The notes below the pieces were generated by a model. The model was not told where the DNA came from and ran no database searches. It was given only the letters and a program-made list of their open reading frames with translations. Both the position numbers and the translations under genes were made by a program. Positions 1 through 64,000 of a stretch of DNA of 64,000 nucleotides are shown one piece after another; position 1 is the first letter of the stretch, and the number at the start of each line of letters is the position of its first letter. This DNA is from Methylacidiphilum kamchatkense Kam1 (lineage in GTDB: Bacteria; Verrucomicrobiota; Verrucomicrobiia; Methylacidiphilales; Methylacidiphilaceae). Location of the stretch: positions 992,001 to 1,056,000 of the forward strand of contig NZ_CP037899.1 in NCBI RefSeq assembly GCF_007475525.1, read 5' to 3'.

Positions 1-140
1 TACCCCCCCCAGCAGTTTTGCCGATTTGCCCGTTCTAATAGGGCTCTCCATGTAGTCAATAATACACTATCGGCACTATTTGCATAACTAGAGTTTAGCT
101 TCCTCATTGACAATTCCCTTAAGGTTATTTAAAAATAGCT

Positions 141-926
141 ATGCGTTTTATATATTTTACATGTCTGTTATGCTTCTTTTTAATACACCCTTTTTCGGAT
201 TGCTTTGCTCAAAGTCAAAAGCCATTGCAGACTGCTACATTAACGGTCGCTGCTGCAGCGGATTTGAGGTTTGTTCTTCCTGAGATTGTTAGTCCTTTTC
301 AGACTCTCAATCCTGATGTGAAGGTAGAAGTTATCTATGGAGCCTCTGGAAAATTTTATGAACAGATCTTAAGAAAGGCGCCTTTTGACATTTTTCTTTC
401 TGCAGATAAAGAATATCCTTTTTTACTATATACCAAAGGTTATGCAGCTGAAGAGCCGTTCCAATATGCGGAAGGCAAACTAGTTCTTTGGATGCGAAAA
501 GGTTTGTTTGGAGAGAGAAAAGATTGGAAAGAGTTGCTCACTAACAAGAAAGTGTCGAAAATAGCCCTTGCTAATCCACAGCACGCTCCTTATGGAAAAA
601 TAGCTCAAACTGCTTTAGAGAATGCAGGTTTGTGGGAGAAATTAAATTCCAAATTTGTCTATGGAGAGAACGTCATTCAAGCCTTTCAATTTGCTGAAGG
701 AAAAAATGCAGAACTTGCCTTTATCCCCCTGGCAATTGCTTTGTCACCTAAAGCTAGAAATGAGGGTGATTATGTAGAAATTCCTCATTCGTTTTATCCA
801 AAAATCCTTCAATATGGCATTATTGTAAAAAAGGCAGCGAATCTTTCCATTGCTAAAAAATTTAAAGATTATCTTTTAAGCGAAGAAAGTCAGAAGACCT
901 TAAAAAAATATGGGTTTTGCCCATAA
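141..926 (+). CDS. modA: Molybdate ABC transporter, periplasmic substrate-binding protein
   Basis: The protein has 261 residues with an N-terminal signal peptide (hydrophobic residues 4-22, likely cleavage after CFA near residue 23). The mature start, LTVAAAADLRFVLPEI, is the typical ModA opening, and the YGASGKFYEQI stretch supplies the conserved serine/glycine of the oxyanion pocket. By family it binds molybdate or tungstate in the periplasm and delivers it to ModBC. The next gene, a permease, starts 15 bases after the stop and an ATPase follows, giving a complete modABC operon. The ATG start is chosen because it precedes the signal peptide directly. No ModE gene is visible nearby. Confidence 0.93.
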   Translation: MRFIYFTCLLCFFLIHPFSDCFAQSQKPLQTATLTVAAAADLRFVLPEIVSPFQTLNPDVKVEVIYGASGKFYEQILRKAPFDIFLSADKEYPFLLYTKGYAAEEPFQYAEGKLVLWMRKGLFGERKDWKELLTNKKVSKIALANPQHAPYGKIAQTALENAGLWEKLNSKFVYGENVIQAFQFAEGKNAELAFIPLAIALSPKARNEGDYVEIPHSFYPKILQYGIIVKKAANLSIAKKFKDYLLSEESQKTLKKYGFCP

Positions 927-941
927 AACCGGATTGGAAGC

Positions 942-1619
942 GTGGATTGGATAGCACTTTGGTTAAGTTTAAAATTAGCCTTTTGGACAACCATCTGCCT
1001 GTATCTGTTAGGTATACCTCTTGCTTATTGGCTGAGTTTTGGCAAAAAAAGACAGTGGAAAATACTTGTGGATTCCATGGTCAGTTTGCCCTTAGTTTTG
1101 CCTCCTACTGTTCTTGGTTTTTATCTGCTTATTCTTTTTGGTAATTCAGGTATTGGTACTGTCTATTCCAGATTATTTGGAAAATCCCTAGTGTTTTCTT
1201 TCGAAGGTTTACTCATTGCCTCTATAATTTATAGTTTGCCTTTTATGGTTCAGAATTTAGCAGGAGCTTTCAGTCTGGTTGATAGCAAGCTTATTGAAGC
1301 TTCTTTGTGTTGTGGGGAAAGCCCATGGAATACCTTTTTTAAGGTCATCTTTCCTCTTTCTTTACAAGGATTTTTGCGTGGGACCGTTTTAAGTTTTACT
1401 CACACCTTAGGAGAGTTTGGTATTGTGCTCATGGTGGGAGGGGATATACCAGGGAAAACTCGAACTATATCTATAGCTTTATATGACCAAGTAGAAGGAC
1501 TCAATTACCAAGAGGCAAATACAACGGCGCTCGTACTTCTCTTATTTTCATTCTTTGTCCTTTTTCTTGTATATTCAACTTCAAATAGCCAATGGAAGAG
1601 AAAAAATATTTTTGTCTAA
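942..1619 (+). CDS. modB: Molybdate ABC transporter permease
   Basis: This is a 225-residue integral membrane protein with about five hydrophobic segments. The cytoplasmic EAA loop is visible (EASLCCGESPWNTFFKVIFP, about residues 112-131), which docks onto the ATPase. The sequence GEFGIVLMVGGDIPGKTRT is typical of ModB. The start is a GTG codon at 942, the only start that gives the usual N-terminus of the family (MDWIALWLSLKLA). The gene sits between modA and modC, and its 3' end overlaps modC by 28 bases, suggesting translational coupling. Confidence 0.92.
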   Translation: MDWIALWLSLKLAFWTTICLYLLGIPLAYWLSFGKKRQWKILVDSMVSLPLVLPPTVLGFYLLILFGNSGIGTVYSRLFGKSLVFSFEGLLIASIIYSLPFMVQNLAGAFSLVDSKLIEASLCCGESPWNTFFKVIFPLSLQGFLRGTVLSFTHTLGEFGIVLMVGGDIPGKTRTISIALYDQVEGLNYQEANTTALVLLLFSFFVLFLVYSTSNSQWKRKNIFV

Positions 1620-2719
1620 AAATAGAAAAGGATCTTTCCCAAGATTGTCGAGTTCAAGTAGAATTAACCCTTCCTCTATTTCCAACTTCTTTAATGGCGA
1701 TCTTTGGTCCATCAGGGAGCGGAAAGTCGACTCTGTTACGCTGTATCGCTGGACTAGATATTCCAGATCACGGAATTATTAAAGTTGGCGAAGAACTATG
1801 GCTGGATACAGAAAAAAAGATAAATATTCCTCCCTACAAAAGAAGTATAGGTTATGTGGTTCAGGAAGACGCTCTTTTTCCTCATCTAAAAGTTGAAGAC
1901 AATGTGGGTTATGGGCTTAAAAACCAACTCAAACTCAGTCAAGCAGAAGCTAGGGATAAAGCAAGGCAAGCCTTGAGAAAAGTTGGGATTGAACATTTGG
2001 CCGCGCGATGGCCTCAAACCCTTTCTGGAGGGGAAAGGAGAAGAGTGGCTTTGGCCAGGGCAATAGCCAGAGAGCCTAAGTTGCTTTTACTCGATGAACC
2101 TTTAAATGGTCTTGATTTTAAATCAAAAGAATACCTAAGACAGCTCATTGAAGAAATTGCCTCTGAAAACGGTAGGCTGACAGTATTGATTAGTCATGAT
2201 AAAACTGAAATTGTCCAAATGGCTCGATTTGTCGGTATAATTGATCGTGGGAAACTCCTCCAATTTGGCGAGCTACGAGATGTGTTTATGCAACCTGAAA
2301 CGGTTGAGGTCGCTAAAATCATCGGTATAGAAAACATTGTTCCAGGGGAAATTCTTGATATAGCCAATGGAAATGTAAGGATGAAGACACCCATTGGGCT
2401 TGTGGAAGCTGTTTTGAAAGAAAATATAGGAAAATTCATGAGCGGAAAAAAAGTCTTTTGTGTTTTTCGTGCAGAAGATCTTTCTCTGTGTAAGCCGGAC
2501 GGTGTATCAAGTTCAGCAGGCGGGCTACAAGGGTTCAGCATAAGAAACCGTTTTATTGGAATCATTAAAAAAATAAAAGTCAACGAAGGTTTTGCACAGG
2601 TTTTTATAGATTGTGGGATGGTCTTAACTGCACTGATAAGCCATAACGCTCTTTTTGAAATGAAAATAAGAGAAGGGGATAGCGTTTGTTCTTTACTTAA
2701 GGCGGGGGAATACACTTGA
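1592..2719 (+). CDS. modC: Molybdate ABC transporter ATP-binding protein
   Basis: The protein has 375 residues. Walker A is GPSGSGKST (about residues 38-46), the ABC signature is LSGGERRRVALARA (about 145) and Walker B is LLLLDEPLNGLD, followed by the switch histidine in ISHD. Residues from about 235 on form an accessory domain resembling the TOBE/molybdopterin-binding domain of ModC. It would energise molybdate import through ModB. The start lies inside modB. The ATPase part could pass for a sulfate or iron importer on its own, but the modAB neighbours settle the assignment. Confidence 0.92.
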   Translation: MEEKKYFCLKIEKDLSQDCRVQVELTLPLFPTSLMAIFGPSGSGKSTLLRCIAGLDIPDHGIIKVGEELWLDTEKKINIPPYKRSIGYVVQEDALFPHLKVEDNVGYGLKNQLKLSQAEARDKARQALRKVGIEHLAARWPQTLSGGERRRVALARAIAREPKLLLLDEPLNGLDFKSKEYLRQLIEEIASENGRLTVLISHDKTEIVQMARFVGIIDRGKLLQFGELRDVFMQPETVEVAKIIGIENIVPGEILDIANGNVRMKTPIGLVEAVLKENIGKFMSGKKVFCVFRAEDLSLCKPDGVSSSAGGLQGFSIRNRFIGIIKKIKVNEGFAQVFIDCGMVLTALISHNALFEMKIREGDSVCSLLKAGEYT

Positions 2720-3180
2720 TAGAAAGAGATTTTTAAGTAGAAAGACTATAGAGTGATTTTTAATGAACGGCTCCAGCAAAGCCTTTCTGATAGGGGATGC
2801 GTAGGGTGTGACTACAATAGGAGCATTCGACTATTTTATTGGTAAACCAGGGTTTTGTTTTCTTGTAAGTATTGGCTGATCTCTGAAACCAAAGCGGTCT
2901 TTCTATTCAGTGAAGCCTAAGCCCTGGTCCCATTATAGCTACGTAAAGAAGATGTAACTCAAAAGAGCCATCTGATTTATCCCCCTCTAGGAGCTTCTTT
3001 GTGCTGTTTGATCGATTAATCAATTGTTTTTTCTTTATATCTCTCAACCTTGAAAATGAGACAGGGAGCATATCGCAGCAAAAAACCAAGTTTTTATAGC
3101 CCTTTTGACTTACTTACTCAAAGCAAGTTGCAGTTCCGAATTACTTAGAGGATTTTAGAGGTAGAATAGCAAAAAGATAA
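2720..3180. other. Intergenic region between modC and rnpB
   Basis: About 460 bases without a convincing gene. A 60-codon open frame on the minus strand (2907-3089) has no recognisable motif or ribosome binding site. The rnpB gene is transcribed toward this gap from the right, so its termination region should lie just left of 3181. I see no strong GC stem followed by a T run there. Confidence 0.5.
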
Positions 3181-3585
3181 AAGATACCGAGGGGAATAAG
3201 CCGGATTCTGTAATCCAGTCTCCTGGATTTGCCGCCATCTGTCTATCCTTGAGGGATCCGCTCAATCAAGGAGCGGTGCGGTCTACCTGGGACATCTCAA
3301 ATCTAAGTTTGAGAATGGCAAGGCTACCATTGTCCCTGCTTGACCTTGCTCCACAATGGGTTTGTCCTGCCATGGATGTTACCATCCATGCGGTGGGCTC
3401 TTACCCCGCCTTTTCACCCTTACCCAAAGTTCTTTTGGGCGGTATTTTTTCTGTGACACTTTCCGTCTTGAATGGCTTTCGCCTATTCAAGCCCATTGTT
3501 TCCAATGGATTGTTGCCTTGAAGAGTCCGGACTTTCCTCTCGGTGCTTGAAAAAGCACCGAGCGGCGGCATCCCCTTGGTATCTT
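3181..3585 (-). ncRNA. rnpB: RNase P RNA, bacterial class A
   Basis: Read on the minus strand, the RNA has the hallmark elements of M1 RNA. GAGAGGAAAGTCCGGACT lies near the 5' end, AAGGGTGAAAAGGCGGGGTAAGAGCCCACCGC lies in the specificity/P4 region (written here as family elements, partly variable), and ACAGAATCCGGCTTATTCCCC lies at the 3' end. The two ends (AAGATACCaAGGGGA and TCCCCTcGGTATCTT) are complementary and close helix P1, which sets the limits at about 3181 and 3585. The length of about 405 nt fits class A. It is the catalytic RNA that trims tRNA 5' leaders. Confidence 0.95.
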
Positions 3586-3703
3586 TTTAATACAATAGTC
3601 AATCATTTTGTTTCTTGCAAATAGAACTAAGCAATCAGACAATTGCGGTTTAGACTTCATGAAAGGGCTAGTAGCTTGTAAAAAATAAACCATTAATAGA
3701 AAT

Positions 3704-4321
3704 TCAAGAAACAAGCCCAAAAGAAGCTAATGCAGCCTTTGTTTTTTCAAAGGATTCATGTCTAATAGCCTCAATACCAAGGCTGCGGGCAATGTCGACG
3801 AACATTGGTCGATCTTCTATATAAAGCACAGATTGTGGAGGAGACTGAGATACATCAAGCGCCAATTGAAAAATATCAACATCAGGTTTTCTTAGGTGCA
3901 CAAAAGAAGAAACAATAAAATAATCGATAAAGTTGTAAAGACCAAATGTTTGAATTCTATAAATTTGCAGCTCTCTCCCCTCGTTGCTTAAAACCGCTAT
4001 CCTTAAGTTATATTTATTTTTCAGGCTCTTGATTAGTTCTATCATTTCTGGATAAGGACGGGAGAGGCTGAACATAAACTGCCTGAAATCATCCATGCTA
4101 AAAGGGCGATTTTGATAGAAAACGGTTCTTTTTAAATAATCATGCAAAGTCAGTTTTCCTTGTTCATATGTGTCGAAAGTTAAATGATGCCTTTCTTCAA
4201 ATTCAACAGGATCAAGCCCAAAAACCTCAGCTGCTTTTTTTCTCCCAGTACTATCCCATCCATTCGTTAAGAGTACCCCTCCGACATCCAAAAAAAGCGT
4301 GTTAATTGGAGAGAAAGGCAT
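3704..4321 (-). CDS. HAD-superfamily hydrolase (subfamily IA-like)
   Basis: The protein has 205 residues. HAD motif I is LFLDVGGVLL near residue 9, with the nucleophile aspartate but glycine at the second position of the usual DxD, as in YihX-like phosphatases. Motif II is AVLSNEG, the motif III lysine is in HLRKPDVDIF and motif IV is VLYIEDRPMFVD. A helical cap lies between motifs I and II. It probably hydrolyses a small phosphorylated metabolite; the substrate cannot be read from sequence. It lies 83 bases downstream of the MFS transporter gene on the same strand and may be co-transcribed with it. Confidence 0.8.
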   Translation of the reverse strand: MPFSPINTLFLDVGGVLLTNGWDSTGRKKAAEVFGLDPVEFEERHHLTFDTYEQGKLTLHDYLKRTVFYQNRPFSMDDFRQFMFSLSRPYPEMIELIKSLKNKYNLRIAVLSNEGRELQIYRIQTFGLYNFIDYFIVSSFVHLRKPDVDIFQLALDVSQSPPQSVLYIEDRPMFVDIARSLGIEAIRHESFEKTKAALASFGLVS

Positions 4322-4404
4322 AAAAGGATTTTTTTAGAAAAAAAATAAAAAGAAAAAAAAGTTGCTCTAAAAAATGAGAGGCTCGATGAAGGAATACTTC
4401 CTCA

Positions 4405-5595
4405 TCATTCAGAACGGATGCGCAAAGAAAAAAACGCCGTAAAACAAATGACTGACCCAATCATTAGACTCAATTTTGTACCAAGGAATTGAGCCAAAGA
4501 CCCCATTAAGAGATTTCCGATGGCAAAGAAACCTTGGAAAAAAAAAGTAGTAAGTCCAAAGGTCATTCCTCGCATAGAATCGGAGGTTCTTTCTTGAAGA
4601 AACATTGTAGTAGCGGAGACAAAAAGGGAAAGACTAAAACCCAGAAATGAAACAATAAGAATGGAAAAGAAAAATGGGGGAAAAAAGGAGAAAAGAAAAA
4701 GAGAAAAAGAGAATATGATCATAGAGAGACTTTGCAAGGTTGAGGAATTGAAGCGGTTAGGAAAAAAAGATATCAAGAGAGCTGCGCTAATAGCTCCAAA
4801 GCCATTAGCACTGTAGAAGAGAGCCAATCCTTTAGAACCCTGATGATATATCTGCGAAGAGATATAAGGGAGAAGAACTGAATAGGACCAACCAAAAAGA
4901 GTAACAATCCCTAGGACGATAGATGGATAAAAAATTTCAGGATTAGAAATGAGGACAAAAAAATTATTCTTTGTTGAATGATCGGAGGGCTGGTCTTTGA
5001 CCCGTTCATTGATTGATGAAGCCCAAATAAAAGAACCAATAGAAAGGATATAGGAAATTCCGTTTATAAAAAAGCAAATAGAAGGTCCATACAATGGAAG
5101 GATAATGCCAGCTAGCGCTGGTCCTATAAGCCGCGCGGAGTTGAAAAGAAAAGCGTTCATAGCAATGGCTCTTTTAATCTCATTATTTGGAAGATAAGAA
5201 AGCAGTAAGGTTTGCCTAGAGGGAAGCTCTAGATTATTGAAAACACCCATTGCAAAAGCAAGCAGAAGGAGTTCGTAGAAGTTTATCATTCTTAGATAAC
5301 TTAATAGCCCCAGAAAGAAAGAAAGACAGCAGTTGGAAAATTGACTCAAGATAAGAATTTTTAATTTTGGAAACTTATCAGCGGTCATTCCAGATAAAAA
5401 GGAAAAAAGAAGAGAAGGGATGGTCGAACCAAAACCAACCATTCCAAGCCCTATAGGCGAATGTGTCAACTGGTAGGCAAGCCAACTCTGGCCGATAAAA
5501 TGGATCCAGCTGCCGATAAAAGAGATCGACTGACCGATAAAGGCAATTCTATAGGATTTATAACTAAATAAACCTTCTCGAAAAAAAAGCTTCAT
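4405..5595 (-). CDS. MFS transporter (MFS_3/EntS-like exporter family)
   Basis: This 396-residue protein has about 10-12 hydrophobic segments through its length and no signal peptide. The N-terminal pattern SYRIAFIGQSISFIGSWIHFIGQSWLAYQLTHSPIGLG (given as family resemblance) and the following SGMTADKF loop match the MFS_3 group that includes enterobactin-exporter-like and macrolide-efflux-like proteins. It probably exports a small molecule across the inner membrane by proton antiport. The cargo is unknown and no siderophore or antibiotic biosynthesis genes are adjacent. It is divergent from xoxF, with 179 bases between them. Confidence 0.8.
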   Translation of the reverse strand: MKLFFREGLFSYKSYRIAFIGQSISFIGSWIHFIGQSWLAYQLTHSPIGLGMVGFGSTIPSLLFSFLSGMTADKFPKLKILILSQFSNCCLSFFLGLLSYLRMINFYELLLLAFAMGVFNNLELPSRQTLLLSYLPNNEIKRAIAMNAFLFNSARLIGPALAGIILPLYGPSICFFINGISYILSIGSFIWASSINERVKDQPSDHSTKNNFFVLISNPEIFYPSIVLGIVTLFGWSYSVLLPYISSQIYHQGSKGLALFYSANGFGAISAALLISFFPNRFNSSTLQSLSMIIFSFSLFLFSFFPPFFFSILIVSFLGFSLSLFVSATTMFLQERTSDSMRGMTFGLTTFFFQGFFAIGNLLMGSLAQFLGTKLSLMIGSVICFTAFFSLRIRSE

Positions 5596-5712
5596 TTTGT
5601 GAAAAAAATTATATAAGTGATAATGCTAACAAAAACACTCAAGTGAATAAGACCTGATGAAACGGAAAGACAGCTTTTTTGTTGTCTGTCAATGAAAACC
5701 TTACATTTGTTA

Positions 5713-5774
5713 TTGACTTAACTCACAAGAGTGGTAAATGGAAGGCACCATAGAATTAATAATAGGAGGAAGCG
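5713..5774 (+). promoter_or_regulatory. Putative xoxF promoter and ribosome binding site
   Basis: A TTGACT hexamer at 5713-5718 resembles a sigma-70 -35 box. The best partner about 16 bases downstream (TAAATG) is a weak -10. A strong Shine-Dalgarno AGGAGG at 5764-5769, five bases before the ATG, fixes the xoxF start. The ribosome binding site is clear; the promoter is a tentative reading. Confidence 0.45.
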
Positions 5775-7610
5775 ATGACAGTAAAATTAAAAAAGCCTAA
5801 AAAGTATGCCGTGGCTAGGAATGCGACATTGTTGGCTGCTTTTGGCTTGATTGGTTCTTTTTCGCTTGCAAAAGCGAATGACGAGTTGATTAAACTTGAA
5901 AAAGAACCCGGCCAATGGGTCATGCAAAACAAAAATTACGCAAATACGCGGTATAGTGAACTTAATCAAATCAATACCAAAAATGTGTCCCATCTGCGAC
6001 TTGCCTGGAGTTTTTCAACCGGGGCTTTGCGTGGACACGAAGGCGGACCATTAGTGGTAGGCACGACGATGTATGTCCATTCGGCCTATCCTAATCATGT
6101 TTACGCCCTTGATTTGACTCAAAAACCATACGCAATCAAATGGCAATATACCCCTGTGCAGAATAGTCAAGCAGTGGCAGTTGCTTGCTGTGATGTGGTG
6201 AACAGAGGTCTTGCCTATGCGAATGGAAAAATATTCATGGTAACATTGGACGGTCAAGTTATTGCCCTTGATGCGAATACCGGAAAAGAACTCTGGAAAG
6301 CAAAGCATGCAGATGTGACTAAGGGAGAGACCATTACAGGAGCCCCCTTGGTCGTTAAAGATAAGGTTCTGGTTGGGGTCTCCGGAGGAGAATTTGGAGT
6401 CAGAGGAAGAGTAGGAGCCTATGATATCAATACAGGCAATAGGGTATGGTTAGCTTATAGCCAAGGCCCAGATGAAGAGGTTCTGATAGATTCTGACTTC
6501 AATAAAGAGTTTCCACAGCATGGTGGTCCAGGGGATGGAACTAAAACCTGGCCAGGGGAACAATGGAAACTGGGTGGAGGGACTACATGGGGATGGTACA
6601 GTTACGATCCTGCCCTTGATTTATTTTACTATGGGACAGGCAATCCTGGAACTTGGAATGCAGAACAAAGGAAAGGAGGAGACAACAAGTGGTCCTGCAC
6701 TATTTTTGCTAGAAGGCCTGATACTGGGAAGGCTAGATGGGCTTATCAGATGACTCCATGGGATGCTTGGGATTATGATGGGATCAACGAAATGATTCTT
6801 CCTGATTTAACGGTAAAAGGGAAGAAAACCCCCTGTCTTGTTCATTTCGATAGAAATGGATTTGCATATGTTTTGGATAGAAGGACAGGTCAGTTAATAG
6901 AAGCACAACCCTTTGTTTATGAAAATTGGGCTAAAGAAATAAGTAAAGAAAACGATAGACCTGTTGAAATCCCAGAAAAAAGGACAAAACAGGGAGTTGA
7001 TACCAAAGGGATTTGTCCGAATTCAATGGGAGGCAAGGATCAACAGCCTGCGGCCTTTTCTCCTCAAACAGGGTTATTTTATGTGCCCACCAACAATATG
7101 TGTATGAACTACGAAGGGGTTGAGGCTACCTATACGGCTGGGGCACCGTATGTGGGTGCGAATGTGCTCATGTATTCTGGGCATGAAGGCAAGGATGATT
7201 ATTATGGAGCTTTTATCTGCTATGATGCTCTTAAAGGGAAGAGAGTTTGGGAGATTCATGAGCATTTTCCCGTATGGAGTGGACCTGTGGTTACAGCCGG
7301 TGGGCTTGCGTTCTATGGAACGATGGATGGATGGTTTAAGGCAGTAGATATCAAGACTGGCAAGGTTCTTTGGCAACAGAAATTGGGCTCTGGAATTATT
7401 GGGAATCCAATTACCTTTTTGGGTCCTGATAAAAAGCAATACGTTGCTGTCTATTCAGGAGTTGGAGGATGGTTTGGGATTGCAGTGGCTCAAAATCTTC
7501 CTCCCGATGATCCTTATGCGGGTCTTGGGGCTGTTGGAGTTGCTTATCAAGCCGGCCTTCCAAAAGCTACTACAATTGGAGGAGAGCTCTACGTGTTTTC
7601 GCTAGAATAA
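5775..7610 (+). CDS. xoxF: Lanthanide-dependent methanol dehydrogenase, PQQ-containing
   Basis: A 611-residue periplasmic quinoprotein that oxidises methanol, in this family often onward to formaldehyde or formate. The signal peptide is residues 1-34, ending SLAKA. Subtracting it, all XoxF metal-site residues fall at the numbers known for the enzyme from Methylacidiphilum fumariolicum SolV: Glu206 (mature 172), Asn290 (256), Asp333 (299, catalytic base) and Asp335 (301). Asp335 is the extra aspartate that marks lanthanide enzymes; calcium MxaF has alanine there. The adjacent cysteines 138-139 (mature 104-105) form the vicinal disulfide over PQQ. WxG-type beta-propeller repeats run throughout. 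It is followed by its own terminator, then xoxJ and xoxGJ. No mxaI-like small subunit is present. Confidence 0.97.
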   Translation: MTVKLKKPKKYAVARNATLLAAFGLIGSFSLAKANDELIKLEKEPGQWVMQNKNYANTRYSELNQINTKNVSHLRLAWSFSTGALRGHEGGPLVVGTTMYVHSAYPNHVYALDLTQKPYAIKWQYTPVQNSQAVAVACCDVVNRGLAYANGKIFMVTLDGQVIALDANTGKELWKAKHADVTKGETITGAPLVVKDKVLVGVSGGEFGVRGRVGAYDINTGNRVWLAYSQGPDEEVLIDSDFNKEFPQHGGPGDGTKTWPGEQWKLGGGTTWGWYSYDPALDLFYYGTGNPGTWNAEQRKGGDNKWSCTIFARRPDTGKARWAYQMTPWDAWDYDGINEMILPDLTVKGKKTPCLVHFDRNGFAYVLDRRTGQLIEAQPFVYENWAKEISKENDRPVEIPEKRTKQGVDTKGICPNSMGGKDQQPAAFSPQTGLFYVPTNNMCMNYEGVEATYTAGAPYVGANVLMYSGHEGKDDYYGAFICYDALKGKRVWEIHEHFPVWSGPVVTAGGLAFYGTMDGWFKAVDIKTGKVLWQQKLGSGIIGNPITFLGPDKKQYVAVYSGVGGWFGIAVAQNLPPDDPYAGLGAVGVAYQAGLPKATTIGGELYVFSLE

Positions 7611-7631
7611 TCTTCCATTGAAAATTCACTT

Positions 7632-7682
7632 TATCCAGCCGCTGTCTAAAAACCCATGTGTTTGTATGGCAGCGGCTGGATA
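7632..7682 (+). repeat. 13-bp inverted repeat downstream of xoxF
   Basis: Perfect arms TATCCAGCCGCTG (7632-7644) and CAGCGGCTGGATA (7670-7682) flank a 25-base loop, starting 21 bases after the xoxF stop. No T run follows, so it is not a classical terminator. It could be an mRNA-stabilising or processing hairpin, or a protein-binding dyad. Confidence 0.7.
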
Positions 7683-7736
7683 GCCTTGATCAAAGCGATT
7701 GGTTGTTTTGCAAAAAAGGCAGAAGCAGCTTACAAA

Positions 7737-7772
7737 CCAATCCTTTTTAGAAGAATCGGATTGGCTTTTTTT
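7737..7772 (+). terminator. Rho-independent terminator after xoxF
   Basis: The stem CCAATCC (7737-7743) pairs with GGATTGG (7758-7764), separated by 14 bases, and is followed by C then seven T residues (7766-7772). It should end or attenuate the xoxF transcript before xoxJ, which starts 90 bases later. Confidence 0.75.
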
Positions 7773-7862
7773 AATCAGTCTAAGCTTCTAGGGAAAAGTG
7801 GATATAATCCTTGAAGAAATAGAGGACAGGGGATAGGTTCTAGAAAAGGAAAAGGAGCAAAA

Positions 7863-8735
7863 ATGGTTGGATTAAGGTTTCATTTTTTACATAGGCTAAA
7901 GATATTATCATTTAGCCTCCTCTTTGTGTTTTGCATAGGGTTCGTATGCAAGGCAGAGGAACTCTGCTCCTGCGCGGATCCAGGAAATCTTCCTTTTTCG
8001 AATCAAAAATTGGAAGGATTTGAGAATAAAATCGCTCAAATCGTAGCCGATTCCCTGCATGTTCCTCTATCTTATTATTGGTTTGCTCATCAACGTGGTC
8101 TTGTTCGAAATACATTGAAAATAGGAAAATGCAATGTGATTATTGGAGTGCCGTCGACTTGGGGGCAAGTGCTAACTACAAAACCTTATTATAGGACTTC
8201 CTATGTAATGGTTTATAAGAAGGACAAGGGTTTAAACATTCAATCCTTGGATGATCCCGCTTTGAAGCATTTAAAAATAGGGGTGTTGATAAACAGTCCG
8301 CCCCATCAACTTCTTGCTGAAAAAGGGATTATAGAAAATGTTGTTGGATATTCCCCATTCTTTGATCCTGTGTTTCATCCTGAAGATTTCCCTGGAAAAA
8401 TCGTTGAAGAGGTTTTGAGTGATAAAATTGATATTGGTCTTGTTTGGGGGCCAGTGGCAGGGTTTTACATCAAAAAGAAAGGTGCTGCCATTGTTATGGT
8501 TCCTTTGACAAGCAATAATCCGAGAATTCCAATGGCCTTTGACATTTCCATGGGGGTCAAAAAGGGGGATCAAGAGCTTAAAAACAAACTTGATCAGGTT
8601 ATTGATTCGAAACGTGGAGAAATTTTACAGGTTCTGGAAGAATATGGTGTTCCATTGCTGAAAACTACAGCTGATATCGAACAAAACACGAATATCGGAA
8701 AAAGCCACGAAGTTTCAGCAAAAACCGTCAACTAA
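7863..8735 (+). CDS. xoxJ: XoxJ, periplasmic binding-protein-like partner of methanol dehydrogenase
   Basis: 290 residues with an N-terminal hydrophobic signal segment (about residues 13-30). The mature start LCSCADPGNLPFSN followed by GFENKIAQIVAD is the MxaJ/XoxJ hallmark, and the rest has the two-lobed solute-binding fold (GVPSTWGQVLTTKPYYRTSYV, then DIGLVWGPVAGFY). XoxJ proteins are thought to help mature or activate apo-XoxF in the periplasm; the exact role is inferred from family work. The ATG follows an AAGGAG ribosome binding site. The gene is 31 bases before xoxGJ, so the two probably share a transcript downstream of the xoxF terminator. Confidence 0.88.
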   Translation: MVGLRFHFLHRLKILSFSLLFVFCIGFVCKAEELCSCADPGNLPFSNQKLEGFENKIAQIVADSLHVPLSYYWFAHQRGLVRNTLKIGKCNVIIGVPSTWGQVLTTKPYYRTSYVMVYKKDKGLNIQSLDDPALKHLKIGVLINSPPHQLLAEKGIIENVVGYSPFFDPVFHPEDFPGKIVEEVLSDKIDIGLVWGPVAGFYIKKKGAAIVMVPLTSNNPRIPMAFDISMGVKKGDQELKNKLDQVIDSKRGEILQVLEEYGVPLLKTTADIEQNTNIGKSHEVSAKTVN

Positions 8736-8766
8736 CAATATTAACTTTTATTTATCAGAGCTAAGA

Positions 8767-9645
8767 ATGAAAAAAATTAGCATTGTTTATTTAATGTTGT
8801 CTTTGTTGCCATTGAGCAGTCTTTTTGCCCAAGCGAAAAATCCTTATACTCCCTCAGACAAAACGGTCGTTTCTCAGGGTAAAGAATTATACTTTAAGAT
8901 GGGATGTAACGGCTGTCATGGAGCAGGGGGAGGAGGTGGCATGTGTCCTTCTTTTATAGATGACACATGGGTTTTTGGTAGCGACGATCAGACCTTATTT
9001 AAACTCATTAAAGGACAGATTCCTCAACAAACGATGCCAAGAATGTTTGGTGGGGTACTGACTGATGACGAAATTTGGAAGGTTATTACCTTTGTAAGGT
9101 ATTGTAAAGTTGCAGCTTCCGAACAGGCCGCTGGAGCATCGGGTCAAATAAATATAGATAAGAAATCATGTGCTATAGTGGAAGCTGACCCTCATTGGCT
9201 CAGAGCTGTTCTTCCTAAATTGACGGGATATCAAAACCAATACGTTTTAGTTTTTGATGGCTCTTCAAAGAATTTCTCATCTGCAGAAGACAGTAAACTT
9301 GCTGGCGCTACACTTGCTATTCTCGATAATAGTTCTGGAAAAGAAATAGCTAGTTTGCTTCATGCCAAACCTAAAGTATATCCTGACAAAGAAAGAGAAC
9401 TAGGAAAACCAGTAGAAGATCTTTTAGCAGGGAAAGTAGATGGGGCTATCTTATGGGCTCCTTTGGCTGCTTTTTATACAATGGAATTGGATTCGTCAAG
9501 GAAACTTAAAATGATAGCGTTTTCCAAAGCATATCCCGCACCTAAAGGATTTGAAGGTCAAGAACAAAGCTCTATGGTTTATGTAACAAAATGCGCTGAA
9601 GCCTTACTCAATGTACTAAAAGTCTATAACGTAGCTCCAAAATAA
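8767..9645 (+). CDS. xoxGJ: XoxGJ fusion: c-type cytochrome joined to a XoxJ-like domain
   Basis: 292 residues. Signal peptide is residues 1 to about 23. A class I cytochrome c domain follows, with one haem site CNGCH (Cys47, Cys50, His51) and candidate axial methionines 90 or 93 in TMPRMF. After a linker near residue 115, the C-terminal half (about 130-292) resembles one part of a XoxJ/MxaJ binding protein (DGAILWAPLAAFYTMEL). Verrucomicrobial methanotrophs are known to have such a cytochrome cGJ, shown in strain SolV to accept electrons from XoxF. It lies directly downstream of a separate xoxJ, so the operon encodes one full and one fused J module. Confidence 0.9.
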   Translation: MKKISIVYLMLSLLPLSSLFAQAKNPYTPSDKTVVSQGKELYFKMGCNGCHGAGGGGGMCPSFIDDTWVFGSDDQTLFKLIKGQIPQQTMPRMFGGVLTDDEIWKVITFVRYCKVAASEQAAGASGQINIDKKSCAIVEADPHWLRAVLPKLTGYQNQYVLVFDGSSKNFSSAEDSKLAGATLAILDNSSGKEIASLLHAKPKVYPDKERELGKPVEDLLAGKVDGAILWAPLAAFYTMELDSSRKLKMIAFSKAYPAPKGFEGQEQSSMVYVTKCAEALLNVLKVYNVAPK

Positions 9646-9740
9646 AGAAAAGAGAGGTTCATAAGGTTTTTAAAGTTTGTTGGTTTTGTATTGTTCAAGG
9701 CTATTGCTTAGTTTTGGACATTGGATACAATGTAAGTATT

Positions 9741-10109
9741 ATGGGACAGAATCTTTCTGAAGAAAAATGCGTTGCTTGCCGTGGAGATGCCCCCAAAGTG
9801 ACACCAGAAGAGAAGGAACTGCTAAGTAGGCAAATTCCTGAATGGAAAATTGTCGAAAAAAATGGGGTAGAAATGTTGGAAAGAAAATATGAGTTCCCTG
9901 ATTTTGCTTCGGCTTTGATGTTTACCGAAAGAGTAGGAAAACTTGCCGAGAATGAAAAACATCATCCTTCTATTTTGACGGAATGGGGAAAAGTTACAGT
10001 CTGGTGGTGGACCCACAAGATCAACGGATTACATCGTAACGATTTTATTATGGCAGCAAAAACAGATAGCCTCTATCAACCACTTTTAAAAGATTATATT
10101 GAATCGTGA
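9741..10109 (+). CDS. phhB: Pterin-4a-carbinolamine dehydratase
   Basis: About 122 residues of the PCD/DCoH family, which dehydrates 4a-hydroxytetrahydrobiopterin. The active-site signature is present: EKHHPSI (paired histidines), a downstream WWWTHKINGLHRND stretch with the third histidine, and the closing Asp. The N-terminus MGQNLSEEKCVACRGDAP is typical for bacterial members. An in-frame TTG start at 9714 would add nine residues; the ATG at 9741 is preferred because it matches family N-termini. Neither has a strong Shine-Dalgarno. No phenylalanine hydroxylase is adjacent, so the pterin substrate here is uncertain. Confidence 0.88.
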   Translation: MGQNLSEEKCVACRGDAPKVTPEEKELLSRQIPEWKIVEKNGVEMLERKYEFPDFASALMFTERVGKLAENEKHHPSILTEWGKVTVWWWTHKINGLHRNDFIMAAKTDSLYQPLLKDYIES

Positions 10110-10438
10110 CATTTTCTTTTCGGATCGTTTGAAGAGAAAAAGCTTCTTATTTTAGAGGCTGTAGATCGTTTTCATGTGGATAATCCAAGTTGGTGCTTGT
10201 GTGGTCTGGATATTTCCATTTGAAACTAGAAAACGGTGACTCGTCCCTTGGTTTACTATATCTCCAGAGATTCCTCAGATAGAGGGCTGTGATGATATCA
10301 TTTGATCATTGGCGATTGGATCTTTATTCGCAGCAGCTACAATCTTCTAGGGATCATCAAATCGTTAAGCTCTGCCTCGTCGCTTCTGTCCTTGCTTAGT
10401 GATGATTCCTTCTTTCTTATTCTAGCTACAAAACCAAG

Positions 10439-10470
10439 AAAAAAATAGGGGAGGCTTTTCCCTCCCCTAT
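10439..10470 (-). terminator. Strong Rho-independent terminator (minus strand)
   Basis: The stem ATAGGGGAGG / CCTCCCCTAT (10445-10454 with 10461-10470) is perfect, with a six-base loop. On the minus strand it is followed by a T run (A residues 10439-10444 on the plus strand). It ends minus-strand transcription coming from the dehydrogenase at 10693-11589 or from a small RNA starting near 10560. Confidence 0.85.
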
Positions 10471-10560
10471 GAGTTTGTAAGGTATCTTTTTCGGGCTTCC
10501 GGTCGAGCTTTCCATCAACTCCCCTATTTCCACTCAAGGAAATAAGGTACTCGCACCGTT
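10439..10560 (-). ncRNA. Candidate structured small RNA with its own terminator
   Basis: Read on the minus strand this noncoding stretch forms successive hairpins. First is a 10-bp stem with a six-base loop (arms 10538-10547 and 10522-10531). Next is a 5-bp stem (10515-10519 with 10502-10506), then a short CGG/CCG hairpin, and last a perfect 10-bp terminator. A TATAGC -10-like element lies about ten bases upstream of the first stem. Nothing lies downstream on this strand, since the next gene is convergent. It may be an independent sRNA or the structured 3' UTR of the dehydrogenase gene ending at 10693. It does not match RNase P, tmRNA, SRP or a riboswitch I can name. Confidence 0.4.
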
Positions 10561-10692
10561 TCACAAGCTATAAACTTTTCTAGCCACAACCTAAACTCTT
10601 TTTGAGGGTGGTTGAAGCCAGAAAATGTTCTCATCCCTCCCTTTTTGTTTATTCCTGGTCTAGGATGAAGGGTTTAGAATACCAATTTAGAT

Positions 10693-11589
10693 TTAGTCTT
10701 TATCCAATCCGTGACGATCTGGAAATGTCAACTCGGATATGGCGGATTTATCGTATTGACCAAATCCTTTTTTAACCAATCTCTGATATTGATTGTAGGT
10801 GGCTTGGGCAAGTGGGAGGTTCAATCCTGCTTCTTTTGCTAAATTAAGAGCAATGCCACTGTCTTTCAAGGCATGTTCGGCAGAGAAGAAACAAGTATGT
10901 TCTCTATTTTGCATATCTTCTCCATCTGTCTCCAACACTCTAGAGTTTGCCCCAGTTTGCGAAAAGACTTCTCTAATCATATTTAAATCGAGGTTAAGTG
11001 CTTTTGCAAGTCCCAGGCCTTCAGCTAGAGCCGCAGTATTGATGTTCATCACCATGTTCACAAGGGCTTTGACTTTTGCTGCTGAACCTAATTCACCACA
11101 ATAACGCCTCGAGGACGACATGTCCTTGAGTATAGGTTCGACTTCATCAATAACCTGTTTTTTGCCACCAAGCATGAAATATAAAGTACCATTTCTTGCT
11201 TGAGGAATACTTGAAGCCATGCATGCTTCTATAGCTTCGGCGCCTACTTCTTCACAAAGTTTGCCAATCTCTATGTGAGTTTTTGGGGAAACAGTAGCGG
11301 TATTGATAAATATTTTTCCTTTGGCACCAATCAAAAGACTGTCCCCATTTTTAGCAAAAATTTTATACATCGCAGCGTCATCAGACACCACTGTGAAAAT
11401 CACATCAGCCAGCTCTGTTACTCTAGCAAGTTTGGTTGTTGCTTCTGCTCCTATTTCTTTTGCTACTTCTTCTGCGACTTTTTGATTAATGTCGTATACA
11501 ACAGTAACAGGATATTTTAAATCATGAAGGCGTCTTGCCATATTAGCTCCCATTCTTCCTACACCTACAAAACCAATTCTTTTACTCAT
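10693..11589 (-). CDS. NAD(P)-dependent beta-hydroxyacid dehydrogenase (3-hydroxyisobutyrate dehydrogenase family)
   Basis: 298 residues. The N-terminal Rossmann motif is GFVGVGRMGANMARRL (residues 6-21), the substrate-binding region includes ASSIPQARNGTLYFMLGG, and the catalytic lysine is in GSAAKVKALVNMVMNINTAALAEGL (near residue 170). The C-terminal all-helical domain ends in a YDKSAISEL segment. The family includes 3-hydroxyisobutyrate, tartronate semialdehyde and succinic/glyoxylate semialdehyde reductases; sequence alone does not say which. In an organism with serine-cycle or glyoxylate metabolism a glyoxylate/tartronate role is plausible. It is 141 bases from lpdA on the same strand. 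Confidence 0.85.
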   Translation of the reverse strand: MSKRIGFVGVGRMGANMARRLHDLKYPVTVVYDINQKVAEEVAKEIGAEATTKLARVTELADVIFTVVSDDAAMYKIFAKNGDSLLIGAKGKIFINTATVSPKTHIEIGKLCEEVGAEAIEACMASSIPQARNGTLYFMLGGKKQVIDEVEPILKDMSSSRRYCGELGSAAKVKALVNMVMNINTAALAEGLGLAKALNLDLNMIREVFSQTGANSRVLETDGEDMQNREHTCFFSAEHALKDSGIALNLAKEAGLNLPLAQATYNQYQRLVKKGFGQYDKSAISELTFPDRHGLDKD

Positions 11590-11730
11590 ACTTCGCTCCT
11601 TTTTTAATAATCCTATTCGATTAATTATTATACTAATTTTCTTTCACTAAGAATAGTCTTCTATCCAGTTAAAAATTTTTTTCGGTTTTAAGTCAAGTGT
11701 AATTAGCTGGCATTTCTAGTAACAACCAAA

Positions 11731-13119
11731 CTAAAGATGGAGTCCCTTACCTTCTGCCAGAAGTGCAACTTCTCCGACCATTTCTGATAAAGTTGGATGT
11801 GGATGAATGGCTAGGAATAGCTCTTCGGCTGTGCTTTCTAAGGTTTTTGCTAGAGAAAATTCACCAATAAGTTCACTTGCATCCTCTCCAATAATGTGTG
11901 CTCCTAGAATTTCTCCTTCAGGGTCGCTAATGAGTAATTTGACAAATCCTTCAATTTCACCAGAGGCAACAGCCTTTCCATTAGCACTATATGGATATTT
12001 AGCAACCTTATATGGAATACTTGCTTTTTTAACCTCCTCTTCAGTCATCCCTACCGTAGCCACTTGAGGTTGGCAATAAACGCAGGAAGGAACAAAGTGA
12101 GGTCTTGTGGAGGTTTTTCCAAGAAAGATGCAGTCGATAGCTTCCCATCCTTCTCTAAAGGCAGCATGAGCAAGTAAAGGTGGACCAATAATATCTCCAG
12201 CTGCGAAGATGCCATCTACGGACGTTTGGTATTTTTCGTCAACAGCAATAAATCCATTTTGGGTTCGAAGCTCAAAACCGGGTTCCAAAACATCTGCTAG
12301 ATGAGCTGATACTCCAATAGCAAGAAGCATCGCTTCAGATTCGATTGTTTCGTTAACCGCTCCTTTCAATCTTACATGAATTTTCTCTTTAATATTCCAA
12401 CATTTTTCTACAACCGTTGAACAATAGGTGGTGATGCCCTTTTTAGAGAAACTTTTTTGCAACGCTTTAGAAATTTCACTGTCTGTTCCAGGGAGTATTT
12501 CCGAAGCCATTTCAACGATAATGACTTCAGATCCCATACACTTATAAAAATAGGCAAATTCTACCCCTATAGCGCCTCCTCCGACAATGATAATTTTTTT
12601 GGGAAGTCTGGTAGTTTCTAAAGCCTCTCGGCTTGTAAATATCATTTTGCCATCGACTTTGATAAAAGGTAAAGTTTTTGCTTTACATCCAGTGGAAAGA
12701 AGAATATAGGGGGCAGAAAGTTCTTCAGTTTTCCCATCAGGGAAAGTCATTCTTATTTTTTTATCTTTGTTAATTTTGCCTTTGGCTTTAATCCATTGAA
12801 TTCCTCTTGATTTAAATAAATATTCTACCCCAGAGGACATGCGATTAGCAGATTGCCTACTTCGGGCAATCACTTTACTATAATCGAATTTTAGTCCTGA
12901 AATTTCCAGTCCAAAGGCATCAGCTTTTCTGCATTTTTCAATAAACTCAGCTGTTTTAAGTAAGGTTTTTGAAGGAATACATCCCCAATTGGAACACACC
13001 CCTCCCAATTTATCTGCTTCGACAACAGCCACTTTTTTACCTAGCTGAGAGGCTCTCAACGCTGCGACATAGCCAGCAGGGCCTCCACCAATAATAATCA
13101 AATCTAGTGTATTATTCAT
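11731..13119 (-). CDS. lpdA: Dihydrolipoamide dehydrogenase (E3)
   Basis: 462 residues. The FAD-binding motif IIGGGPAGYVAALRA is at the N-terminus, the redox-active disulfide is CSNWGC (Cys42, Cys47), and the NAD-binding motif IIVGGGAIGVEFAYFY lies near 175-190. The second FAD motif is GIFAAGDIIGPPLLAHAA, and the C-terminal dimerisation domain ends with the catalytic HPHPTLSE (His-Glu pair). It reoxidises the lipoyl groups of E2 in the pyruvate (and possibly 2-oxoglutarate) complex. It follows the E2 gene by 13 bases on the same strand, so the two are co-transcribed. Confidence 0.95.
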   Translation of the reverse strand: MNNTLDLIIIGGGPAGYVAALRASQLGKKVAVVEADKLGGVCSNWGCIPSKTLLKTAEFIEKCRKADAFGLEISGLKFDYSKVIARSRQSANRMSSGVEYLFKSRGIQWIKAKGKINKDKKIRMTFPDGKTEELSAPYILLSTGCKAKTLPFIKVDGKMIFTSREALETTRLPKKIIIVGGGAIGVEFAYFYKCMGSEVIIVEMASEILPGTDSEISKALQKSFSKKGITTYCSTVVEKCWNIKEKIHVRLKGAVNETIESEAMLLAIGVSAHLADVLEPGFELRTQNGFIAVDEKYQTSVDGIFAAGDIIGPPLLAHAAFREGWEAIDCIFLGKTSTRPHFVPSCVYCQPQVATVGMTEEEVKKASIPYKVAKYPYSANGKAVASGEIEGFVKLLISDPEGEILGAHIIGEDASELIGEFSLAKTLESTAEELFLAIHPHPTLSEMVGEVALLAEGKGLHL

Positions 13120-13132
13120 AGATGGATTTTTT

Positions 13133-14383
13133 TTAGACTAGCATGGAGAGCGGATTTTCCAACAATGACTTAAATTCCTTTAAAAATTTTGCTCCCGTTG
13201 CTCCATCAATTACCCTATGGTCACATGAGGCAGTGACTCTTACAACTTCCCCTACAATAATATTGTTCTGAGAATCGATTAGGGGCTTTTTTACAACTGC
13301 TCCTATCGCCAGTATCATTGCTTGAGGAGGGTCAATAATGGCAAAAAAGTTATCAATGCCATACATTCCTAAATTTGATACGGTAATGGTTCCTCCCATG
13401 TACTCTTCTGGGGAGAGTTTTCTTTCTTGGGCTTTTTGTATAAGTTCCTTTGCTTCTTTCGATAAGGTCATGAGAGATTTATCTTGAGCGTTTTTGATGA
13501 CAGGGGTGATGAGTCCATCCTCTAATGCCACAGCAAGAGCAATATTGATAACGTTATGTTTTAAGATAGAATCAATGTTCCAGGAAGCATTGACGGAAGG
13601 TACTTTTTTTGCAGCTTCAACGGTAGCCTTTAAGAAGAAGTCGTTGTAAGTGAATTTCCATGGTTGCTCATGCTGCGAATAATAAAGGTTAAGCTCATTT
13701 CTCAAACGCGAAAGAGAGCTAACGAAGATTTCTGTTTCTAGATAAAAATGGGGAATGGTAGTCTTGCTCTCTAAAAGACGTTTTGCGATTTTTTCCCGCA
13801 TCATTGAAAGAGGAATTTTGGTCTCGGACAAACCGAGTTGTGGTGTAGCAGAAATACCAGGAGGCTTTTGAACAGGGAGCTTTTCTTTCTGTTCTAGAGC
13901 TTTCTGTTCTAAAGACCCCAAAACATCCCTTTTTAGAATTCTGCCACCAGGACCAGTTCCTTGAATTGAGGAAAGTTCAATACCTTCTTCTCGAGCAATT
14001 TTCCTGGCTAAAGGAGAAGATTTTATCCTTTGGGAAGGCTCTTTTGTAGTAACTTCTCTAAGTTGGCCGATTGGTTTTGTCAAAGAACTAGTTTCTTTCG
14101 TCTCCATCGCTTCTTTTTGAACTTGTGGAGCCGAAATGGCTTCTTCCGATTCCGATTCTATTAAAGCAATAGGAGCGTTGACTGGAGCTCTTCCCCCCTC
14201 TGGAAGAAGAATTTTTTTAAGGACACCAGATTCGAAAGCTTCTAAATCCATGATTGCTTTATCTGTTTCAATTTCCGCAATCACTTCCCCCTCTTGGATG
14301 GGGTCTCCTTCTTTTTTTAACCATCTAACAATCTGCCCTTCGGACATCGAAGGGCTCAACAAAGGCATAGTAATTTCTTTCAT
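13133..14383 (-). CDS. pdhC: Pyruvate dehydrogenase E2, dihydrolipoyl acetyltransferase
   Basis: 416 residues with the standard order. One lipoyl domain (1-75) has the lipoylated Lys42 in [13 protein letters not shown]. After a linker comes an E3/E1-binding domain (about 120-158, [20 protein letters not shown]). The catalytic domain (about 190-416) carries [12 protein letters not shown], the HxxxDG active site. It transfers acetyl groups from E1 to CoA. A single lipoyl domain is the shorter form typical of alpha2beta2-type E1 partners, agreeing with the separate E1-alpha and E1-beta genes at 16.4-18.5 kb. A plus-strand TPR gene separates those from this gene. Confidence 0.94.
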
Positions 14384-14670
14384 TGAGGATTAGTAATCTG
14401 TTTTTAAATGATGTTATTTTTTATGTAAAGAATGCTTTTTTTTTATTCAATCATTAAAAATCATAATGTCGTTCTCTCTCTATTATCAATGTGAAAGTAT
14501 TGAATCTTTTTACTTTAAAGAAACAAAATTAACTCAAAGTTGTTTTTTATCACAACTAAAAAACAACCAATGGAAAAAGAGGCTACTCTTTCTGACTCTT
14601 GGAGAAAGAGCTTGAAGCTTCTTTTTTTCCAAAGATATTTTATTGCTTAGACAATTTTCAATAAGCAAAA

Positions 14671-16368
14671 ATGCCAGACATTAAAAATAAAGAAAGAATA
14701 GGGCCTATCCTGAATATTAATAGGACTTTTTTTTTAATTGTTTGTTCTTCTTTCCTTTTTTTCTTTCAACCTCTAGAAAGCCACGGCAGAATACAAAAAT
14801 CAACTCCTACTCCAAAAACAGATGGGGTGTCAACGCCTCAGGATTGGTTTCTGGAAGCTTATTTTATCACAAGAGAAGCTGATGGTCTTCTTTCTTCTAA
14901 AAATTATCTAGAAGCTGAAAAAAAATATCGAATCGCCTACAGTTTACTTGGTTCATTAAGAGCTACTTATCCAGAATGGGAAACAGCTATTGTCCGCTAT
15001 CGAACCAAATATGTTAAGGAAAAGCTCGAGCATCTCTCTCGTTTAAATGCTCAGAATACTACTACCGAAAAAAAAAAGTTTCAGGAAGACTTCGAACAAA
15101 ACAACGACCTAAGTCTGTTGATCAATCCCCAACCTCCCGTAAGCCTGGAGGAACTGCAAGCTCTCAAAAACAAGATAGCCAACCTCTCCAAGCAACTAGA
15201 ATTATTGAGAAAGGAAAAGGAAGCTCTTCTGGAGAATCTCCCTTACAATCAGCCGAAGTCAAGAACGGAAACGTTCAAAACCGAATCAACAAAAAACCAA
15301 GCCTTTCAGGGAATGACATTACAAGAACTCTCCCATCTTCCCCAAATCAAAGACCAACAAAGGAATCGAAAAAGTCTTACCTACCAATTGGAAAAAGCTC
15401 TGGAGGAAGCAAAAAAAACCGCTCAACAGCTAAAGGAAGAAAATAACCTATTGAAAAAAGAGCTTCAAGATGTCCAATCTAGTTTACATAATCAAAAAGA
15501 AATCTCTCAAAAGCCAAACGAAACCAGTCAGTTAGCTATTCTTCAGAGGGAAAATATGGTTCTTAAAAAAACCCTTGGCCAACTTTTGGACAAACAAAAG
15601 CGGATTGAGGAGGAAAAAGAAGCCTTGGCTTTAGAATTAGAAAAAGCAAATAAATTGTTGGCTTTTATAGGAGAAAAAGAAGAGGTTTTGGGAGAGAGAT
15701 TGGCTTCTAAAGTTACTAAAGAATCAATGACAGCCTTGAAGCAAAAGACGCAAGTTGAGCCATCCGCGCAAAGCTTGGCTTTCAGAAAGGAATCGGTCGT
15801 GGAAGAGATTCGAAATCTTTTTGATCGAGGAGCAAGGCTCTATAGTGAGAAAAGATATAAGGAAGCCTATGAGGTATATCATAAAGTTCTTAGTCTTGAT
15901 CCATCAAGCGGCATTGGATGGTTGAATTTAGGCCTTGTAGCTCTAGCAATGGAAAAAAATTCTGAAGCCTCTCTGTATTTGAAAAAAGCAGTTGAACTCC
16001 TTCCTAGAGATCCAATGCCCTACGCTTTGTTGGGACAGCTTTATTTTCAGAATGGTTCTTTAGCAGCTGCGACTGAAATGGTCGAAAAAGCCGTAAAACT
16101 GGATCCTCAAAATGCTAAACTTCGAAAAGAGCTTGGAGAAATTTACAAGGCAAGGGGATTAGAATTATTGGCTGCCAAAGAGCTGAATAAAGCTATTGAA
16201 TTGAACCCATATGATGGAATGGCTCATTTCGATTTAGCTTTAGTATATGTCTCTTATAATCCTCCCTTGATAGCTCAAGCGAAACGGCACTATAGAGATG
16301 CTCTTTCATTGGGAGTTCCTAAGGATGAACGACTAGAACAAAAAATCGGATACTCAACCCAAAGATAA
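14671..16368 (+). CDS. Membrane-anchored or secreted coiled-coil and TPR protein
   Basis: 565 residues, specific function unrecognised. A hydrophobic segment (about residues 19-35) looks like a signal peptide or anchor. Residues 150-360 are rich in Lys, Glu, Leu and Gln with heptad-like spacing and form long coiled coils. Residues about 385-530 contain at least four tetratricopeptide repeats (for example GARLYSEKRYKEAYEVYHKVLSLDPSSGIGW, cited as a repeat type). Such proteins scaffold envelope or cell-division complexes. It is inserted opposite in direction between the E2/E3 and E1 genes of pyruvate dehydrogenase, with its stop 12 bases from the pdhB stop. Confidence 0.8.
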   Translation: MPDIKNKERIGPILNINRTFFLIVCSSFLFFFQPLESHGRIQKSTPTPKTDGVSTPQDWFLEAYFITREADGLLSSKNYLEAEKKYRIAYSLLGSLRATYPEWETAIVRYRTKYVKEKLEHLSRLNAQNTTTEKKKFQEDFEQNNDLSLLINPQPPVSLEELQALKNKIANLSKQLELLRKEKEALLENLPYNQPKSRTETFKTESTKNQAFQGMTLQELSHLPQIKDQQRNRKSLTYQLEKALEEAKKTAQQLKEENNLLKKELQDVQSSLHNQKEISQKPNETSQLAILQRENMVLKKTLGQLLDKQKRIEEEKEALALELEKANKLLAFIGEKEEVLGERLASKVTKESMTALKQKTQVEPSAQSLAFRKESVVEEIRNLFDRGARLYSEKRYKEAYEVYHKVLSLDPSSGIGWLNLGLVALAMEKNSEASLYLKKAVELLPRDPMPYALLGQLYFQNGSLAAATEMVEKAVKLDPQNAKLRKELGEIYKARGLELLAAKELNKAIELNPYDGMAHFDLALVYVSYNPPLIAQAKRHYRDALSLGVPKDERLEQKIGYSTQR

Positions 16369-16380
16369 TTATTTGTCTTT

Positions 16381-17358
16381 CTATTTTAAAACATTGTGAA
16401 CGGCCTGTATTACTCTTAAGGGATTGGGTAGGATCTCTTGTTCTAGTTTTCCATTGTATGGATTGGGAATGTCTAAATTTGAAACTCGATAAATGGGCGC
16501 ATCGAGTTCATCAAACAGAAGTTGTTGCACATCATAAGCAATTTGAGCTCCCCAGCCAGCAAAAGGTTTCCCTTCCTCGACAATGACAAGTCTGTTGGTT
16601 TTTTGTATGGAAGAAGCAATTAGATCGAAATCGTAGGGTTTAATGGTTCTTAGATCGATAATTTCAACCGAAATGTTCTCCTTGGATAGTGTTTCTAAGG
16701 CTTGAAGCACGACGTGTGTTGAAAAACCGCTAGAAAGCACAGTTACATCTTTTCCTTCGGTAACAATCTGTGCCTTACCAATTGGTACAAGAAAATCTTT
16801 TTCTTCGGGTACCTCGCCTTGAATCCCATAAAGTCTTTCTCCTTCGAAAAAACAAACAGGGTTGTTCGACCGAATGGCACTTTTCAATAGTCCTTTGGCG
16901 TCAGCAGGAAAAGCTGGATTAATGACAGTAAAGGTAGGAACATTGGCAAGCCAATTTTCCAGGGCATGAGAATGGGTGGCTCCTATTTGAGTTCCGCCAC
17001 CAGAAGGACCGCGAAAGACTATAGGAAATTTAAATTGACCTCCAGACATAAATCTAATGGAACCAGCATTGTTTATAATTTGATCAAAAGCAACCAATGC
17101 AAAGCTCCAGTTCATGAACTCAACGATTGGCCTTAGACCATACATTACCGCTCCAACGGCTAAGCCTGTGAAGGCTGCTTCTGAAATTGGCGTATCAATG
17201 ATCCGTTCTGGTCCAAACTTCTTTAAGAGTCCTTGAGAAACTTTAAAAGCTCCTCCGTATTCTCCAACCTCTTCGCCAATTAAAAATACAGTGTGATCTC
17301 TTTCAAGTTCCTCACTCAATGCTTCATTGAGAGCCTGTCGATAAGTAAGATTAGCCAT
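16381..17358 (-). CDS. pdhB: Pyruvate dehydrogenase E1 component, beta subunit
   Basis: 325 residues of the transketolase-like E1-beta family. The N-terminus LTYRQALNEALSEELERD and GEEVGEYGGAFKVSQGLLKKFG are diagnostic, along with DTPISEAAFTGLAVGAVMYGLRPIVE and the C-terminal VEEGKPFAGWGAQIAY. It binds the TPP pyrimidine side and provides half of the heterotetramer interface. It lies 47 bases downstream of pdhA on the same strand and is convergent with the TPR gene. Confidence 0.95.
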   Translation of the reverse strand: MANLTYRQALNEALSEELERDHTVFLIGEEVGEYGGAFKVSQGLLKKFGPERIIDTPISEAAFTGLAVGAVMYGLRPIVEFMNWSFALVAFDQIINNAGSIRFMSGGQFKFPIVFRGPSGGGTQIGATHSHALENWLANVPTFTVINPAFPADAKGLLKSAIRSNNPVCFFEGERLYGIQGEVPEEKDFLVPIGKAQIVTEGKDVTVLSSGFSTHVVLQALETLSKENISVEIIDLRTIKPYDFDLIASSIQKTNRLVIVEEGKPFAGWGAQIAYDVQQLLFDELDAPIYRVSNLDIPNPYNGKLEQEILPNPLRVIQAVHNVLK

Positions 17359-17405
17359 GATTTTTCCCTCTTATTGAATAGTTTAAGCTGTTTGTGCTTA
17401 AAATC

Positions 17406-18479
17406 TTAGTCGACAATAAGTCCATACAAGGGCCTTTGAGGCGGCTCGATCAGATCTTCCTCTGCAAAACAAATTTTCCTTGCCAAATCAAGATCAGGTT
17501 CAGGACTCGATTCAGCATATTGCACAGCTTCTTGAATCACTTTTTTGATTTCTTTATCAATCTGAGTAATGAGGTCCCTTGTTAAAATCCCCTGGTCTAA
17601 GAGTAGTTGGCTATAAAGGGCTATTGGATCTCTTTTTTTAGCTTCCGCAATTTCCTCTTTTGTTCGGTACGTATCAGGATCTGACATTGAATGACCCCTA
17701 AATCTATAAGTCCTTGCTTCAATTAAAACAGGGCAGTTTTCGTTTCTGGCAAGATTGGCTGCTTCTAGCACTTTTTTCCTTACTTCTTCCACATTCATCC
17801 CATCAATAACCATGCCCGCCATGTCGTAGGCAACAGATTTTTTTACAAGGGGCAAACCAGCAGTCGATCTGTGAATTTCGGTGCCCATTGCATATTGATT
17901 ATTCTCTATAACATACACGACAGGAAGTTTCCATAAGGAAACAAGGTTGAGAGTTTCATGAAATACCCCTTGATTAACGGCTCCATCACCCAAAAGACAC
18001 ACCGTAATAGTGTTCTCTTTAAGATATCGCTGAGCAAAGGCAACGCCTGCAGCTATGGGACATTGGGCCGCTACGATAGCATGACCACCGAAAAATTTCT
18101 TTTTCTTATCAAAAAGATGCATCGACCCCCCCATGCCTTTGGATGTGCCTGTTGATTTTCCATAAAGTTCAGCCATGCATGCTTTAGGGGAAACTCCTCG
18201 AGCCAGGGCTATGCCATGATCTCTATAGGCTGTGATAACAACATCTTCAGGCCCTATAGCTGTACAAACACCTACTGCGATGGCTTCTTGTCCAATGCAA
18301 AGATGACAAAAGCCTTTAATTTTTGCCTGCATAAAAGATTGAGAAGATTTTTCTTCAAATCTTCGTATCAAAACCATCGTCTTGTACAGCTCAAGTCTCA
18401 CTTCCTTGGGTAATTCTGAAAGACCACTACTTTTAAAGTCTTCGTGTACCTGTTCTGAGAAGGATATATTGTCAACCAT
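17406..18479 (-). CDS. pdhA: Pyruvate dehydrogenase E1 component, alpha subunit
   Basis: 357 residues. The TPP-binding motif runs from GDGAVNQGVFHETLNLVSLW to VIENN (about residues 168-193). The phosphorylation-loop region of the family, RFRGHSMSDPDTYRTKEE, follows (around residue 260). GQEAIAVGVCTAIGPEDVVITAYRDHG is the usual substrate-channel stretch. With PdhB it decarboxylates pyruvate and reductively acetylates the lipoyl arm of E2. It is the first gene of the E1 pair and is divergent from the aminotransferase gene, 124 bases away. Confidence 0.95.
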   Translation of the reverse strand: MVDNISFSEQVHEDFKSSGLSELPKEVRLELYKTMVLIRRFEEKSSQSFMQAKIKGFCHLCIGQEAIAVGVCTAIGPEDVVITAYRDHGIALARGVSPKACMAELYGKSTGTSKGMGGSMHLFDKKKKFFGGHAIVAAQCPIAAGVAFAQRYLKENTITVCLLGDGAVNQGVFHETLNLVSLWKLPVVYVIENNQYAMGTEIHRSTAGLPLVKKSVAYDMAGMVIDGMNVEEVRKKVLEAANLARNENCPVLIEARTYRFRGHSMSDPDTYRTKEEIAEAKKRDPIALYSQLLLDQGILTRDLITQIDKEIKKVIQEAVQYAESSPEPDLDLARKICFAEEDLIEPPQRPLYGLIVD

Positions 18480-18603
18480 AATGTTTCCTTTTTTATGGAT
18501 TCACTCTATAATTTACTTCACCTAAAAAAAAGAAGATAGTTCAATATTGCATCTTATCTAATAAGCAGCAAATGTACCACTAAGTTTTGAAAAATAAAGT
18601 CTG

Positions 18604-19968
18604 ATGGGAAAAGAAAAAAATATTCCTGGAAAAAAGTCAAGGGCATTATCTGAAGAGCTTTCCAGTTATGAGTGTCATAATATCACTGCTATTTCCTCTA
18701 ACGGTCCTATTTTCTGGCAGAAAGCAAAAGGGGTTCACGTATGGGATGTCGACGGGAATAAATATTTAGACCTCAGTGGAGGATTTGGTGTCGCCGCTTT
18801 AGGCTATAGCCATCCAAAAATCTATCGTTCTCTTATAAAGCAATTAGACAGACTTTGGCATGTGCTGGGTGATGTCTATCCTTCAAAAGAAAAAGTAGAG
18901 CTCTGTCGATTGCTCTCTCAAATTACCTTTGAAAAATGGGAACATCAAAGAGGGAAAGTCATCTTGGGCTGTACTGGGAGCGATGCAATAGAAGCTGCAT
19001 TAAAAACAGCATTTTTCCATACGAAAAAAAACAAATTTATTACTTTTTACGGTGGATATCATGGGCTTTCTTTGGGAGCATTAGCAGTCAATGGACTAGA
19101 TAATTTTCGAAAACCTTTGGAAGGATTATATGCTCCAGTTGCTTCTTTTCTTCCCTATCCTAGTTGTTTTTATTGTATTGAGAAATCTCAAAGTTTGACT
19201 CTAAAGAATTGTCCTTGTGAGCCACTTTTCGAAGAAAAATTAGAAAAAATGATGCACGAGGGCTATGGAGCTATTCTTTTCGAACCGCTTCAAGGAAGGG
19301 GAGGGGTTGTTGAACCACCGGATTGGTTCCTCCCTCTTTTGCGTAGGGTAAGCGCCAAACACAATATTTTGCTCATAGCCGATGAGATTTTTACTGGCCT
19401 TTATCGGACCGGAAAAAGATTTGGTTGTGATGTAGCTGGGATTGTACCAGATATCATATGTCTTGGGAAATCTATGGCTGGTGCCTTTCCTATTTCAGCA
19501 TGTATTGGAAGAGAAAATGTGATGGATAGCTGGCCTAAAAATGACGGGGAAGCGATCCATACTTCCACATTTCTTGGTAACCCAATTGGCTGTCGCATGG
19601 CTATCGAACAGATCAAGGAATTAGAAAAAAAGCATGAACAGCTTCTCATCAAAGAAAAGGGGGAATATTTCTTATCGCTGCTTAATAACTTATCAAAACG
19701 TTTTAGCTGTTTAAAAAATCCTCGTGGCAAAGGTTTGTTTTTGGGGGTCGATATCGTTGATGAAAAAGGTTGTCCTGCCCCAGAGATTGCCGCAAAAATT
19801 GTTATCAAGATGCTTCAAAAAGGAATTATAATTCTCACGGAAGGACCTTGTAGGAATGTTCTCAGTTTTACCCCTCCATTGATTGTCACCTTTAAACAAA
19901 TAGGCTCTGTGATACGAATTTTGGAACAAATCATTACAATAGTTCTAAAAGAAACCAAATGGAGCTAA
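18604..19968 (+). CDS. Class-III pyridoxal-phosphate aminotransferase
   Basis: 454 residues of the ornithine/GABA/acetylornithine aminotransferase fold. Visible are the substrate region LDLSGGFGVAALGYSHPK, the phosphate-binding GCTGSDAIEAALK, FYGGYHG, the PLP-contacting LLIADEIFTGLYRTG and the Schiff-base lysine in CLGKSMAGAFPISACIG (about residue 290). A cysteine-rich insert (YPSCFYCIEK...NCPCEP, about 182-202) could bind a metal, which is unusual. The amino donor and acceptor cannot be assigned; omega-amino-acid or ornithine substrates are likely for the class. Confidence 0.83.
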   Translation: MGKEKNIPGKKSRALSEELSSYECHNITAISSNGPIFWQKAKGVHVWDVDGNKYLDLSGGFGVAALGYSHPKIYRSLIKQLDRLWHVLGDVYPSKEKVELCRLLSQITFEKWEHQRGKVILGCTGSDAIEAALKTAFFHTKKNKFITFYGGYHGLSLGALAVNGLDNFRKPLEGLYAPVASFLPYPSCFYCIEKSQSLTLKNCPCEPLFEEKLEKMMHEGYGAILFEPLQGRGGVVEPPDWFLPLLRRVSAKHNILLIADEIFTGLYRTGKRFGCDVAGIVPDIICLGKSMAGAFPISACIGRENVMDSWPKNDGEAIHTSTFLGNPIGCRMAIEQIKELEKKHEQLLIKEKGEYFLSLLNNLSKRFSCLKNPRGKGLFLGVDIVDEKGCPAPEIAAKIVIKMLQKGIIILTEGPCRNVLSFTPPLIVTFKQIGSVIRILEQIITIVLKETKWS

Positions 19969-20671
19969 GTTACAAGTGGTCCTAGCAATGAAATTATTAA
20001 AGCTTACACCCATTAGAAAAGTGGCCCAGACTGCTCAGATTCTCATGTCTTTCAATATATTATGGATATCGCTGTATTTTTTTATAGAACGATCCCTTGC
20101 TTGATATAGGTTAAAAGCGCCTATTTACCATAGCGCTTATAGATGTATAGTTGGATAACCTCTTTTGTCATACTTTCTGTTGTTTCCACATAGTATGCCT
20201 ATATTCAAAGCTGCTCGCCACTGCCTGCCTTTTTGAGCATGGGAAACTGCCCATGCAACTTCCTTGATGTATCTCCTTTTACCAGGCACACGTGGTGGGC
20301 AGGCACCCATCGAGGCAGTGCGGATACAAAATCTTTCCATTCCTAGAAGGATTAATCTTCCTTGGGCGTAATATTCTGCGATGTTCCCTTAGGAGGCCAT
20401 TGCCTACAGATAAGAACTAGCTCTATGCCTGAAGTGTAGCTTTGAAGGCTCTAGGAATGTCTTGGGGGGCTGAATCTGCATCTCATCCCCTTTTTTATTT
20501 ACCTCCCGGCATTCTCTAATGTAATAGGAGCTTAGAAAAGGGCTAGCGTTATCTAATTTTAGTCGCAGACGGCAAGCGCCACTCTAGAAAATGGTATGGA
20601 TTCCCCCTAGAATGGTCTAAAACGTGTAAAAGGAGGTTAGAAGTCCATTCTCTTTAGGGGATAGGGAAGGA
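19969..20671. other. 700-base gap with decayed coding traces
   Basis: No intact gene is visible. An imperfect inverted repeat (AAGCGC...GCGCTT, 20115-20138, with TAT/ATA inner pairing) lies 147 bases after the aminotransferase. A plus-strand stretch around 20383-20472 reads, with stops, like the zinc-finger tail of an IS605-type TnpB (ELALCLKCSFEG followed by SRNVLGG). This suggests a dead transposon fragment, at low confidence. A 67-codon minus-strand frame at 20137-20340 has no recognisable motif. Confidence 0.35.
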
Positions 20672-20977
20672 TCATTTGCTCCTAGGTTCCATTTCGAAAT
20701 CATATTCGGTTCTGATGGCGGAAAGTGGAGCCAATATCTGTTTTTCAAATTGATAATAGTAAGGGCTTTGCTTAACCAGCTCCAGTTTTTCTATGGAATC
20801 CACATCGAAAGAAAAAAAGAAGAAATAAGAGCCATTGGGCGAAATATTTTTGCCTACTCTTAAATTCATTATTTCTGGTATTTTCAATAATCTTACTCGA
20901 GTTTCAATCATTAGATTATCGATTTGTTCAGGACTCGAAACGTTTTGAGAAGATAAAAAACATAGATGATGAATCAT
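20672..20977 (-). CDS. Dabb-type (stress-responsive alpha/beta-barrel) domain protein
   Basis: 101 residues beginning MIHHLCFLSS, with the conserved spacing of the Dabb/ferredoxin-like fold: an N-terminal strand, a helix (SPEQIDNLMIETRVRLLKIP), the strand MNLRVGKNISPNGSYFFFFSFD and a final helix ending YYYQFEKQILAPL. Family members are small dimeric proteins of varied or unknown function. It stands alone, divergent from the bactofilin gene 125 bases away. Confidence 0.7.
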   Translation of the reverse strand: MIHHLCFLSSQNVSSPEQIDNLMIETRVRLLKIPEIMNLRVGKNISPNGSYFFFFSFDVDSIEKLELVKQSPYYYQFEKQILAPLSAIRTEYDFEMEPRSK

Positions 20978-21102
20978 AGAAGTAAAAATGTTATTTAATG
21001 ACGATTAGATAATAAAACCAAAAAACTCTTTTTTAAAAGGAGAAAAAAGTTGGCAAAGAAGCTTATGTTTTTTAATTTCATAGATAACAAGGAAGTTGAT
21101 CT

Positions 21103-21669
21103 ATGATTGGAAATTTTCTAAGAAAAAGCGAACCTAACAAACCGCAGGAAACTAAAATAATCCCTCCTACGCCTCCTGAGCCATTCGGTAGTCCTCCTCC
21201 CACCCCTGTTCCATTGGAAAAATCCCTGCAAGAAAAAGAAAAACAAAGGGAACAAGAAAAAACAATCGAAATCAAAAGGGAAGTTACCAGTAGTGAACCA
21301 AAAAAAGGTTTTAGAGAAGCACAAGTTTCCGAAAAACTATTTAATGTGTTGGCAACGGGAACAAAATTTTCAGGTTCAATTGCCTTTCAAAATCAATTAG
21401 TTGTAAATGGTCATTTTGAAGGCCAGATCTATTCGAATGAGGGAACACTTATTATTGGAGAAAAGGCAGTTGTGCATGCTCAAGTTGAGGTAGGCAGTGT
21501 TTTAATTTCAGGACAATTTTCTGGTAACATTCATGCTGCTGATTTAACAGAGCTTAAAAATGGATCTGAGGTTTTTGGGGATGTTAAAACCCGCCGATTA
21601 AAGGTTGAGGAAGGCTCGATTCTTAGTGGAAAGTGCGAATGCACAGCCAAATCGCTCCGAGATAGATAG
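21103..21669 (+). CDS. Bactofilin (polymer-forming cytoskeletal protein)
   Basis: 188 residues. The first 70 are a disordered proline- and charge-rich tail (PPTPPEPFGSPPPTPVPLE). The core from about 82 to 180 is the right-handed beta-helix of bactofilins, with repeated six-residue turns such as GSIAFQNQLVVNGHFEGQIY and GSVLISGQFSGNIHA. Bactofilins self-assemble without nucleotide into filaments that organise cell-wall or envelope machinery. It is a single gene, convergent with kdoO. Confidence 0.92.
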   Translation: MIGNFLRKSEPNKPQETKIIPPTPPEPFGSPPPTPVPLEKSLQEKEKQREQEKTIEIKREVTSSEPKKGFREAQVSEKLFNVLATGTKFSGSIAFQNQLVVNGHFEGQIYSNEGTLIIGEKAVVHAQVEVGSVLISGQFSGNIHAADLTELKNGSEVFGDVKTRRLKVEEGSILSGKCECTAKSLRDR

Positions 21670-21738
21670 AGCGCTTTTTTGTCTGAGCTCTAATGGATAT
21701 AGAGCTTCGTGAGAAACGTAATGGGGCATTTTATAGCT

Positions 21739-22647
21739 TTAAACTGATACTAACTTTTTGTTGAGCGCAGCTTCCAGGAGTTTGAGAGGGGATTTCTCAG
21801 GATGTTTCAAAGCTTCTATTTTAATATGAAATGTTTGTTCTAGGAGAAACTGCCCTTTATCTACTGCATGTAGTACTTGATCTGTAAAAACAATCCAAGT
21901 ACTTCCTGCTGGGAAATCGAAGGCCACCTGAGGAGAATTTTTTTGATATTGCAAATCGAGTTTTCCTTTATCATGAAGCTGGAGCATGTAATGGTCGTAT
22001 AGACTTCTATATCCTTTAGTTATTCCAAGAGCATAAAGAAGAAAGCGTTTACCAGGGGTAGGGGATTCTAGTTGAGGAAGAAGGTGTTTGAGATATTGCG
22101 GAAAAGGCTCTCCAATTCTCCAACTTCTTGGTTTACCACTGGGGTTTATATTAGAAAAAACTCTCAATATCCTTTCTCCTCCCGTGGGGCTAGATGGGAA
22201 GGCATCCACATGAAGTCTTGTATCATCTTTTCTTGGCGAAGTTGGTCGACCAGAAATTTCTACCGGCCGAAAACTTGTGCGGGCTATTCTTAATGAAGAG
22301 CCATAAAAAGGGAAAAGCAGATGAAGAAATTCCTTTGTCTTTTGGGCATATCGTTTGAGCATCCCACTGAGCAATTTAAGATCCTCTGTCTTTCCTTCAA
22401 CACCTTTGAGGCTAGAATTCCTTGGATCATAGCTAATATTTTTTGCTCCACTAACCCAAGAAGGCTCAAGAAATTTTGTCTCTTCAGGTAAAAGAGAAAA
22501 ATTGAGCCTGGGAAAAAAGAGGACAGAGCCATTTTCCAGGGATTCTATTGCCTTTTCCTGTATCTCTTTTGAAAATTCCGCATCCCAACGGTCCGCTTCA
22601 AATTGTATGACAGGATGCTCTAAAGAATAAATATCCATAAAACGCAC
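21739..22647 (-). CDS. kdoO: Kdo 3-hydroxylase (Fe(II)/2-oxoglutarate dioxygenase)
   Basis: 302 residues. The iron-binding HxD is His146/Asp148 in DDTRLHVDAF, within the family-specific stretch SGRPTSPRKDDTRLHVDAFPSSPTGGERILR (family signature, abbreviated). The distal histidine is in VFTDQVLHAVDKGQFLLEQTF. KdoO converts the Kdo of lipid A inner core to D-glycero-D-talo-oct-2-ulosonic acid (Ko), which makes the lipopolysaccharide more acid-stable and would suit an acidophile. It is the last gene of the run starting with the DksA-like gene, 14 bases after the 67-residue protein. The ATG at 22638 (MDIYSL) is an alternative start. Confidence 0.88.
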   Translation of the reverse strand: MRFMDIYSLEHPVIQFEADRWDAEFSKEIQEKAIESLENGSVLFFPRLNFSLLPEETKFLEPSWVSGAKNISYDPRNSSLKGVEGKTEDLKLLSGMLKRYAQKTKEFLHLLFPFYGSSLRIARTSFRPVEISGRPTSPRKDDTRLHVDAFPSSPTGGERILRVFSNINPSGKPRSWRIGEPFPQYLKHLLPQLESPTPGKRFLLYALGITKGYRSLYDHYMLQLHDKGKLDLQYQKNSPQVAFDFPAGSTWIVFTDQVLHAVDKGQFLLEQTFHIKIEALKHPEKSPLKLLEAALNKKLVSV

Positions 22648-22661
22648 TTAGTAGGTTATCT

Positions 22662-22865
22662 TTATCTTTTTTTCTTTAAAATAGGAAGCCCAGTCCGTTC
22701 GCTTTCCGTGACAACATATCCATTAGGTAAGGCATCAAGTGCCCCATCTCCAATCTGGGTAGAAAAATAGTAAAGAGTAACCTTATGCCCGTTTCTAAGA
22801 ACCTGTTCCCTTGAATGAAGGTAATAGGTTTTTCCTGATTTTTTGCTCACAACTTGGTATGCCAT
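22662..22865 (-). CDS. Small conserved protein of unknown function (67 aa)
   Basis: 67 residues beginning MAYQVVSKKSGKTYYLHSRE and ending in a basic GLPILKKKR tail. It reads as strand-rich, with a central YYFSTQIGDGALDALPNGYVVTESERTG. I recall similar short proteins (GKTYYLH...LPxGYxVxExxRTGLPxLK) in several bacterial phyla, but no function is known to me. The tight spacing (31 bases after rpmB, 14 before kdoO) supports it as a real, co-transcribed gene. Confidence 0.75.
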   Translation of the reverse strand: MAYQVVSKKSGKTYYLHSREQVLRNGHKVTLYYFSTQIGDGALDALPNGYVVTESERTGLPILKKKR

Positions 22866-22896
22866 AAAAGCACCTTTTTTTAAGTTTCGTTGAAAA

Positions 22897-23160
22897 TTAA
22901 ATCAATCCATTTTCCTTTAGGAGAGGAAAAACTCCTCTTTTCATCATGGTTTTTAATCCTTTTGCAGAGACCCGTATTTTAACTTTCCTTCCCAACTCTG
23001 GAACGAAAATACTTTTTTTTCTTAAATTTGGAAGGAACAACCGTGGCGTATTCCCCGTGGTATGTAAGCCTATACCTCCCTTCTTTTTAGCTTTCCCTTT
23101 TCTGATGATTCTCCTACCTTTAGCAGGTCGAATACCATGAATTGGACAAATTCTAGACAT
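22897..23160 (-). CDS. rpmB: 50S ribosomal protein L28
   Basis: 87 residues. The N-terminus MSRICPIHGIRPAKGRRI and the core TPRLFLPNLRKKSIFVPELGRKVKIRVSAKGLKTMMKRG match L28 (consensus RRFLPNLQ...VRLRVSAKGLRTIDKKG). Only one cysteine remains, so this is the zinc-free form. It follows rpsR by 11 bases. Confidence 0.93.
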   Translation of the reverse strand: MSRICPIHGIRPAKGRRIIRKGKAKKKGGIGLHTTGNTPRLFLPNLRKKSIFVPELGRKVKIRVSAKGLKTMMKRGVFPLLKENGLI

Positions 23161-23171
23161 AGAAATTCTCC

Positions 23172-23423
23172 TTATTTCATCAACAAAACGTTTCGAGCCC
23201 TTTTTATCTCCCTAGTTAGTCGCCTATGAAGTTTTGCAGGCAGCCCTGTAATTCTTCTTGGAAGAATTCTTCCGTTTTCGGTTACATATCTTTTAAGTAG
23301 CTCAACATTTCTAAAATCTATAGCTTCTGCATCGATGTCCACTCTTTTTTTAACAACTTTGGGAGTTGTTAACGCTCTCTTTTTCCTCTTTTTTTCCTTT
23401 AAATTACCACTGTTTCTACCCAT
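23172..23423 (-). CDS. rpsR: 30S ribosomal protein S18
   Basis: 83 residues. The conserved core [43 protein letters not shown] (family signature region, about 35-77) is unmistakable for S18. The N-terminal 30 residues are a lysine-rich extension. Pairing with L28 rather than with S6/L9 is the arrangement here; rpsF is not in the window. Confidence 0.95.
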
Positions 23424-23440
23424 AGCTGCACCACCTTTAT

Positions 23441-24123
23441 TTAATCATTTTTTTCTTTTTTTTCTTCTTCTTCCTCTCCATGTTCCTCTTCTAAGAGCTC
23501 TTCAGTATCTGCAAATTGAGGTACAGATTCCCATCTTTTTCTAAGTTGATACATCTTTTCTTTTTCAAATTGACGTTGGCAGTCGATATCAAACCGGGCA
23601 TACGGAATAGCTAGCAGGCGGATGATAGGAATTGGTTTGCCACACATTTGACAAACTCCATAGGTATTTTCTTCTATTCTCTTTAGACTTTCGTCAATTT
23701 CAAAAAGAGAATCATTTTCTTGAGATAGCAAGCTAAGTGCAAAATCTCGGTCATACACGTCGGTACCAGCATCTGCTTGGTGGACACCAAACCCAGTAGA
23801 TTCTCCACCTTCGGGCCTCGATTTTAAAACATCCGAAGAAACCCCTTCCATTTGCTCAATGATTTGTTCCCTCAAGTCTAAAAGCCGTTCTTTTTGAAGC
23901 TGCAAAAATGCTTTTTTTTCTTCTTCAGATAAATCAGCAATTTTAAGATTTGGATTAATATTATCTCCTTTGTCAAAGGAGATAGTTACTTCATTAGATG
24001 CATTGCTTAAATTCTCAAAGTTTGACATAGCATTAGATTGTACAGTACTTTCTTTTTGCTTTGCTACCTTTTCATTTGCGGCAGGTTCGGTCTTTTCTTC
24101 TGTTTTTTTCTTTTTCTTTCTCA
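23441..24123 (-). CDS. DksA/TraR-type zinc-finger protein
   Basis: 227 residues from the ATG at 24123; a TTG at 24199 would give 252. The N-terminal third is lysine/glutamate-rich and probably disordered. A helical hairpin ([30 protein letters not shown]) precedes the C-terminal finger [25 protein letters not shown]. The third zinc cysteine of the classic C4 pattern is Asp here (RFDIDC in place of R-x-C-x-x-C). By family it binds RNA polymerase in the secondary channel and tunes stable-RNA or stress transcription; location upstream of rpsR-rpmB fits such a role but does not prove it. The C-terminal tail is very acidic ([14 protein letters not shown]). Confidence 0.8.
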
Positions 24124-24246
24124 TTATTTTTATGAATACATCCACATCAAGTAGATGTTTTTTAACATTAAAGATTAATTTCTTTTTTTTCTTCGGCAAC
24201 TGCTAATTAGCTTCTTTCTATTATTTTTTAGAAAATTCCTATCTTC

Positions 24247-25890
24247 CTATTTGGATTGTTTCAAATAAAATTCAATCAGTCCTTTTGTCGAAGCGTCATG
24301 CTCATAGAGTAATGAACCAGCGGTTAACTCTTCTTCAACCCTTGTAGCAAGCTGCTTACCTAGTTCTACTCCCCATTGATCAAAGGAATTAATATCCCAG
24401 AGCAATCCTTCAACAAAAATCTTGTGTTCATAAAAAGCGATCAAACTACCAAGAGTCCTTGGAGTTATTTTTTGGATAAGAAAGGAGTTTGATGGCCGAT
24501 TCCCCGGAAAAGTTCTATGTGGAAGCAGTTTTTCGATAGTTTCAGGATTCATCTTCGCTTTTTGCATTTCTTCTTTAGCTTCTTGCTCTGTTTTACCTTT
24601 CATTAAGGCTTCTGTTTGAGCAAAAAAATTGGAAAGAAGAATAAGATGGTGATTCCCAATGGGATTATGCGTTTGGATGGGAGCAATGAAATCTGAAGGA
24701 ATGAGATGCGTGCCCTGATGGAGAAGCTGGAAAAAAGAATGTTGACCATTGGTACAGGGATTTCCCCACAGAATAGGTCCTGTGGTATAGGTCACAACGG
24801 TTCCATTTCGGCGAATTCGTTTCCCGTTGCTTTCCATGTCTAATTGTTGGAGATAAACTGGAAAAAGTTCTAAGTACTGATCATAGGGAAAAATGCCATA
24901 AGTTTGAGCTCCAAAAAAATTGCCATACCAAAATCCAAGAAGCCCCATGATCACTGGGATGTTTTTTTCTAGAGGGCTATTTCGAAAATGCTCATCCACA
25001 AGATAAGCCCCATAAAGTAGTTCTTCAAACTGATCCATTCCTATATAAAGAACGATAGATAATCCGATAGCAGACCACAGGGAATATCTCCCACCAACCC
25101 AGTCCCAAAATTCGAACATGTTTTCTGGGCTAATACCGAAATCCTTCACCGCTTTTTCATTGGTTGATATAGCTACGACATGCTTTTCAATTGCTTTTGG
25201 ATCGCCAAAATAATCTATCAGCCGTTTTCTTACCGTATGTGCATTCGTTAAGGTTTCTTTGGTAGTGAATGTTTTTGAGGAGATGATAAAAAGGGTCGAG
25301 TCTAGTTCAATTGCTTTTAGTACCTCTGCAATATCTGTTCCATCCACATTCGATACGAAATGAACGTTAAGCTCTTTATGTCCATAAGGTTTTAGGGCAT
25401 GGGTGACCATTCGAGGGCCTAGATCTGATCCTCCGATACCTATATTTACAATATCTTTTATGGGTTTTCCGCTATATCCCTTCCATCGTTTAGATCTGAC
25501 TGCTTCCGCAAAGTTTTTCATTTTTTCTAGAACCCTTTTGACATCGGCCATAACATCTTTTCCGTCTACATAAATTGGCCGATCAGATCTATTCCTTAAA
25601 GCGACATGAAGCACTGGCCTATTTTCAGTAAAATTGATTCTCTCCCCTGAAAACATCTTTTCTATATATCCAGGAAGATCGACTTCTGTGACGGCTTGCA
25701 AAAGCAGAGAAAGAGTTTCTTCAGTAATTCTATTTTTTGAATAATCGAAAAGGAAATCACCCCAACAAATTGAAAATTTCTCAAATCTTTGAGGATCGGA
25801 ATGAAAAAGATCCCGCATGTGGAGTGGAGAAATTTTTTGATAGTGTTCACTTAATGCATGCCATAGCCTAGGGGAAAGTGAGCTATTCAT
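24247..25890 (-). CDS. pgi: Glucose-6-phosphate isomerase
   Basis: 547 residues, the full length of the large (E. coli-like) Pgi family. Signatures are [17 protein letters not shown], the [16 protein letters not shown] motif and the C-terminal [14 protein letters not shown] segment with the catalytic lysine. [13 protein letters not shown] is also typical. It interconverts glucose-6-P and fructose-6-P and links glycolysis/gluconeogenesis to the glycogen and trehalose genes next door. It starts 123 bases after the DksA-like gene on the same strand when read backwards, so separate promoters are likely. Confidence 0.96.
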
Positions 25891-26428
25891 AAGTAGTTCC
25901 TTTAAAAGTTTTTTTTGAATGGATAGAATGATCGTTTATCCCTATAAAGTTTGTAGGTAGAAAAAGAGTTATTTCCTTCTACTTTCTTAAAACAATGCTT
26001 TTATTTCTATAAAACTAAAAAATAAAAAGGAAGTTTCTTTTTAGAAAGCTATTCTTGCTGTCTTTAGCTTTGGCTAATAGGCTCAAGACAATCATGCCAC
26101 TCCTTGAGCTATCTCATTGGATGTTGCCACAGCTGCTCAAGGAATTTGTCTCTCTTTCTTTTTGTAAACCTCTCTTTGTCGTTTCAAAATTGTTGGCAAA
26201 GAACCACTTTTGTTAAACCTTGATGAGCTGCACTTAAAAGGAAGGAGTTTTGAAAGCCTTTCTTTCAGCACGGGCGGCAGGCTAAAAGCTAGCTTGCAGG
26301 GACTTGTGTTTTGGCTAAATCTTTCTAAAAGCTTTAAAGGAAATTCTTTGTCTTATACCCTTCATTGTAATTGCTTTTCTCATTCGAAAACAGAAGATAG
26401 ATTATGTTGAACTTCTTTATCTTAATGA
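25891..26428. other. Gap between divergent pgi and treY
   Basis: About 540 bases with no convincing gene. A 9-bp inverted repeat, TCCTTGAGC (26101-26109) and GCTCAAGGA (26135-26143), could form a hairpin with a 25-base loop but has no T run. A 66-codon plus-strand frame (26210-26410) has no motif. The region must hold the promoters of both pgi and treY. Confidence 0.45.
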
Positions 26429-29245
26429 ATGATCGTTATGAGAATTCCATTAGCCTCTTATCGAGTTCAATTGAATAAGTCATTTAATTTCGAAAAACTG
26501 GCAAAGATCATCGATTATCTTGCGCAATTGGGAATTTCAGATATATATGCTTCTCCCATTACCAAAGCTAAGCCAGGCAGTTCCCATGGGTATGATGTAG
26601 TGGATTATACAAAGATTAATCCTGAGTTAGGAGATTTTCTTGTCTATGAAAATATAGTTTTAAAGTTGAAAGAAAAAGGAATGGGATGGATTCAAGATTT
26701 TGTGCCTAATCACATGGCCTACAGCAAGGAAAACACCATGCTCATGGATGTATTCGAGCATGGACCTTACTCCCGGTACTATGAATTTTTTGATATCGAA
26801 TGGAACCATCCTTATGAATCTTTGAAGGGAAGGGTGCTTGCTCCCTTTCTTGGACCTCATTATGGAGAAGCCTTGTCCAAGGGAGAAATAAAGCTGGTCT
26901 TTGATTTGGGTTCTTTTTACGTCCGCTATTATGATATTCAATTTCCTCTGAAAATAGAGAGCTATGCAACCATTCTGACTTCCGTCCTAAATACGATTCG
27001 AAAGCGGGTAGATACAAAAGATCCAGATTATCTAAAACTCCTCGGTGTGGTTTATACCCTTAAGAATATTGGAGCTTCCGAATCTAGACAAGAACGTATC
27101 GAACAGGTTTCTTTCATTAAATACATATTGAATGAACTTTACACGAAAAATGTGCTGATCAGAGTGTGCGTGGATAGGACTATTGAACTATTCAATTCGG
27201 AAGACAAGACAGAGCCAGGGCATTTTCTTCTCATGGACAAGTTGCTTACCGAACAATATTTTCGCTTTTCCCATTGGAGAGTGGCTTCGGAGGAAATTAA
27301 CTACAGAAGGTTTTTTACCATTAACGATCTTATTTCTGTTCGTATGGAACGGGAAGAAGTTTTTGAAGAAGCCCATTGTCTTATCTACCGATTGATAGAG
27401 GAAGGCAAAATTACTGGACTTCGTATCGATCACATTGATGGCTTGCTTGATCCTGAAAAATATTTAAGCGCTTTACGAAAAAGAATTCCAGGGATCTATA
27501 CCATTGTTGAAAAGATTCTGCGTCCGTTAAAAGAAACACTTCCTATTGGTTGGCAGACTGAAGGAACGACAGGGTACGATTTTTTAGCTCTTCTTACTCA
27601 GCTTTTCTGTAACCCAGAAAATGGTCCCATTATGGATCGAATTTATCGAAGGTACACTGGGATAGATCAAGAATATGAAGAACTTTTAAGAGAAAAGAAA
27701 AGATTTGTTATTGGAAGGAGGCTTGCTGGCGACCTTGACCGAATTGCTTTGATCCTGCATTCTCTTTGTTCTCGTCTCTGGTTTGGCCCAGATGTCACTA
27801 TCTATGGGATCCGGAGAGCTCTTGTTGAGGTCCTTTCCTGTTTTCCTGTTTACAGAACATATATCTCAAATGGTCAAATGAGTAAACAAGATAGAATGTT
27901 TTTGGAAGAAGCTGTCAATATTGCCAAAGAAACCCTTCCAGAACTTTCAGTGGAATTGGATTTTATCCTCAAATTTTTTCTTCGGGAAATAGAACATTCT
28001 TTTTCCGAGGAGGAAGAACGGGAAAGAGAAAATTTTATCAAACGCTTCCAGCAACTAAGTTGCCCACTGATGGCAAAAGGACTCGAAGATTGTCTTTTTT
28101 ATGTCTACAATAGGTTACTTTCTCTTAACGAAGTTGGCAATGATCCATCCATCCTAGGGATTTCTTCAGAAACATTTCATTCCTTTCTAAAAGAAAGAGC
28201 GCTGTGGTGGCCTTTTACTTTCAATGCCACTTCAACGCATGATACCAAAAGAGGGGAAGATGCTCGGGCAAGGATAAATGTACTTTCAGAAATTCCACAA
28301 GAATGGGAAAAGGTTCTATATCAATGGACAGAAATCAATGAACCGGAAAAGTCCAAAGTGGGGAACATCATGGTTCCGGATTATAATGCGGAATATTTCA
28401 TTTATCAATCTCTTATTGGACATTTGCCTTTTGACCTTTCGGAAATCGATTCTTTTTTGGACAGATTTAAAAAGTATTTCATAAAGGCCAGCAGGGAAGC
28501 AAAAAGCTTTTCTGGATGGCAGAATCCCAATACCGCTTATGAAGAAAAATGTTGCCAGTTTATTGAGAGTCTTTTAAATCCGAAGAATTCAAAGTTTTGG
28601 GACTCTTTTCTTCCTTTTCAAAAGAAAATTGCCCATTTTGGAATCATTAATTCTCTTTCACAGCTGCTCTTAAAAATTGCATCTCCTGGAATTCCAGATT
28701 TCTATCAGGGTTGTGAGCTGTGGGATTTTTCATTTGTTGATCCAGACAATCGCAGACCCATTGATTTCGATTGGCGAAAAAAAATTCTGATGGAATTTAT
28801 AGAGGTAAGTGATGAAAAGGCTTTGGTCGAAGAACTTGTAATGAACAGTGCGGATGGCCGCATAAAGTTTTGGCTCACCTATAAGGGCTTGCAGGCTAGA
28901 AAGAAATTTCCTGAAGTTTTCGGTTCTAAATCCTACATTCCATTGACCTTTCAAGGGTCGAAAGCAAGGAATGCTTTTGCTTTTCTTAGGCAACAAGCCA
29001 ACTGCTGGATTATAGCTATAGTCCCAAGGTTCTGCACGGAGCTATGCAAAGAAGGCCAGTTTCCTGTTGGAGGTGGAATTTGGCATGATACTATCTTGAT
29101 GTTGCCTGAAGAGGCGCCTTTGGAATGGTCTTCTCTGCTGGTAGATGGGGAAAAAAGAAAATGGGATCGGAAAGTCAATGTTGGCGAAGCATTAGATATA
29201 CTCCCTGTGGGTTTATGGTTTGGACAGACTACGAAGAGAGAGTAG
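26429..29245 (+). CDS. treY: Maltooligosyl trehalose synthase
   Basis: 938 residues of glycoside hydrolase family 13. The opening IPLASYRVQLNKSFNFEKLAKIIDYL and ASPITKAKPGSSHGYDVVDY are TreY-specific. The nucleophile region is GLRIDHIDGLLDPEKYL, the acid/base lies in IVEKILRP and the third carboxylate in FNATSTHDTKRGEDARAR. It turns the reducing end of maltooligosaccharides into a terminal trehalose unit, which TreZ releases. It is transcribed opposite to treZ, with an 800-base gap between their 3' ends, which is unusual since the pair is often an operon. Confidence 0.96.
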   Translation: MIVMRIPLASYRVQLNKSFNFEKLAKIIDYLAQLGISDIYASPITKAKPGSSHGYDVVDYTKINPELGDFLVYENIVLKLKEKGMGWIQDFVPNHMAYSKENTMLMDVFEHGPYSRYYEFFDIEWNHPYESLKGRVLAPFLGPHYGEALSKGEIKLVFDLGSFYVRYYDIQFPLKIESYATILTSVLNTIRKRVDTKDPDYLKLLGVVYTLKNIGASESRQERIEQVSFIKYILNELYTKNVLIRVCVDRTIELFNSEDKTEPGHFLLMDKLLTEQYFRFSHWRVASEEINYRRFFTINDLISVRMEREEVFEEAHCLIYRLIEEGKITGLRIDHIDGLLDPEKYLSALRKRIPGIYTIVEKILRPLKETLPIGWQTEGTTGYDFLALLTQLFCNPENGPIMDRIYRRYTGIDQEYEELLREKKRFVIGRRLAGDLDRIALILHSLCSRLWFGPDVTIYGIRRALVEVLSCFPVYRTYISNGQMSKQDRMFLEEAVNIAKETLPELSVELDFILKFFLREIEHSFSEEEERERENFIKRFQQLSCPLMAKGLEDCLFYVYNRLLSLNEVGNDPSILGISSETFHSFLKERALWWPFTFNATSTHDTKRGEDARARINVLSEIPQEWEKVLYQWTEINEPEKSKVGNIMVPDYNAEYFIYQSLIGHLPFDLSEIDSFLDRFKKYFIKASREAKSFSGWQNPNTAYEEKCCQFIESLLNPKNSKFWDSFLPFQKKIAHFGIINSLSQLLLKIASPGIPDFYQGCELWDFSFVDPDNRRPIDFDWRKKILMEFIEVSDEKALVEELVMNSADGRIKFWLTYKGLQARKKFPEVFGSKSYIPLTFQGSKARNAFAFLRQQANCWIIAIVPRFCTELCKEGQFPVGGGIWHDTILMLPEEAPLEWSSLLVDGEKRKWDRKVNVGEALDILPVGLWFGQTTKRE

Positions 29246-30045
29246 ACAGAATGGAGTGTTCACTAGACTTAGAACACAAAATGACTAACTCTGTTAATCT
29301 GTAAGAAGTTAAGCAATAAGAAAGCAGGACATCTTCTAGATAACTATCTCGTATTGGATTTGGAAAGGAAAGATGCTATTTTCCTTTGAACAGACACCAG
29401 TGGGAGATCATTGTCAAAGAACCGGCTTTTAAAAACCCTATCGGCTTCCCGATATTTGCATGTGTCCGAAACTAGATTAACCGAATTGAAGGCAATGCAA
29501 GCCGCTACGACCAAACGGGTCACCAATATCCTTTTTGAAATTGAGAGTAAAGCCAACCGTAACCGAACTAAGCTCATGAGTTTCTGGCTGATCTTGAAAT
29601 GAACATCAATGTCATGGAACACACTGGTCGATTCCTGCAGTGCAGCTTGGAGTATGCAAAAGTTGTGATTTTGGCCTTAGTAGATAATGCCATTTCTAAA
29701 GAGTTCAACTATAAGCTAATTCAAAAGGTCTTTCTGTTTTTCTCTGCTACTCCCTCCAATCTACTCAAAGCTGTCTAGATTGGTTCTAAGCTGATTGTCT
29801 GCTTTGCCATGACTGATTTTAGGCACACCGTACGATCTGCGCCAGATGCCTTCGAACGTCAGATCCTACCTGACACAACAACATTCGAGGATCCACCCTT
29901 CCAAACCTCTTTTTGATTATGGATAAAAAGTAGGCATAGGCGATCGTTCGGCGGTCTGCAGTGCCTTCGGCATCTCACCACTTTGGGCGCATTATGTCAA
30001 AGCGTAGAATGGATGAAGATCTACCGTATTTAACGGTAAGAGATC
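29246..30045. other. 800-base gap with fragmentary open frames
   Basis: No intact gene is recognised. Short plus-strand frames at 29411-29602 (63 codons) and 29614-29778 (54 codons, MEHTGRFLQCSLEYAKVVIL...) have plausible amino-acid composition and may be pieces of one decayed gene. I cannot name the family. The stretch 29830-30030 is more GC-rich than its surroundings, similar to the decayed gap at 53.6-54.1 kb. It lies between the convergent treY and treZ genes. Confidence 0.4.
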
Positions 30046-31899
30046 TCAACAACTATAGTAAAGAACGATGTTTTTTGGACTGATCGGAATAGAGGTGGAG
30101 GAGGCAACTATTTGGTCAGGAGAAATAGATCCTGATCCACTCCATTTTTCGTCAGCAAGATCAAGAATTTTTTCCAATGGATAGACAACTTCTTCCTCGA
30201 TCAAATATCTCCTTTCTACTGAGTCGAAGTTAGTTATTCCAAGGAGGCTTTCCTGTTTATTGTTAAAAAAAAAGAAAAAGAGCTTTTCTTCTTCATTAAA
30301 ATTTACCGTAGGAGAGATGTTTGCAGAGCATATTAAAGATTTATATTTTTGGCGTAATGCAATCGTATGCTGATACAATTTCCATAGAATGGCGTGTGTC
30401 CCTTCAGTCCTTAATTCCCAATTAATAATAGATTTATTGAAAGCTTCTTGTTTTGTTGCATCATATCCTTCTTTGTCTCCATGAAAATCTGCAAACTCTT
30501 TCATTCTTCCTTTTCGAACGGCTTCTAGAAGATTGGGATCCCCATGATCGACAAAGTAGAGAAAAGGATTTTTTTCTCCATACTCTTCACCCATGAACAA
30601 AAGCGGAATGAAGCCTGAAAGAAGAGTCAATACACAAATTATTTTGAGTTCACTAAAATCAATTAGACAAGAAAGTCTTTCTCCTAAATACCTATTTCCA
30701 ATCTGATCATGATTCTGAGAAAAAACGATCAGTTGGCTTCTTTTGACATGTTGAGGTTTTCTTCCATGCTTGCGTTTTCTATAAGAAGAATAGCACCCAT
30801 CAATGACATATCCTTGCTTAAAAGCTTTTGCAATATGTGAAAGGGAGCCGAAATCAGAATAATATCCTTTTGTTTCCTTGGTTATATAAGCGTGCAGAGC
30901 ATGATGAAAATCATCACACCATTGTCCATGGAGATGGCAGCCTCCAAAGGTTTTCGGATAAATGAATTTGGGGTCATTCCTATCACTTTCGGCAATAAGG
31001 AAATGGGTTTTATTGAATGTATGACAAAATTCTGTTGTTTTATCGGCTAATTCCTCAAGAAAAAGATACGCGCTTTCGTCATAAATGGCATGAATCGCAT
31101 CCAGCCTTAAAGCATCTATGTCATATTCGGAAAACCAGAAAAGAGCATTATATATAAAAAAATTTCTAACTTCGTCAGAATAAGCATCGTCATAATTAAT
31201 GGCCTCTCCCCAGGGTGTTTTATATTTTTGGGTAAAATAAGGAGCAAATTGACTAAGATAATTACCTTCCGGGCCTAAGTGGTTATATACAACATCAAGA
31301 ATCACTGCCATGCCAATCTGATGACAACTATCTACTAATTTGCGCAATCCCCATGGTCCTCCGTAACTATTCTGAACGGCAAAAGGATAAACCCCATCAT
31401 AACCCCAATTTCTTTTTCCTGGAAATTGCGCTACAGGCATAAGTTCTAGAGCATTTATTCCTAATTCTTTTAAGACTGGTAGTCTGGGTATGATTGCCTC
31501 AAAAGTGCCTTGTGGAGTGAATGTGCCCACGTGCAATTCATAGATAATGTAATCATCTAAAGTGGGTCTTTTTTCAGTGATTTCGCTTTTTTTAATTGCT
31601 GAAAAATCGATAACTTCGGATCGGTCATGGACGCCGTAAGGCTGATATTGAGAAGCTGGATCGGGATATTCTTTTAGCTTGTTGATTCTGTATTTATACC
31701 TAATTTTGTTTTTTTTCTCGTAGGTTTTTAGTAAGCCTCTCCAATATCCACGACTATCTTTTTCCATTGGGATGATTAGATCTTCTGGTTCGTATATGTG
31801 TACAGCGCAATCCGAAAGGAAAGGGCCCCATACAACAAAAGAGACTGCATCATTAGAACAAATGGAACCAACTGGAATTATAGAAGACAACATGTTCAT
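30046..31899 (-). CDS. treZ: Malto-oligosyltrehalose trehalohydrolase
   Basis: 617 residues. An N-terminal CBM48/E-set domain (SFVVWGPFLSDCAVHIYEP) is followed by a GH13 barrel. VILDVVYNHLGPEGNYL, the nucleophile region ALRLDAIHAIYDESA, the acid/base LIAESDRNDPKF and the third Asp in VFSQNHDQIGNR are all present. It cleaves trehalose from maltooligosyl-trehalose made by TreY. HVGTFTPQGTFEA is a TreZ marker that separates it from branching enzyme. It is 98 bases downstream of the treS-maltokinase fragment on the same strand. Confidence 0.95.
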   Translation of the reverse strand: MNMLSSIIPVGSICSNDAVSFVVWGPFLSDCAVHIYEPEDLIIPMEKDSRGYWRGLLKTYEKKNKIRYKYRINKLKEYPDPASQYQPYGVHDRSEVIDFSAIKKSEITEKRPTLDDYIIYELHVGTFTPQGTFEAIIPRLPVLKELGINALELMPVAQFPGKRNWGYDGVYPFAVQNSYGGPWGLRKLVDSCHQIGMAVILDVVYNHLGPEGNYLSQFAPYFTQKYKTPWGEAINYDDAYSDEVRNFFIYNALFWFSEYDIDALRLDAIHAIYDESAYLFLEELADKTTEFCHTFNKTHFLIAESDRNDPKFIYPKTFGGCHLHGQWCDDFHHALHAYITKETKGYYSDFGSLSHIAKAFKQGYVIDGCYSSYRKRKHGRKPQHVKRSQLIVFSQNHDQIGNRYLGERLSCLIDFSELKIICVLTLLSGFIPLLFMGEEYGEKNPFLYFVDHGDPNLLEAVRKGRMKEFADFHGDKEGYDATKQEAFNKSIINWELRTEGTHAILWKLYQHTIALRQKYKSLICSANISPTVNFNEEEKLFFFFFNNKQESLLGITNFDSVERRYLIEEEVVYPLEKILDLADEKWSGSGSISPDQIVASSTSIPISPKNIVLYYSC

Positions 31900-31939
31900 T
31901 ATCCTTGAACTCTGTCCTATAAAAAAAGTTGTTCTTCTG

Positions 31940-31967
31940 CCATTGTGAGAGAACCATTGTGAGAGAA
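31940..31967. repeat. 14-bp perfect tandem duplication
   Basis: CCATTGTGAGAGAA occurs twice in direct succession (31940-31953 and 31954-31967) in the short spacer between treZ and the treS-maltokinase gene. It is a probable replication-slippage duplication with no evident function. Confidence 0.8.
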
Positions 31968-31997
31968 AAAAGAACGGTCCTTACTGAATTACTTCCT

Positions 31998-34595
31998 TCA
32001 TTGATTCTTAGCCATAGGTATTGTTTTTGTTTGGCTGATCAAGGTCAATGGAAAATTAAGAAAAGACAGAACTGCTTTACATAAAAAAGATGCTTCTTTC
32101 ATCAGAGATCTTTTCAAGGAATATTCTATTTCATAGAGCACCCTTTCTAGCAAGCAAAAGTGGAGCAACCTTTCTTTTTCTTCTTTTGTTTGTGGGAGAA
32201 TTTCAGATTTTGCCACTTCTAAGTATCGGTTCACAAAAACGGCTGTAGCATACCTATGCCAGCAGAGCGAAATATCTTCTAGCCATGGCTTATCTTGAGA
32301 AATCAGCAGGGAGGATTCAAGAGCCGAAAATGCTGCTAAATAGAGAGAAAAGATCATACTAGCAATATCCTTTAGCGGCGTTTTTTTTAACTTTCTTTGG
32401 CTAAATGGTATTTCTGTTTCTCCTTCAAAATCTATGATTACGAAATCCTTTCCTGTATACAAAAGCTGTTGTAAGTGAAAATCCCCATGAATCCGTATTT
32501 TTAACCCGTAATTGCCAGCAATCAGAATCTGTTGAAGTTGTTTTTCAATGATCTCTATTTTTTCATAAAAACCTAGAATTTCTTTGTCTTTTAAATCCTT
32601 GTTGTTTTTCGACAATTGTCTTTGAAGACGCAAAAGATATTCCATAGCTGATTGGAAGAGGCTGCGTTGGTACCATGTTGTAAACGGTTCAGGGGAGAAG
32701 TTTGGATCTTTGTTTTCAGCGGAAAGCCAGTTATGCATCATTGCAGTTTTTTCAGCGATCGACCGTAATTTTTCTACATATGTTCCTTCCAAGATTGCCT
32801 TACATTCGGAAGGCCACTGTAAAGGATCCATCTTTAGGAGATCTCTAGGAGCTGAAAACAACTGTTTTGATTCGAGGACTCTTTCATAATATCGACTTAA
32901 AGAATCGATGGTCAGCTGCCAGCAATCCCCTTGATTAGGAATGAATTCTTCTATCAAGCATAAAGAATGGACTGTCCCGTCTGTAGATAAAAACTCAGCG
33001 TTTCCAAGGTACTTAGGGAAGAAAGGAAGGCTTTCTTTCGATTCTAGATATTCTAAAATTTCTATTTCAGGGTTGATCCCCTCGTTTAGTGGTCTGTAAA
33101 ACTTGCACATTATTTTATTTTCAAAGTTGATCAACAAATTTCTTTGTTTGTCAGGAAGCACTTGAGAGGAGATGGGGAGTTGTCCTTCTCTACAAGTTTC
33201 TTCAAGTTTTGAAGAAGGCTTTGCCACTACTTTACCTTTTCCTAAGTTTATATGTCTTCCAGAGGCAATCCAATCAAGCATCCAGGAACGAAATGTCGAT
33301 TCATACATGGCATCTATAAGCAGTCCCTCTTGTTCCTTCTCTTTGAATTTGCAAAACACGCACTCTGGATTTTTCTTTCCGATTTCATCAACGTCTTTTT
33401 TCTCAGTTTTTTTCAGAAAAAAGAAAAATGGTTCTGGATTCCCTACATCATAATAAAAAGCAAACAATACACACTGTATATCTTCTCCTAAAAACCGGAG
33501 GGCTTTTAATTCGATTGCATCCTGGATTTCTACCCGCAGCAGCTTTTTGCCCAGAAGGTTAAACCACTTAAACTGAGAAAGGTACAAGGGCAGGACTTTA
33601 GAAGCAAAACGTTCCCCCTCTGAGCTTAACCAAAAGGATGGCGAAGGGACCTCTTCAAGAGCAATCGTTGAAACTCTTTCTAATTGTTGCTGAGAAGAGT
33701 CATAGGAGGGATTGAGAGAAAACCAGAAATAAGCATAGGGAGAAAGGACAAATAAAAGAGGGTTTTCGGTTATTTTTGGTAGAGTAGCTTTACCGAATGT
33801 TTCTGTTGGAATGTAGCCGATACAATCAGGTAGACTGATTTCCGTAACTTGAGTAAAACGGGAAAGATTTATAACAACCAATAGGATCTCTTCTTTGTAT
33901 TTTCGAATGAAAGCTAAAACCTTAGGATTGCTTTGATTGATGATTTCTATGGTTCCACGGCTGAATGCTAGATATTTTTTCCGCATGCTGATCACACGCC
34001 GGATCCACCAAAGAAAGGAAGAGAGGTTGTTTTGTTGCAATTCCACATTAACGGCCTGGTAGTGATATTCAGGATCTATGACCAGTGGCAAATAGAGTCG
34101 TTGAGGATTAGCCTTTGAAAAGCCCCCATTTTTTTCTTCAGACCATTGCATTGGGGTTCGAACTCCGTTGCGATCTCCCAGATAGATATTATCTCCCATA
34201 CCAATCTCATCCCCATAGTAAATGATTGGTGAACCCATGAGAGAAAAGAGAATCGTAAAAATGAGTTCCATTTTTTTTCTGTTGTTATCGAGAAGAGGAG
34301 CAAGTCTTCGCCGAATTCCTAGATTGAGTTTTGCTCGAGACTCCTTCGCATAGACCCTGTACATGTAGTCTCTTTCTTCATCGGTGACCATTTCTAAGGT
34401 CAGTTCATCATGATTACGAAGGAAAGTGGCCCATTGACAACAATCAGGAATAGGGGGGTTAGTTCTAGAATATCCACTATAGGATAGTTTTCTTCCATTC
34501 GCATCGCCATAAAAATCCTTGGCATCAGTGGGAAATGGAAGGCCATGTGGCATTCGTCCCCTTGGCCAAAATAAGCTGCGGCATCTTCTGGCCAT
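31998..34595 (-). CDS. treS: Trehalose synthase C-terminal part fused to maltokinase (3' fragment of frameshifted treS-mak)
   Basis: This reading frame holds the rest of TreS from the PPIPDCCQWATFLRNHDELTLEMV stretch (starting at about 34458) onward. It is followed by a C-terminal maltokinase domain with the kinase-like KIRIHGDFHLQQLLYTG and IIDFEGETE (catalytic Asp region). The first about 45 codons up to 34595 are out-of-frame sequence, not TreS. The third catalytic Asp of TreS (NHDE) is in this part, while the nucleophile is in the other fragment. Intact TreS-Mak fusions convert trehalose to maltose and phosphorylate it to maltose-1-phosphate. Adding one C at the C6 tract (34453-34458) restores one protein of about 1,130 residues. 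Confidence 0.88.
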   Translation of the reverse strand: MARRCRSLFWPRGRMPHGLPFPTDAKDFYGDANGRKLSYSGYSRTNPPIPDCCQWATFLRNHDELTLEMVTDEERDYMYRVYAKESRAKLNLGIRRRLAPLLDNNRKKMELIFTILFSLMGSPIIYYGDEIGMGDNIYLGDRNGVRTPMQWSEEKNGGFSKANPQRLYLPLVIDPEYHYQAVNVELQQNNLSSFLWWIRRVISMRKKYLAFSRGTIEIINQSNPKVLAFIRKYKEEILLVVINLSRFTQVTEISLPDCIGYIPTETFGKATLPKITENPLLFVLSPYAYFWFSLNPSYDSSQQQLERVSTIALEEVPSPSFWLSSEGERFASKVLPLYLSQFKWFNLLGKKLLRVEIQDAIELKALRFLGEDIQCVLFAFYYDVGNPEPFFFFLKKTEKKDVDEIGKKNPECVFCKFKEKEQEGLLIDAMYESTFRSWMLDWIASGRHINLGKGKVVAKPSSKLEETCREGQLPISSQVLPDKQRNLLINFENKIMCKFYRPLNEGINPEIEILEYLESKESLPFFPKYLGNAEFLSTDGTVHSLCLIEEFIPNQGDCWQLTIDSLSRYYERVLESKQLFSAPRDLLKMDPLQWPSECKAILEGTYVEKLRSIAEKTAMMHNWLSAENKDPNFSPEPFTTWYQRSLFQSAMEYLLRLQRQLSKNNKDLKDKEILGFYEKIEIIEKQLQQILIAGNYGLKIRIHGDFHLQQLLYTGKDFVIIDFEGETEIPFSQRKLKKTPLKDIASMIFSLYLAAFSALESSLLISQDKPWLEDISLCWHRYATAVFVNRYLEVAKSEILPQTKEEKERLLHFCLLERVLYEIEYSLKRSLMKEASFLCKAVLSFLNFPLTLISQTKTIPMAKNQ

Positions 34596-35395
34596 TGGTT
34601 AGCTTCTGCAAGAAGCATCCGATTGGCATAATGGGTGTCAACATAGCTGCGGAGTTCTTTAAGAAATTGATGGGTTTCAGGCAGATTTTCACAACTGGTT
34701 CCATCCCTTTCGAAAAGATAAGGCACTGCGTCTAATCTCAACCCGTCGACTCCCATTCCAAGCCAGAAATCGATAATTTTAAAAATTTCTTTTTTAACTT
34801 CAGGATTATCGAAGTTTAAATCCGGTTGGTGAGAATAAAAGCGGTGCCAGTAATAAGCTTTTGCTACAGGATCCCATGTCCAATTGGATGATTCAAAATC
34901 TTTAAAAATAATTCGAGCTTCTTTAAATTTTTCCGGATTATCACTCCAGACATAATAGTTTCTGTAATTGCTTCCCGGAGGAGAATTTCTGGCCCTTTGG
35001 AACCATGGATGCTGATCAGAAGTATGATTAATAACTAACTCGGTGATCACTCTTAAGTTTCTCTTGTGAGCTTCCAGTAAAAAAATTTTGAAATCATTTA
35101 GCTCACCATAATCAGGGTGCACAGCGCAGTAATCAGATATGTCGTATCCGTCATCTTTCAAAGGAGAAGGATAAAAAGGCAATAACCAAATGGCATTCAC
35201 TCCAATCGATTTGATGTAGTCCAGTTTTTGAGTCATTCCTATGAAGTCACCAATCCCATCATCGTTGCCATCAAAAAATGATTTGACGTGGACTTCATAG
35301 ATGATGGCATCCTTCCACCAAAGCGGAGGTGGAGCATATTCCGATTTTTCTCCTAGCTGTCTATGCGTTGTTCTGTTGAAGGATTGACTGTCCAT
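34400..35395 (-). CDS. treS: Trehalose synthase N-terminal catalytic part (5' fragment of frameshifted treS-mak)
   Basis: 331 residues; about the first 312 are TreS (GH13). LWWKDAIIYEVHVKSFFDGNDDGIGDF, the nucleophile region VDGLRLDAVPYLFERDG and the acid/base region LLAEANQWPEDAAAYFG are clear. After DILELTP the frame leaves the family and ends in 19 unrelated residues. On the minus strand the switch is at ACCCCCCTA: TreS needs ACC CCC CCT (seven C), and six are present. As written, this fragment lacks the third catalytic aspartate and should be inactive alone. The start ATG at 35395 is 73 bases from the tRNA-Leu gene. Confidence 0.88.
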   Translation of the reverse strand: MDSQSFNRTTHRQLGEKSEYAPPPLWWKDAIIYEVHVKSFFDGNDDGIGDFIGMTQKLDYIKSIGVNAIWLLPFYPSPLKDDGYDISDYCAVHPDYGELNDFKIFLLEAHKRNLRVITELVINHTSDQHPWFQRARNSPPGSNYRNYYVWSDNPEKFKEARIIFKDFESSNWTWDPVAKAYYWHRFYSHQPDLNFDNPEVKKEIFKIIDFWLGMGVDGLRLDAVPYLFERDGTSCENLPETHQFLKELRSYVDTHYANRMLLAEANQWPEDAAAYFGQGDECHMAFHFPLMPRIFMAMRMEENYPIVDILELTPLFLIVVNGPLSFVIMMN

Positions 35396-35467
35396 ACATG
35401 TCAGCAGGACTATACTTTAAATGAGAAATGAATTTGAAGGGAAGAAAAACATCTATTGTATAAAAAG

Positions 35468-35549
35468 TGCACTCGGGGAGACTCGAACTCCCACGGGAAA
35501 ACCCACAAGCACCTCAAGCTTGCGCGTCTGCCGATTCCGCCACGAGTGC
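35468..35549 (-). tRNA. tRNA-Leu (anticodon GAG)
   Basis: Minus strand. The acceptor stem GCACTCG pairs with CGAGTGC, followed by discriminator A. The D-arm has TGGCGGAATCGGCAGACGC, the anticodon stem CAAGC/GCTTG encloses the loop TTGAGGT (anticodon GAG), and there is a class II long variable arm (TGGGTTTTCCCGT). The T-arm is GGGAGTTCGAGTCTCCC. CCA is not encoded. It reads CUC and CUU codons. Confidence 0.95.
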
Positions 35550-35877
35550 ATAAAAGACAATCGGCTTTTTTCTATAAACTTTCAATCATTAGTTAATATT
35601 CCACATTCCTTATAGGAATTGAACATTTAGCTAGCACACGATACGGTTTTTATATCCGTTGTTCCTGTCGAGGCAGGAGGCATACACTACTTTCAATTTT
35701 TTTATACTAGATCTATGAATGCTTTTTTCAAGCCAAAAAAATAGATGGAATATAGAGGATAGCTCCCATTTAGTGAATGGGTACCCGAAATCTTTTTTAG
35801 GAGAGCACCTATTTGCCCTGGCATTCTTGTATGTCTCATACTTTGCCAATATCGTAAAACTGGAGGAAAGCAGAAGC
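35550..35877. other. Gap between tRNA-Leu and the NtrC-type regulator
   Basis: About 330 AT-rich bases between the tRNA-Leu 5' end and the 3' end of the response-regulator gene, both read on the minus strand, so it must hold the tRNA promoter. Two short overlapping frames (35631-35906 minus, 35719-35940 plus) show no motif and run into the regulator gene. Confidence 0.4.
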
Positions 35878-37272
35878 TCAATCAGAATCGAACATTTTTT
35901 TTTCAATTCTATACCTAAGCCAGTCTCGAGTAACCCCTAAAAGGCGTGCTGCTTGAGAAAAGTTCCCATGCGTCATTTCCAGAGCCGTTTTTATTAATTC
36001 TCCTTCAAATGCTTTTAAAGAGAATGGTTCATTAAGTAGCCACTTTATGAGTTCTTTTTTATCAACAAAAGGTTGAGGGAAGAAGCTATTGTCTTGAAAC
36101 CTATTTTTTAAAACTGCATCAATATGCCGTAAACTAATAATATTGTCTTCACACCATAAGACGGCTTGCTCGATTTTATGTGAAAGTTCGCGAACGTTTC
36201 CAGGCCAACTGTAGTTTTGAAAACTCTCTATTACTTCTTTTTCTAATCCTTGAATATTTTTTCCATAATGAGCAGCGTATTTTCTAAGAAAATAGTTGGG
36301 AAGCTCGGCTATGTCCTCTTTTCTTTCTCTTAAAGGAGGCAAATAGATGGAGACAACGTTCAGTCGGTAGAGAAGGTCAGGGCGAAATGATCCTAAGCTG
36401 GCTTTTTCTGTTAGATTTCTATTTGTCGCAGCAATAATCCAAAGATCAATTTCCCTGTCCTTAACACTGCCCAAGCGACGAATTTTTTTACTTTCTATGG
36501 CTGTTAGTAATTTTCCCTGCAGATTAATCGGAAAATCTCCGATTTCATCCAAAAAAAGCGTTCCCCCATCGGCTGCTTCCATCAAGCCAGGCTTTGCATT
36601 TTTAGCTCCCGTAAAAGCGCCCTGCTCATGTCCAAACAACTCGTCTTCGACAAGATTTTCTGGAAGAGAAATGCAATTGACATGAATAAAAGCTTTGTCT
36701 GATCGGGAACTTTTTCGGTGGAGCAGACGGGCGACGACATCTTTACCAGTTCCAGTTTCTCCGGTGATTAATACGGTGGGAGGCGACTTGTCCAAAGGAA
36801 GGGCGACAAGTTTTTGAATTATTTCCCTAACACGAGTCATGGCTAGGGAAGAGCCCACTAGTTCAGTTTCTTCTCTTTTTCGATAATAGTCAATTTCTCT
36901 TTTTAACCGAATGGTTTCCTCTATTTTTAGAATTAATTGTCCTAATCTTTGGAGATCAATCGGCTTCTGGATATAATCAAAAGATCCCAACTTAATGGCT
37001 TCCACAGCATCTTCGATTGATCCAAAAGCCGTAAAAACAATTGAATAGAGATTTGGATGAACGGCTTTTGCTTTCTTCAATAACTCAATGCCTCCTATTC
37101 CTGGCAGGCGGCAGTCAACAAGGAGCAGTTCAGGATTCATTTCCAGACATTGGCTTAAGCCTCTATTGCCATCGAAACAAACGGTAGTCTCATGGCCTTT
37201 GTTTTCCAGAAACCGTTTTAAAGAAAGAGCCAGATTCTTTTCGTCCTCAACAACAAGAACTGTAAGCCCCAT
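35878..37272 (-). CDS. Sigma-54-dependent response regulator, NtrC family
   Basis: 464 residues. The receiver domain (1-120) has the phospho-acceptor Asp53 in LLVDCRLPG. The AAA+ domain (about 140-375) has Walker A GETGTGKD, the sigma-54 contact loop GAFTGA and Walker B GGTLFLDEIGDF. The C-terminal Fis-type helix-turn-helix is GNFSQAARLLGVTRDWLRYRIEKK. It should activate sigma-54 promoters when phosphorylated by the histidine kinase encoded 11 bases upstream. Its targets are unknown; the trehalose/glycogen genes on both sides are candidates by position only. Confidence 0.95.
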   Translation of the reverse strand: MGLTVLVVEDEKNLALSLKRFLENKGHETTVCFDGNRGLSQCLEMNPELLLVDCRLPGIGGIELLKKAKAVHPNLYSIVFTAFGSIEDAVEAIKLGSFDYIQKPIDLQRLGQLILKIEETIRLKREIDYYRKREETELVGSSLAMTRVREIIQKLVALPLDKSPPTVLITGETGTGKDVVARLLHRKSSRSDKAFIHVNCISLPENLVEDELFGHEQGAFTGAKNAKPGLMEAADGGTLFLDEIGDFPINLQGKLLTAIESKKIRRLGSVKDREIDLWIIAATNRNLTEKASLGSFRPDLLYRLNVVSIYLPPLRERKEDIAELPNYFLRKYAAHYGKNIQGLEKEVIESFQNYSWPGNVRELSHKIEQAVLWCEDNIISLRHIDAVLKNRFQDNSFFPQPFVDKKELIKWLLNEPFSLKAFEGELIKTALEMTHGNFSQAARLLGVTRDWLRYRIEKKMFDSD

Positions 37273-37283
37273 TGGTTTTGTCC

Positions 37284-38706
37284 TTAGCCATTAAAGCTTG
37301 AAAACTTAATACTTGCAGTAGTGCCTTTGCCTACTTCACTTTGTATGGTCAATAGTCCGCCATTTTGTTCTGAATATCTTTTAGCAATAGCAAGACCGAG
37401 ACCAGTTCCTTCTGTAGATGTGGTGAAAAATGGTTGGAAGATTGCGTCCATGATAGCACTAGGAATGCCTTTACCATGATCAATAATTTCAAGAAGGACT
37501 GCTTTCTGAACGAGATCAGAACGGGTGATTATTTGAATTAAACCACCTTTTTCACTCGCGTTGATAGCATTAGCAAGCAGCTCTAGAATCACTTGTTCAA
37601 TTTGCGAGGAATCAGAAAGAATGGGTGGTAAGGAAGGATCCAGTTGCAAATCGATGGTGATAGCTTTTGGAAGTGTTCGAGAAACACTAGGAATGAGTGC
37701 CTTTAAAAGATCATTTAGATTGGTTGGATGGCGATTTGGAACTGATGGTTTTGTGTAGGAAAGAAGATGATTAATCCTGTTGTTAAGCGTGTCCGTTTCT
37801 TTCATGATTTCTTTAAGAGTTTCTTTTGCAGATTCATCCAGATTGTCTTGAAGCAAAGAGACTTCAGCTAAAGCCCGTATGCTCGAAAGAGGGTTTTTAA
37901 TTCCATGGGCAACAGCTGCAGACATTGCTCCAATCGATGCTATTCGTTCTGATTCAATAAGTTTGCTTTGAAATTTGTCAATCTTTTCAAAAAGATGGGC
38001 GAAGGCCTCAGACAGTTTTCCTATTTCTCCATGGAATGAGGGGAAAATTATTTTTTTAGGCTCTGCTTTTCCATTTTCAACAACTTCGATCAGTTTTTGC
38101 AAAGGAAGAGAAATGCCGAGATTTTGCCATCTATAGACCAACCATAGAATAACTCCACTGCAAAGGAAGCTGAGAGGGAAAACAGTTTGACTAAAGCTCA
38201 CCAACTGTTGTTCTTTCTCTGTGATACTATTAATTGCTTGTAAATAGACCTTGTTTTGAAAATCAGCGATTACTTTGTCAAACTGATAATATTCCTTTTT
38301 TTCTATTTCTTCTTTTTTGGCTTCCAATAGCTCTTTTCTAGTTAATTTTGTAGCCTCTTCGAGTATTCCTAAGCTACAGCTATTCAAGTTCTTCCACTGC
38401 TCTTTAATAGCCTCAAAGGAAGTCTTTTCTTCATTGTCTGAAAAAAGAGATTCAATCGAAACAAGCTTTTCGTTTATGAGCGTTGAAAAATAGAGAAAAT
38501 CAGTTTTGTCATAAGGGTTCTGGCCATCGATATAATCGGATATTTCTTTTATTAACTTGTATCCAAGCAATTTGATGTCGTTTAGCAATCGAATTTTTTC
38601 AGAAAGAAGCTGAATTTGTCGGATATTTTTTAAGGATAAAGCAGAGACCCAAGCCATTTCAAATCCTAGCGTCCCGATAATGAAGAAAAGAAGGAAAGCG
38701 GCAAGT

Positions 38707-38729
<23 letters not shown>
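37284..38729 (-). CDS. Sensor histidine kinase (NtrB-like)
   Basis: 481 residues from the ATG at 38729 (MKISSKIKLAAFLLFF). A longer frame to 38897 only repeats glgB sequence out of frame. There are two membrane segments (about 8-30 and 180-205) flanking a periplasmic helical domain of about 150 residues. A HAMP-like linker follows, then the HisKA box GAMSAAVAHGIKNPLSSIRA with the phosphorylated His. The HATPase domain has N-box ELLANAINAS, DHGKGIP and GTGLGLAIAKR. The gene overlaps the end of glgB by 23 bases and is directly followed by its response regulator, so glgB, kinase and regulator may be co-transcribed. Confidence 0.92.
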
Positions 38730-40668
<1,939 letters not shown>

Positions 40669-40747
40669 ATCAGATTGTTTTAAATTACTCTCACTGAGTT
40701 ATTATTTGTATGGAATGAACAGATAAAATCATCACCGGTTTGTAATT

Positions 40748-42061
40748 TTAAAAAATTTTCGATATCGAATCTACTAAAAGAAATATATTTAGCAGAATGA
40801 CAAAAAGAGCGATGGCCCATCCTATTATGGATACTAAAGGACTTGCGCTAAATACTCCCATAATGGCCTTATTTTGATTCACAAGGAGTAGAGGGATCAG
40901 CGCAAAGCCGATCCCAAAGCTTAGTACCACTTGAGAAAAAATCATGAGTTTGGTGCTGTCTATGCCGAGTAAAATGGAAAAGACCGCTGGCAACATGGTA
41001 AAAAGTCTTCTAAACCATATTGGAAAGGTAAAATGAACGAAGCCTTGCATAATTACTTGTCCAGCTAGCGTCCCTACGGCGGATGAAGAAATTCCCGAAG
41101 CGAGCAAAGAAAGTCCAAAAATGGTCGATGCAAAAGAACCAAGGGCAGGAATGAGGGTTTGATAAGCCATTTCCAAACCATTAGGAGCAATATTGCCTTG
41201 ATGGAAAATGGCTGCGGAAACAATCAGCATGGCCATATTAACACCACCAGCAATTCCCATGGCCAAAAAAACATCCACCAAGGAATACTGAAGTAATTTT
41301 TTTTTGCTTAGGCAATCAGTTGTATTAATTCTATCTTGGGTTAAGGCCGAATGAAGATAGATAGCATGAGGCATGACGGTGGCTCCAAGAATCCCGGCTG
41401 CCAAATAGATGCTTTCAGTAGATTGAAAATGTGGAATAAATAATCCGTAAAGGATAGAACCACTATCTGGGTGAGCTATAAACAATTCGAGCAGGTAACA
41501 TAGGGCGACTATCCCCACAAAAGCACCAACAATTAGTTCCATCAGTCTGAACCCTCTTTTTTGTAGATAAAGAATGATGGAAGTGGTGATTGCTGTCAGA
41601 CAAGCACCCCAAATGAGAGGAAAGCCAAAAAGAATTTTAAAGCCGATAGCGGCGCCAATGAATTCAGCAAGATCTGTGGCTATAGCCATGATTTCAGCCT
41701 GAATCCAGTAAAAATATCTAAAAAAGGGGCTTTGAATGGAATCTCTTATCCATTCAGGTAAGTTTTTCCCAGTAACCATCCCTACTTTAGCAGAAAGCCA
41801 TTGGATAAATATTGCCATCAGGTTAGAAAAACAGACCACCCATAAAAGAGTATATCCATATTTTGAGCCACTTTCTATGTTGGTAGCATAGTTTCCAGGA
41901 TCGATATAAGCAATGGCTGCAATGAAGGCTGGTCCAATGAACGGAAAAAACCTGTTTATTATTTTGGGTTCTTTTCCTTCAAGAATTTCTTTTGCTCTTT
42001 GTATGACCCAAGAATCAATTTGAGAACGTTTTAGCTGAAATTCTCTTTCTGTTTTTTTCAT
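40748..42061 (-). CDS. mntH: Nramp-family divalent metal (Mn2+/Fe2+) transporter
   Basis: 437 residues with about eleven membrane segments. The metal-binding TM1 motif is IAYIDPGNYATNIESGSKYGY (Asp-Pro-Gly-Asn) and the TM6 motif is GATVMPHAIYLHSALTQDR (Met-Pro-His), both diagnostic for proton-coupled Nramp importers. The N-terminal cytoplasmic extension of about 45 residues is longer than in E. coli MntH. It lies 45 bases downstream of a DtxR/MntR-type regulator on the same strand, supporting a manganese or iron role. Confidence 0.93.
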   Translation of the reverse strand: MKKTEREFQLKRSQIDSWVIQRAKEILEGKEPKIINRFFPFIGPAFIAAIAYIDPGNYATNIESGSKYGYTLLWVVCFSNLMAIFIQWLSAKVGMVTGKNLPEWIRDSIQSPFFRYFYWIQAEIMAIATDLAEFIGAAIGFKILFGFPLIWGACLTAITTSIILYLQKRGFRLMELIVGAFVGIVALCYLLELFIAHPDSGSILYGLFIPHFQSTESIYLAAGILGATVMPHAIYLHSALTQDRINTTDCLSKKKLLQYSLVDVFLAMGIAGGVNMAMLIVSAAIFHQGNIAPNGLEMAYQTLIPALGSFASTIFGLSLLASGISSSAVGTLAGQVIMQGFVHFTFPIWFRRLFTMLPAVFSILLGIDSTKLMIFSQVVLSFGIGFALIPLLLVNQNKAIMGVFSASPLVSIIGWAIALFVILLNIFLLVDSISKIF

Positions 42062-42106
42062 TTATCTTTAAAAAGGAAGACTGCAGCAAGAAGGTATATT
42101 GAAATG

Positions 42107-42820
42107 TTATTGGGTTTTTCCGCTTGTTAAGGAAGAAGGGACAATCATGATCTTTTCACTTATATATAGAGGAATTTTTATTGGTTTTTGTTCTTGCCCT
42201 AAGATGGAAAGCTGCATGCAGTCTTCGAATTTGTCTAAGACTGTGATGAGGGTGCCTGGCAGCAAGTTAAGGGTCTTGAAATTTTTTAAGGATTGTCTAT
42301 CTTGTAACATGATTCTTGTAATTTGAGCTCTATCTCCTTTTTTAAGAGAGTAAAGCGTTCTTTCAGTGGTGTCGGTTGGCATCACCAGGTCAAAAGTAGG
42401 AATAGGATCACCATGAGGATCCCTTCGAGGATGACCAAGCATCCGGGCAATTGCTTTTTCAAATTGTTCGCTTATGACATGCTCCAACCGTTCAGCTTCC
42501 CCATGTACTTCATCGAGGCGGTAGCCTAATTTTTCTGCTAGGAATGTTTCCAGGAGACGGTGATGTCGAAGGATTTCTAAAGCTACGCGATTGCCTGCTT
42601 CAGTAAGATAGATGGCTTGATAGGGTTTTCTTTGAACTAACCCCAGTTCCACTAGTTTTTTGATCATATCGGTGACAGAGGCGGATTTGACCCCAATTTT
42701 TTGTGCTAGCGCTAAAGTGGTGACAGGCTCTCCTCTTTCAGAAAGGAGAAAGATTTCTTTGAGATAATCTTCTTGAGAAGTGCTAAGTTGTATAGTTGAT
42801 TGTCTGTTTGTTTTCTTCAT
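42107..42820 (-). CDS. mntR: DtxR/MntR-family metal-dependent transcriptional regulator
   Basis: 237 residues. The N-terminal winged helix is TSQEDYLKEIFLLSERGEPVTTLALAQKIGVKSASVTDMIKKL (about 12-55). The dimerisation and metal domain contains HHRLLETFLAEKLGYRLDEVHGEAERLEH, with the conserved metal-ligand histidines and glutamates. A C-terminal FeoA/SH3-like domain ends the protein, as in DtxR/IdeR. It is predicted to repress mntH when Mn2+ or Fe2+ is plentiful. It is divergent from acnA. Confidence 0.9.
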   Translation of the reverse strand: MKKTNRQSTIQLSTSQEDYLKEIFLLSERGEPVTTLALAQKIGVKSASVTDMIKKLVELGLVQRKPYQAIYLTEAGNRVALEILRHHRLLETFLAEKLGYRLDEVHGEAERLEHVISEQFEKAIARMLGHPRRDPHGDPIPTFDLVMPTDTTERTLYSLKKGDRAQITRIMLQDRQSLKNFKTLNLLPGTLITVLDKFEDCMQLSILGQEQKPIKIPLYISEKIMIVPSSLTSGKTQ

Positions 42821-42838
42821 TGATTGTTACTTTAATAA

Positions 42839-42854
42839 TTTAGATTATCCTAAA
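42839..42854. promoter_or_regulatory. Possible MntR/DtxR operator dyad
   Basis: The inverted repeat TTTAG-ATTATC-CTAAA lies 19 bases upstream of the mntR start, in the 118-base space shared with acnA. The half-sites resemble the TTAG/CTAA core of DtxR- and MntR-family boxes. The repeat is short and the region AT-rich, so this is only a candidate autoregulatory site. Confidence 0.35.
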
Positions 42855-42938
42855 AATTTAAAAGAAAAATGATTTTTCTTGATAAAGTTGTAAAATTCAT
42901 AACAAAAAGAAAATAACATTGATATATTTTATAGAACT

Positions 42939-45683
42939 ATGAATTCTTTTTTTTCTCTTACTGGAATTGTACGATCCTTTTCTGTGGCGGGATTGGAGGG
43001 GACTTATTCTTATTACAGCCTTCCAGAGCTTCAGCGTCAGTTTTTCCCCAATTTAGATAAACTTCCCCTGTCTTTGAGATTCATACTGGAATCTGTTCTT
43101 CGAAATGCTTGCGAAGGTAAAGCCAAAAAAGAAGATGTTGAAAAATTCTTTGCTTGGCCGTCTCCTTCAAAAGATGAAATTCCTTTTTATGTCGGAAGGA
43201 TCCTTCTTCAAGATTTCACTGGTGTCCCTTTGTTAGTCGATTTAGCGGCGATGCGAGATGTTGTGCAAAAGGCGGGAAAGGACCCACGCTCAATCGAGCC
43301 ACTTATACCGGTAGATCTCGTTGTTGATCATTCCATTCAGGTGGATACTTTTGGGATCAAAGGGGCTCTTCAATATAATTTAGAAAAGGAATTAGAAAGA
43401 AATAAAGAAAGATATTCTTTTTTAAAATGGGCACAGTCAGCTTTTTCGCGTCTTAGAATTTTCCCTCCTGGGATAGGCATCTGTCATCAAGTTAACCTTG
43501 AATATTTGGCCAAGGGTGTTTTAAGCAAAAAAGAAGATCAGAGAACGGTTCTCTATCCCGATACTTTGTTGGGAACTGATTCCCATACCACAATGATTAA
43601 TGGACTTGGAATCGTTGGGTGGGGAGTGGGAGGCATTGAAGCTGAAGCAGCCATGCTTGGAGAACCTTACTACATGTCTATACCGGAAGTGGTTGGGGTC
43701 AGATTAGTGGGGACTCTCAAAGAAGGGGTCATTGCAACTGACCTTGTCCTTGCTCTTACCGAAAGATTGAGACAAGAAGGAGTTGTTGGAAAAATCGTTG
43801 AATTTTTTGGTCCTGGTGTTCTTTCTTTGTCTGTACCAGATAGAGCGACCGTTGCAAACATGGCTCCAGAATATGGAGCAACAATGGGTTTTTTCCCAAT
43901 CGATGAGCAGGTCCTTTTCTATTTCAAGCAAACTGGCAGGGAGCCGCATTGGATTGATTTGATCGAAAAGTACTATAAAGCTCAAAATCTTTTTGGAGTG
44001 CCTACCGAAACTTCCGACGTCATTTATTCTCATGTTTTTGAGTTTGATCTGGGTAATGTAGAACCATCGGTGGCCGGACCTAGAAGACCACAAGATAGAA
44101 TTTCTCTTTCAGAACTTCCTAAAAAGTTTTACTCATTATTGACTCGACCAGCGCTTTCGCAGGGCTACGGTAAGGACCCGCAACAGATAGAAAAAAAATA
44201 TAGAATCCATTCTTATCCTTTTAGACCTAGCAATGAGCAGACTGAAATTGGAGATGGTTCTATTGTCATAGCCGCTATTACTAGTTGTACCAATACTTCT
44301 AATCCTATTGCAATGATAGCGGCGGGACTATTAGCAAAAAAAGCTGTTCTCAAGGGATTGAAGGTCCCTGGATTTGTGAAGACCTCTCTTGCTCCTGGTT
44401 CTAGAGTCGTTGAAGATTATCTATTAAAAAGCGGCCTTCAAGAATTCTTGGATCAGCTTGGATTCAGCATTGTTGGCTTTGGATGTACAACTTGTATTGG
44501 GAATAGCGGACCTATTTCTGAGGAAATTGAGCAGACAATAAAAATGAACGATCTGGTGGTTGCCAGCGTTCTTTCTGGAAACCGAAATTTCGAGGCAAGA
44601 ATTCATCCTTCAGTAAAAGCCAATTTTCTCATGTCGCCTCCTTTGGTTATTGCTTATGCGCTTGCAGGATCTATCTTCAAAAATCTTTTGGAAGATCCAC
44701 TAGGCAGAGATCAAAATGGCAAAGAGGTTTTTTTAAAAGATATTTGGCCAAGTTCTGAAGAAATCCGTGAAGTAATAAATAAAACTATTCAACCAGATAC
44801 CTGCCGTAGGCTTTATGAAGAGTTTTTAGAAAAAAATGATTCTTGGTCTAGAATCGACTATCAAAAAGGAATACTTTATTGCTGGGATCCGTCAAATACT
44901 TACATTCAGTATCCTCCGTTTTTTGAGGAGGCTATCTATTCTGAAACGCCAAAGCCTGCTCCTATTATTAACGCTAGAGCATTATGCTTGCTTGGGGATT
45001 CTGTTACGACCGATCATATCTCTCCGGCCGGCACGATCCCTCTCCATTCTCCTGCCGGTCGTTATCTTTTAGAGAAGGGAGTAGCCTTTCAAGATTTTAA
45101 CAGTTTTGGATCGCGTCGTGGAAATCACCATGTAATGGTAAGGGGGACCTTTGGGAATGTAAGACTGAAAAATTTTATGGTTGGAGGTAAAGAAGGGGGA
45201 ATCACCCGACATATGCCTGATGGAAAAGAGATGTCAATCTATGAAGCAGCTATGCTTTATAAAGAAGAGCAGGTGCCACTGATTGTATTTGCAGGAAAAG
45301 AATATGGCTCGGGAAGCTCTCGAGATTGGGCTGCTAAAGGGGTCAAACTTTTGGGAGTCAAAGCAGTTATTGCAGAAAGTTTCGAAAGAATACACAGAAG
45401 TAATTTGATTGGGATGGGTGTTTTGCCCCTTCAGTTTGAACCCGGTCAAAGTATAAAATCGGTAGGTATAGACGGTTCAGAACTGTTTTCTATTCCTCAA
45501 TCGAGAGATTTCATTCGGCCGGGACAGCGTGTACTTTTAGAAATAAAAAAAACTGACGGAACAGTAAGAAATATCTCCTTACTCTGCCGGATTGATAATG
45601 AAGCTGAATTTAATTATTACGTTCATGGAGGGATTTTACCTTACGTTGTAAGACGTATTTTGAAGGATTCTACTCTTCGTTGA
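42939..45683 (+). CDS. acnA: Aconitate hydratase (AcnA type)
   Basis: 914 residues. The [4Fe-4S] cysteines are in AAITSCTNTSNP and VGFGCTTCIGNSGP. TDSHTTMINGLGIVGWGVGGIEAEAAMLG is the AcnA/IRP signature. The C-terminal swivel domain carries SRRGNHHVMVRGTF and GKEYGSGSSRDWAAKG. It isomerises citrate to isocitrate in the TCA cycle. The gene is divergent from the metal-regulator mntR, so iron- or manganese-responsive control is possible but unproven. Its stop overlaps the convergent hydrolase-like gene by 14 bases. Confidence 0.96.
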   Translation: MNSFFSLTGIVRSFSVAGLEGTYSYYSLPELQRQFFPNLDKLPLSLRFILESVLRNACEGKAKKEDVEKFFAWPSPSKDEIPFYVGRILLQDFTGVPLLVDLAAMRDVVQKAGKDPRSIEPLIPVDLVVDHSIQVDTFGIKGALQYNLEKELERNKERYSFLKWAQSAFSRLRIFPPGIGICHQVNLEYLAKGVLSKKEDQRTVLYPDTLLGTDSHTTMINGLGIVGWGVGGIEAEAAMLGEPYYMSIPEVVGVRLVGTLKEGVIATDLVLALTERLRQEGVVGKIVEFFGPGVLSLSVPDRATVANMAPEYGATMGFFPIDEQVLFYFKQTGREPHWIDLIEKYYKAQNLFGVPTETSDVIYSHVFEFDLGNVEPSVAGPRRPQDRISLSELPKKFYSLLTRPALSQGYGKDPQQIEKKYRIHSYPFRPSNEQTEIGDGSIVIAAITSCTNTSNPIAMIAAGLLAKKAVLKGLKVPGFVKTSLAPGSRVVEDYLLKSGLQEFLDQLGFSIVGFGCTTCIGNSGPISEEIEQTIKMNDLVVASVLSGNRNFEARIHPSVKANFLMSPPLVIAYALAGSIFKNLLEDPLGRDQNGKEVFLKDIWPSSEEIREVINKTIQPDTCRRLYEEFLEKNDSWSRIDYQKGILYCWDPSNTYIQYPPFFEEAIYSETPKPAPIINARALCLLGDSVTTDHISPAGTIPLHSPAGRYLLEKGVAFQDFNSFGSRRGNHHVMVRGTFGNVRLKNFMVGGKEGGITRHMPDGKEMSIYEAAMLYKEEQVPLIVFAGKEYGSGSSRDWAAKGVKLLGVKAVIAESFERIHRSNLIGMGVLPLQFEPGQSIKSVGIDGSELFSIPQSRDFIRPGQRVLLEIKKTDGTVRNISLLCRIDNEAEFNYYVHGGILPYVVRRILKDSTLR

Positions 45684-46251
45684 GCAGGGAGACGAGGGTT
45701 ATTTTTGCTTTGAACAAGCTATACTCAACCATATCTTCATGCATAACTACTCTTGATGGTTCAATTTTAAAAGCTTGTTCTATCATAAAATTCTTTGTCT
45801 TTTGACCACAAAAAACATAATCAGCTATTCCTTTTCCGAAGCGGCCAAAGAGAAAGGGGGTTCTAGCTCCGTTTCTTTGATAGCACACAAATCCCTGAAT
45901 GACATTTTCAGGGATACTAAGACGATTGGTGAAGTAGGCAATGGGATCAATAAGATATAGGAAATCCACATTTTTTTGTTTCGCTAGAAGCATTTTGCAG
46001 AGATTGATCGCTGATATGGCTCCTCTGCTGTATCCAAAGATGGTCAATGAGGAATCAGTTCTTTTGCAGGCTCTTGCAATGCAGTCAAGACGCAAAAAAG
46101 AGGTGGGTGGGAAAACAAGAGCCAAATTTTTTTTGCCTAATTCAGCCAGCTGATAATTAACATAAGGGAAAGAGGCGGGACCAAGACCATAAAATCCAAT
46201 ATTTATTTTCTTGCTACTTCTTGCGAAATAGTTTTGAAAGAGGGTGTTCAT
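45670..46251 (-). CDS. Alpha/beta-hydrolase-like protein of unknown function
   Basis: 193 residues from the ATG at 46251 (MNTLFQNYFARSSKKINIGFYG). A longer frame to 46329 has a poorer N-terminus. The nucleophile-elbow-like FGYSRGAISAINLCKMLL and the following LYLIDPIA (candidate acid) resemble lipase/alpha-beta hydrolase folds with a GxSxG motif. It lacks an obvious signal peptide. The start overlaps the preceding lipoprotein gene by 38 bases, so it is probably the last gene of the gap-pgk-tpiA-secG run. Substrate unknown. Confidence 0.65.
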   Translation of the reverse strand: MNTLFQNYFARSSKKINIGFYGLGPASFPYVNYQLAELGKKNLALVFPPTSFLRLDCIARACKRTDSSLTIFGYSRGAISAINLCKMLLAKQKNVDFLYLIDPIAYFTNRLSIPENVIQGFVCYQRNGARTPFLFGRFGKGIADYVFCGQKTKNFMIEQAFKIEPSRVVMHEDMVEYSLFKAKITLVSLLNEE

Positions 46252-47851
46252 CGAGAAGATTGGGTTCAATACCTCCAATTTTTTCTGGATCATAAAGCAA
46301 GATACCTGAATAAAAATAGAGGGGAACAATGGGAAGTTCTTCTTCCACCAAGATCTTTTCAGCAGATTGCAAGATTTGGAATCTATGGGAACGATTAACT
46401 TCTTTTTGTGCCTTTGTTAGCAACTCTTCGTATCGGTTGTTAACCCATCCTGTTTCATTGTTAGAGGAAAATTGGGTAAAAAGATTCAAAAATGTTGTGG
46501 GATCGGCATAGTCCCCGACCCAACTTGATCTAGCAATATCAAAATCAAGTTGAGAAAGTGAATTGAGATAGACTTTCCATTCTTGATTCCTCAGTCCCAC
46601 ATGTATGCCTAAATTTTCTTGCCACATTGCTTGAATTTCCGTAGCTATCTGCTCGTTTAATTCTCCAGAGTTATAAAGTATAGAAAGGGGAGGGAACCCC
46701 TGACCGTTTGGATATCCGGCTTCAGCTAGAAGCTTTTTGGCCATTGCGGGATTATAGGGAAGACCAGAAGGCGTGTTATATCCTGGTATTCCGGGAGGAG
46801 TGATAGAGCCAGCTGGCAGTTCCCCCCCTCGAGTTATTATTCTAACAAGACGTGACTTATCAATGGCCATAGCTAGGGCACGGCGAATCCGGCTGTCGTT
46901 CAAAGGCTTGCGTTGGGTGTTGAATCGATAGAAATAAGTCGCAAAAATTGGAGAGGAGTGAAAATAGGGCTTTTGTCGAATTTTTTCTATAAAAAAGGTA
47001 GGAACGAGTCCCTTGTCAAGAATAAGATCGGCAATTCCACAATAGAAAAGATTAAAAGCAGTCGAAGCTTTAGTGGTGGTAAGTAAGTCAAGCTCTTTTG
47101 TTTTAATCGAGGATTGCGCCCAATAACGAGGATTTTTTTTAAGGACTATTCTATCATTGATCTTCCACTCATCCAAAATATAAGGACCATTGCAAACGAT
47201 GTTTCCTACTTTTATCCAATCCTCTCCATAGACATTGATTGTGTCAATGGGGAGCGGAAAGAATACAGGCTCAGCAACAAGCTGAAGAAAAAAGGGGATC
47301 GGATCCTCAAGTTGTACTTCTAATATCGATTGCCCAATAGCTTTGATGCCAACCAATGAGAAATCGCTGATTTTACCTTCATAATAAGATTTTGCATTAG
47401 CGATCCAAAAAAAAAGATCCGCGTATCGAGATCCCTGATTGGGATCAAGAGCTCTCTTCCAAGAAAGGACAAAATCCTTTGCCTCAACTGGTTTTCCATT
47501 AGTCCAGAAAGTTTTGCGTAAATAGAACCGATAACATTTACCATCATGCGAGCACTCCCATCTTTCGGCAGTTCCTGGAATAATCTCTCCTTTTGCATTC
47601 CATGTAGTCAGTCCCTCAAAAAGGGCTTTGACAATCCTTCCCTCTAATTGGCCTGTTATAACGTGAGGATCTAAAGATTCAGGTTCTGGCCCATTGATGA
47701 TAACGATTTGATCGGATGTTGATTTTACTTTGCAAGCGGATAAGAAAAAAGAGCTCAACAAAGGAAAAAGCAATAAAAGAGTTTTGAGACTAGTTAACAA
47801 CAAGAGTGTTGGGTTATTTTTTCGATGGAAGCGTTTGGTGTTGCTCCACAT
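46214..47851 (-). CDS. Peptide/oligopeptide ABC transporter substrate-binding lipoprotein
   Basis: 545 residues from the ATG at 47851 (MWSNTKRFHRK); a longer frame to 47905 lies inside secG. Residues about 15-40 form a lipoprotein signal ending in the lipobox LSAC. The mature part is an SBP_bac_5 protein (GPEPESLDPHVITGQLEGRIVKALFEGL; RALAMAIDKSRLV). By family it binds peptides in the periplasm for an Opp/Dpp-type importer. No permease or ATPase gene is adjacent, so it is an orphan binding protein here. The 5' end overlaps secG by 38 bases. Confidence 0.88.
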   Translation of the reverse strand: MWSNTKRFHRKNNPTLLLLTSLKTLLLLFPLLSSFFLSACKVKSTSDQIVIINGPEPESLDPHVITGQLEGRIVKALFEGLTTWNAKGEIIPGTAERWECSHDGKCYRFYLRKTFWTNGKPVEAKDFVLSWKRALDPNQGSRYADLFFWIANAKSYYEGKISDFSLVGIKAIGQSILEVQLEDPIPFFLQLVAEPVFFPLPIDTINVYGEDWIKVGNIVCNGPYILDEWKINDRIVLKKNPRYWAQSSIKTKELDLLTTTKASTAFNLFYCGIADLILDKGLVPTFFIEKIRQKPYFHSSPIFATYFYRFNTQRKPLNDSRIRRALAMAIDKSRLVRIITRGGELPAGSITPPGIPGYNTPSGLPYNPAMAKKLLAEAGYPNGQGFPPLSILYNSGELNEQIATEIQAMWQENLGIHVGLRNQEWKVYLNSLSQLDFDIARSSWVGDYADPTTFLNLFTQFSSNNETGWVNNRYEELLTKAQKEVNRSHRFQILQSAEKILVEEELPIVPLYFYSGILLYDPEKIGGIEPNLLDEHPLSKLFRKK

Positions 47852-48134
47852 CGGCTTTATGTAGCTTTTGTTGAATAGTTGTATGGCTACTGGCTCGATG
47901 AGCATAGAGAAAGGCTAATAATATCGAAAGAAAAAAGAAAGTGCCAGAAAGCCAAACCGTTATTTTAATGAGAATTGAAGAGGTGTGAGCTCCAAATAAA
48001 GTATCGGTGACAGAGCTACCGAATGCAGCACCTAATCCTTCCTGCTTACTTCTTTGCATCAAAATGACAAATACAAGAAAAATGCAGGTAATAACATAGA
48101 TAACCAGAAAAAAACCGATTAAAAAGTCATACAT
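47814..48134 (-). CDS. secG: Preprotein translocase subunit SecG
   Basis: 106 residues. It has two membrane segments (about 5-25 and 53-75) with the SecG core FVILMQRSKQEGLGAAFGSSVTDTLFGAHTSS between them. It assists SecYE in protein export. It starts six bases after tpiA; tpiA-secG linkage is common in many bacteria. Confidence 0.93.
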   Translation of the reverse strand: MYDFLIGFFLVIYVITCIFLVFVILMQRSKQEGLGAAFGSSVTDTLFGAHTSSILIKITVWLSGTFFFLSILLAFLYAHRASSHTTIQQKLHKADVEQHQTLPSKK

Positions 48135-48140
48135 ATTATT

Positions 48141-48914
48141 TTATAATTTCTTGTTCAATATTATCGAGGAAAATGAGAGAACGTCAAGGCTTGCCCCTCC
48201 TATAAGTAAGCCATCAATGTCAGGGCAAGCAAGAAGCTCTTGGGCATTATGCGGAGTGACACTTCCACCGTATTGGATCCGGATTTTTTGAGCAATTTGA
48301 TCAGAAAAGAGTTTTGTCAGCTGCTCCCGTATAAAAAAATGAACTTCTTGAGCTTGTTCTGAAGTAGCATTTTTGCCTGTTCCTATGGCCCAGATCGGCT
48401 CATAAGCAATGATACAATCAACAACCTGTTTTTCTTCTATAGCCATTAAATCTAACTCTAGTTGGGATCCTATTTTTTCTTTCCAAATGCCTCTTTGTCG
48501 TTCTTCAAGTGCTTCTCCGATACAGAGGATAGGATGCAGAGAGGCTGCTAAAGCGGCTTTAACCTTTTTGTTGATAAACTCGTCTGATTCTCCTAAATGA
48601 ATTCTTCTCTCTGAGTGTCCAACAATGACATAGTGGCAATAAAATTCCCTAAGCATCCAAGGAGAAATTTCTCCGGTATAAGGACCGTGAGAAGCCGGAT
48701 ATAAATTTTGGGCTCCAAGACGCACATGAGAAGAATGATCTAGTAGTTCACTAACGGCTTGAAGAGCCGTAAATGGAGGGCAGATCACTATATCAGCAGC
48801 CGAATAGTCGCCTAATTCCTTAAGAAGGGCATGGACAAAAGCTTTTGCTTCGGAAACAGTTTTATTCATTTTCCAGTTTCCGGCGATAATTTTTTTTCGG
48901 GTATTCATAGGCAT
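48141..48914 (-). CDS. tpiA: Triose-phosphate isomerase
   Basis: 257 residues. The N-terminal KIIAGNWKMNKT holds Asn and Lys of the active site, the catalytic His is in VIVGHSERR, and the catalytic Glu is in the signature AYEPIWAIGTGKNA. The phosphate loop is GLLIGGASL. It interconverts dihydroxyacetone phosphate and glyceraldehyde-3-phosphate. A second ATG two codons downstream (48908) is an equally good start. The gene lies 7 bases after pgk. Confidence 0.96.
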   Translation of the reverse strand: MPMNTRKKIIAGNWKMNKTVSEAKAFVHALLKELGDYSAADIVICPPFTALQAVSELLDHSSHVRLGAQNLYPASHGPYTGEISPWMLREFYCHYVIVGHSERRIHLGESDEFINKKVKAALAASLHPILCIGEALEERQRGIWKEKIGSQLELDLMAIEEKQVVDCIIAYEPIWAIGTGKNATSEQAQEVHFFIREQLTKLFSDQIAQKIRIQYGGSVTPHNAQELLACPDIDGLLIGGASLDVLSFSSIILNKKL

Positions 48915-48921
48915 TATTTGA

Positions 48922-50136
48922 TTATCTATCCGGAATAGATGCTATGCCCGGAAGTACTTTTCCTTTGAGAAAATCGAGTGTAGCTCCACCTCCTGTTGAT
49001 ATGAAACTTACTTTATTGGATAATCCACTTTGGTGCAATGCTTTGATCGAATCTCCACCTGCTACAATGCTAATAGCTGAAGGATTTTCAGAGATGCTTT
49101 TAGCTATCGAAAAAGTTCCTTTTTCACAACCAGGGATTTCAAAAACGCCCATAGGCCCGTTCCATAAAATGGTTTTTGCGCCTTTGATTTCCTGACCGTA
49201 AGACTGCATGGTTTGAAGTCCAATATCTACCCCAAGCCTTCCTTCAGGAATGTCAATCCCAGTAGTCCATTCGAGGGATTTGGCTATTTTTTGTTCGAAA
49301 TCGATCGATGTGGCGACAAGATGATCGATGGGGAGCAAAAACTTTAGATTTCTTTCATTTGCTTTTGCTAGGGCTTCAGTGGCCACAGAGATTTTATCAG
49401 GTTCTACAAGGGAATTGCCAACTTTGTGTCCTAGAGCTAGGAGAAAAGTGTAGGCCATTGCCCCGCCAATCAACAGGCTATCAGCTTTTTCTAAAAGGCG
49501 GTTGATAACCTCTATTTTGTCTGAAACTTTGGCTCCACCTAAGATAACAACAAAAGGTCTTCTTGGGGCTTCTAACTCTTGACCTAAGTATTTCAGTTCT
49601 TTTTCCATCAAAAATCCAATGGCTTTTTCTTTCACAAAATGACTGACGCCCTCAGTGGAGGAGTGGGCTCTATGAGCTGATCCAAAAGCATCATTAACAT
49701 AGACATCAATGAGAGAAGCAAGTGCTTTTGAAAATTCTGGATCATTTTTTTCTTCTTCAGGATGAAACCTTGTATTTTCTAAAAGCAGAATTTCTCCTTC
49801 GGCTAATTGTTCTTTTGCTTTATCTACCTCTGGCCCAATACAGTCGCCTACGAATTTGACAGGAACACCGAGTAATCTGCTTAAAAGAGGAGCAATAGGC
49901 GCAAGGCTTTCTTTTGGATTCTTTTTGCCTTTAGGTCGACCAAGATGGCTGATCAGTACAATCTTGGCTTTTTGATCTATTAAGTACTTTAGTGTTTCCA
50001 GTGTTTCAAGGATTCGTGTCTGATCGGTAATCACATAACTATTGGTGGCCTTGTCTAGTTCCAAGGGTACATTGTAATCGACTCTGACTAGAACTCTTTT
50101 GCCTTTTAAAGAAAGATCACGAATAGTGGTTTTCAC
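48922..50136 (-). CDS. pgk: Phosphoglycerate kinase
   Basis: 404 residues. The substrate-binding RVLVRVDYNVPLE, SHLGRPKG and HRAHSSTEGVSHFV are in the N-domain. The hinge and nucleotide site show VVILGGAKVSDKIEVI, WNGPMGVFE and the terminal SIVAGGDSIKAL...STGGGATLDFLKG. It forms ATP from 1,3-bisphosphoglycerate, or runs in reverse in the Calvin cycle used by verrucomicrobial methanotrophs. It is in the gap-pgk-tpiA operon order, 79 bases after gap. Confidence 0.96.
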   Translation of the reverse strand: MKTTIRDLSLKGKRVLVRVDYNVPLELDKATNSYVITDQTRILETLETLKYLIDQKAKIVLISHLGRPKGKKNPKESLAPIAPLLSRLLGVPVKFVGDCIGPEVDKAKEQLAEGEILLLENTRFHPEEEKNDPEFSKALASLIDVYVNDAFGSAHRAHSSTEGVSHFVKEKAIGFLMEKELKYLGQELEAPRRPFVVILGGAKVSDKIEVINRLLEKADSLLIGGAMAYTFLLALGHKVGNSLVEPDKISVATEALAKANERNLKFLLPIDHLVATSIDFEQKIAKSLEWTTGIDIPEGRLGVDIGLQTMQSYGQEIKGAKTILWNGPMGVFEIPGCEKGTFSIAKSISENPSAISIVAGGDSIKALHQSGLSNKVSFISTGGGATLDFLKGKVLPGIASIPDR

Positions 50137-50215
50137 AATAAATCCTTTCTTGATGGGTATAAGTACCCTCCTTTGATCGAAATCAAAGAGTTGTTTTTTT
50201 TTAAATAGTTAACGC

Positions 50216-51259
50216 TCAGATCCGACTTGCAATGTACTTAGCAAGATCAACGCAACGACAGGAATATCCCCATTCATTGTCATACCAGGCAATTAATTTG
50301 TAAAAGCGGCTATTTAAGGCAATTCCGGATCCTGCATCAAATATGCTGGAGTGTGAATCCTTCAAATAATCCCTGGAAACCACTTGTTCCTCCGTATATC
50401 CAAGAATACCTTCTAAATAACTTTCACTGGCCTTTTTCATTGCCCCACAAATTTCAGCATAATTTGTTTCTTTTGTAGTTCTCACCGTGAGGTCGACTAC
50501 AGAAACTGTCGGTGTTGGAACTCTAAAGGCCATTCCAGTCAGCTTTCCTTTAAGTTCAGGAATAACTAGTGTAGTGGCCTTGGCAGCTCCTGTCGTTGCG
50601 GGGATAATGTTGCCTTCTGCGGCCCTTCCACCCTTCCAATCTTTTTTCGAAGGACCATCTTGAAGTCTCTGGGAAGCCGTATAGCTATGGACGGTTGTCA
50701 TTAATCCTTCTTCTATACCAAACCCTTCTTTCAGGAGCACATGGACCAAAGGAGTCAGACAGTTAGTAGTGCAACTAGCATTGGAAATGATCGTATGCTT
50801 TCCCATATCGAGCTGTTCATGATTGACCCCCATGACCACGGTAATATCTGCTTCTTTTCCTGGAGCAGTAATGATAACCTTTTTAGCTCCAGATTTGATA
50901 TGACCAATGGCCTTGCTAGCTGCTGTAAATAAACCGGTCGATTCAAATACGATGTCCACACCTAATTCTTTCCAGGGCATCGCCGAAGGACCCTCTTTTA
51001 TGGAAAGACACTGAATGGTATGTCCATCGACCTCAAGTAAATCGTCCTCTTCTAAGCTGTCTTTTGATTTTGAGCTTTTGACCGGAAAAGGACTTCTTTC
51101 ATAGTTTGTGTCGTATTTTAGCAGATAAGCAAGGTTGTCTGCTGAGACTATATCATTGACTGCAACAACTTCTAACTCGTTTAAAAGCTTCTGCTCAGCA
51201 ATTGCCCTTAAAATCAGCCTTCCTATTCTCCCAAATCCATTGATTGCGACTTTCGGCAT
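50216..51259 (-). CDS. gap: Glyceraldehyde-3-phosphate dehydrogenase
   Basis: 347 residues. The Rossmann start is VAINGFGRIGRLILRA. The catalytic Cys163 is in the invariant SNASCTTNCLTPLVHVL, with the phosphate-binding MTTVHSYTASQRLQDGP and WYDNEWGYSCRCVDLA. A short charged insert after NYERSPFPV (about residues 61-76, SSKSKDSLEEDD) makes it roughly ten residues longer than usual. It is first in the glycolytic/Calvin run gap-pgk-tpiA-secG. The coenzyme preference was not determined. Confidence 0.96.
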   Translation of the reverse strand: MPKVAINGFGRIGRLILRAIAEQKLLNELEVVAVNDIVSADNLAYLLKYDTNYERSPFPVKSSKSKDSLEEDDLLEVDGHTIQCLSIKEGPSAMPWKELGVDIVFESTGLFTAASKAIGHIKSGAKKVIITAPGKEADITVVMGVNHEQLDMGKHTIISNASCTTNCLTPLVHVLLKEGFGIEEGLMTTVHSYTASQRLQDGPSKKDWKGGRAAEGNIIPATTGAAKATTLVIPELKGKLTGMAFRVPTPTVSVVDLTVRTTKETNYAEICGAMKKASESYLEGILGYTEEQVVSRDYLKDSHSSIFDAGSGIALNSRFYKLIAWYDNEWGYSCRCVDLAKYIASRI

Positions 51260-51434
51260 CGTATATCTCCTCCCTTTGTCTTAGTTGAAGACAAATTAAG
51301 TTTATATATACTATAAATAGTGAATTTCATCGTCAACGGAAAAAATTGAAACTGTTATTTTATCAGTTTTGACCAATAATGGCTAAACTACTTATACACT
51401 AGTGGATGAAGAATAAAGTTAAAAATTATTAAAT

Positions 51435-52514
51435 TTGATGAATTTCAATCGACTTGGGGGCATAGGAAGCAATAGGAGTATAATTTTTATATTTATTATT
51501 TTTGTTGTAGGATCGGTTTTTGGATTTAAAGCGATTTTGAAGCCAAAGAAGGAACATAGCATGCAATTATATTTTATCGATATTGATGGGAAGCTCGTTG
51601 GTCCAGTGTCTTCTCAAAGAATTCAGTTTGATGATGCCAAGTGGAGATATTTGTTGGGGGCAGAAGTTTTTCGCATTACAAGAAGAGCTGGAACGGAAGC
51701 TCCCTTTTGTGGAGACTTGCTCGATATACATCAAAAGGGAATTTATAAGTGTTCTTCTTGTGGACTTCCCTTGTTTTCTTCGGATTCCAAATTTCATTCT
51801 GGCACTGGCTGGCCAAGTTTTTTCTCTCCTGTTGCAAAGGAAAACATCGTGGAAAGAGTCGATCTATCCTTAGGCATGATTCGTACCGAAATTCTTTGTG
51901 CCCGCTGTGGAGCTCATCTTGGACATGTTTTTGAAGATGGACCTAAGCCAACTGGCCTTCGTTATTGTGTTAATTCCGCTTCGCTTGTTTTCACTCCACA
52001 GTCTTTTTATGACAAAGTTACCACTGACGGTAGGAAGCTTTCTCAAGCCGCATTTGCTGGAGGGTGTTTTTGGGGCATTCAAGATTCTTTCAAAAAAGTA
52101 GAAGGAGTAATCTGGGCGGTTGCGGGATATGCGGGAGGCACTGTGCCATTTCCAACGTATGAACAAGTGTGTACGGGAACGACCGGCCATGCCGAAACTG
52201 TTTATCTGCTGTATGATCCCACTATAGTTAGCTATAAGAAACTTTTGGAGCTGTTTTGGCAAATCCATGATCCAACAACGGCTGAAAGACAAGGACCTGA
52301 TGTTGGCCCGCAATACAGACCTATTGTTTTTTATTATAATGAAGAACAGCGACAAGAAGCCTTTCAATCCAAAGAAAATTTAGAAAAATCGAAATATTTT
52401 GGAAAGAAAATTGCTACAGCTATTCTCCCTGCTGCTCCTTTTTATCCCGCTGAAGAGTATCATCAAAACTATTTAGAAAAGCATCATTTAAGCAATGCTT
52501 GTCATAGGAGATAA
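51435..52514 (+). CDS. msrBA: Bifunctional peptide methionine sulfoxide reductase, MsrB-MsrA fusion
   Basis: 359 residues. An N-terminal hydrophobic segment (about 15-33) suggests membrane anchoring with the enzyme domains in the periplasm. The MsrB domain (about 65-190) has the zinc cysteines 106, 109, 155 and 158 and the catalytic Cys178 in LRYCVNSASL. The MsrA domain (about 204-355) has the catalytic Cys211 in AGGCFWG and the TGHAET and PTTAERQGPDVGPQYRP motifs. It would repair methionine sulfoxides of both stereoisomers in envelope proteins. It is divergent from gap and followed 8 bases later by the 224-residue secreted protein. Confidence 0.9.
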   Translation: MMNFNRLGGIGSNRSIIFIFIIFVVGSVFGFKAILKPKKEHSMQLYFIDIDGKLVGPVSSQRIQFDDAKWRYLLGAEVFRITRRAGTEAPFCGDLLDIHQKGIYKCSSCGLPLFSSDSKFHSGTGWPSFFSPVAKENIVERVDLSLGMIRTEILCARCGAHLGHVFEDGPKPTGLRYCVNSASLVFTPQSFYDKVTTDGRKLSQAAFAGGCFWGIQDSFKKVEGVIWAVAGYAGGTVPFPTYEQVCTGTTGHAETVYLLYDPTIVSYKKLLELFWQIHDPTTAERQGPDVGPQYRPIVFYYNEEQRQEAFQSKENLEKSKYFGKKIATAILPAAPFYPAEEYHQNYLEKHHLSNACHRR

Positions 52515-52522
52515 ATGGGAAA

Positions 52523-53197
52523 ATGGTGGCATATTATCACAAAATGGCTAAACCCTTATTGGCCTTTTACTATTGGTTCACAGTATTTTTTTTTCTTGTT
52601 CCTGATTTAGAAGCCGTGGAAAACAAATCAGTTGAATACCTTAAAGCACCTTTTGAATTTGATCCTAAAATATGGCATTACCTTTTCGATGACAAGCCAG
52701 TGATTCTTTTGCAAAAGCATAAATCAAAAAACGGTTCGCTCTATTATATTCTAGAAAAAATAGAAACACCTGACCAAACCCATATAGGAACTACCTATTA
52801 TATCCAATCTGTTCATGGAAAGGTTTATCTCCTATACGAAGATAGGAATTCGGAATCGCCCATTCCTCCTTTGACAAATATGGGCATACCATGGGAGATC
52901 GCTGTTGAGATCGAAAAGATCAACTTAATGCATAAAATAAACTCTATAGGATTAAAAAATACTTCCAAGTGGGTGGTTGAGAGTATTACCAAACATAGAA
53001 ATATTTATTTCTATACTCCAGAATTTATTGAGGCAGCTAAGAGACTGAAGATTCTTCCCAAAAATTATAAATTGCCTCCTTTGTTGCCAAAAGATGAGGC
53101 TGAGCTGGAAAAATATTTATCGACAAAGATTACTCCTACCCTCATTGATGAGCAGTTGGTTGGAGAAAGTGCTCCCACAAATTCATTGAATAGATAG
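52523..53197 (+). CDS. Predicted secreted protein of unknown function
   Basis: 224 residues, not recognised. A hydrophobic segment at residues 12-28 (LLAFYYWFTVFFFLVPDLEA) looks like a signal peptide. The mature part is rich in aromatic and charged residues (for example DPKIWHYLFDDKPVILLQKHK), with no cysteines or enzyme motif apparent. The start 8 bases after msrBA suggests co-transcription, so it may be an envelope protein made with the repair enzyme. Confidence 0.65.
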   Translation: MVAYYHKMAKPLLAFYYWFTVFFFLVPDLEAVENKSVEYLKAPFEFDPKIWHYLFDDKPVILLQKHKSKNGSLYYILEKIETPDQTHIGTTYYIQSVHGKVYLLYEDRNSESPIPPLTNMGIPWEIAVEIEKINLMHKINSIGLKNTSKWVVESITKHRNIYFYTPEFIEAAKRLKILPKNYKLPPLLPKDEAELEKYLSTKITPTLIDEQLVGESAPTNSLNR

Positions 53198-53229
53198 GCA
53201 GAGAGGTATTGCAGGGATTTTTTTTGAGT

Positions 53230-53544
53230 CTATGTTAATTCCTTTTTCCACCAACGTAAATATGGAGGAAAAACTTGAGATGGTTCAAAACTTATAATTT
53301 CTGGACATTCATAGCTGTGGTTTTCCTTAATGAACTGCATCAACTCTTCCCACTTTTCTTCTGAAGATTTGGCAATAAGCATAGCCTCTTGTGTTTCTTC
53401 CTGTTTGTTTTCCCACCAATAGAACGAATAAACGAGAGGGATAATATTGACACAACTAGCAAGTCGTTTTTTAACAATAAGTTTTGCCAATCTTTCTCCT
53501 TCTTCTTTATCTGAACAGCTCATCAAAACGACACGCGGCTTCAT
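53230..53544 (-). CDS. cutA: Divalent-cation tolerance protein CutA
   Basis: 104 residues of the trimeric ferredoxin-like CutA family. LAKLIVKKRLASCVNIIPLVYSFYWWENKQEETQEAMLIAKSSEEKWEELMQFIKENHSYECPEII (abridged) contains the conserved ASCVNI, YWWE and HSYECPE motifs. The biochemical role is unsettled; copper tolerance is the historic association. A monocistronic gene, convergent with the 224-residue protein. Confidence 0.93.
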   Translation of the reverse strand: MKPRVVLMSCSDKEEGERLAKLIVKKRLASCVNIIPLVYSFYWWENKQEETQEAMLIAKSSEEKWEELMQFIKENHSYECPEIISFEPSQVFPPYLRWWKKELT

Positions 53545-54126
53545 GATTCTATTTATAAAATGAATCTTCTCTGAATTCTATTTTTTAATAAACAGAAAAG
53601 AGCTGAACAATGCTTATCACCAAGCGAAAGGTTTCAAGAAAAAAAATGTGTAGCCGAGCTTTTTCTCTCTACACTCGTAACGCTCCTTTTACAATGCCAG
53701 CGCTTCGTTGAACACGAAAAACCACAAGCCGGCAAAGCGGCGCATTTGCAGCTCTTGATGGCCATTGGGCATCTATTCGTTTTGGAAAGCTTGAATGCGT
53801 TAAATGTTTCAAAGCATATCTGATCAAGATGGGGGCAAGGATAATCACGCCCATCTGTTGGTAGAATACCCGGCCAAGGTCGCCCTCTCCATTTTCCTAA
53901 CAGCCTTAAAGGCGTGTCCAACTGTTTGCTGCGCAACGATCTTCTAGGCCTTCAGAAACGCTATTGCAGAGGCCTTCTGTAGTCGCTGCCTACTGCGTCT
54001 CAAGCTACGATCGTGCGCCAATAGCAGACACCACACTGAAACGAAAGACAGGGAAGGCTTCGTCCCCCTCCCGCGTTATCCTTCCCCACCATGAACGTCA
54101 AGGCTTGTCGTTCTCCAAGTAAAAGA
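53545..54126. other. Decayed 580-base gap carrying a transposase remnant
   Basis: More GC-rich than its flanks and free of intact genes. The left part (53621-53773) is a dead tnpB fragment, listed separately. The rest (53780-54120) contains only interrupted frames, likely further remains of the same or another element. Confidence 0.5.
53621..53773 (-). pseudogene. Remnant of an IS605/IS1341-type TnpB N-terminus
   Basis: The minus-strand translation reads PNGHQELQMRRFAG, then LWFFVFNEALAL, a stop where Gln is expected, and KERYECREKKLGYT. This follows the TnpB N-terminal pattern (YPNxEQ..QMRRFAGxxRFVFNxALALQKERYExGEKKLGY). The reading is lost within 50 codons on both sides and no catalytic RuvC residues remain. 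It marks a past insertion between cutA and mnmA. Confidence 0.65.
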
Positions 54127-55233
54127 TCAATCCTTAGGTGGATCCCTTTCTATCCATCCGCCTCCAAGCACGGTATCTCCCTCGTAACAAACGGCTGCTT
54201 GTCCTGGAGAAATTCCAAATTGTGGGGATTCAAAATCTACTCTGAATCGACCATTTTCCAAAAGCGTGATAAAAGCAGGAACCTCCGGATAATTATATCT
54301 TAGTTTTACTGTAACTTTTCGGGTAGTTTGAATTTCTTTTTCAATCCAATGGGCTCCCGCCACATAACAATGAGTTTTAAGTAGACTTTGCCAGCTTCCA
54401 ACTTTAACTGCTTTTGATAAAGGATCGATATCAACCACATAGAGTGGACGGCCTTGGCCACCTGGAAGCCCTTTTCTTTGGCCTACAGTATAGCGTTCAA
54501 TGCCTTGATGGACACCAATCACCCTTCCTGTTTCATCTAAAATTGGGCCGGCATTCGATTCTTTGGGATCTATTTTTTCTTCGATAAAATCTTTGTAATT
54601 TTTTCCAGCTACAAAGCATATGTCTCTACTTTCTTCCTTGTTCCATACAGAAAGACCGGCTTCTTTTGCAATAGCCCTTACTTCTTTCTTTTCTAGATAG
54701 CCTAATGGAGTAAGCATTCTCGAAAGCTGGATAGGAGAAAGAGAAAAAAGAAAATAGGATTGGTCTCTTGTTTTGTCCTTTGCTTTTTTTAACCTAGGAG
54801 AAGTAGTATCCTGATGCTCCACAACCGCATAATGACCTGTTGCAATATATTCTGCTCCCCAAGACCTGACTTTAGACCAGAGCCTCCCAAATTTTACTTT
54901 TTCGTTACATTTCACACAAGGATTAGGAGTCCTTCCTTGTCTATATTCGTCTAAAAAATAATGAATAACCTCTTTTTCGAAAAAATCTGCCTCATCAATT
55001 GTATAATGAGGAATACCAATTTGAGCGGCCAAGTTTCTAGCATCATTGATTGCTTCCGGTCCACAACATTTCTCTAATGAACGGCTCATACAGGAATCTG
55101 TCCATATCTTGAGAGTGATTCCTATAACATCGAATCCTTCTTTTTTTAAAAGCAAAGCAGCCACAGTAGAATCAACCCCTCCGCTCATGCCAACGACTAC
55201 TCGACAGCGCTTCTTAGGAAAAAGAATGTTCAT
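54127..55233 (-). CDS. mnmA: tRNA-specific 2-thiouridylase MnmA
   Basis: 368 residues. The PP-loop is VVGMSGGVDSTVAALLL (residues 12-28). The catalytic cysteine pair lies in TPNPCVKCNEKVKFG and SRDICFVAGKNYKDF, and RGLPGGQGRPLYV is typical (here KGLPGGQGRPLYV). It thiolates U34 of tRNAs for Lys, Glu and Gln. It ends 67 bases after clpX on the same strand and may be read with the tig-clpP-clpX operon. Confidence 0.95.
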   Translation of the reverse strand: MNILFPKKRCRVVVGMSGGVDSTVAALLLKKEGFDVIGITLKIWTDSCMSRSLEKCCGPEAINDARNLAAQIGIPHYTIDEADFFEKEVIHYFLDEYRQGRTPNPCVKCNEKVKFGRLWSKVRSWGAEYIATGHYAVVEHQDTTSPRLKKAKDKTRDQSYFLFSLSPIQLSRMLTPLGYLEKKEVRAIAKEAGLSVWNKEESRDICFVAGKNYKDFIEEKIDPKESNAGPILDETGRVIGVHQGIERYTVGQRKGLPGGQGRPLYVVDIDPLSKAVKVGSWQSLLKTHCYVAGAHWIEKEIQTTRKVTVKLRYNYPEVPAFITLLENGRFRVDFESPQFGISPGQAAVCYEGDTVLGGGWIERDPPKD

Positions 55234-55300
55234 GGGTCCAAATAAAAATAAAATTTATCTACCTGAGAAGTCTCTTCTCGAGAAAAGGCAAAACTTCTTT

Positions 55301-56563
55301 TTAGGCGGCTTCTTTTTCCTGTCTTCGTTTCAAAATTGGGGTTTTTTTTCCTTCAGCTACTAGACGCGAAATAATAACTTCTTCAATATCTGTTCTAGAA
55401 GGAAGCTCAAACATGATATCTAGCATGATTTTTTCAATCATGTTCTTTAAAGCACGGGCACCCGTTTTTTTCTTTTTTGCTTCTTGAGCAAAAAACCTAA
55501 TGGCTTCCTTTGCAAAGGTCAGCTTGATATGGTCCAAGGCAAAAAGTTTTACATACTGCTTTATTATCGCGTTTTTAGGTTCGGTCAAGATCCTAACCAG
55601 TTCATCTTCAGTTAGTTCAGAAAGGGTAGCAATCACTGGAAATCTGCCCACAAATTCGGGGATCATGCCATAGGAGATGAGGTCTTCAGGTTCGACTTCA
55701 AGTTGTCCATTCGATTGGGAATCTTCTGTTTGTAAAGCATGTTGGAAACCAAGCACCTGTTTGCCCCGTCTTCGGGCAACTATTTTGTCCAAACCAATGA
55801 AGGCGCCACCACAAATAAAAAGAATGTTCTCGGTATTGATTCGAATAAACTCTTGATGAGGATGCTTGCGTCCTCCTTGAGGAGGAACATTGCAAATAGT
55901 CCCTTCAAGCATTTTAAGAAGAGCTTGTTGGACACCTTCTCCTGAAACATCTCTTGTAATCGATGGGCTGTCAGATTTTCTAGATATTTTGTCTATCTCG
56001 TCAATATAAACGATACCCATTTCTGCTTTTTTAACATCAAAATTAGCGTTTTGAAGCAGTCTTAAAAGAATGCTTTCCACATCTTCTCCTACATAACCTG
56101 CCTCTGTGAGGGAAGTGGCATCGGCTATACAGAAGGGGACATCAAGAAGTCGAGCAAAGGTTTTAGCAAGGAGTGTTTTACCAGAACCTGTGGGGCCAAC
56201 AAGGAGAATATTAGTTTTTTCAATTTCGACATCTTTTATTTGATTCAGAGAAGAAAGATCAGTCAATTCACCACTGAATATTCTTTTGTAATGATTGTGA
56301 ACAGCCACGGAAAGAATTTTTTTTGCAGTGGTTTGACCTATGACATAGTCTTCGAGTCGAGCAAAGATTTCAGTAGGCTTTGGAATTTTTGGCTTAACTT
56401 GATTTTTAGCTGGCTCTTCGCGAAGTTCCCTTTCAAGAATACTATGGCAAACCTCAACACAAGCATCACAGATATATACCCCTGGTCCAGAAATCAGCTT
56501 ACGCACTTCTGCTTGGGTTCTCCCGCAGAAAGAGCACATAGTTATATGCACTGATCTTGCCAT
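55301..56563 (-). CDS. clpX: ATP-dependent Clp protease ATP-binding subunit ClpX
   Basis: 420 residues. The N-terminal zinc-binding domain has Cys10, Cys13, Cys32 and Cys35. The AAA+ domain shows Walker A GPTGSGKT, Walker [11 protein letters not shown], the pore loop GYVGED and [11 protein letters not shown], the ClpX IGF-loop neighbourhood. It unfolds tagged proteins and feeds them to ClpP. It is the last of the tig-clpP-clpX operon, 9 bases after clpP. Confidence 0.96.
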
Positions 56564-56572
56564 GACTATACT

Positions 56573-57232
56573 CTATTTCCCATCTCCCATTATAATTTGT
56601 GGTTGGGGGACTGGTCTAATACTGACTCTGGTTTTGACCACCTCATCAATGAGCCCATAGGCTTTTGCATCTTCAGCGGACATAAAAAAGTCTCGATCCG
56701 TGTCTTTTTCCAATCGTTCAATGGGCTGTTTAGTATGATACGATAGGATTTCGTTCAACAACCTTTTGGTTCTTAATATTTCTTGAGCTTGAATGCTGAT
56801 GTCGGAGGCTTGGCCCTGTGCTCCACCAAGAGGCTGATGGATCATAATACGGGCGTTGGGTAGAGCAAACCGTTTGCCTCTTGTTCCGGCAGCAAGTAAC
56901 ACGGCTGCCATACTTGCAGCCTGACCGATACAATAAGTATTAACGTCGCAACTTAAAAATTGCATTGTATCATAAATGGCCATACCCGCTGTCACGTACC
57001 CTCCAGGAGAATGGATATATAGGCTAATGTCCTTTTTTGGATCTTCCATTTGAAGAAAAAGGAGCTGGGCAATGACCAAATTGGCAATGTTGTCATCGAT
57101 CGGTGTGCCAATAAATACAATTCTATCCTTAAGCAACCTAGAAAATATATCGTAGCCTCTTTCCCCACGGCCAGTTTGTTCCACAACCATGGGAATGACT
57201 TGGGAAATAATAGGATTAGTCATAATTTTCAA
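56573..57232 (-). CDS. clpP: ATP-dependent Clp protease proteolytic subunit
   Basis: 219 residues. The catalytic serine is Ser107 in GQAASMAAV, the histidine is His132 in [11 protein letters not shown], and [20 protein letters not shown] supplies the Asp and C-terminal helix. It forms the proteolytic tetradecamer with ClpX. Its start overlaps the stop of tig by four bases, a sign of translational coupling. The start at 57232 (MKIMTNP) could move to the internal ATG three codons later. Confidence 0.96.
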
Positions 57233-58560
57233 TTTTCAATCTTTGCTTTTTCCAATAAAAAATCTAAAACTTTTTGATTAAAAACCTCATTCACTAGAGC
57301 GTTTAACTCTTCAGAAGGAAGTTTCTTTAAAAATTGTTTTGGTTCCATCCTTTGTTTTAATGCCTGGTTATGAATTGCAATTGCTAAATCATCTTTGGTT
57401 ACGGAAATGTTTTCTTTTTTCGCTATTTCTTCAAGAAGAAAATGCAATTTGGTTTTTCTTCTTGCCTGAATCAGAGCTTTAGAATAAATCTCTTCCTTTT
57501 TTTCTTCAAGAACAGCAAGAGGAGTCCCTTTTTGTTGCATGTCAACAATCACCTTTCTAAAAAGCCACTCGGCTTCTTTTTCTACTTCAGATTCTGGAAG
57601 TGAGAAATCGGAAGAAGACAACAAATAATCAATAATTTTTAACTTCTGTCTGTGACGAGCCTGCGACTCTTTACTTTGTTTTATGGATTTTTCTATCGCT
57701 TCCACAAACTCTTTTTTATTGAGACCTGCAACCTCCTGGGTCAATTCATCTGAAAGAACAGGTAAGATTTTTGATTTGATGGCGTGAAGTTGTACAGTAT
57801 AGGTTACTTCCTTTCCTCGCAACGGCTCTAAAAACCAATCCTCAGGAAAACTGATCGCAAAGGTCTTGCTCTGCCCAGCTTCCATTCCAATCAATTGATC
57901 TGTGAAACCCGGTAAAAAAACTCCTTCTTTAATCAAAATCCATTGGTTCTCCCCTTTAGCCATCACACCCGCTGTTGGAAGCAGCTTGGAAAGTGGCTGA
58001 TTGTCCAGAGTCCCCACATAAGAGACAACTACAAAATCCCCATTGGCTACTGTTCTCCCATGAACATCGACAAAAGTGGCTTTCGATTCCATTATTGACT
58101 CGATGGCTTGATCGATCTCTTCTGGTTTGATTTCCGTATCTTCTTTAGGAACGGGAATATCGGTATATTTAGGGAGAGTAAAATCAGGTTTGGTATCAAT
58201 AATAGCTGAAAAAGAAAAAGGTTCTCCTGGTTGGTATCGAATGTTTTCTAGATCGATTAATGCAACCACGTCTATGTTATGTGCTTTAATAGCTTTTTCA
58301 TAAACAAGCTTGAGTAGTTCGTTTTCAGTTTTTCTGTCGATCTCTTTTTTATATATTTTTTCAACAACTTCCTTTGGTGCTTTTCCAACCCTAAAACCAG
58401 CGACTTTAGCCTTTTTAGCAAAATCAAGAACTATTTTCTCTCTTTCTGGGATTGTCTCTTCAAAAGGAATTTCAATATAAAGCCGTTTCCGACATCCCTT
58501 AATATCTTCAACTTTACAACCCAAAGAGGGTTTTTCCATAACATTCTCAGTCATTCCCAT
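57229..58560 (-). CDS. tig: Trigger factor
   Basis: 443 residues with the three-domain order. The ribosome-binding N-domain (1-130) includes [16 protein letters not shown], the helix-loop signature. An FKBP-like peptidyl-prolyl isomerase domain (about 150-235, [16 protein letters not shown]) follows, then the helical C-domain (about 240-443). It is a nascent-chain chaperone. First gene of the tig-clpP-clpX operon. Confidence 0.95.
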
Positions 58561-59512
58561 AAACCTCCGTGTTGATGCTTAAGAGTAACCCTTTAAACAA
58601 CTTCATCGACCTTTAGAGCTTGTATGCTCTAGTTCATAAGATATAAATCTTTGCTTGATAAGCCTTCCTAGAACATTAATAGCTAGGAGTTCTTTAATTT
58701 CCAGGCCATAGTTCTGTCTTGCTAGCATAGAAAGATTGATCGCTACTGCTAGCCGTCCAAAAGACCATGGAACTATTTTTAACATTGTTAGCCTGTTTTC
58801 TTTAGAGATAATACTTAAAAAATATTACACCTAAATGGAATTAATTACCCCTATTTGCTCTTTTGTTTTAGTCAACTCAATTGATAAGTTATCAGTAGAG
58901 AGTAGACTTTTTTATTATTTATTAATAGCCTACTTTTAAAGCTATACAATTAATTAATTTTGATCCTTTTTTGTAGAATGGTGTAGAAATATCCTATCCA
59001 TTGACTGCAAGTAGGAGAAAAACTGTATCGATTGCTTCGCTGCTGACGGCTACAACTTAATGTTGTGGGGATGCATTGCTATTTGGCCAGTTATCCAACG
59101 TAAAAAAAAAGCCTGTATCGGTGTGCTTTAGTTAGTTAAGGCTATGTAAAGGCGCCATGCGCCCCTGCGATTATCTATGGATAGATGAGAATGTTCCTAC
59201 AATTCTAGCCTGTGTCTAGGTTTGTGACCCCTCTGCCTATTCTCAGTGTGTTTTCACAGGGATTGCATCCCATTGAGCTAGCAGGAAGCAAACCAACAAA
59301 AAAGTGCTTGCAATCAGGCTTCTTTTAAGATGGTCAAAGAGATTCGAAAAAATCAACCGTGCAAAAAACTAACCGAATCATCAAGGATGGGAAAAGACAT
59401 GGGTAGGCTAATAATTGGAACTATCAACTTTAGCAATACTCTGGAAGTTCAGTCAGAATACTGCTCGTTTAAATTCCAATGAGGGGCTACAAAACCTCTG
59501 ATTGACACTATC
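58561..59512. other. 950-base gap upstream of tig
   Basis: The longest empty stretch in the window. The part next to tig (58561-58980) is very AT-rich and should carry its promoter; a 60-codon minus-strand frame there (58603-58785) has no support. The right part (58980-59500) is more mixed in composition, with short broken frames on both strands, and looks like decayed sequence. I could not identify a tRNA, tmRNA or SRP RNA in it. Confidence 0.45.
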
Positions 59513-60445
59513 TTAGATACTTTTCTCTCTTAAATATCTTTCAGCGTCTATGGCAGCCATACAACCCATGCCAGCAGCGGTGACGGCTTGTCTGTAAACA
59601 CCATCTACACAATCGCCGCAGGCAAATACTCCAGCCACACTTGTTTTAGTTCCTTCGGTGGTTTTAATGAGCTTTTTTTCGTCCAGTTCTATTTTTCCTT
59701 CAAAAATTTGCGTGTTTGGTACATGTCCAATGGCTACAAAAAGGCCTCGACATTCCAATAAGTTGGTTGTTCCTTCTTTCACATTTCTCAACAAAACACC
59801 GGTAACTCTATCCTCTTTTGGATCTAAAACTTTCTCAATGACGCTATTCCATATCACTTTTATTTTTGGTTCATTCAGTACGCGTTCAGCCATAATAGAT
59901 GAGGCTCTCAGGGCATCTCTTCTATGTATCAGATAAACGACTGAAGCAAATCGGGTTAGATAAAGGGCTTCCTCACAAGCTGAATCTCCTCCACCTACTA
60001 CCACAAGAGGTTGGTTTCTAAAAACGGGCAATGCCCCATCACACGTTGCGCAATAACTAACACCTTTTGTTTCAAGTTCAGATTCACCAGGAACAGAAAG
60101 TTTTCTAGGTCTCGCCCCAACTGCAATAACTACTGCTTTTGTTTCAAGCCATTCATCATCTATTTTGACTCTCTTTATTTTTCCATTACACTGAAAATCG
60201 GTTACTACGGAAAGATATTTGACCCTGGTTCCAAATCTTTCGGCCTGTTTTCTCATCGCTTCCATTAGTTCTGGCCCCTGTATTCCTAAAGGAAAGCCAG
60301 GATAATTTTCAACAAGAGTTGTTGTTGTCAAAAGCCCGCCTGGTTCACTGCCCGTAACGAGGAGAGGGGAAAGCTTGGCTCGTGCAAGATAAATGGCCGC
60401 TGTCCAACCAGCACATCCTGAACCTATAATGATTACTTCTTCCAT
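59513..60445 (-). CDS. trxB: Thioredoxin reductase
   Basis: 310 residues. The FAD motif is IIGSGCAGWTAAIYLARA, the redox disulfide CATC is Cys132/Cys135 in YCATCDGALP, and the NADPH motif VVVGGGDSACEEALYL follows. The C-terminal FAD contact is GVFACGDCVDGVYRQAVTAAGMGC. It reduces thioredoxin, which in turn can supply the Msr enzymes. In the first FAD motif Cys11 replaces the usual Pro (GSGPAG becomes GSGCAG), an uncommon substitution. Confidence 0.94.
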   Translation of the reverse strand: MEEVIIIGSGCAGWTAAIYLARAKLSPLLVTGSEPGGLLTTTTLVENYPGFPLGIQGPELMEAMRKQAERFGTRVKYLSVVTDFQCNGKIKRVKIDDEWLETKAVVIAVGARPRKLSVPGESELETKGVSYCATCDGALPVFRNQPLVVVGGGDSACEEALYLTRFASVVYLIHRRDALRASSIMAERVLNEPKIKVIWNSVIEKVLDPKEDRVTGVLLRNVKEGTTNLLECRGLFVAIGHVPNTQIFEGKIELDEKKLIKTTEGTKTSVAGVFACGDCVDGVYRQAVTAAGMGCMAAIDAERYLREKSI

Positions 60446-60620
60446 GGAACCGATATTATAGATTATTTTTAAGTATTTAAATAAAGATAGTACATTGTTA
60501 TTAAAAACATTTTTTTAATAAAATGTATTTTAAGATAAATTAAAATATTGAAATTTTTAGTATTTTATTTAAAAAAAATTATTGACTTCATTTTTGTTTT
60601 GATTTGAATCTAAACTTCTA

Positions 60621-61946
60621 GTGACTTCAATACCATTGAACGCTCTATTTCAAAAAATTCAATTTATTCGGGATCATGTTCCACGGTCGGGATTAATTAA
60701 AGACAAAGAGTGGAAAATAAGTCCTTATAGTTTCTATTTAGAAGAGCGGTATGTGGAGATTCTCTACCGATTAGGTTTCTATTTGCAAAAGTTTTATGGA
60801 GCCGCCGACCTTCTCTATAAATGGAGCGTAAAAGGAAAGTCTCCTGCATTTATTGCTGAACTTTTAGATAAAGGAAAACCGGCAGATCTTATTAAAATTT
60901 CCAGAAGTGAAGAGCTAAAAAACGCTTTGCCTGTTGTCATTCGGCCTGATCTCATATTGACTGACGAAGGATTTGCGCTTTGCGAACTTGATAGCGTGCC
61001 GGGAGGCATTGGATTGACTGCTTGGCTTCAGGAGACCTATGGGCGATGGAATGATTTCTTGATTGGTGGAAGCGATGGGATGAAGCGAGGATTCAACAGT
61101 ATTTTCCCCGAAGGAGTGGTCGTTGTTTCTGAAGAGGCGATGACTTATTGGCCAGAATTTGAATATCTTGTAGGCAAAGACAGAATGCGTCATGCAGAAA
61201 GCTTCCGGTTTGATTCTGAACCGGTCTATCGGTTTTTCGAATGTTTTGATTGGGAAAAATTAACCGAAATCCGAAAAAGTTATTCTCCAGCTAAGCACAG
61301 GATTACTCCTCCTTTGAAGCCTTATTTAGAAGAAAAACTCCTGTTGGGGTTTTTTTGGGTCAGATCTTTGGCGGACTTTTGGAAAAGATACCTTACCGAA
61401 AAAGGGATGCGATTTTTACAGCAGATAATTCCTTATACATGGATAGTTGATCCATCGCCTCTTCCTTATAATGCGGTGCTGCCAGGACTTGAGGTGCAAA
61501 GTTGGAAGGAAGTGGGGGCATTTAGCCAATCGCAAAGAGAACTTGTATTGAAAGTTTCTGGTTTCAGCCCCTTAGCGTGGGGTTCTAGGGGTGTTTATAT
61601 CGGCTCCGATATGCCTGCCTCTCAGTGGCAAGAGAAAATCGCTACAGCTCTTGCTGATTTTCCTCATCATCCTTGGATCATGCAAAAATTCATTCGTGGC
61701 AAACTTGTCAGACATCCCTATGCTCAAGGCGAAAAAATAGAAGAAATGGAAGGAAGAGCTCGTGTTTCCCCTTATTATTTTGTCTTTGACTCAAAGGTGC
61801 ACCTTTGTGGGGTTCTGGTGACGATCTGCCCATCGGACAAAAAAATTATTCATGGGATGAAAGATGCGATTATTGTTCCTGCTTCTTATGGGAGAGAGGT
61901 ACAACAACACCAAAAAGAGCATAATGAGGTTTTGAAAGTTGGTTAA
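60621..61946 (+). CDS. Uncharacterised protein with ATP-grasp-like features
   Basis: 441 residues from a GTG start, not firmly recognised. VVIRPDLILTDEGFALCELDSVPGGIGLTAWLQETYG (residues about 106-142, abridged here as a motif) and a C-terminal WIMQKFIRGKLVRHPY resemble the reordered nucleotide-binding parts of circularly permuted ATP-grasp ligases, such as glutathionylspermidine-synthase-like proteins. If so, it would join an acid to an amine using ATP. It has no signal peptide. It ends 12 bases before the sucC ATG, which suggests co-transcription with succinyl-CoA ligase. Confidence 0.6.
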   Translation: MTSIPLNALFQKIQFIRDHVPRSGLIKDKEWKISPYSFYLEERYVEILYRLGFYLQKFYGAADLLYKWSVKGKSPAFIAELLDKGKPADLIKISRSEELKNALPVVIRPDLILTDEGFALCELDSVPGGIGLTAWLQETYGRWNDFLIGGSDGMKRGFNSIFPEGVVVVSEEAMTYWPEFEYLVGKDRMRHAESFRFDSEPVYRFFECFDWEKLTEIRKSYSPAKHRITPPLKPYLEEKLLLGFFWVRSLADFWKRYLTEKGMRFLQQIIPYTWIVDPSPLPYNAVLPGLEVQSWKEVGAFSQSQRELVLKVSGFSPLAWGSRGVYIGSDMPASQWQEKIATALADFPHHPWIMQKFIRGKLVRHPYAQGEKIEEMEGRARVSPYYFVFDSKVHLCGVLVTICPSDKKIIHGMKDAIIVPASYGREVQQHQKEHNEVLKVG

Positions 61947-61958
61947 TTGTTAGGCTTT

Positions 61959-62147
61959 ATGAACTTACTTGAGTATGCTGCAAAAGAGCTGTTAGTAAAA
62001 GAAGGGGTCCCTGTTGCTCAATATGGGGTTGCAGAAACCCCGGAGGCAGCCTTCGACATTGCTTGTAAGCTTACTAAAAGACCTTTGGTTGTTAAAGCAC
62101 AGATAGCTGCAGGGGGAGAGGTAAAGGAAGATTTCTTAATGGACTAG
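61959..62147 (+). CDS. sucC: Succinyl-CoA ligase beta subunit, 5' fragment (frameshifted)
   Basis: The ATG at 61959 opens MNLLEYAAKELLVKEGVPVAQYG, the normal SucC N-terminus. The ATP-grasp segment RPLVVKAQIAAGG follows. At the G5 tract (62112-62116) the frame slips: the family sequence continues GGRGKGRFLNGLEGG, found only in the next frame, and this frame ends at a TAG at 62145. One added G restores it. A TTG at 61947 in the same frame is an unlikely start. As written the fragment is too short (62 residues) to function. Confidence 0.88.
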   Translation: MNLLEYAAKELLVKEGVPVAQYGVAETPEAAFDIACKLTKRPLVVKAQIAAGGEVKEDFLMD

Positions 62148-62155
62148 AGGGAGGA

Positions 62156-63142
62156 GTGAAGATTTGTCAAAGTCCAGAAGAAGTCAAACAAATTGCCCAA
62201 AGGATGATTGGCTCTATTTTAGTGACTGCTCAAACTGGAGAGCAGGGACAATTAGTTAAAAAAGTGCTTGTTAGCGAATCTATCGATATAAGCTCAGAAA
62301 TTTATCTCTCTATCTCCTATAGCCATTCGACTGCTTCGTTGCTTCTCATGGGAAGCCGTGCTGGTGGAGTCGAAATCGAAAAGATTGCTGTGGAAAATCC
62401 TCAAGCGATTGTTAAAAAATTTGTTTTGCCTGATTATTCCCTCTGGGATTTTCAAGCCAGAGAGTTTGGATTAGATCTTGGATTCAGAGGTAAGGAACTC
62501 GTTGAGCTTTCTCGCATCCTAAAATCGCTTTATAAGACTTTTATCAAATACGATGCAAGTCTCTGCGAAATCAATCCTCTAGCGATGGATAGGGAAAGGA
62601 AATTTTGGGCATTAGATGCCAAAATAACGATAGATGACAATGCTTTGTTTAGGCAGAAAGAGCTTTTAGCCTACCGTTTCGAAACGATTTATGATCCACA
62701 AGAAGTGGAAGCGATTCGTTCTGGAGTCAACTATGTCGGACTAGATGGTCAGATTGGTTGTATGGTCAATGGAGCCGGGTTGGCTATGGCTACTATGGAT
62801 ATTTTGGATCGTTTTGGAGGCAGACCCGCTAATTTTCTTGATGTTGGCGGGGGGGCAGATCAAAAGCAGGTGGAGAATGCTTTTCGTATTTTATTATCAA
62901 ATCGGAATTTAAAAGTGATTTTAATTAACATTTTTGGTGGGATCATGCGCTGCGATCTTATTGCGGAGGCAATCGTAGAGGCAACAAAGACTCATCGACC
63001 TTCTATTCCTTTGGTTATACGGCTGGAAGGGACACGAGTCAAAGAAGGAAAAGCAATTTTAGAAAACTCCTCCCTTGAGTATCTCTTCGCCGATGATCTT
63101 GAAGATGCGGCTCGAAAAGCCGTCCAATTCTTAAAAAAATAA
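62156..63142 (+). CDS. sucC: Succinyl-CoA ligase beta subunit, main part (frameshifted)
   Basis: 328 residues open from the GTG at 62156, but the true SucC frame extends back to about 62113. GQLVKKVLVSESIDISSEIYLSI, LCEINPLAMDRERKFWALDAKITIDDNALFRQ (metal-binding Glu-Asn and Asp), GCMVNGAGLAMATMDI and NIFGGIMRCDLIAEAIV are all SucC signatures. With SucD it couples succinyl-CoA hydrolysis to ATP or GTP formation. The repaired gene spans 61959-63142, about 394 residues, the usual SucC length. SucD follows 12 bases on. Confidence 0.92.
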   Translation: MKICQSPEEVKQIAQRMIGSILVTAQTGEQGQLVKKVLVSESIDISSEIYLSISYSHSTASLLLMGSRAGGVEIEKIAVENPQAIVKKFVLPDYSLWDFQAREFGLDLGFRGKELVELSRILKSLYKTFIKYDASLCEINPLAMDRERKFWALDAKITIDDNALFRQKELLAYRFETIYDPQEVEAIRSGVNYVGLDGQIGCMVNGAGLAMATMDILDRFGGRPANFLDVGGGADQKQVENAFRILLSNRNLKVILINIFGGIMRCDLIAEAIVEATKTHRPSIPLVIRLEGTRVKEGKAILENSSLEYLFADDLEDAARKAVQFLKK

Positions 63143-63154
63143 TTATAAATTCCT

Positions 63155-64000
63155 ATGGCTATTCTGCTAAGAAAAACAGATCGAGTAGTTGTTCAAGGGA
63201 TTACTGGAAAATACGGAGCGTTTCATACGCGACTCTGTATGGAATATGGGACAAAGATAACCGCAGGGGTAACCCCAGGAAAAGGGGGAGAATTTTTCGA
63301 AAATAATGTCCCTATTTTCGATACGCTTAAGGAAGCAAAAGAAAAAACGGATTGCAATGTTGCTCTCATTTTTGTTCCAGCTCCTTTTGCCGCTGATGCG
63401 ATGGTGGAAGCTGTAGATTGTCAGATGGATCTCATTATATGTATTACGGAGGGAATCCCAACCTTTGATATGGCAAAAGTCAAGCGTCTACTCTTTCAAG
63501 AAAATACCCGACTTGTTGGTCCTAATTGTCCTGGAATAATTACTCCGGGAGAATCAAAAGCAGGCATTATGCCTGGATACATTCATAAGCCGGGAAAGGT
63601 AGGGGTTGTTTCAAGGAGTGGCACCTTAACCTATGAAGCGGTATGGCAACTAACACAGTTAGGATTAGGACAGAGTAGTTGCGTAGGCATAGGTGGAGAT
63701 CCGATTCATGGCCTGTCCATTCGGGAAGTTGTGGAACTGTTTTGGGAAGACCCACAGACAGAAGCGGTTCTTATTATTGGAGAAATTGGAGGGGTGGAAG
63801 AACAAGAAGCCGCCAAGTGGATAAAAGAAAATCCAAAGAAACCCGTGGCAGCTTTTGTTGCTGGTCTTACAGCTCCTGTCGGTAAAAGGATGGGACATGC
63901 CGGGGCAATTATTCTTGGACAGTCAGGAACTGTTGCGGCTAAAATTGAGGCATTTAAGGAGGCTGGAATAAAAGTTATCCCCTCTGTGTCTGAAATAGGC
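63155..64000 (+). CDS. sucD: Succinyl-CoA ligase alpha subunit (partial, runs off the window)
   Basis: 282 residues are visible with no stop before the window ends. The start [25 protein letters not shown] is the CoA-binding N-domain. [20 protein letters not shown] and [19 protein letters not shown] are conserved. The phosphohistidine is His248 in [10 protein letters not shown]. Only a short C-terminal piece should be missing. The 12-base spacing after sucC shows the standard sucCD operon. Confidence 0.95.

Follow-up and report, generated by a model that had tools for sequence, protein, structure and literature searches.

We identified the xoxF-xoxJ-xoxGJ block of Methylacidiphilum kamchatkense Kam1 as the known methanol-oxidation operon, in which, with a probability that we put at roughly 0.6, the free XoxJ serves XoxF activity, XoxGJ is the electron acceptor and the truncated J domain carried by XoxGJ (Jt) docks the cytochrome without activating the enzyme. 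The window analysed is a stretch of 64,000 nucleotides, bases 992001-1056000 of a single-contig, closed genome of 2,202,032 bp, and the features of the locus are listed in Table 1. The three open reading frames are intact and correctly placed, as the original prediction had described them. The operon has been published as xoxFJG:J for Kam1, SolV and V4, and the same paper already called the fused J truncated relative to the free one and speculated that it binds XoxG:J to the dehydrogenase (PMC6688271); a review describes the GJ fusion and the separate xoxJ of Methylacidiphilum and identifies the redox partner as XoxGJ (PMC8498564). Gene order, fusion and truncated J of this xoxFJG:J/cytochrome cGJ system match those found here, with no difference at the locus, so the block and the core of the docking idea were both known before. 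New relative to the literature searched are the one-lobe reading of the fused J, the Jt lineage and the cases from Acidobacteria. Searches of PHROGs, Rfam and a plasmid collection gave no match for XoxGJ or for the region.

Table 1. Features of the xoxF-xoxJ-xoxGJ locus, in positions of the window.
Feature	Position	Strand	Details
xoxF, XoxF2 clade, lanthanide-dependent methanol dehydrogenase precursor (predicted)	5775..7610	+	611 aa; profile, 4mae alignment, tree
Stem-loop 3′ of xoxF	7632..7682	+	15 bp
Second hairpin (7737-7764) followed by U-run, terminator-like, between xoxF and xoxJ	7737..7771	+	seen in sequence
xoxJ, complete two-lobe periplasmic-binding-protein-like accessory protein	7863..8735	+	290 aa
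xoxGJ (cytochrome cGJ): signal, XoxG-type cytochrome c domain, linker, truncated J	8767..9645	+	292 aa
Cytochrome c part of XoxGJ, residues 1-118	8767..9120	+	CNGCH at 47-51; M90 candidate axial ligand
Truncated J (Jt) part of XoxGJ, residues 119-292	9121..9642	+	C135, C276, W230-A-P-x-A
4a-hydroxytetrahydrobiopterin dehydratase-like gene, conserved neighbour	9714..10109	+	edge of the Methylacidimicrobium xoxJ-xoxGJ deletion

Judged by its sequence, XoxF is a lanthanide methanol dehydrogenase (MDH). Its residues 35-611 (577 residues) align end to end with residues 1-577 of the SolV MDH (4mae), a close enzyme for which others have demonstrated lanthanide-dependent methanol oxidation, and it scores 681 bits against TIGR03075. 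After removal of the 34-residue export signal, E172, N256, D299 and D301 as well as the vicinal pair C104-C105 (SolV numbering) lie in register with 4mae, as had been claimed for the four lanthanide-site residues; the protein thus has the PQQ alcohol-dehydrogenase propeller and, besides E172, N256 and D299, the additional D301 by which lanthanide MDHs are defined. MxaF had been noted earlier as absent from the window, and the genome as a whole yielded no MDH-type quinoprotein other than XoxF. A whole-genome search for MxaI (PF02315) gave no match, and control genomes were equally silent.

The gap between xoxF and xoxJ measures 252 bases and holds a stem-loop followed by a terminator-like hairpin with a U-run, and only 31 bases separate xoxJ from xoxGJ. 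The 15-bp stem-loop pattern has a single match in the genome. In two relatives its core pairing is kept by CG-to-TA and GC-to-AT double changes, and the outer pairs are broken in the same two relatives. A scan for consensus promoters and terminators found no more matches than in shuffled sequences and missed the hairpin at 7737-7764. Published transcript levels of SolV at maximal growth (xoxF 5945, J 941 and G 760 RPKM; PMC3404531) would agree with partial read-through.

The free XoxJ is a full member of its family, which includes XoxJ of Methylorubrum extorquens AM1 (6onp) and MxaJ (5sv6; 9ism for the MxaF/MxaJ complex). It covers positions 1-232 of the TIGR03871 profile with 311.8 bits (curated cut-off 212.15), in line with its earlier description as complete, and 6onp is the closest solved structure (E 1.6e-55). 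In the AlphaFold2 model (mean pLDDT 90) elements E6, H25, E41, H52 and E64 precede the hinge, after which come E82 to E182 and then E197 and two helices. Deletion of xoxJ in M. extorquens AM1 was as severe as loss of XoxF (PMC7391723), and PQQ insertion has been proposed as the role of XoxJ (PMC8170126).

XoxGJ consists of one CxxCH cytochrome domain and a C-terminal J-like part, which confirms the predicted fusion; with an XoxG-type cytochrome c joined to a J domain and its gene placed after xoxJ, it is a cytochrome cGJ, the protein reported to accept electrons from XoxF in SolV (Versantvoort 2019, cited in PMC8498564 and PMC8170126). The tail reaches 35.6 bits against TIGR03871, below the cut-off of 212.15, and only over profile positions 54-183 of 232; it is therefore homologous to J but truncated, a point that the original prediction had not made. 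When a profile of five GJ tails was aligned with one of 23 complete J proteins (hhalign), the probability was 99.4 and the E-value 1.2e-21, over J columns 61-240 of 245. In the AlphaFold2 model, in which pLDDT of the tail is mostly 80-90, the counterparts of E82-E182 (E159-E247) and the C-terminal helix are kept, while the first part of lobe 1 (most of the pre-hinge elements) and the counterpart of strand E197 are missing; the DPGN/GFEN part is also absent. Because the cytochrome core came out poorly in this model, its packing against Jt is not readable. The best PDB match of the model is XoxJ 6onp (131 residues at 4.2 Å), and the closer matches of the tail are lobe-sized, with about 100 residues near 2 Å, and belong to other binding proteins. 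The missing elements and lobe-sized matches indicate that the tail is one J lobe, which by itself cannot form the two-lobe fold with a cleft seen in the XoxJ model. The original prediction had spoken of two different J modules and required that the C-terminal half of XoxGJ share the XoxJ fold, which holds in part: both are indeed XoxJ homologues with one lobe in common, but the rest of the two-lobe fold is missing from XoxGJ and the tethered module does not amount to a second, equivalent J.

A scan of 84,980 genomes for complete J gave 80 loci, to which follow-up genomes were then added. Among 387 Verrucomicrobiota genomes, the G-Jt fusion was found in only two genera of the window's family, one of them being G005, with three identities to the window that lie near the published values for Methylacidithermus strain PQ17. 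The PQ17 paper lists the gene simply as xoxG; in G005 it is a fusion. A restriction of Jt to Methylacidiphilum is ruled out by cases in Acidobacteria, where three metagenome-assembled genomes (MAGs; G440, G441 and G458) have truncated J in more than one system each, up to three per genome. The first system, xoxF-xoxJ-[G-Jt], has the same layout as the window and is clear on one contig in L173, but in the other two MAGs it is split or truncated at contig ends. The second is arranged as [Jt-cytochrome]-J-PQQ alcohol dehydrogenase, the enzyme having CC and E/N/D/D in both genomes where it is complete. In the third, present in two of the three MAGs, a [Jt-cytochrome] neighbours a GSDH-like propeller and J is missing. 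A lone Jt-cytochrome occurs in two soil Acidobacteria (L171, L172), with no MDH-type gene in the parts read. That Jt is common was also considered and rejected: 22 of the 95 genomes from the phylum of L040 gave matches, all of them frames of complete-J length with complete-J-like scores.

Other couplings of J were also found. In four Vicinamibacteria-type Acidobacteria (L043-L046), J and XoxG share one chain as in XoxGJ, but in the opposite order (J-G) and with a single J that is complete, so that a complete J can also be tethered. In Methylacidimicrobium XoxF1 and several Proteobacteria, J is likewise coupled to another module next to xoxF; unlike in XoxGJ, it is a complete J with C-terminal ankyrin-like repeats, and XoxG is a protein of its own that has an insertion ahead of the axial Met. 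In the loci compared, complete J adjoins MDH-type dehydrogenases, and Jt was found on XoxG-type and PedF-like cytochromes alike, in both fusion orders. This distribution would fit split roles, with complete J for the dehydrogenase and Jt for the cytochrome. An assignment of the free J to activation and the tethered one to the acceptor had been suggested for the window; the comparative data agree with it, and its docking component was already in print (PMC6688271).

Could both J modules simply be redundant, in activation or in docking, the fused copy being a partly degraded duplicate of xoxJ? The clear J-Jt homology in the profile alignment is what such a duplicate would give, and a single clade of J and Jt from Methylacidiphilaceae, as expected from local xoxJ duplication, was not rejected by the AU test (p 0.15). 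A constraint grouping all xox G-Jt with their own xoxJ was rejected (p 0.034), however, and derivation of each truncated J from its own neighbouring J is rejected because all Jt rows group together. A tree of 89 domains has 14 Jt on one side of a branch and 75 complete J on the other (SH-aLRT 99), on long branches that could pull the Jt rows together; a separate origin of Jt is favoured over local duplication. Besides lacking the N-terminal part of lobe 1, this distant relative of the 6onp/MxaJ family has marks of its own. G196 (the G of W-G-P) is present in all 75 J and replaced by A in all seven Jt lineages, which also retain the cysteine equivalent to C90 and add a second one, C276; W230, P232, A234, Y155 and Y159 are retained. 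A putative new disulfide would likely substitute for the lost lobe 1 contact. Within Methylacidiphilum, constraint on XoxGJ equals that on XoxF (dN/dS 0.058 vs. 0.055). A lineage spanning two phyla with its own invariant residues, the missing DPGN/GFEN half and this selection all argue against redundancy, which we consider improbable.

Another alternative is that Jt serves the downstream side, positioning the cytochrome on the next carrier, the oxidase or the membrane, or contributing acid stability, with no contact to XoxF. The Jt-cytochromes beside the GSDH-like propeller without a free J, the two Jt contexts without an MDH-type gene and the presence of Jt on both cytochrome types are in its favour; L171 and L172 also mean that quinoprotein docking by Jt may not be general. 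Yet the parent family of Jt (TIGR03871) is otherwise tied to quinoprotein dehydrogenases, and in MDH-type systems Jt accompanies xoxF and xoxJ, and we regard a downstream role as unlikely. Least credible is that J proteins deliver PQQ or the lanthanide and that the lobe left in Jt is only an inert relic, retained because it folds as a unit with the cytochrome. The proposal of PQQ insertion by XoxJ would suit delivery, but an inert relic would predict neither the 12 positions common to all seven Jt lineages, of which three differ from J, nor the strong selection on XoxGJ, and we give this explanation very little weight. We prefer a division of labour between J and Jt, which we infer together with the docking role of Jt. 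XoxF would carry out periplasmic methanol oxidation with PQQ and a lanthanide, complete XoxJ would be the accessory required for its activity (by activation, cofactor loading or assembly) and XoxGJ would be the physiological electron acceptor. Having lost most of one lobe, and hence the cleft, Jt would most likely serve the cytochrome as a permanent module for docking or positioning and would most likely not activate the enzyme.

A loss of both genes is seen at the second dehydrogenase, XoxF2, of Methylacidimicrobium. Synteny with the window extends over the genes for HAD, MFS, xoxF2, pterin dehydratase, NAD-binding protein and lipoamide dehydrogenase, but xoxJ and xoxGJ are absent between xoxF2 and the dehydratase gene; the absence is a loss because Acidobacteria and G005, which have J as well as GJ, branch outside in the XoxF tree. 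All seven Methylacidimicrobium genomes carry C105Y and D299G in XoxF2, whereas all other XoxF examined with the sites covered have CC and E/N/D/D. With dN/dS of about 0.10 the protein is still under selection. In strain AP8, expression of xoxF2 was 85-fold below that of xoxF1, and induction by a heavier lanthanide was left open (PMC7907005). As a correlation in one lineage, this case would fit J and GJ mattering for XoxF2 catalysis. It also bears on annotation, since XoxF2, although annotated as a second lanthanide methanol dehydrogenase, is without the Asp299 ligand and the vicinal disulfide.

More tentatively, and at somewhat less than even odds, Jt may be a distinct, previously unnamed domain of single origin, always borne by c-type cytochromes, in either fusion order, that couples them to several periplasmic quinoprotein systems, with complete J as the activator; loss of both in Methylacidimicrobium would then have left an XoxF2 that is non-catalytic but kept for another role. 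J proteins may activate methanol dehydrogenases, load their cofactor or dock to them, and a natural one-lobe J on a cytochrome, encoded beside a free two-lobe J, makes these roles separable by simple deletions.

J modules were also found fused or extended in other ways at loci elsewhere. Complete, two-lobed J and XoxG are joined in reverse order in a single frame of 414-492 aa directly after xoxF in L043, L044, L045 and L046, and XoxJ is lengthened at its C-terminus by some 180-310 aa that read as ankyrin-like repeats in L050, L060, L062, L067, L070, L072, L075, L079, L081, L087, L088, L090, L098, L105-L107 and L109-L111; in most of these loci XoxG is a separate gene following the extended XoxJ.

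Cytochromes c bearing the truncated, one-lobe J (Jt) occur in three further settings (table). The PQQ alcohol dehydrogenase of the acidobacterial operons has the residues E/N/D/D in L145 and L174; in L144 the enzyme is incomplete, being cut by the contig end. No free J was found in the neighbourhoods of the GSDH-like propeller pairs, and no MDH-type gene in the neighbourhood read beside the lone frames, of which that in L172 lies close to a multiheme cytochrome.

Coordinates of the features
Feature	Locus	Position
Jt-cytochrome c, complete J and PQQ alcohol dehydrogenase operon, Acidobacteria	L145	114-3813
Same	L174	7844-11613
Same	L144	
Jt-cytochrome c adjoining GSDH-like propeller protein	L146	275-2639
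Same	L175	6082-8454
Lone Jt-cytochrome c, soil Acidobacteria	L171	3-3434
Same	L172	1496-2923
Stem-loop 3' of xoxF	window	7632-7682
Second XoxF1 copy	L205	G008:C1:711345-713165

The stem-loop is single-copy, and its core is kept within Methylacidiphilum with compensatory changes. An additional XoxF1 is present in one Methylacidimicrobium-type genome.

XoxF2, the clade of the window's XoxF, shows C105Y and D299G in all seven Methylacidimicrobium-type genomes (G006-G012; L198-L204), and xoxF2 there has no adjoining xoxJ or xoxGJ. The protein is likely no longer a methanol dehydrogenase, yet it is under purifying selection (dN/dS ~0.1).
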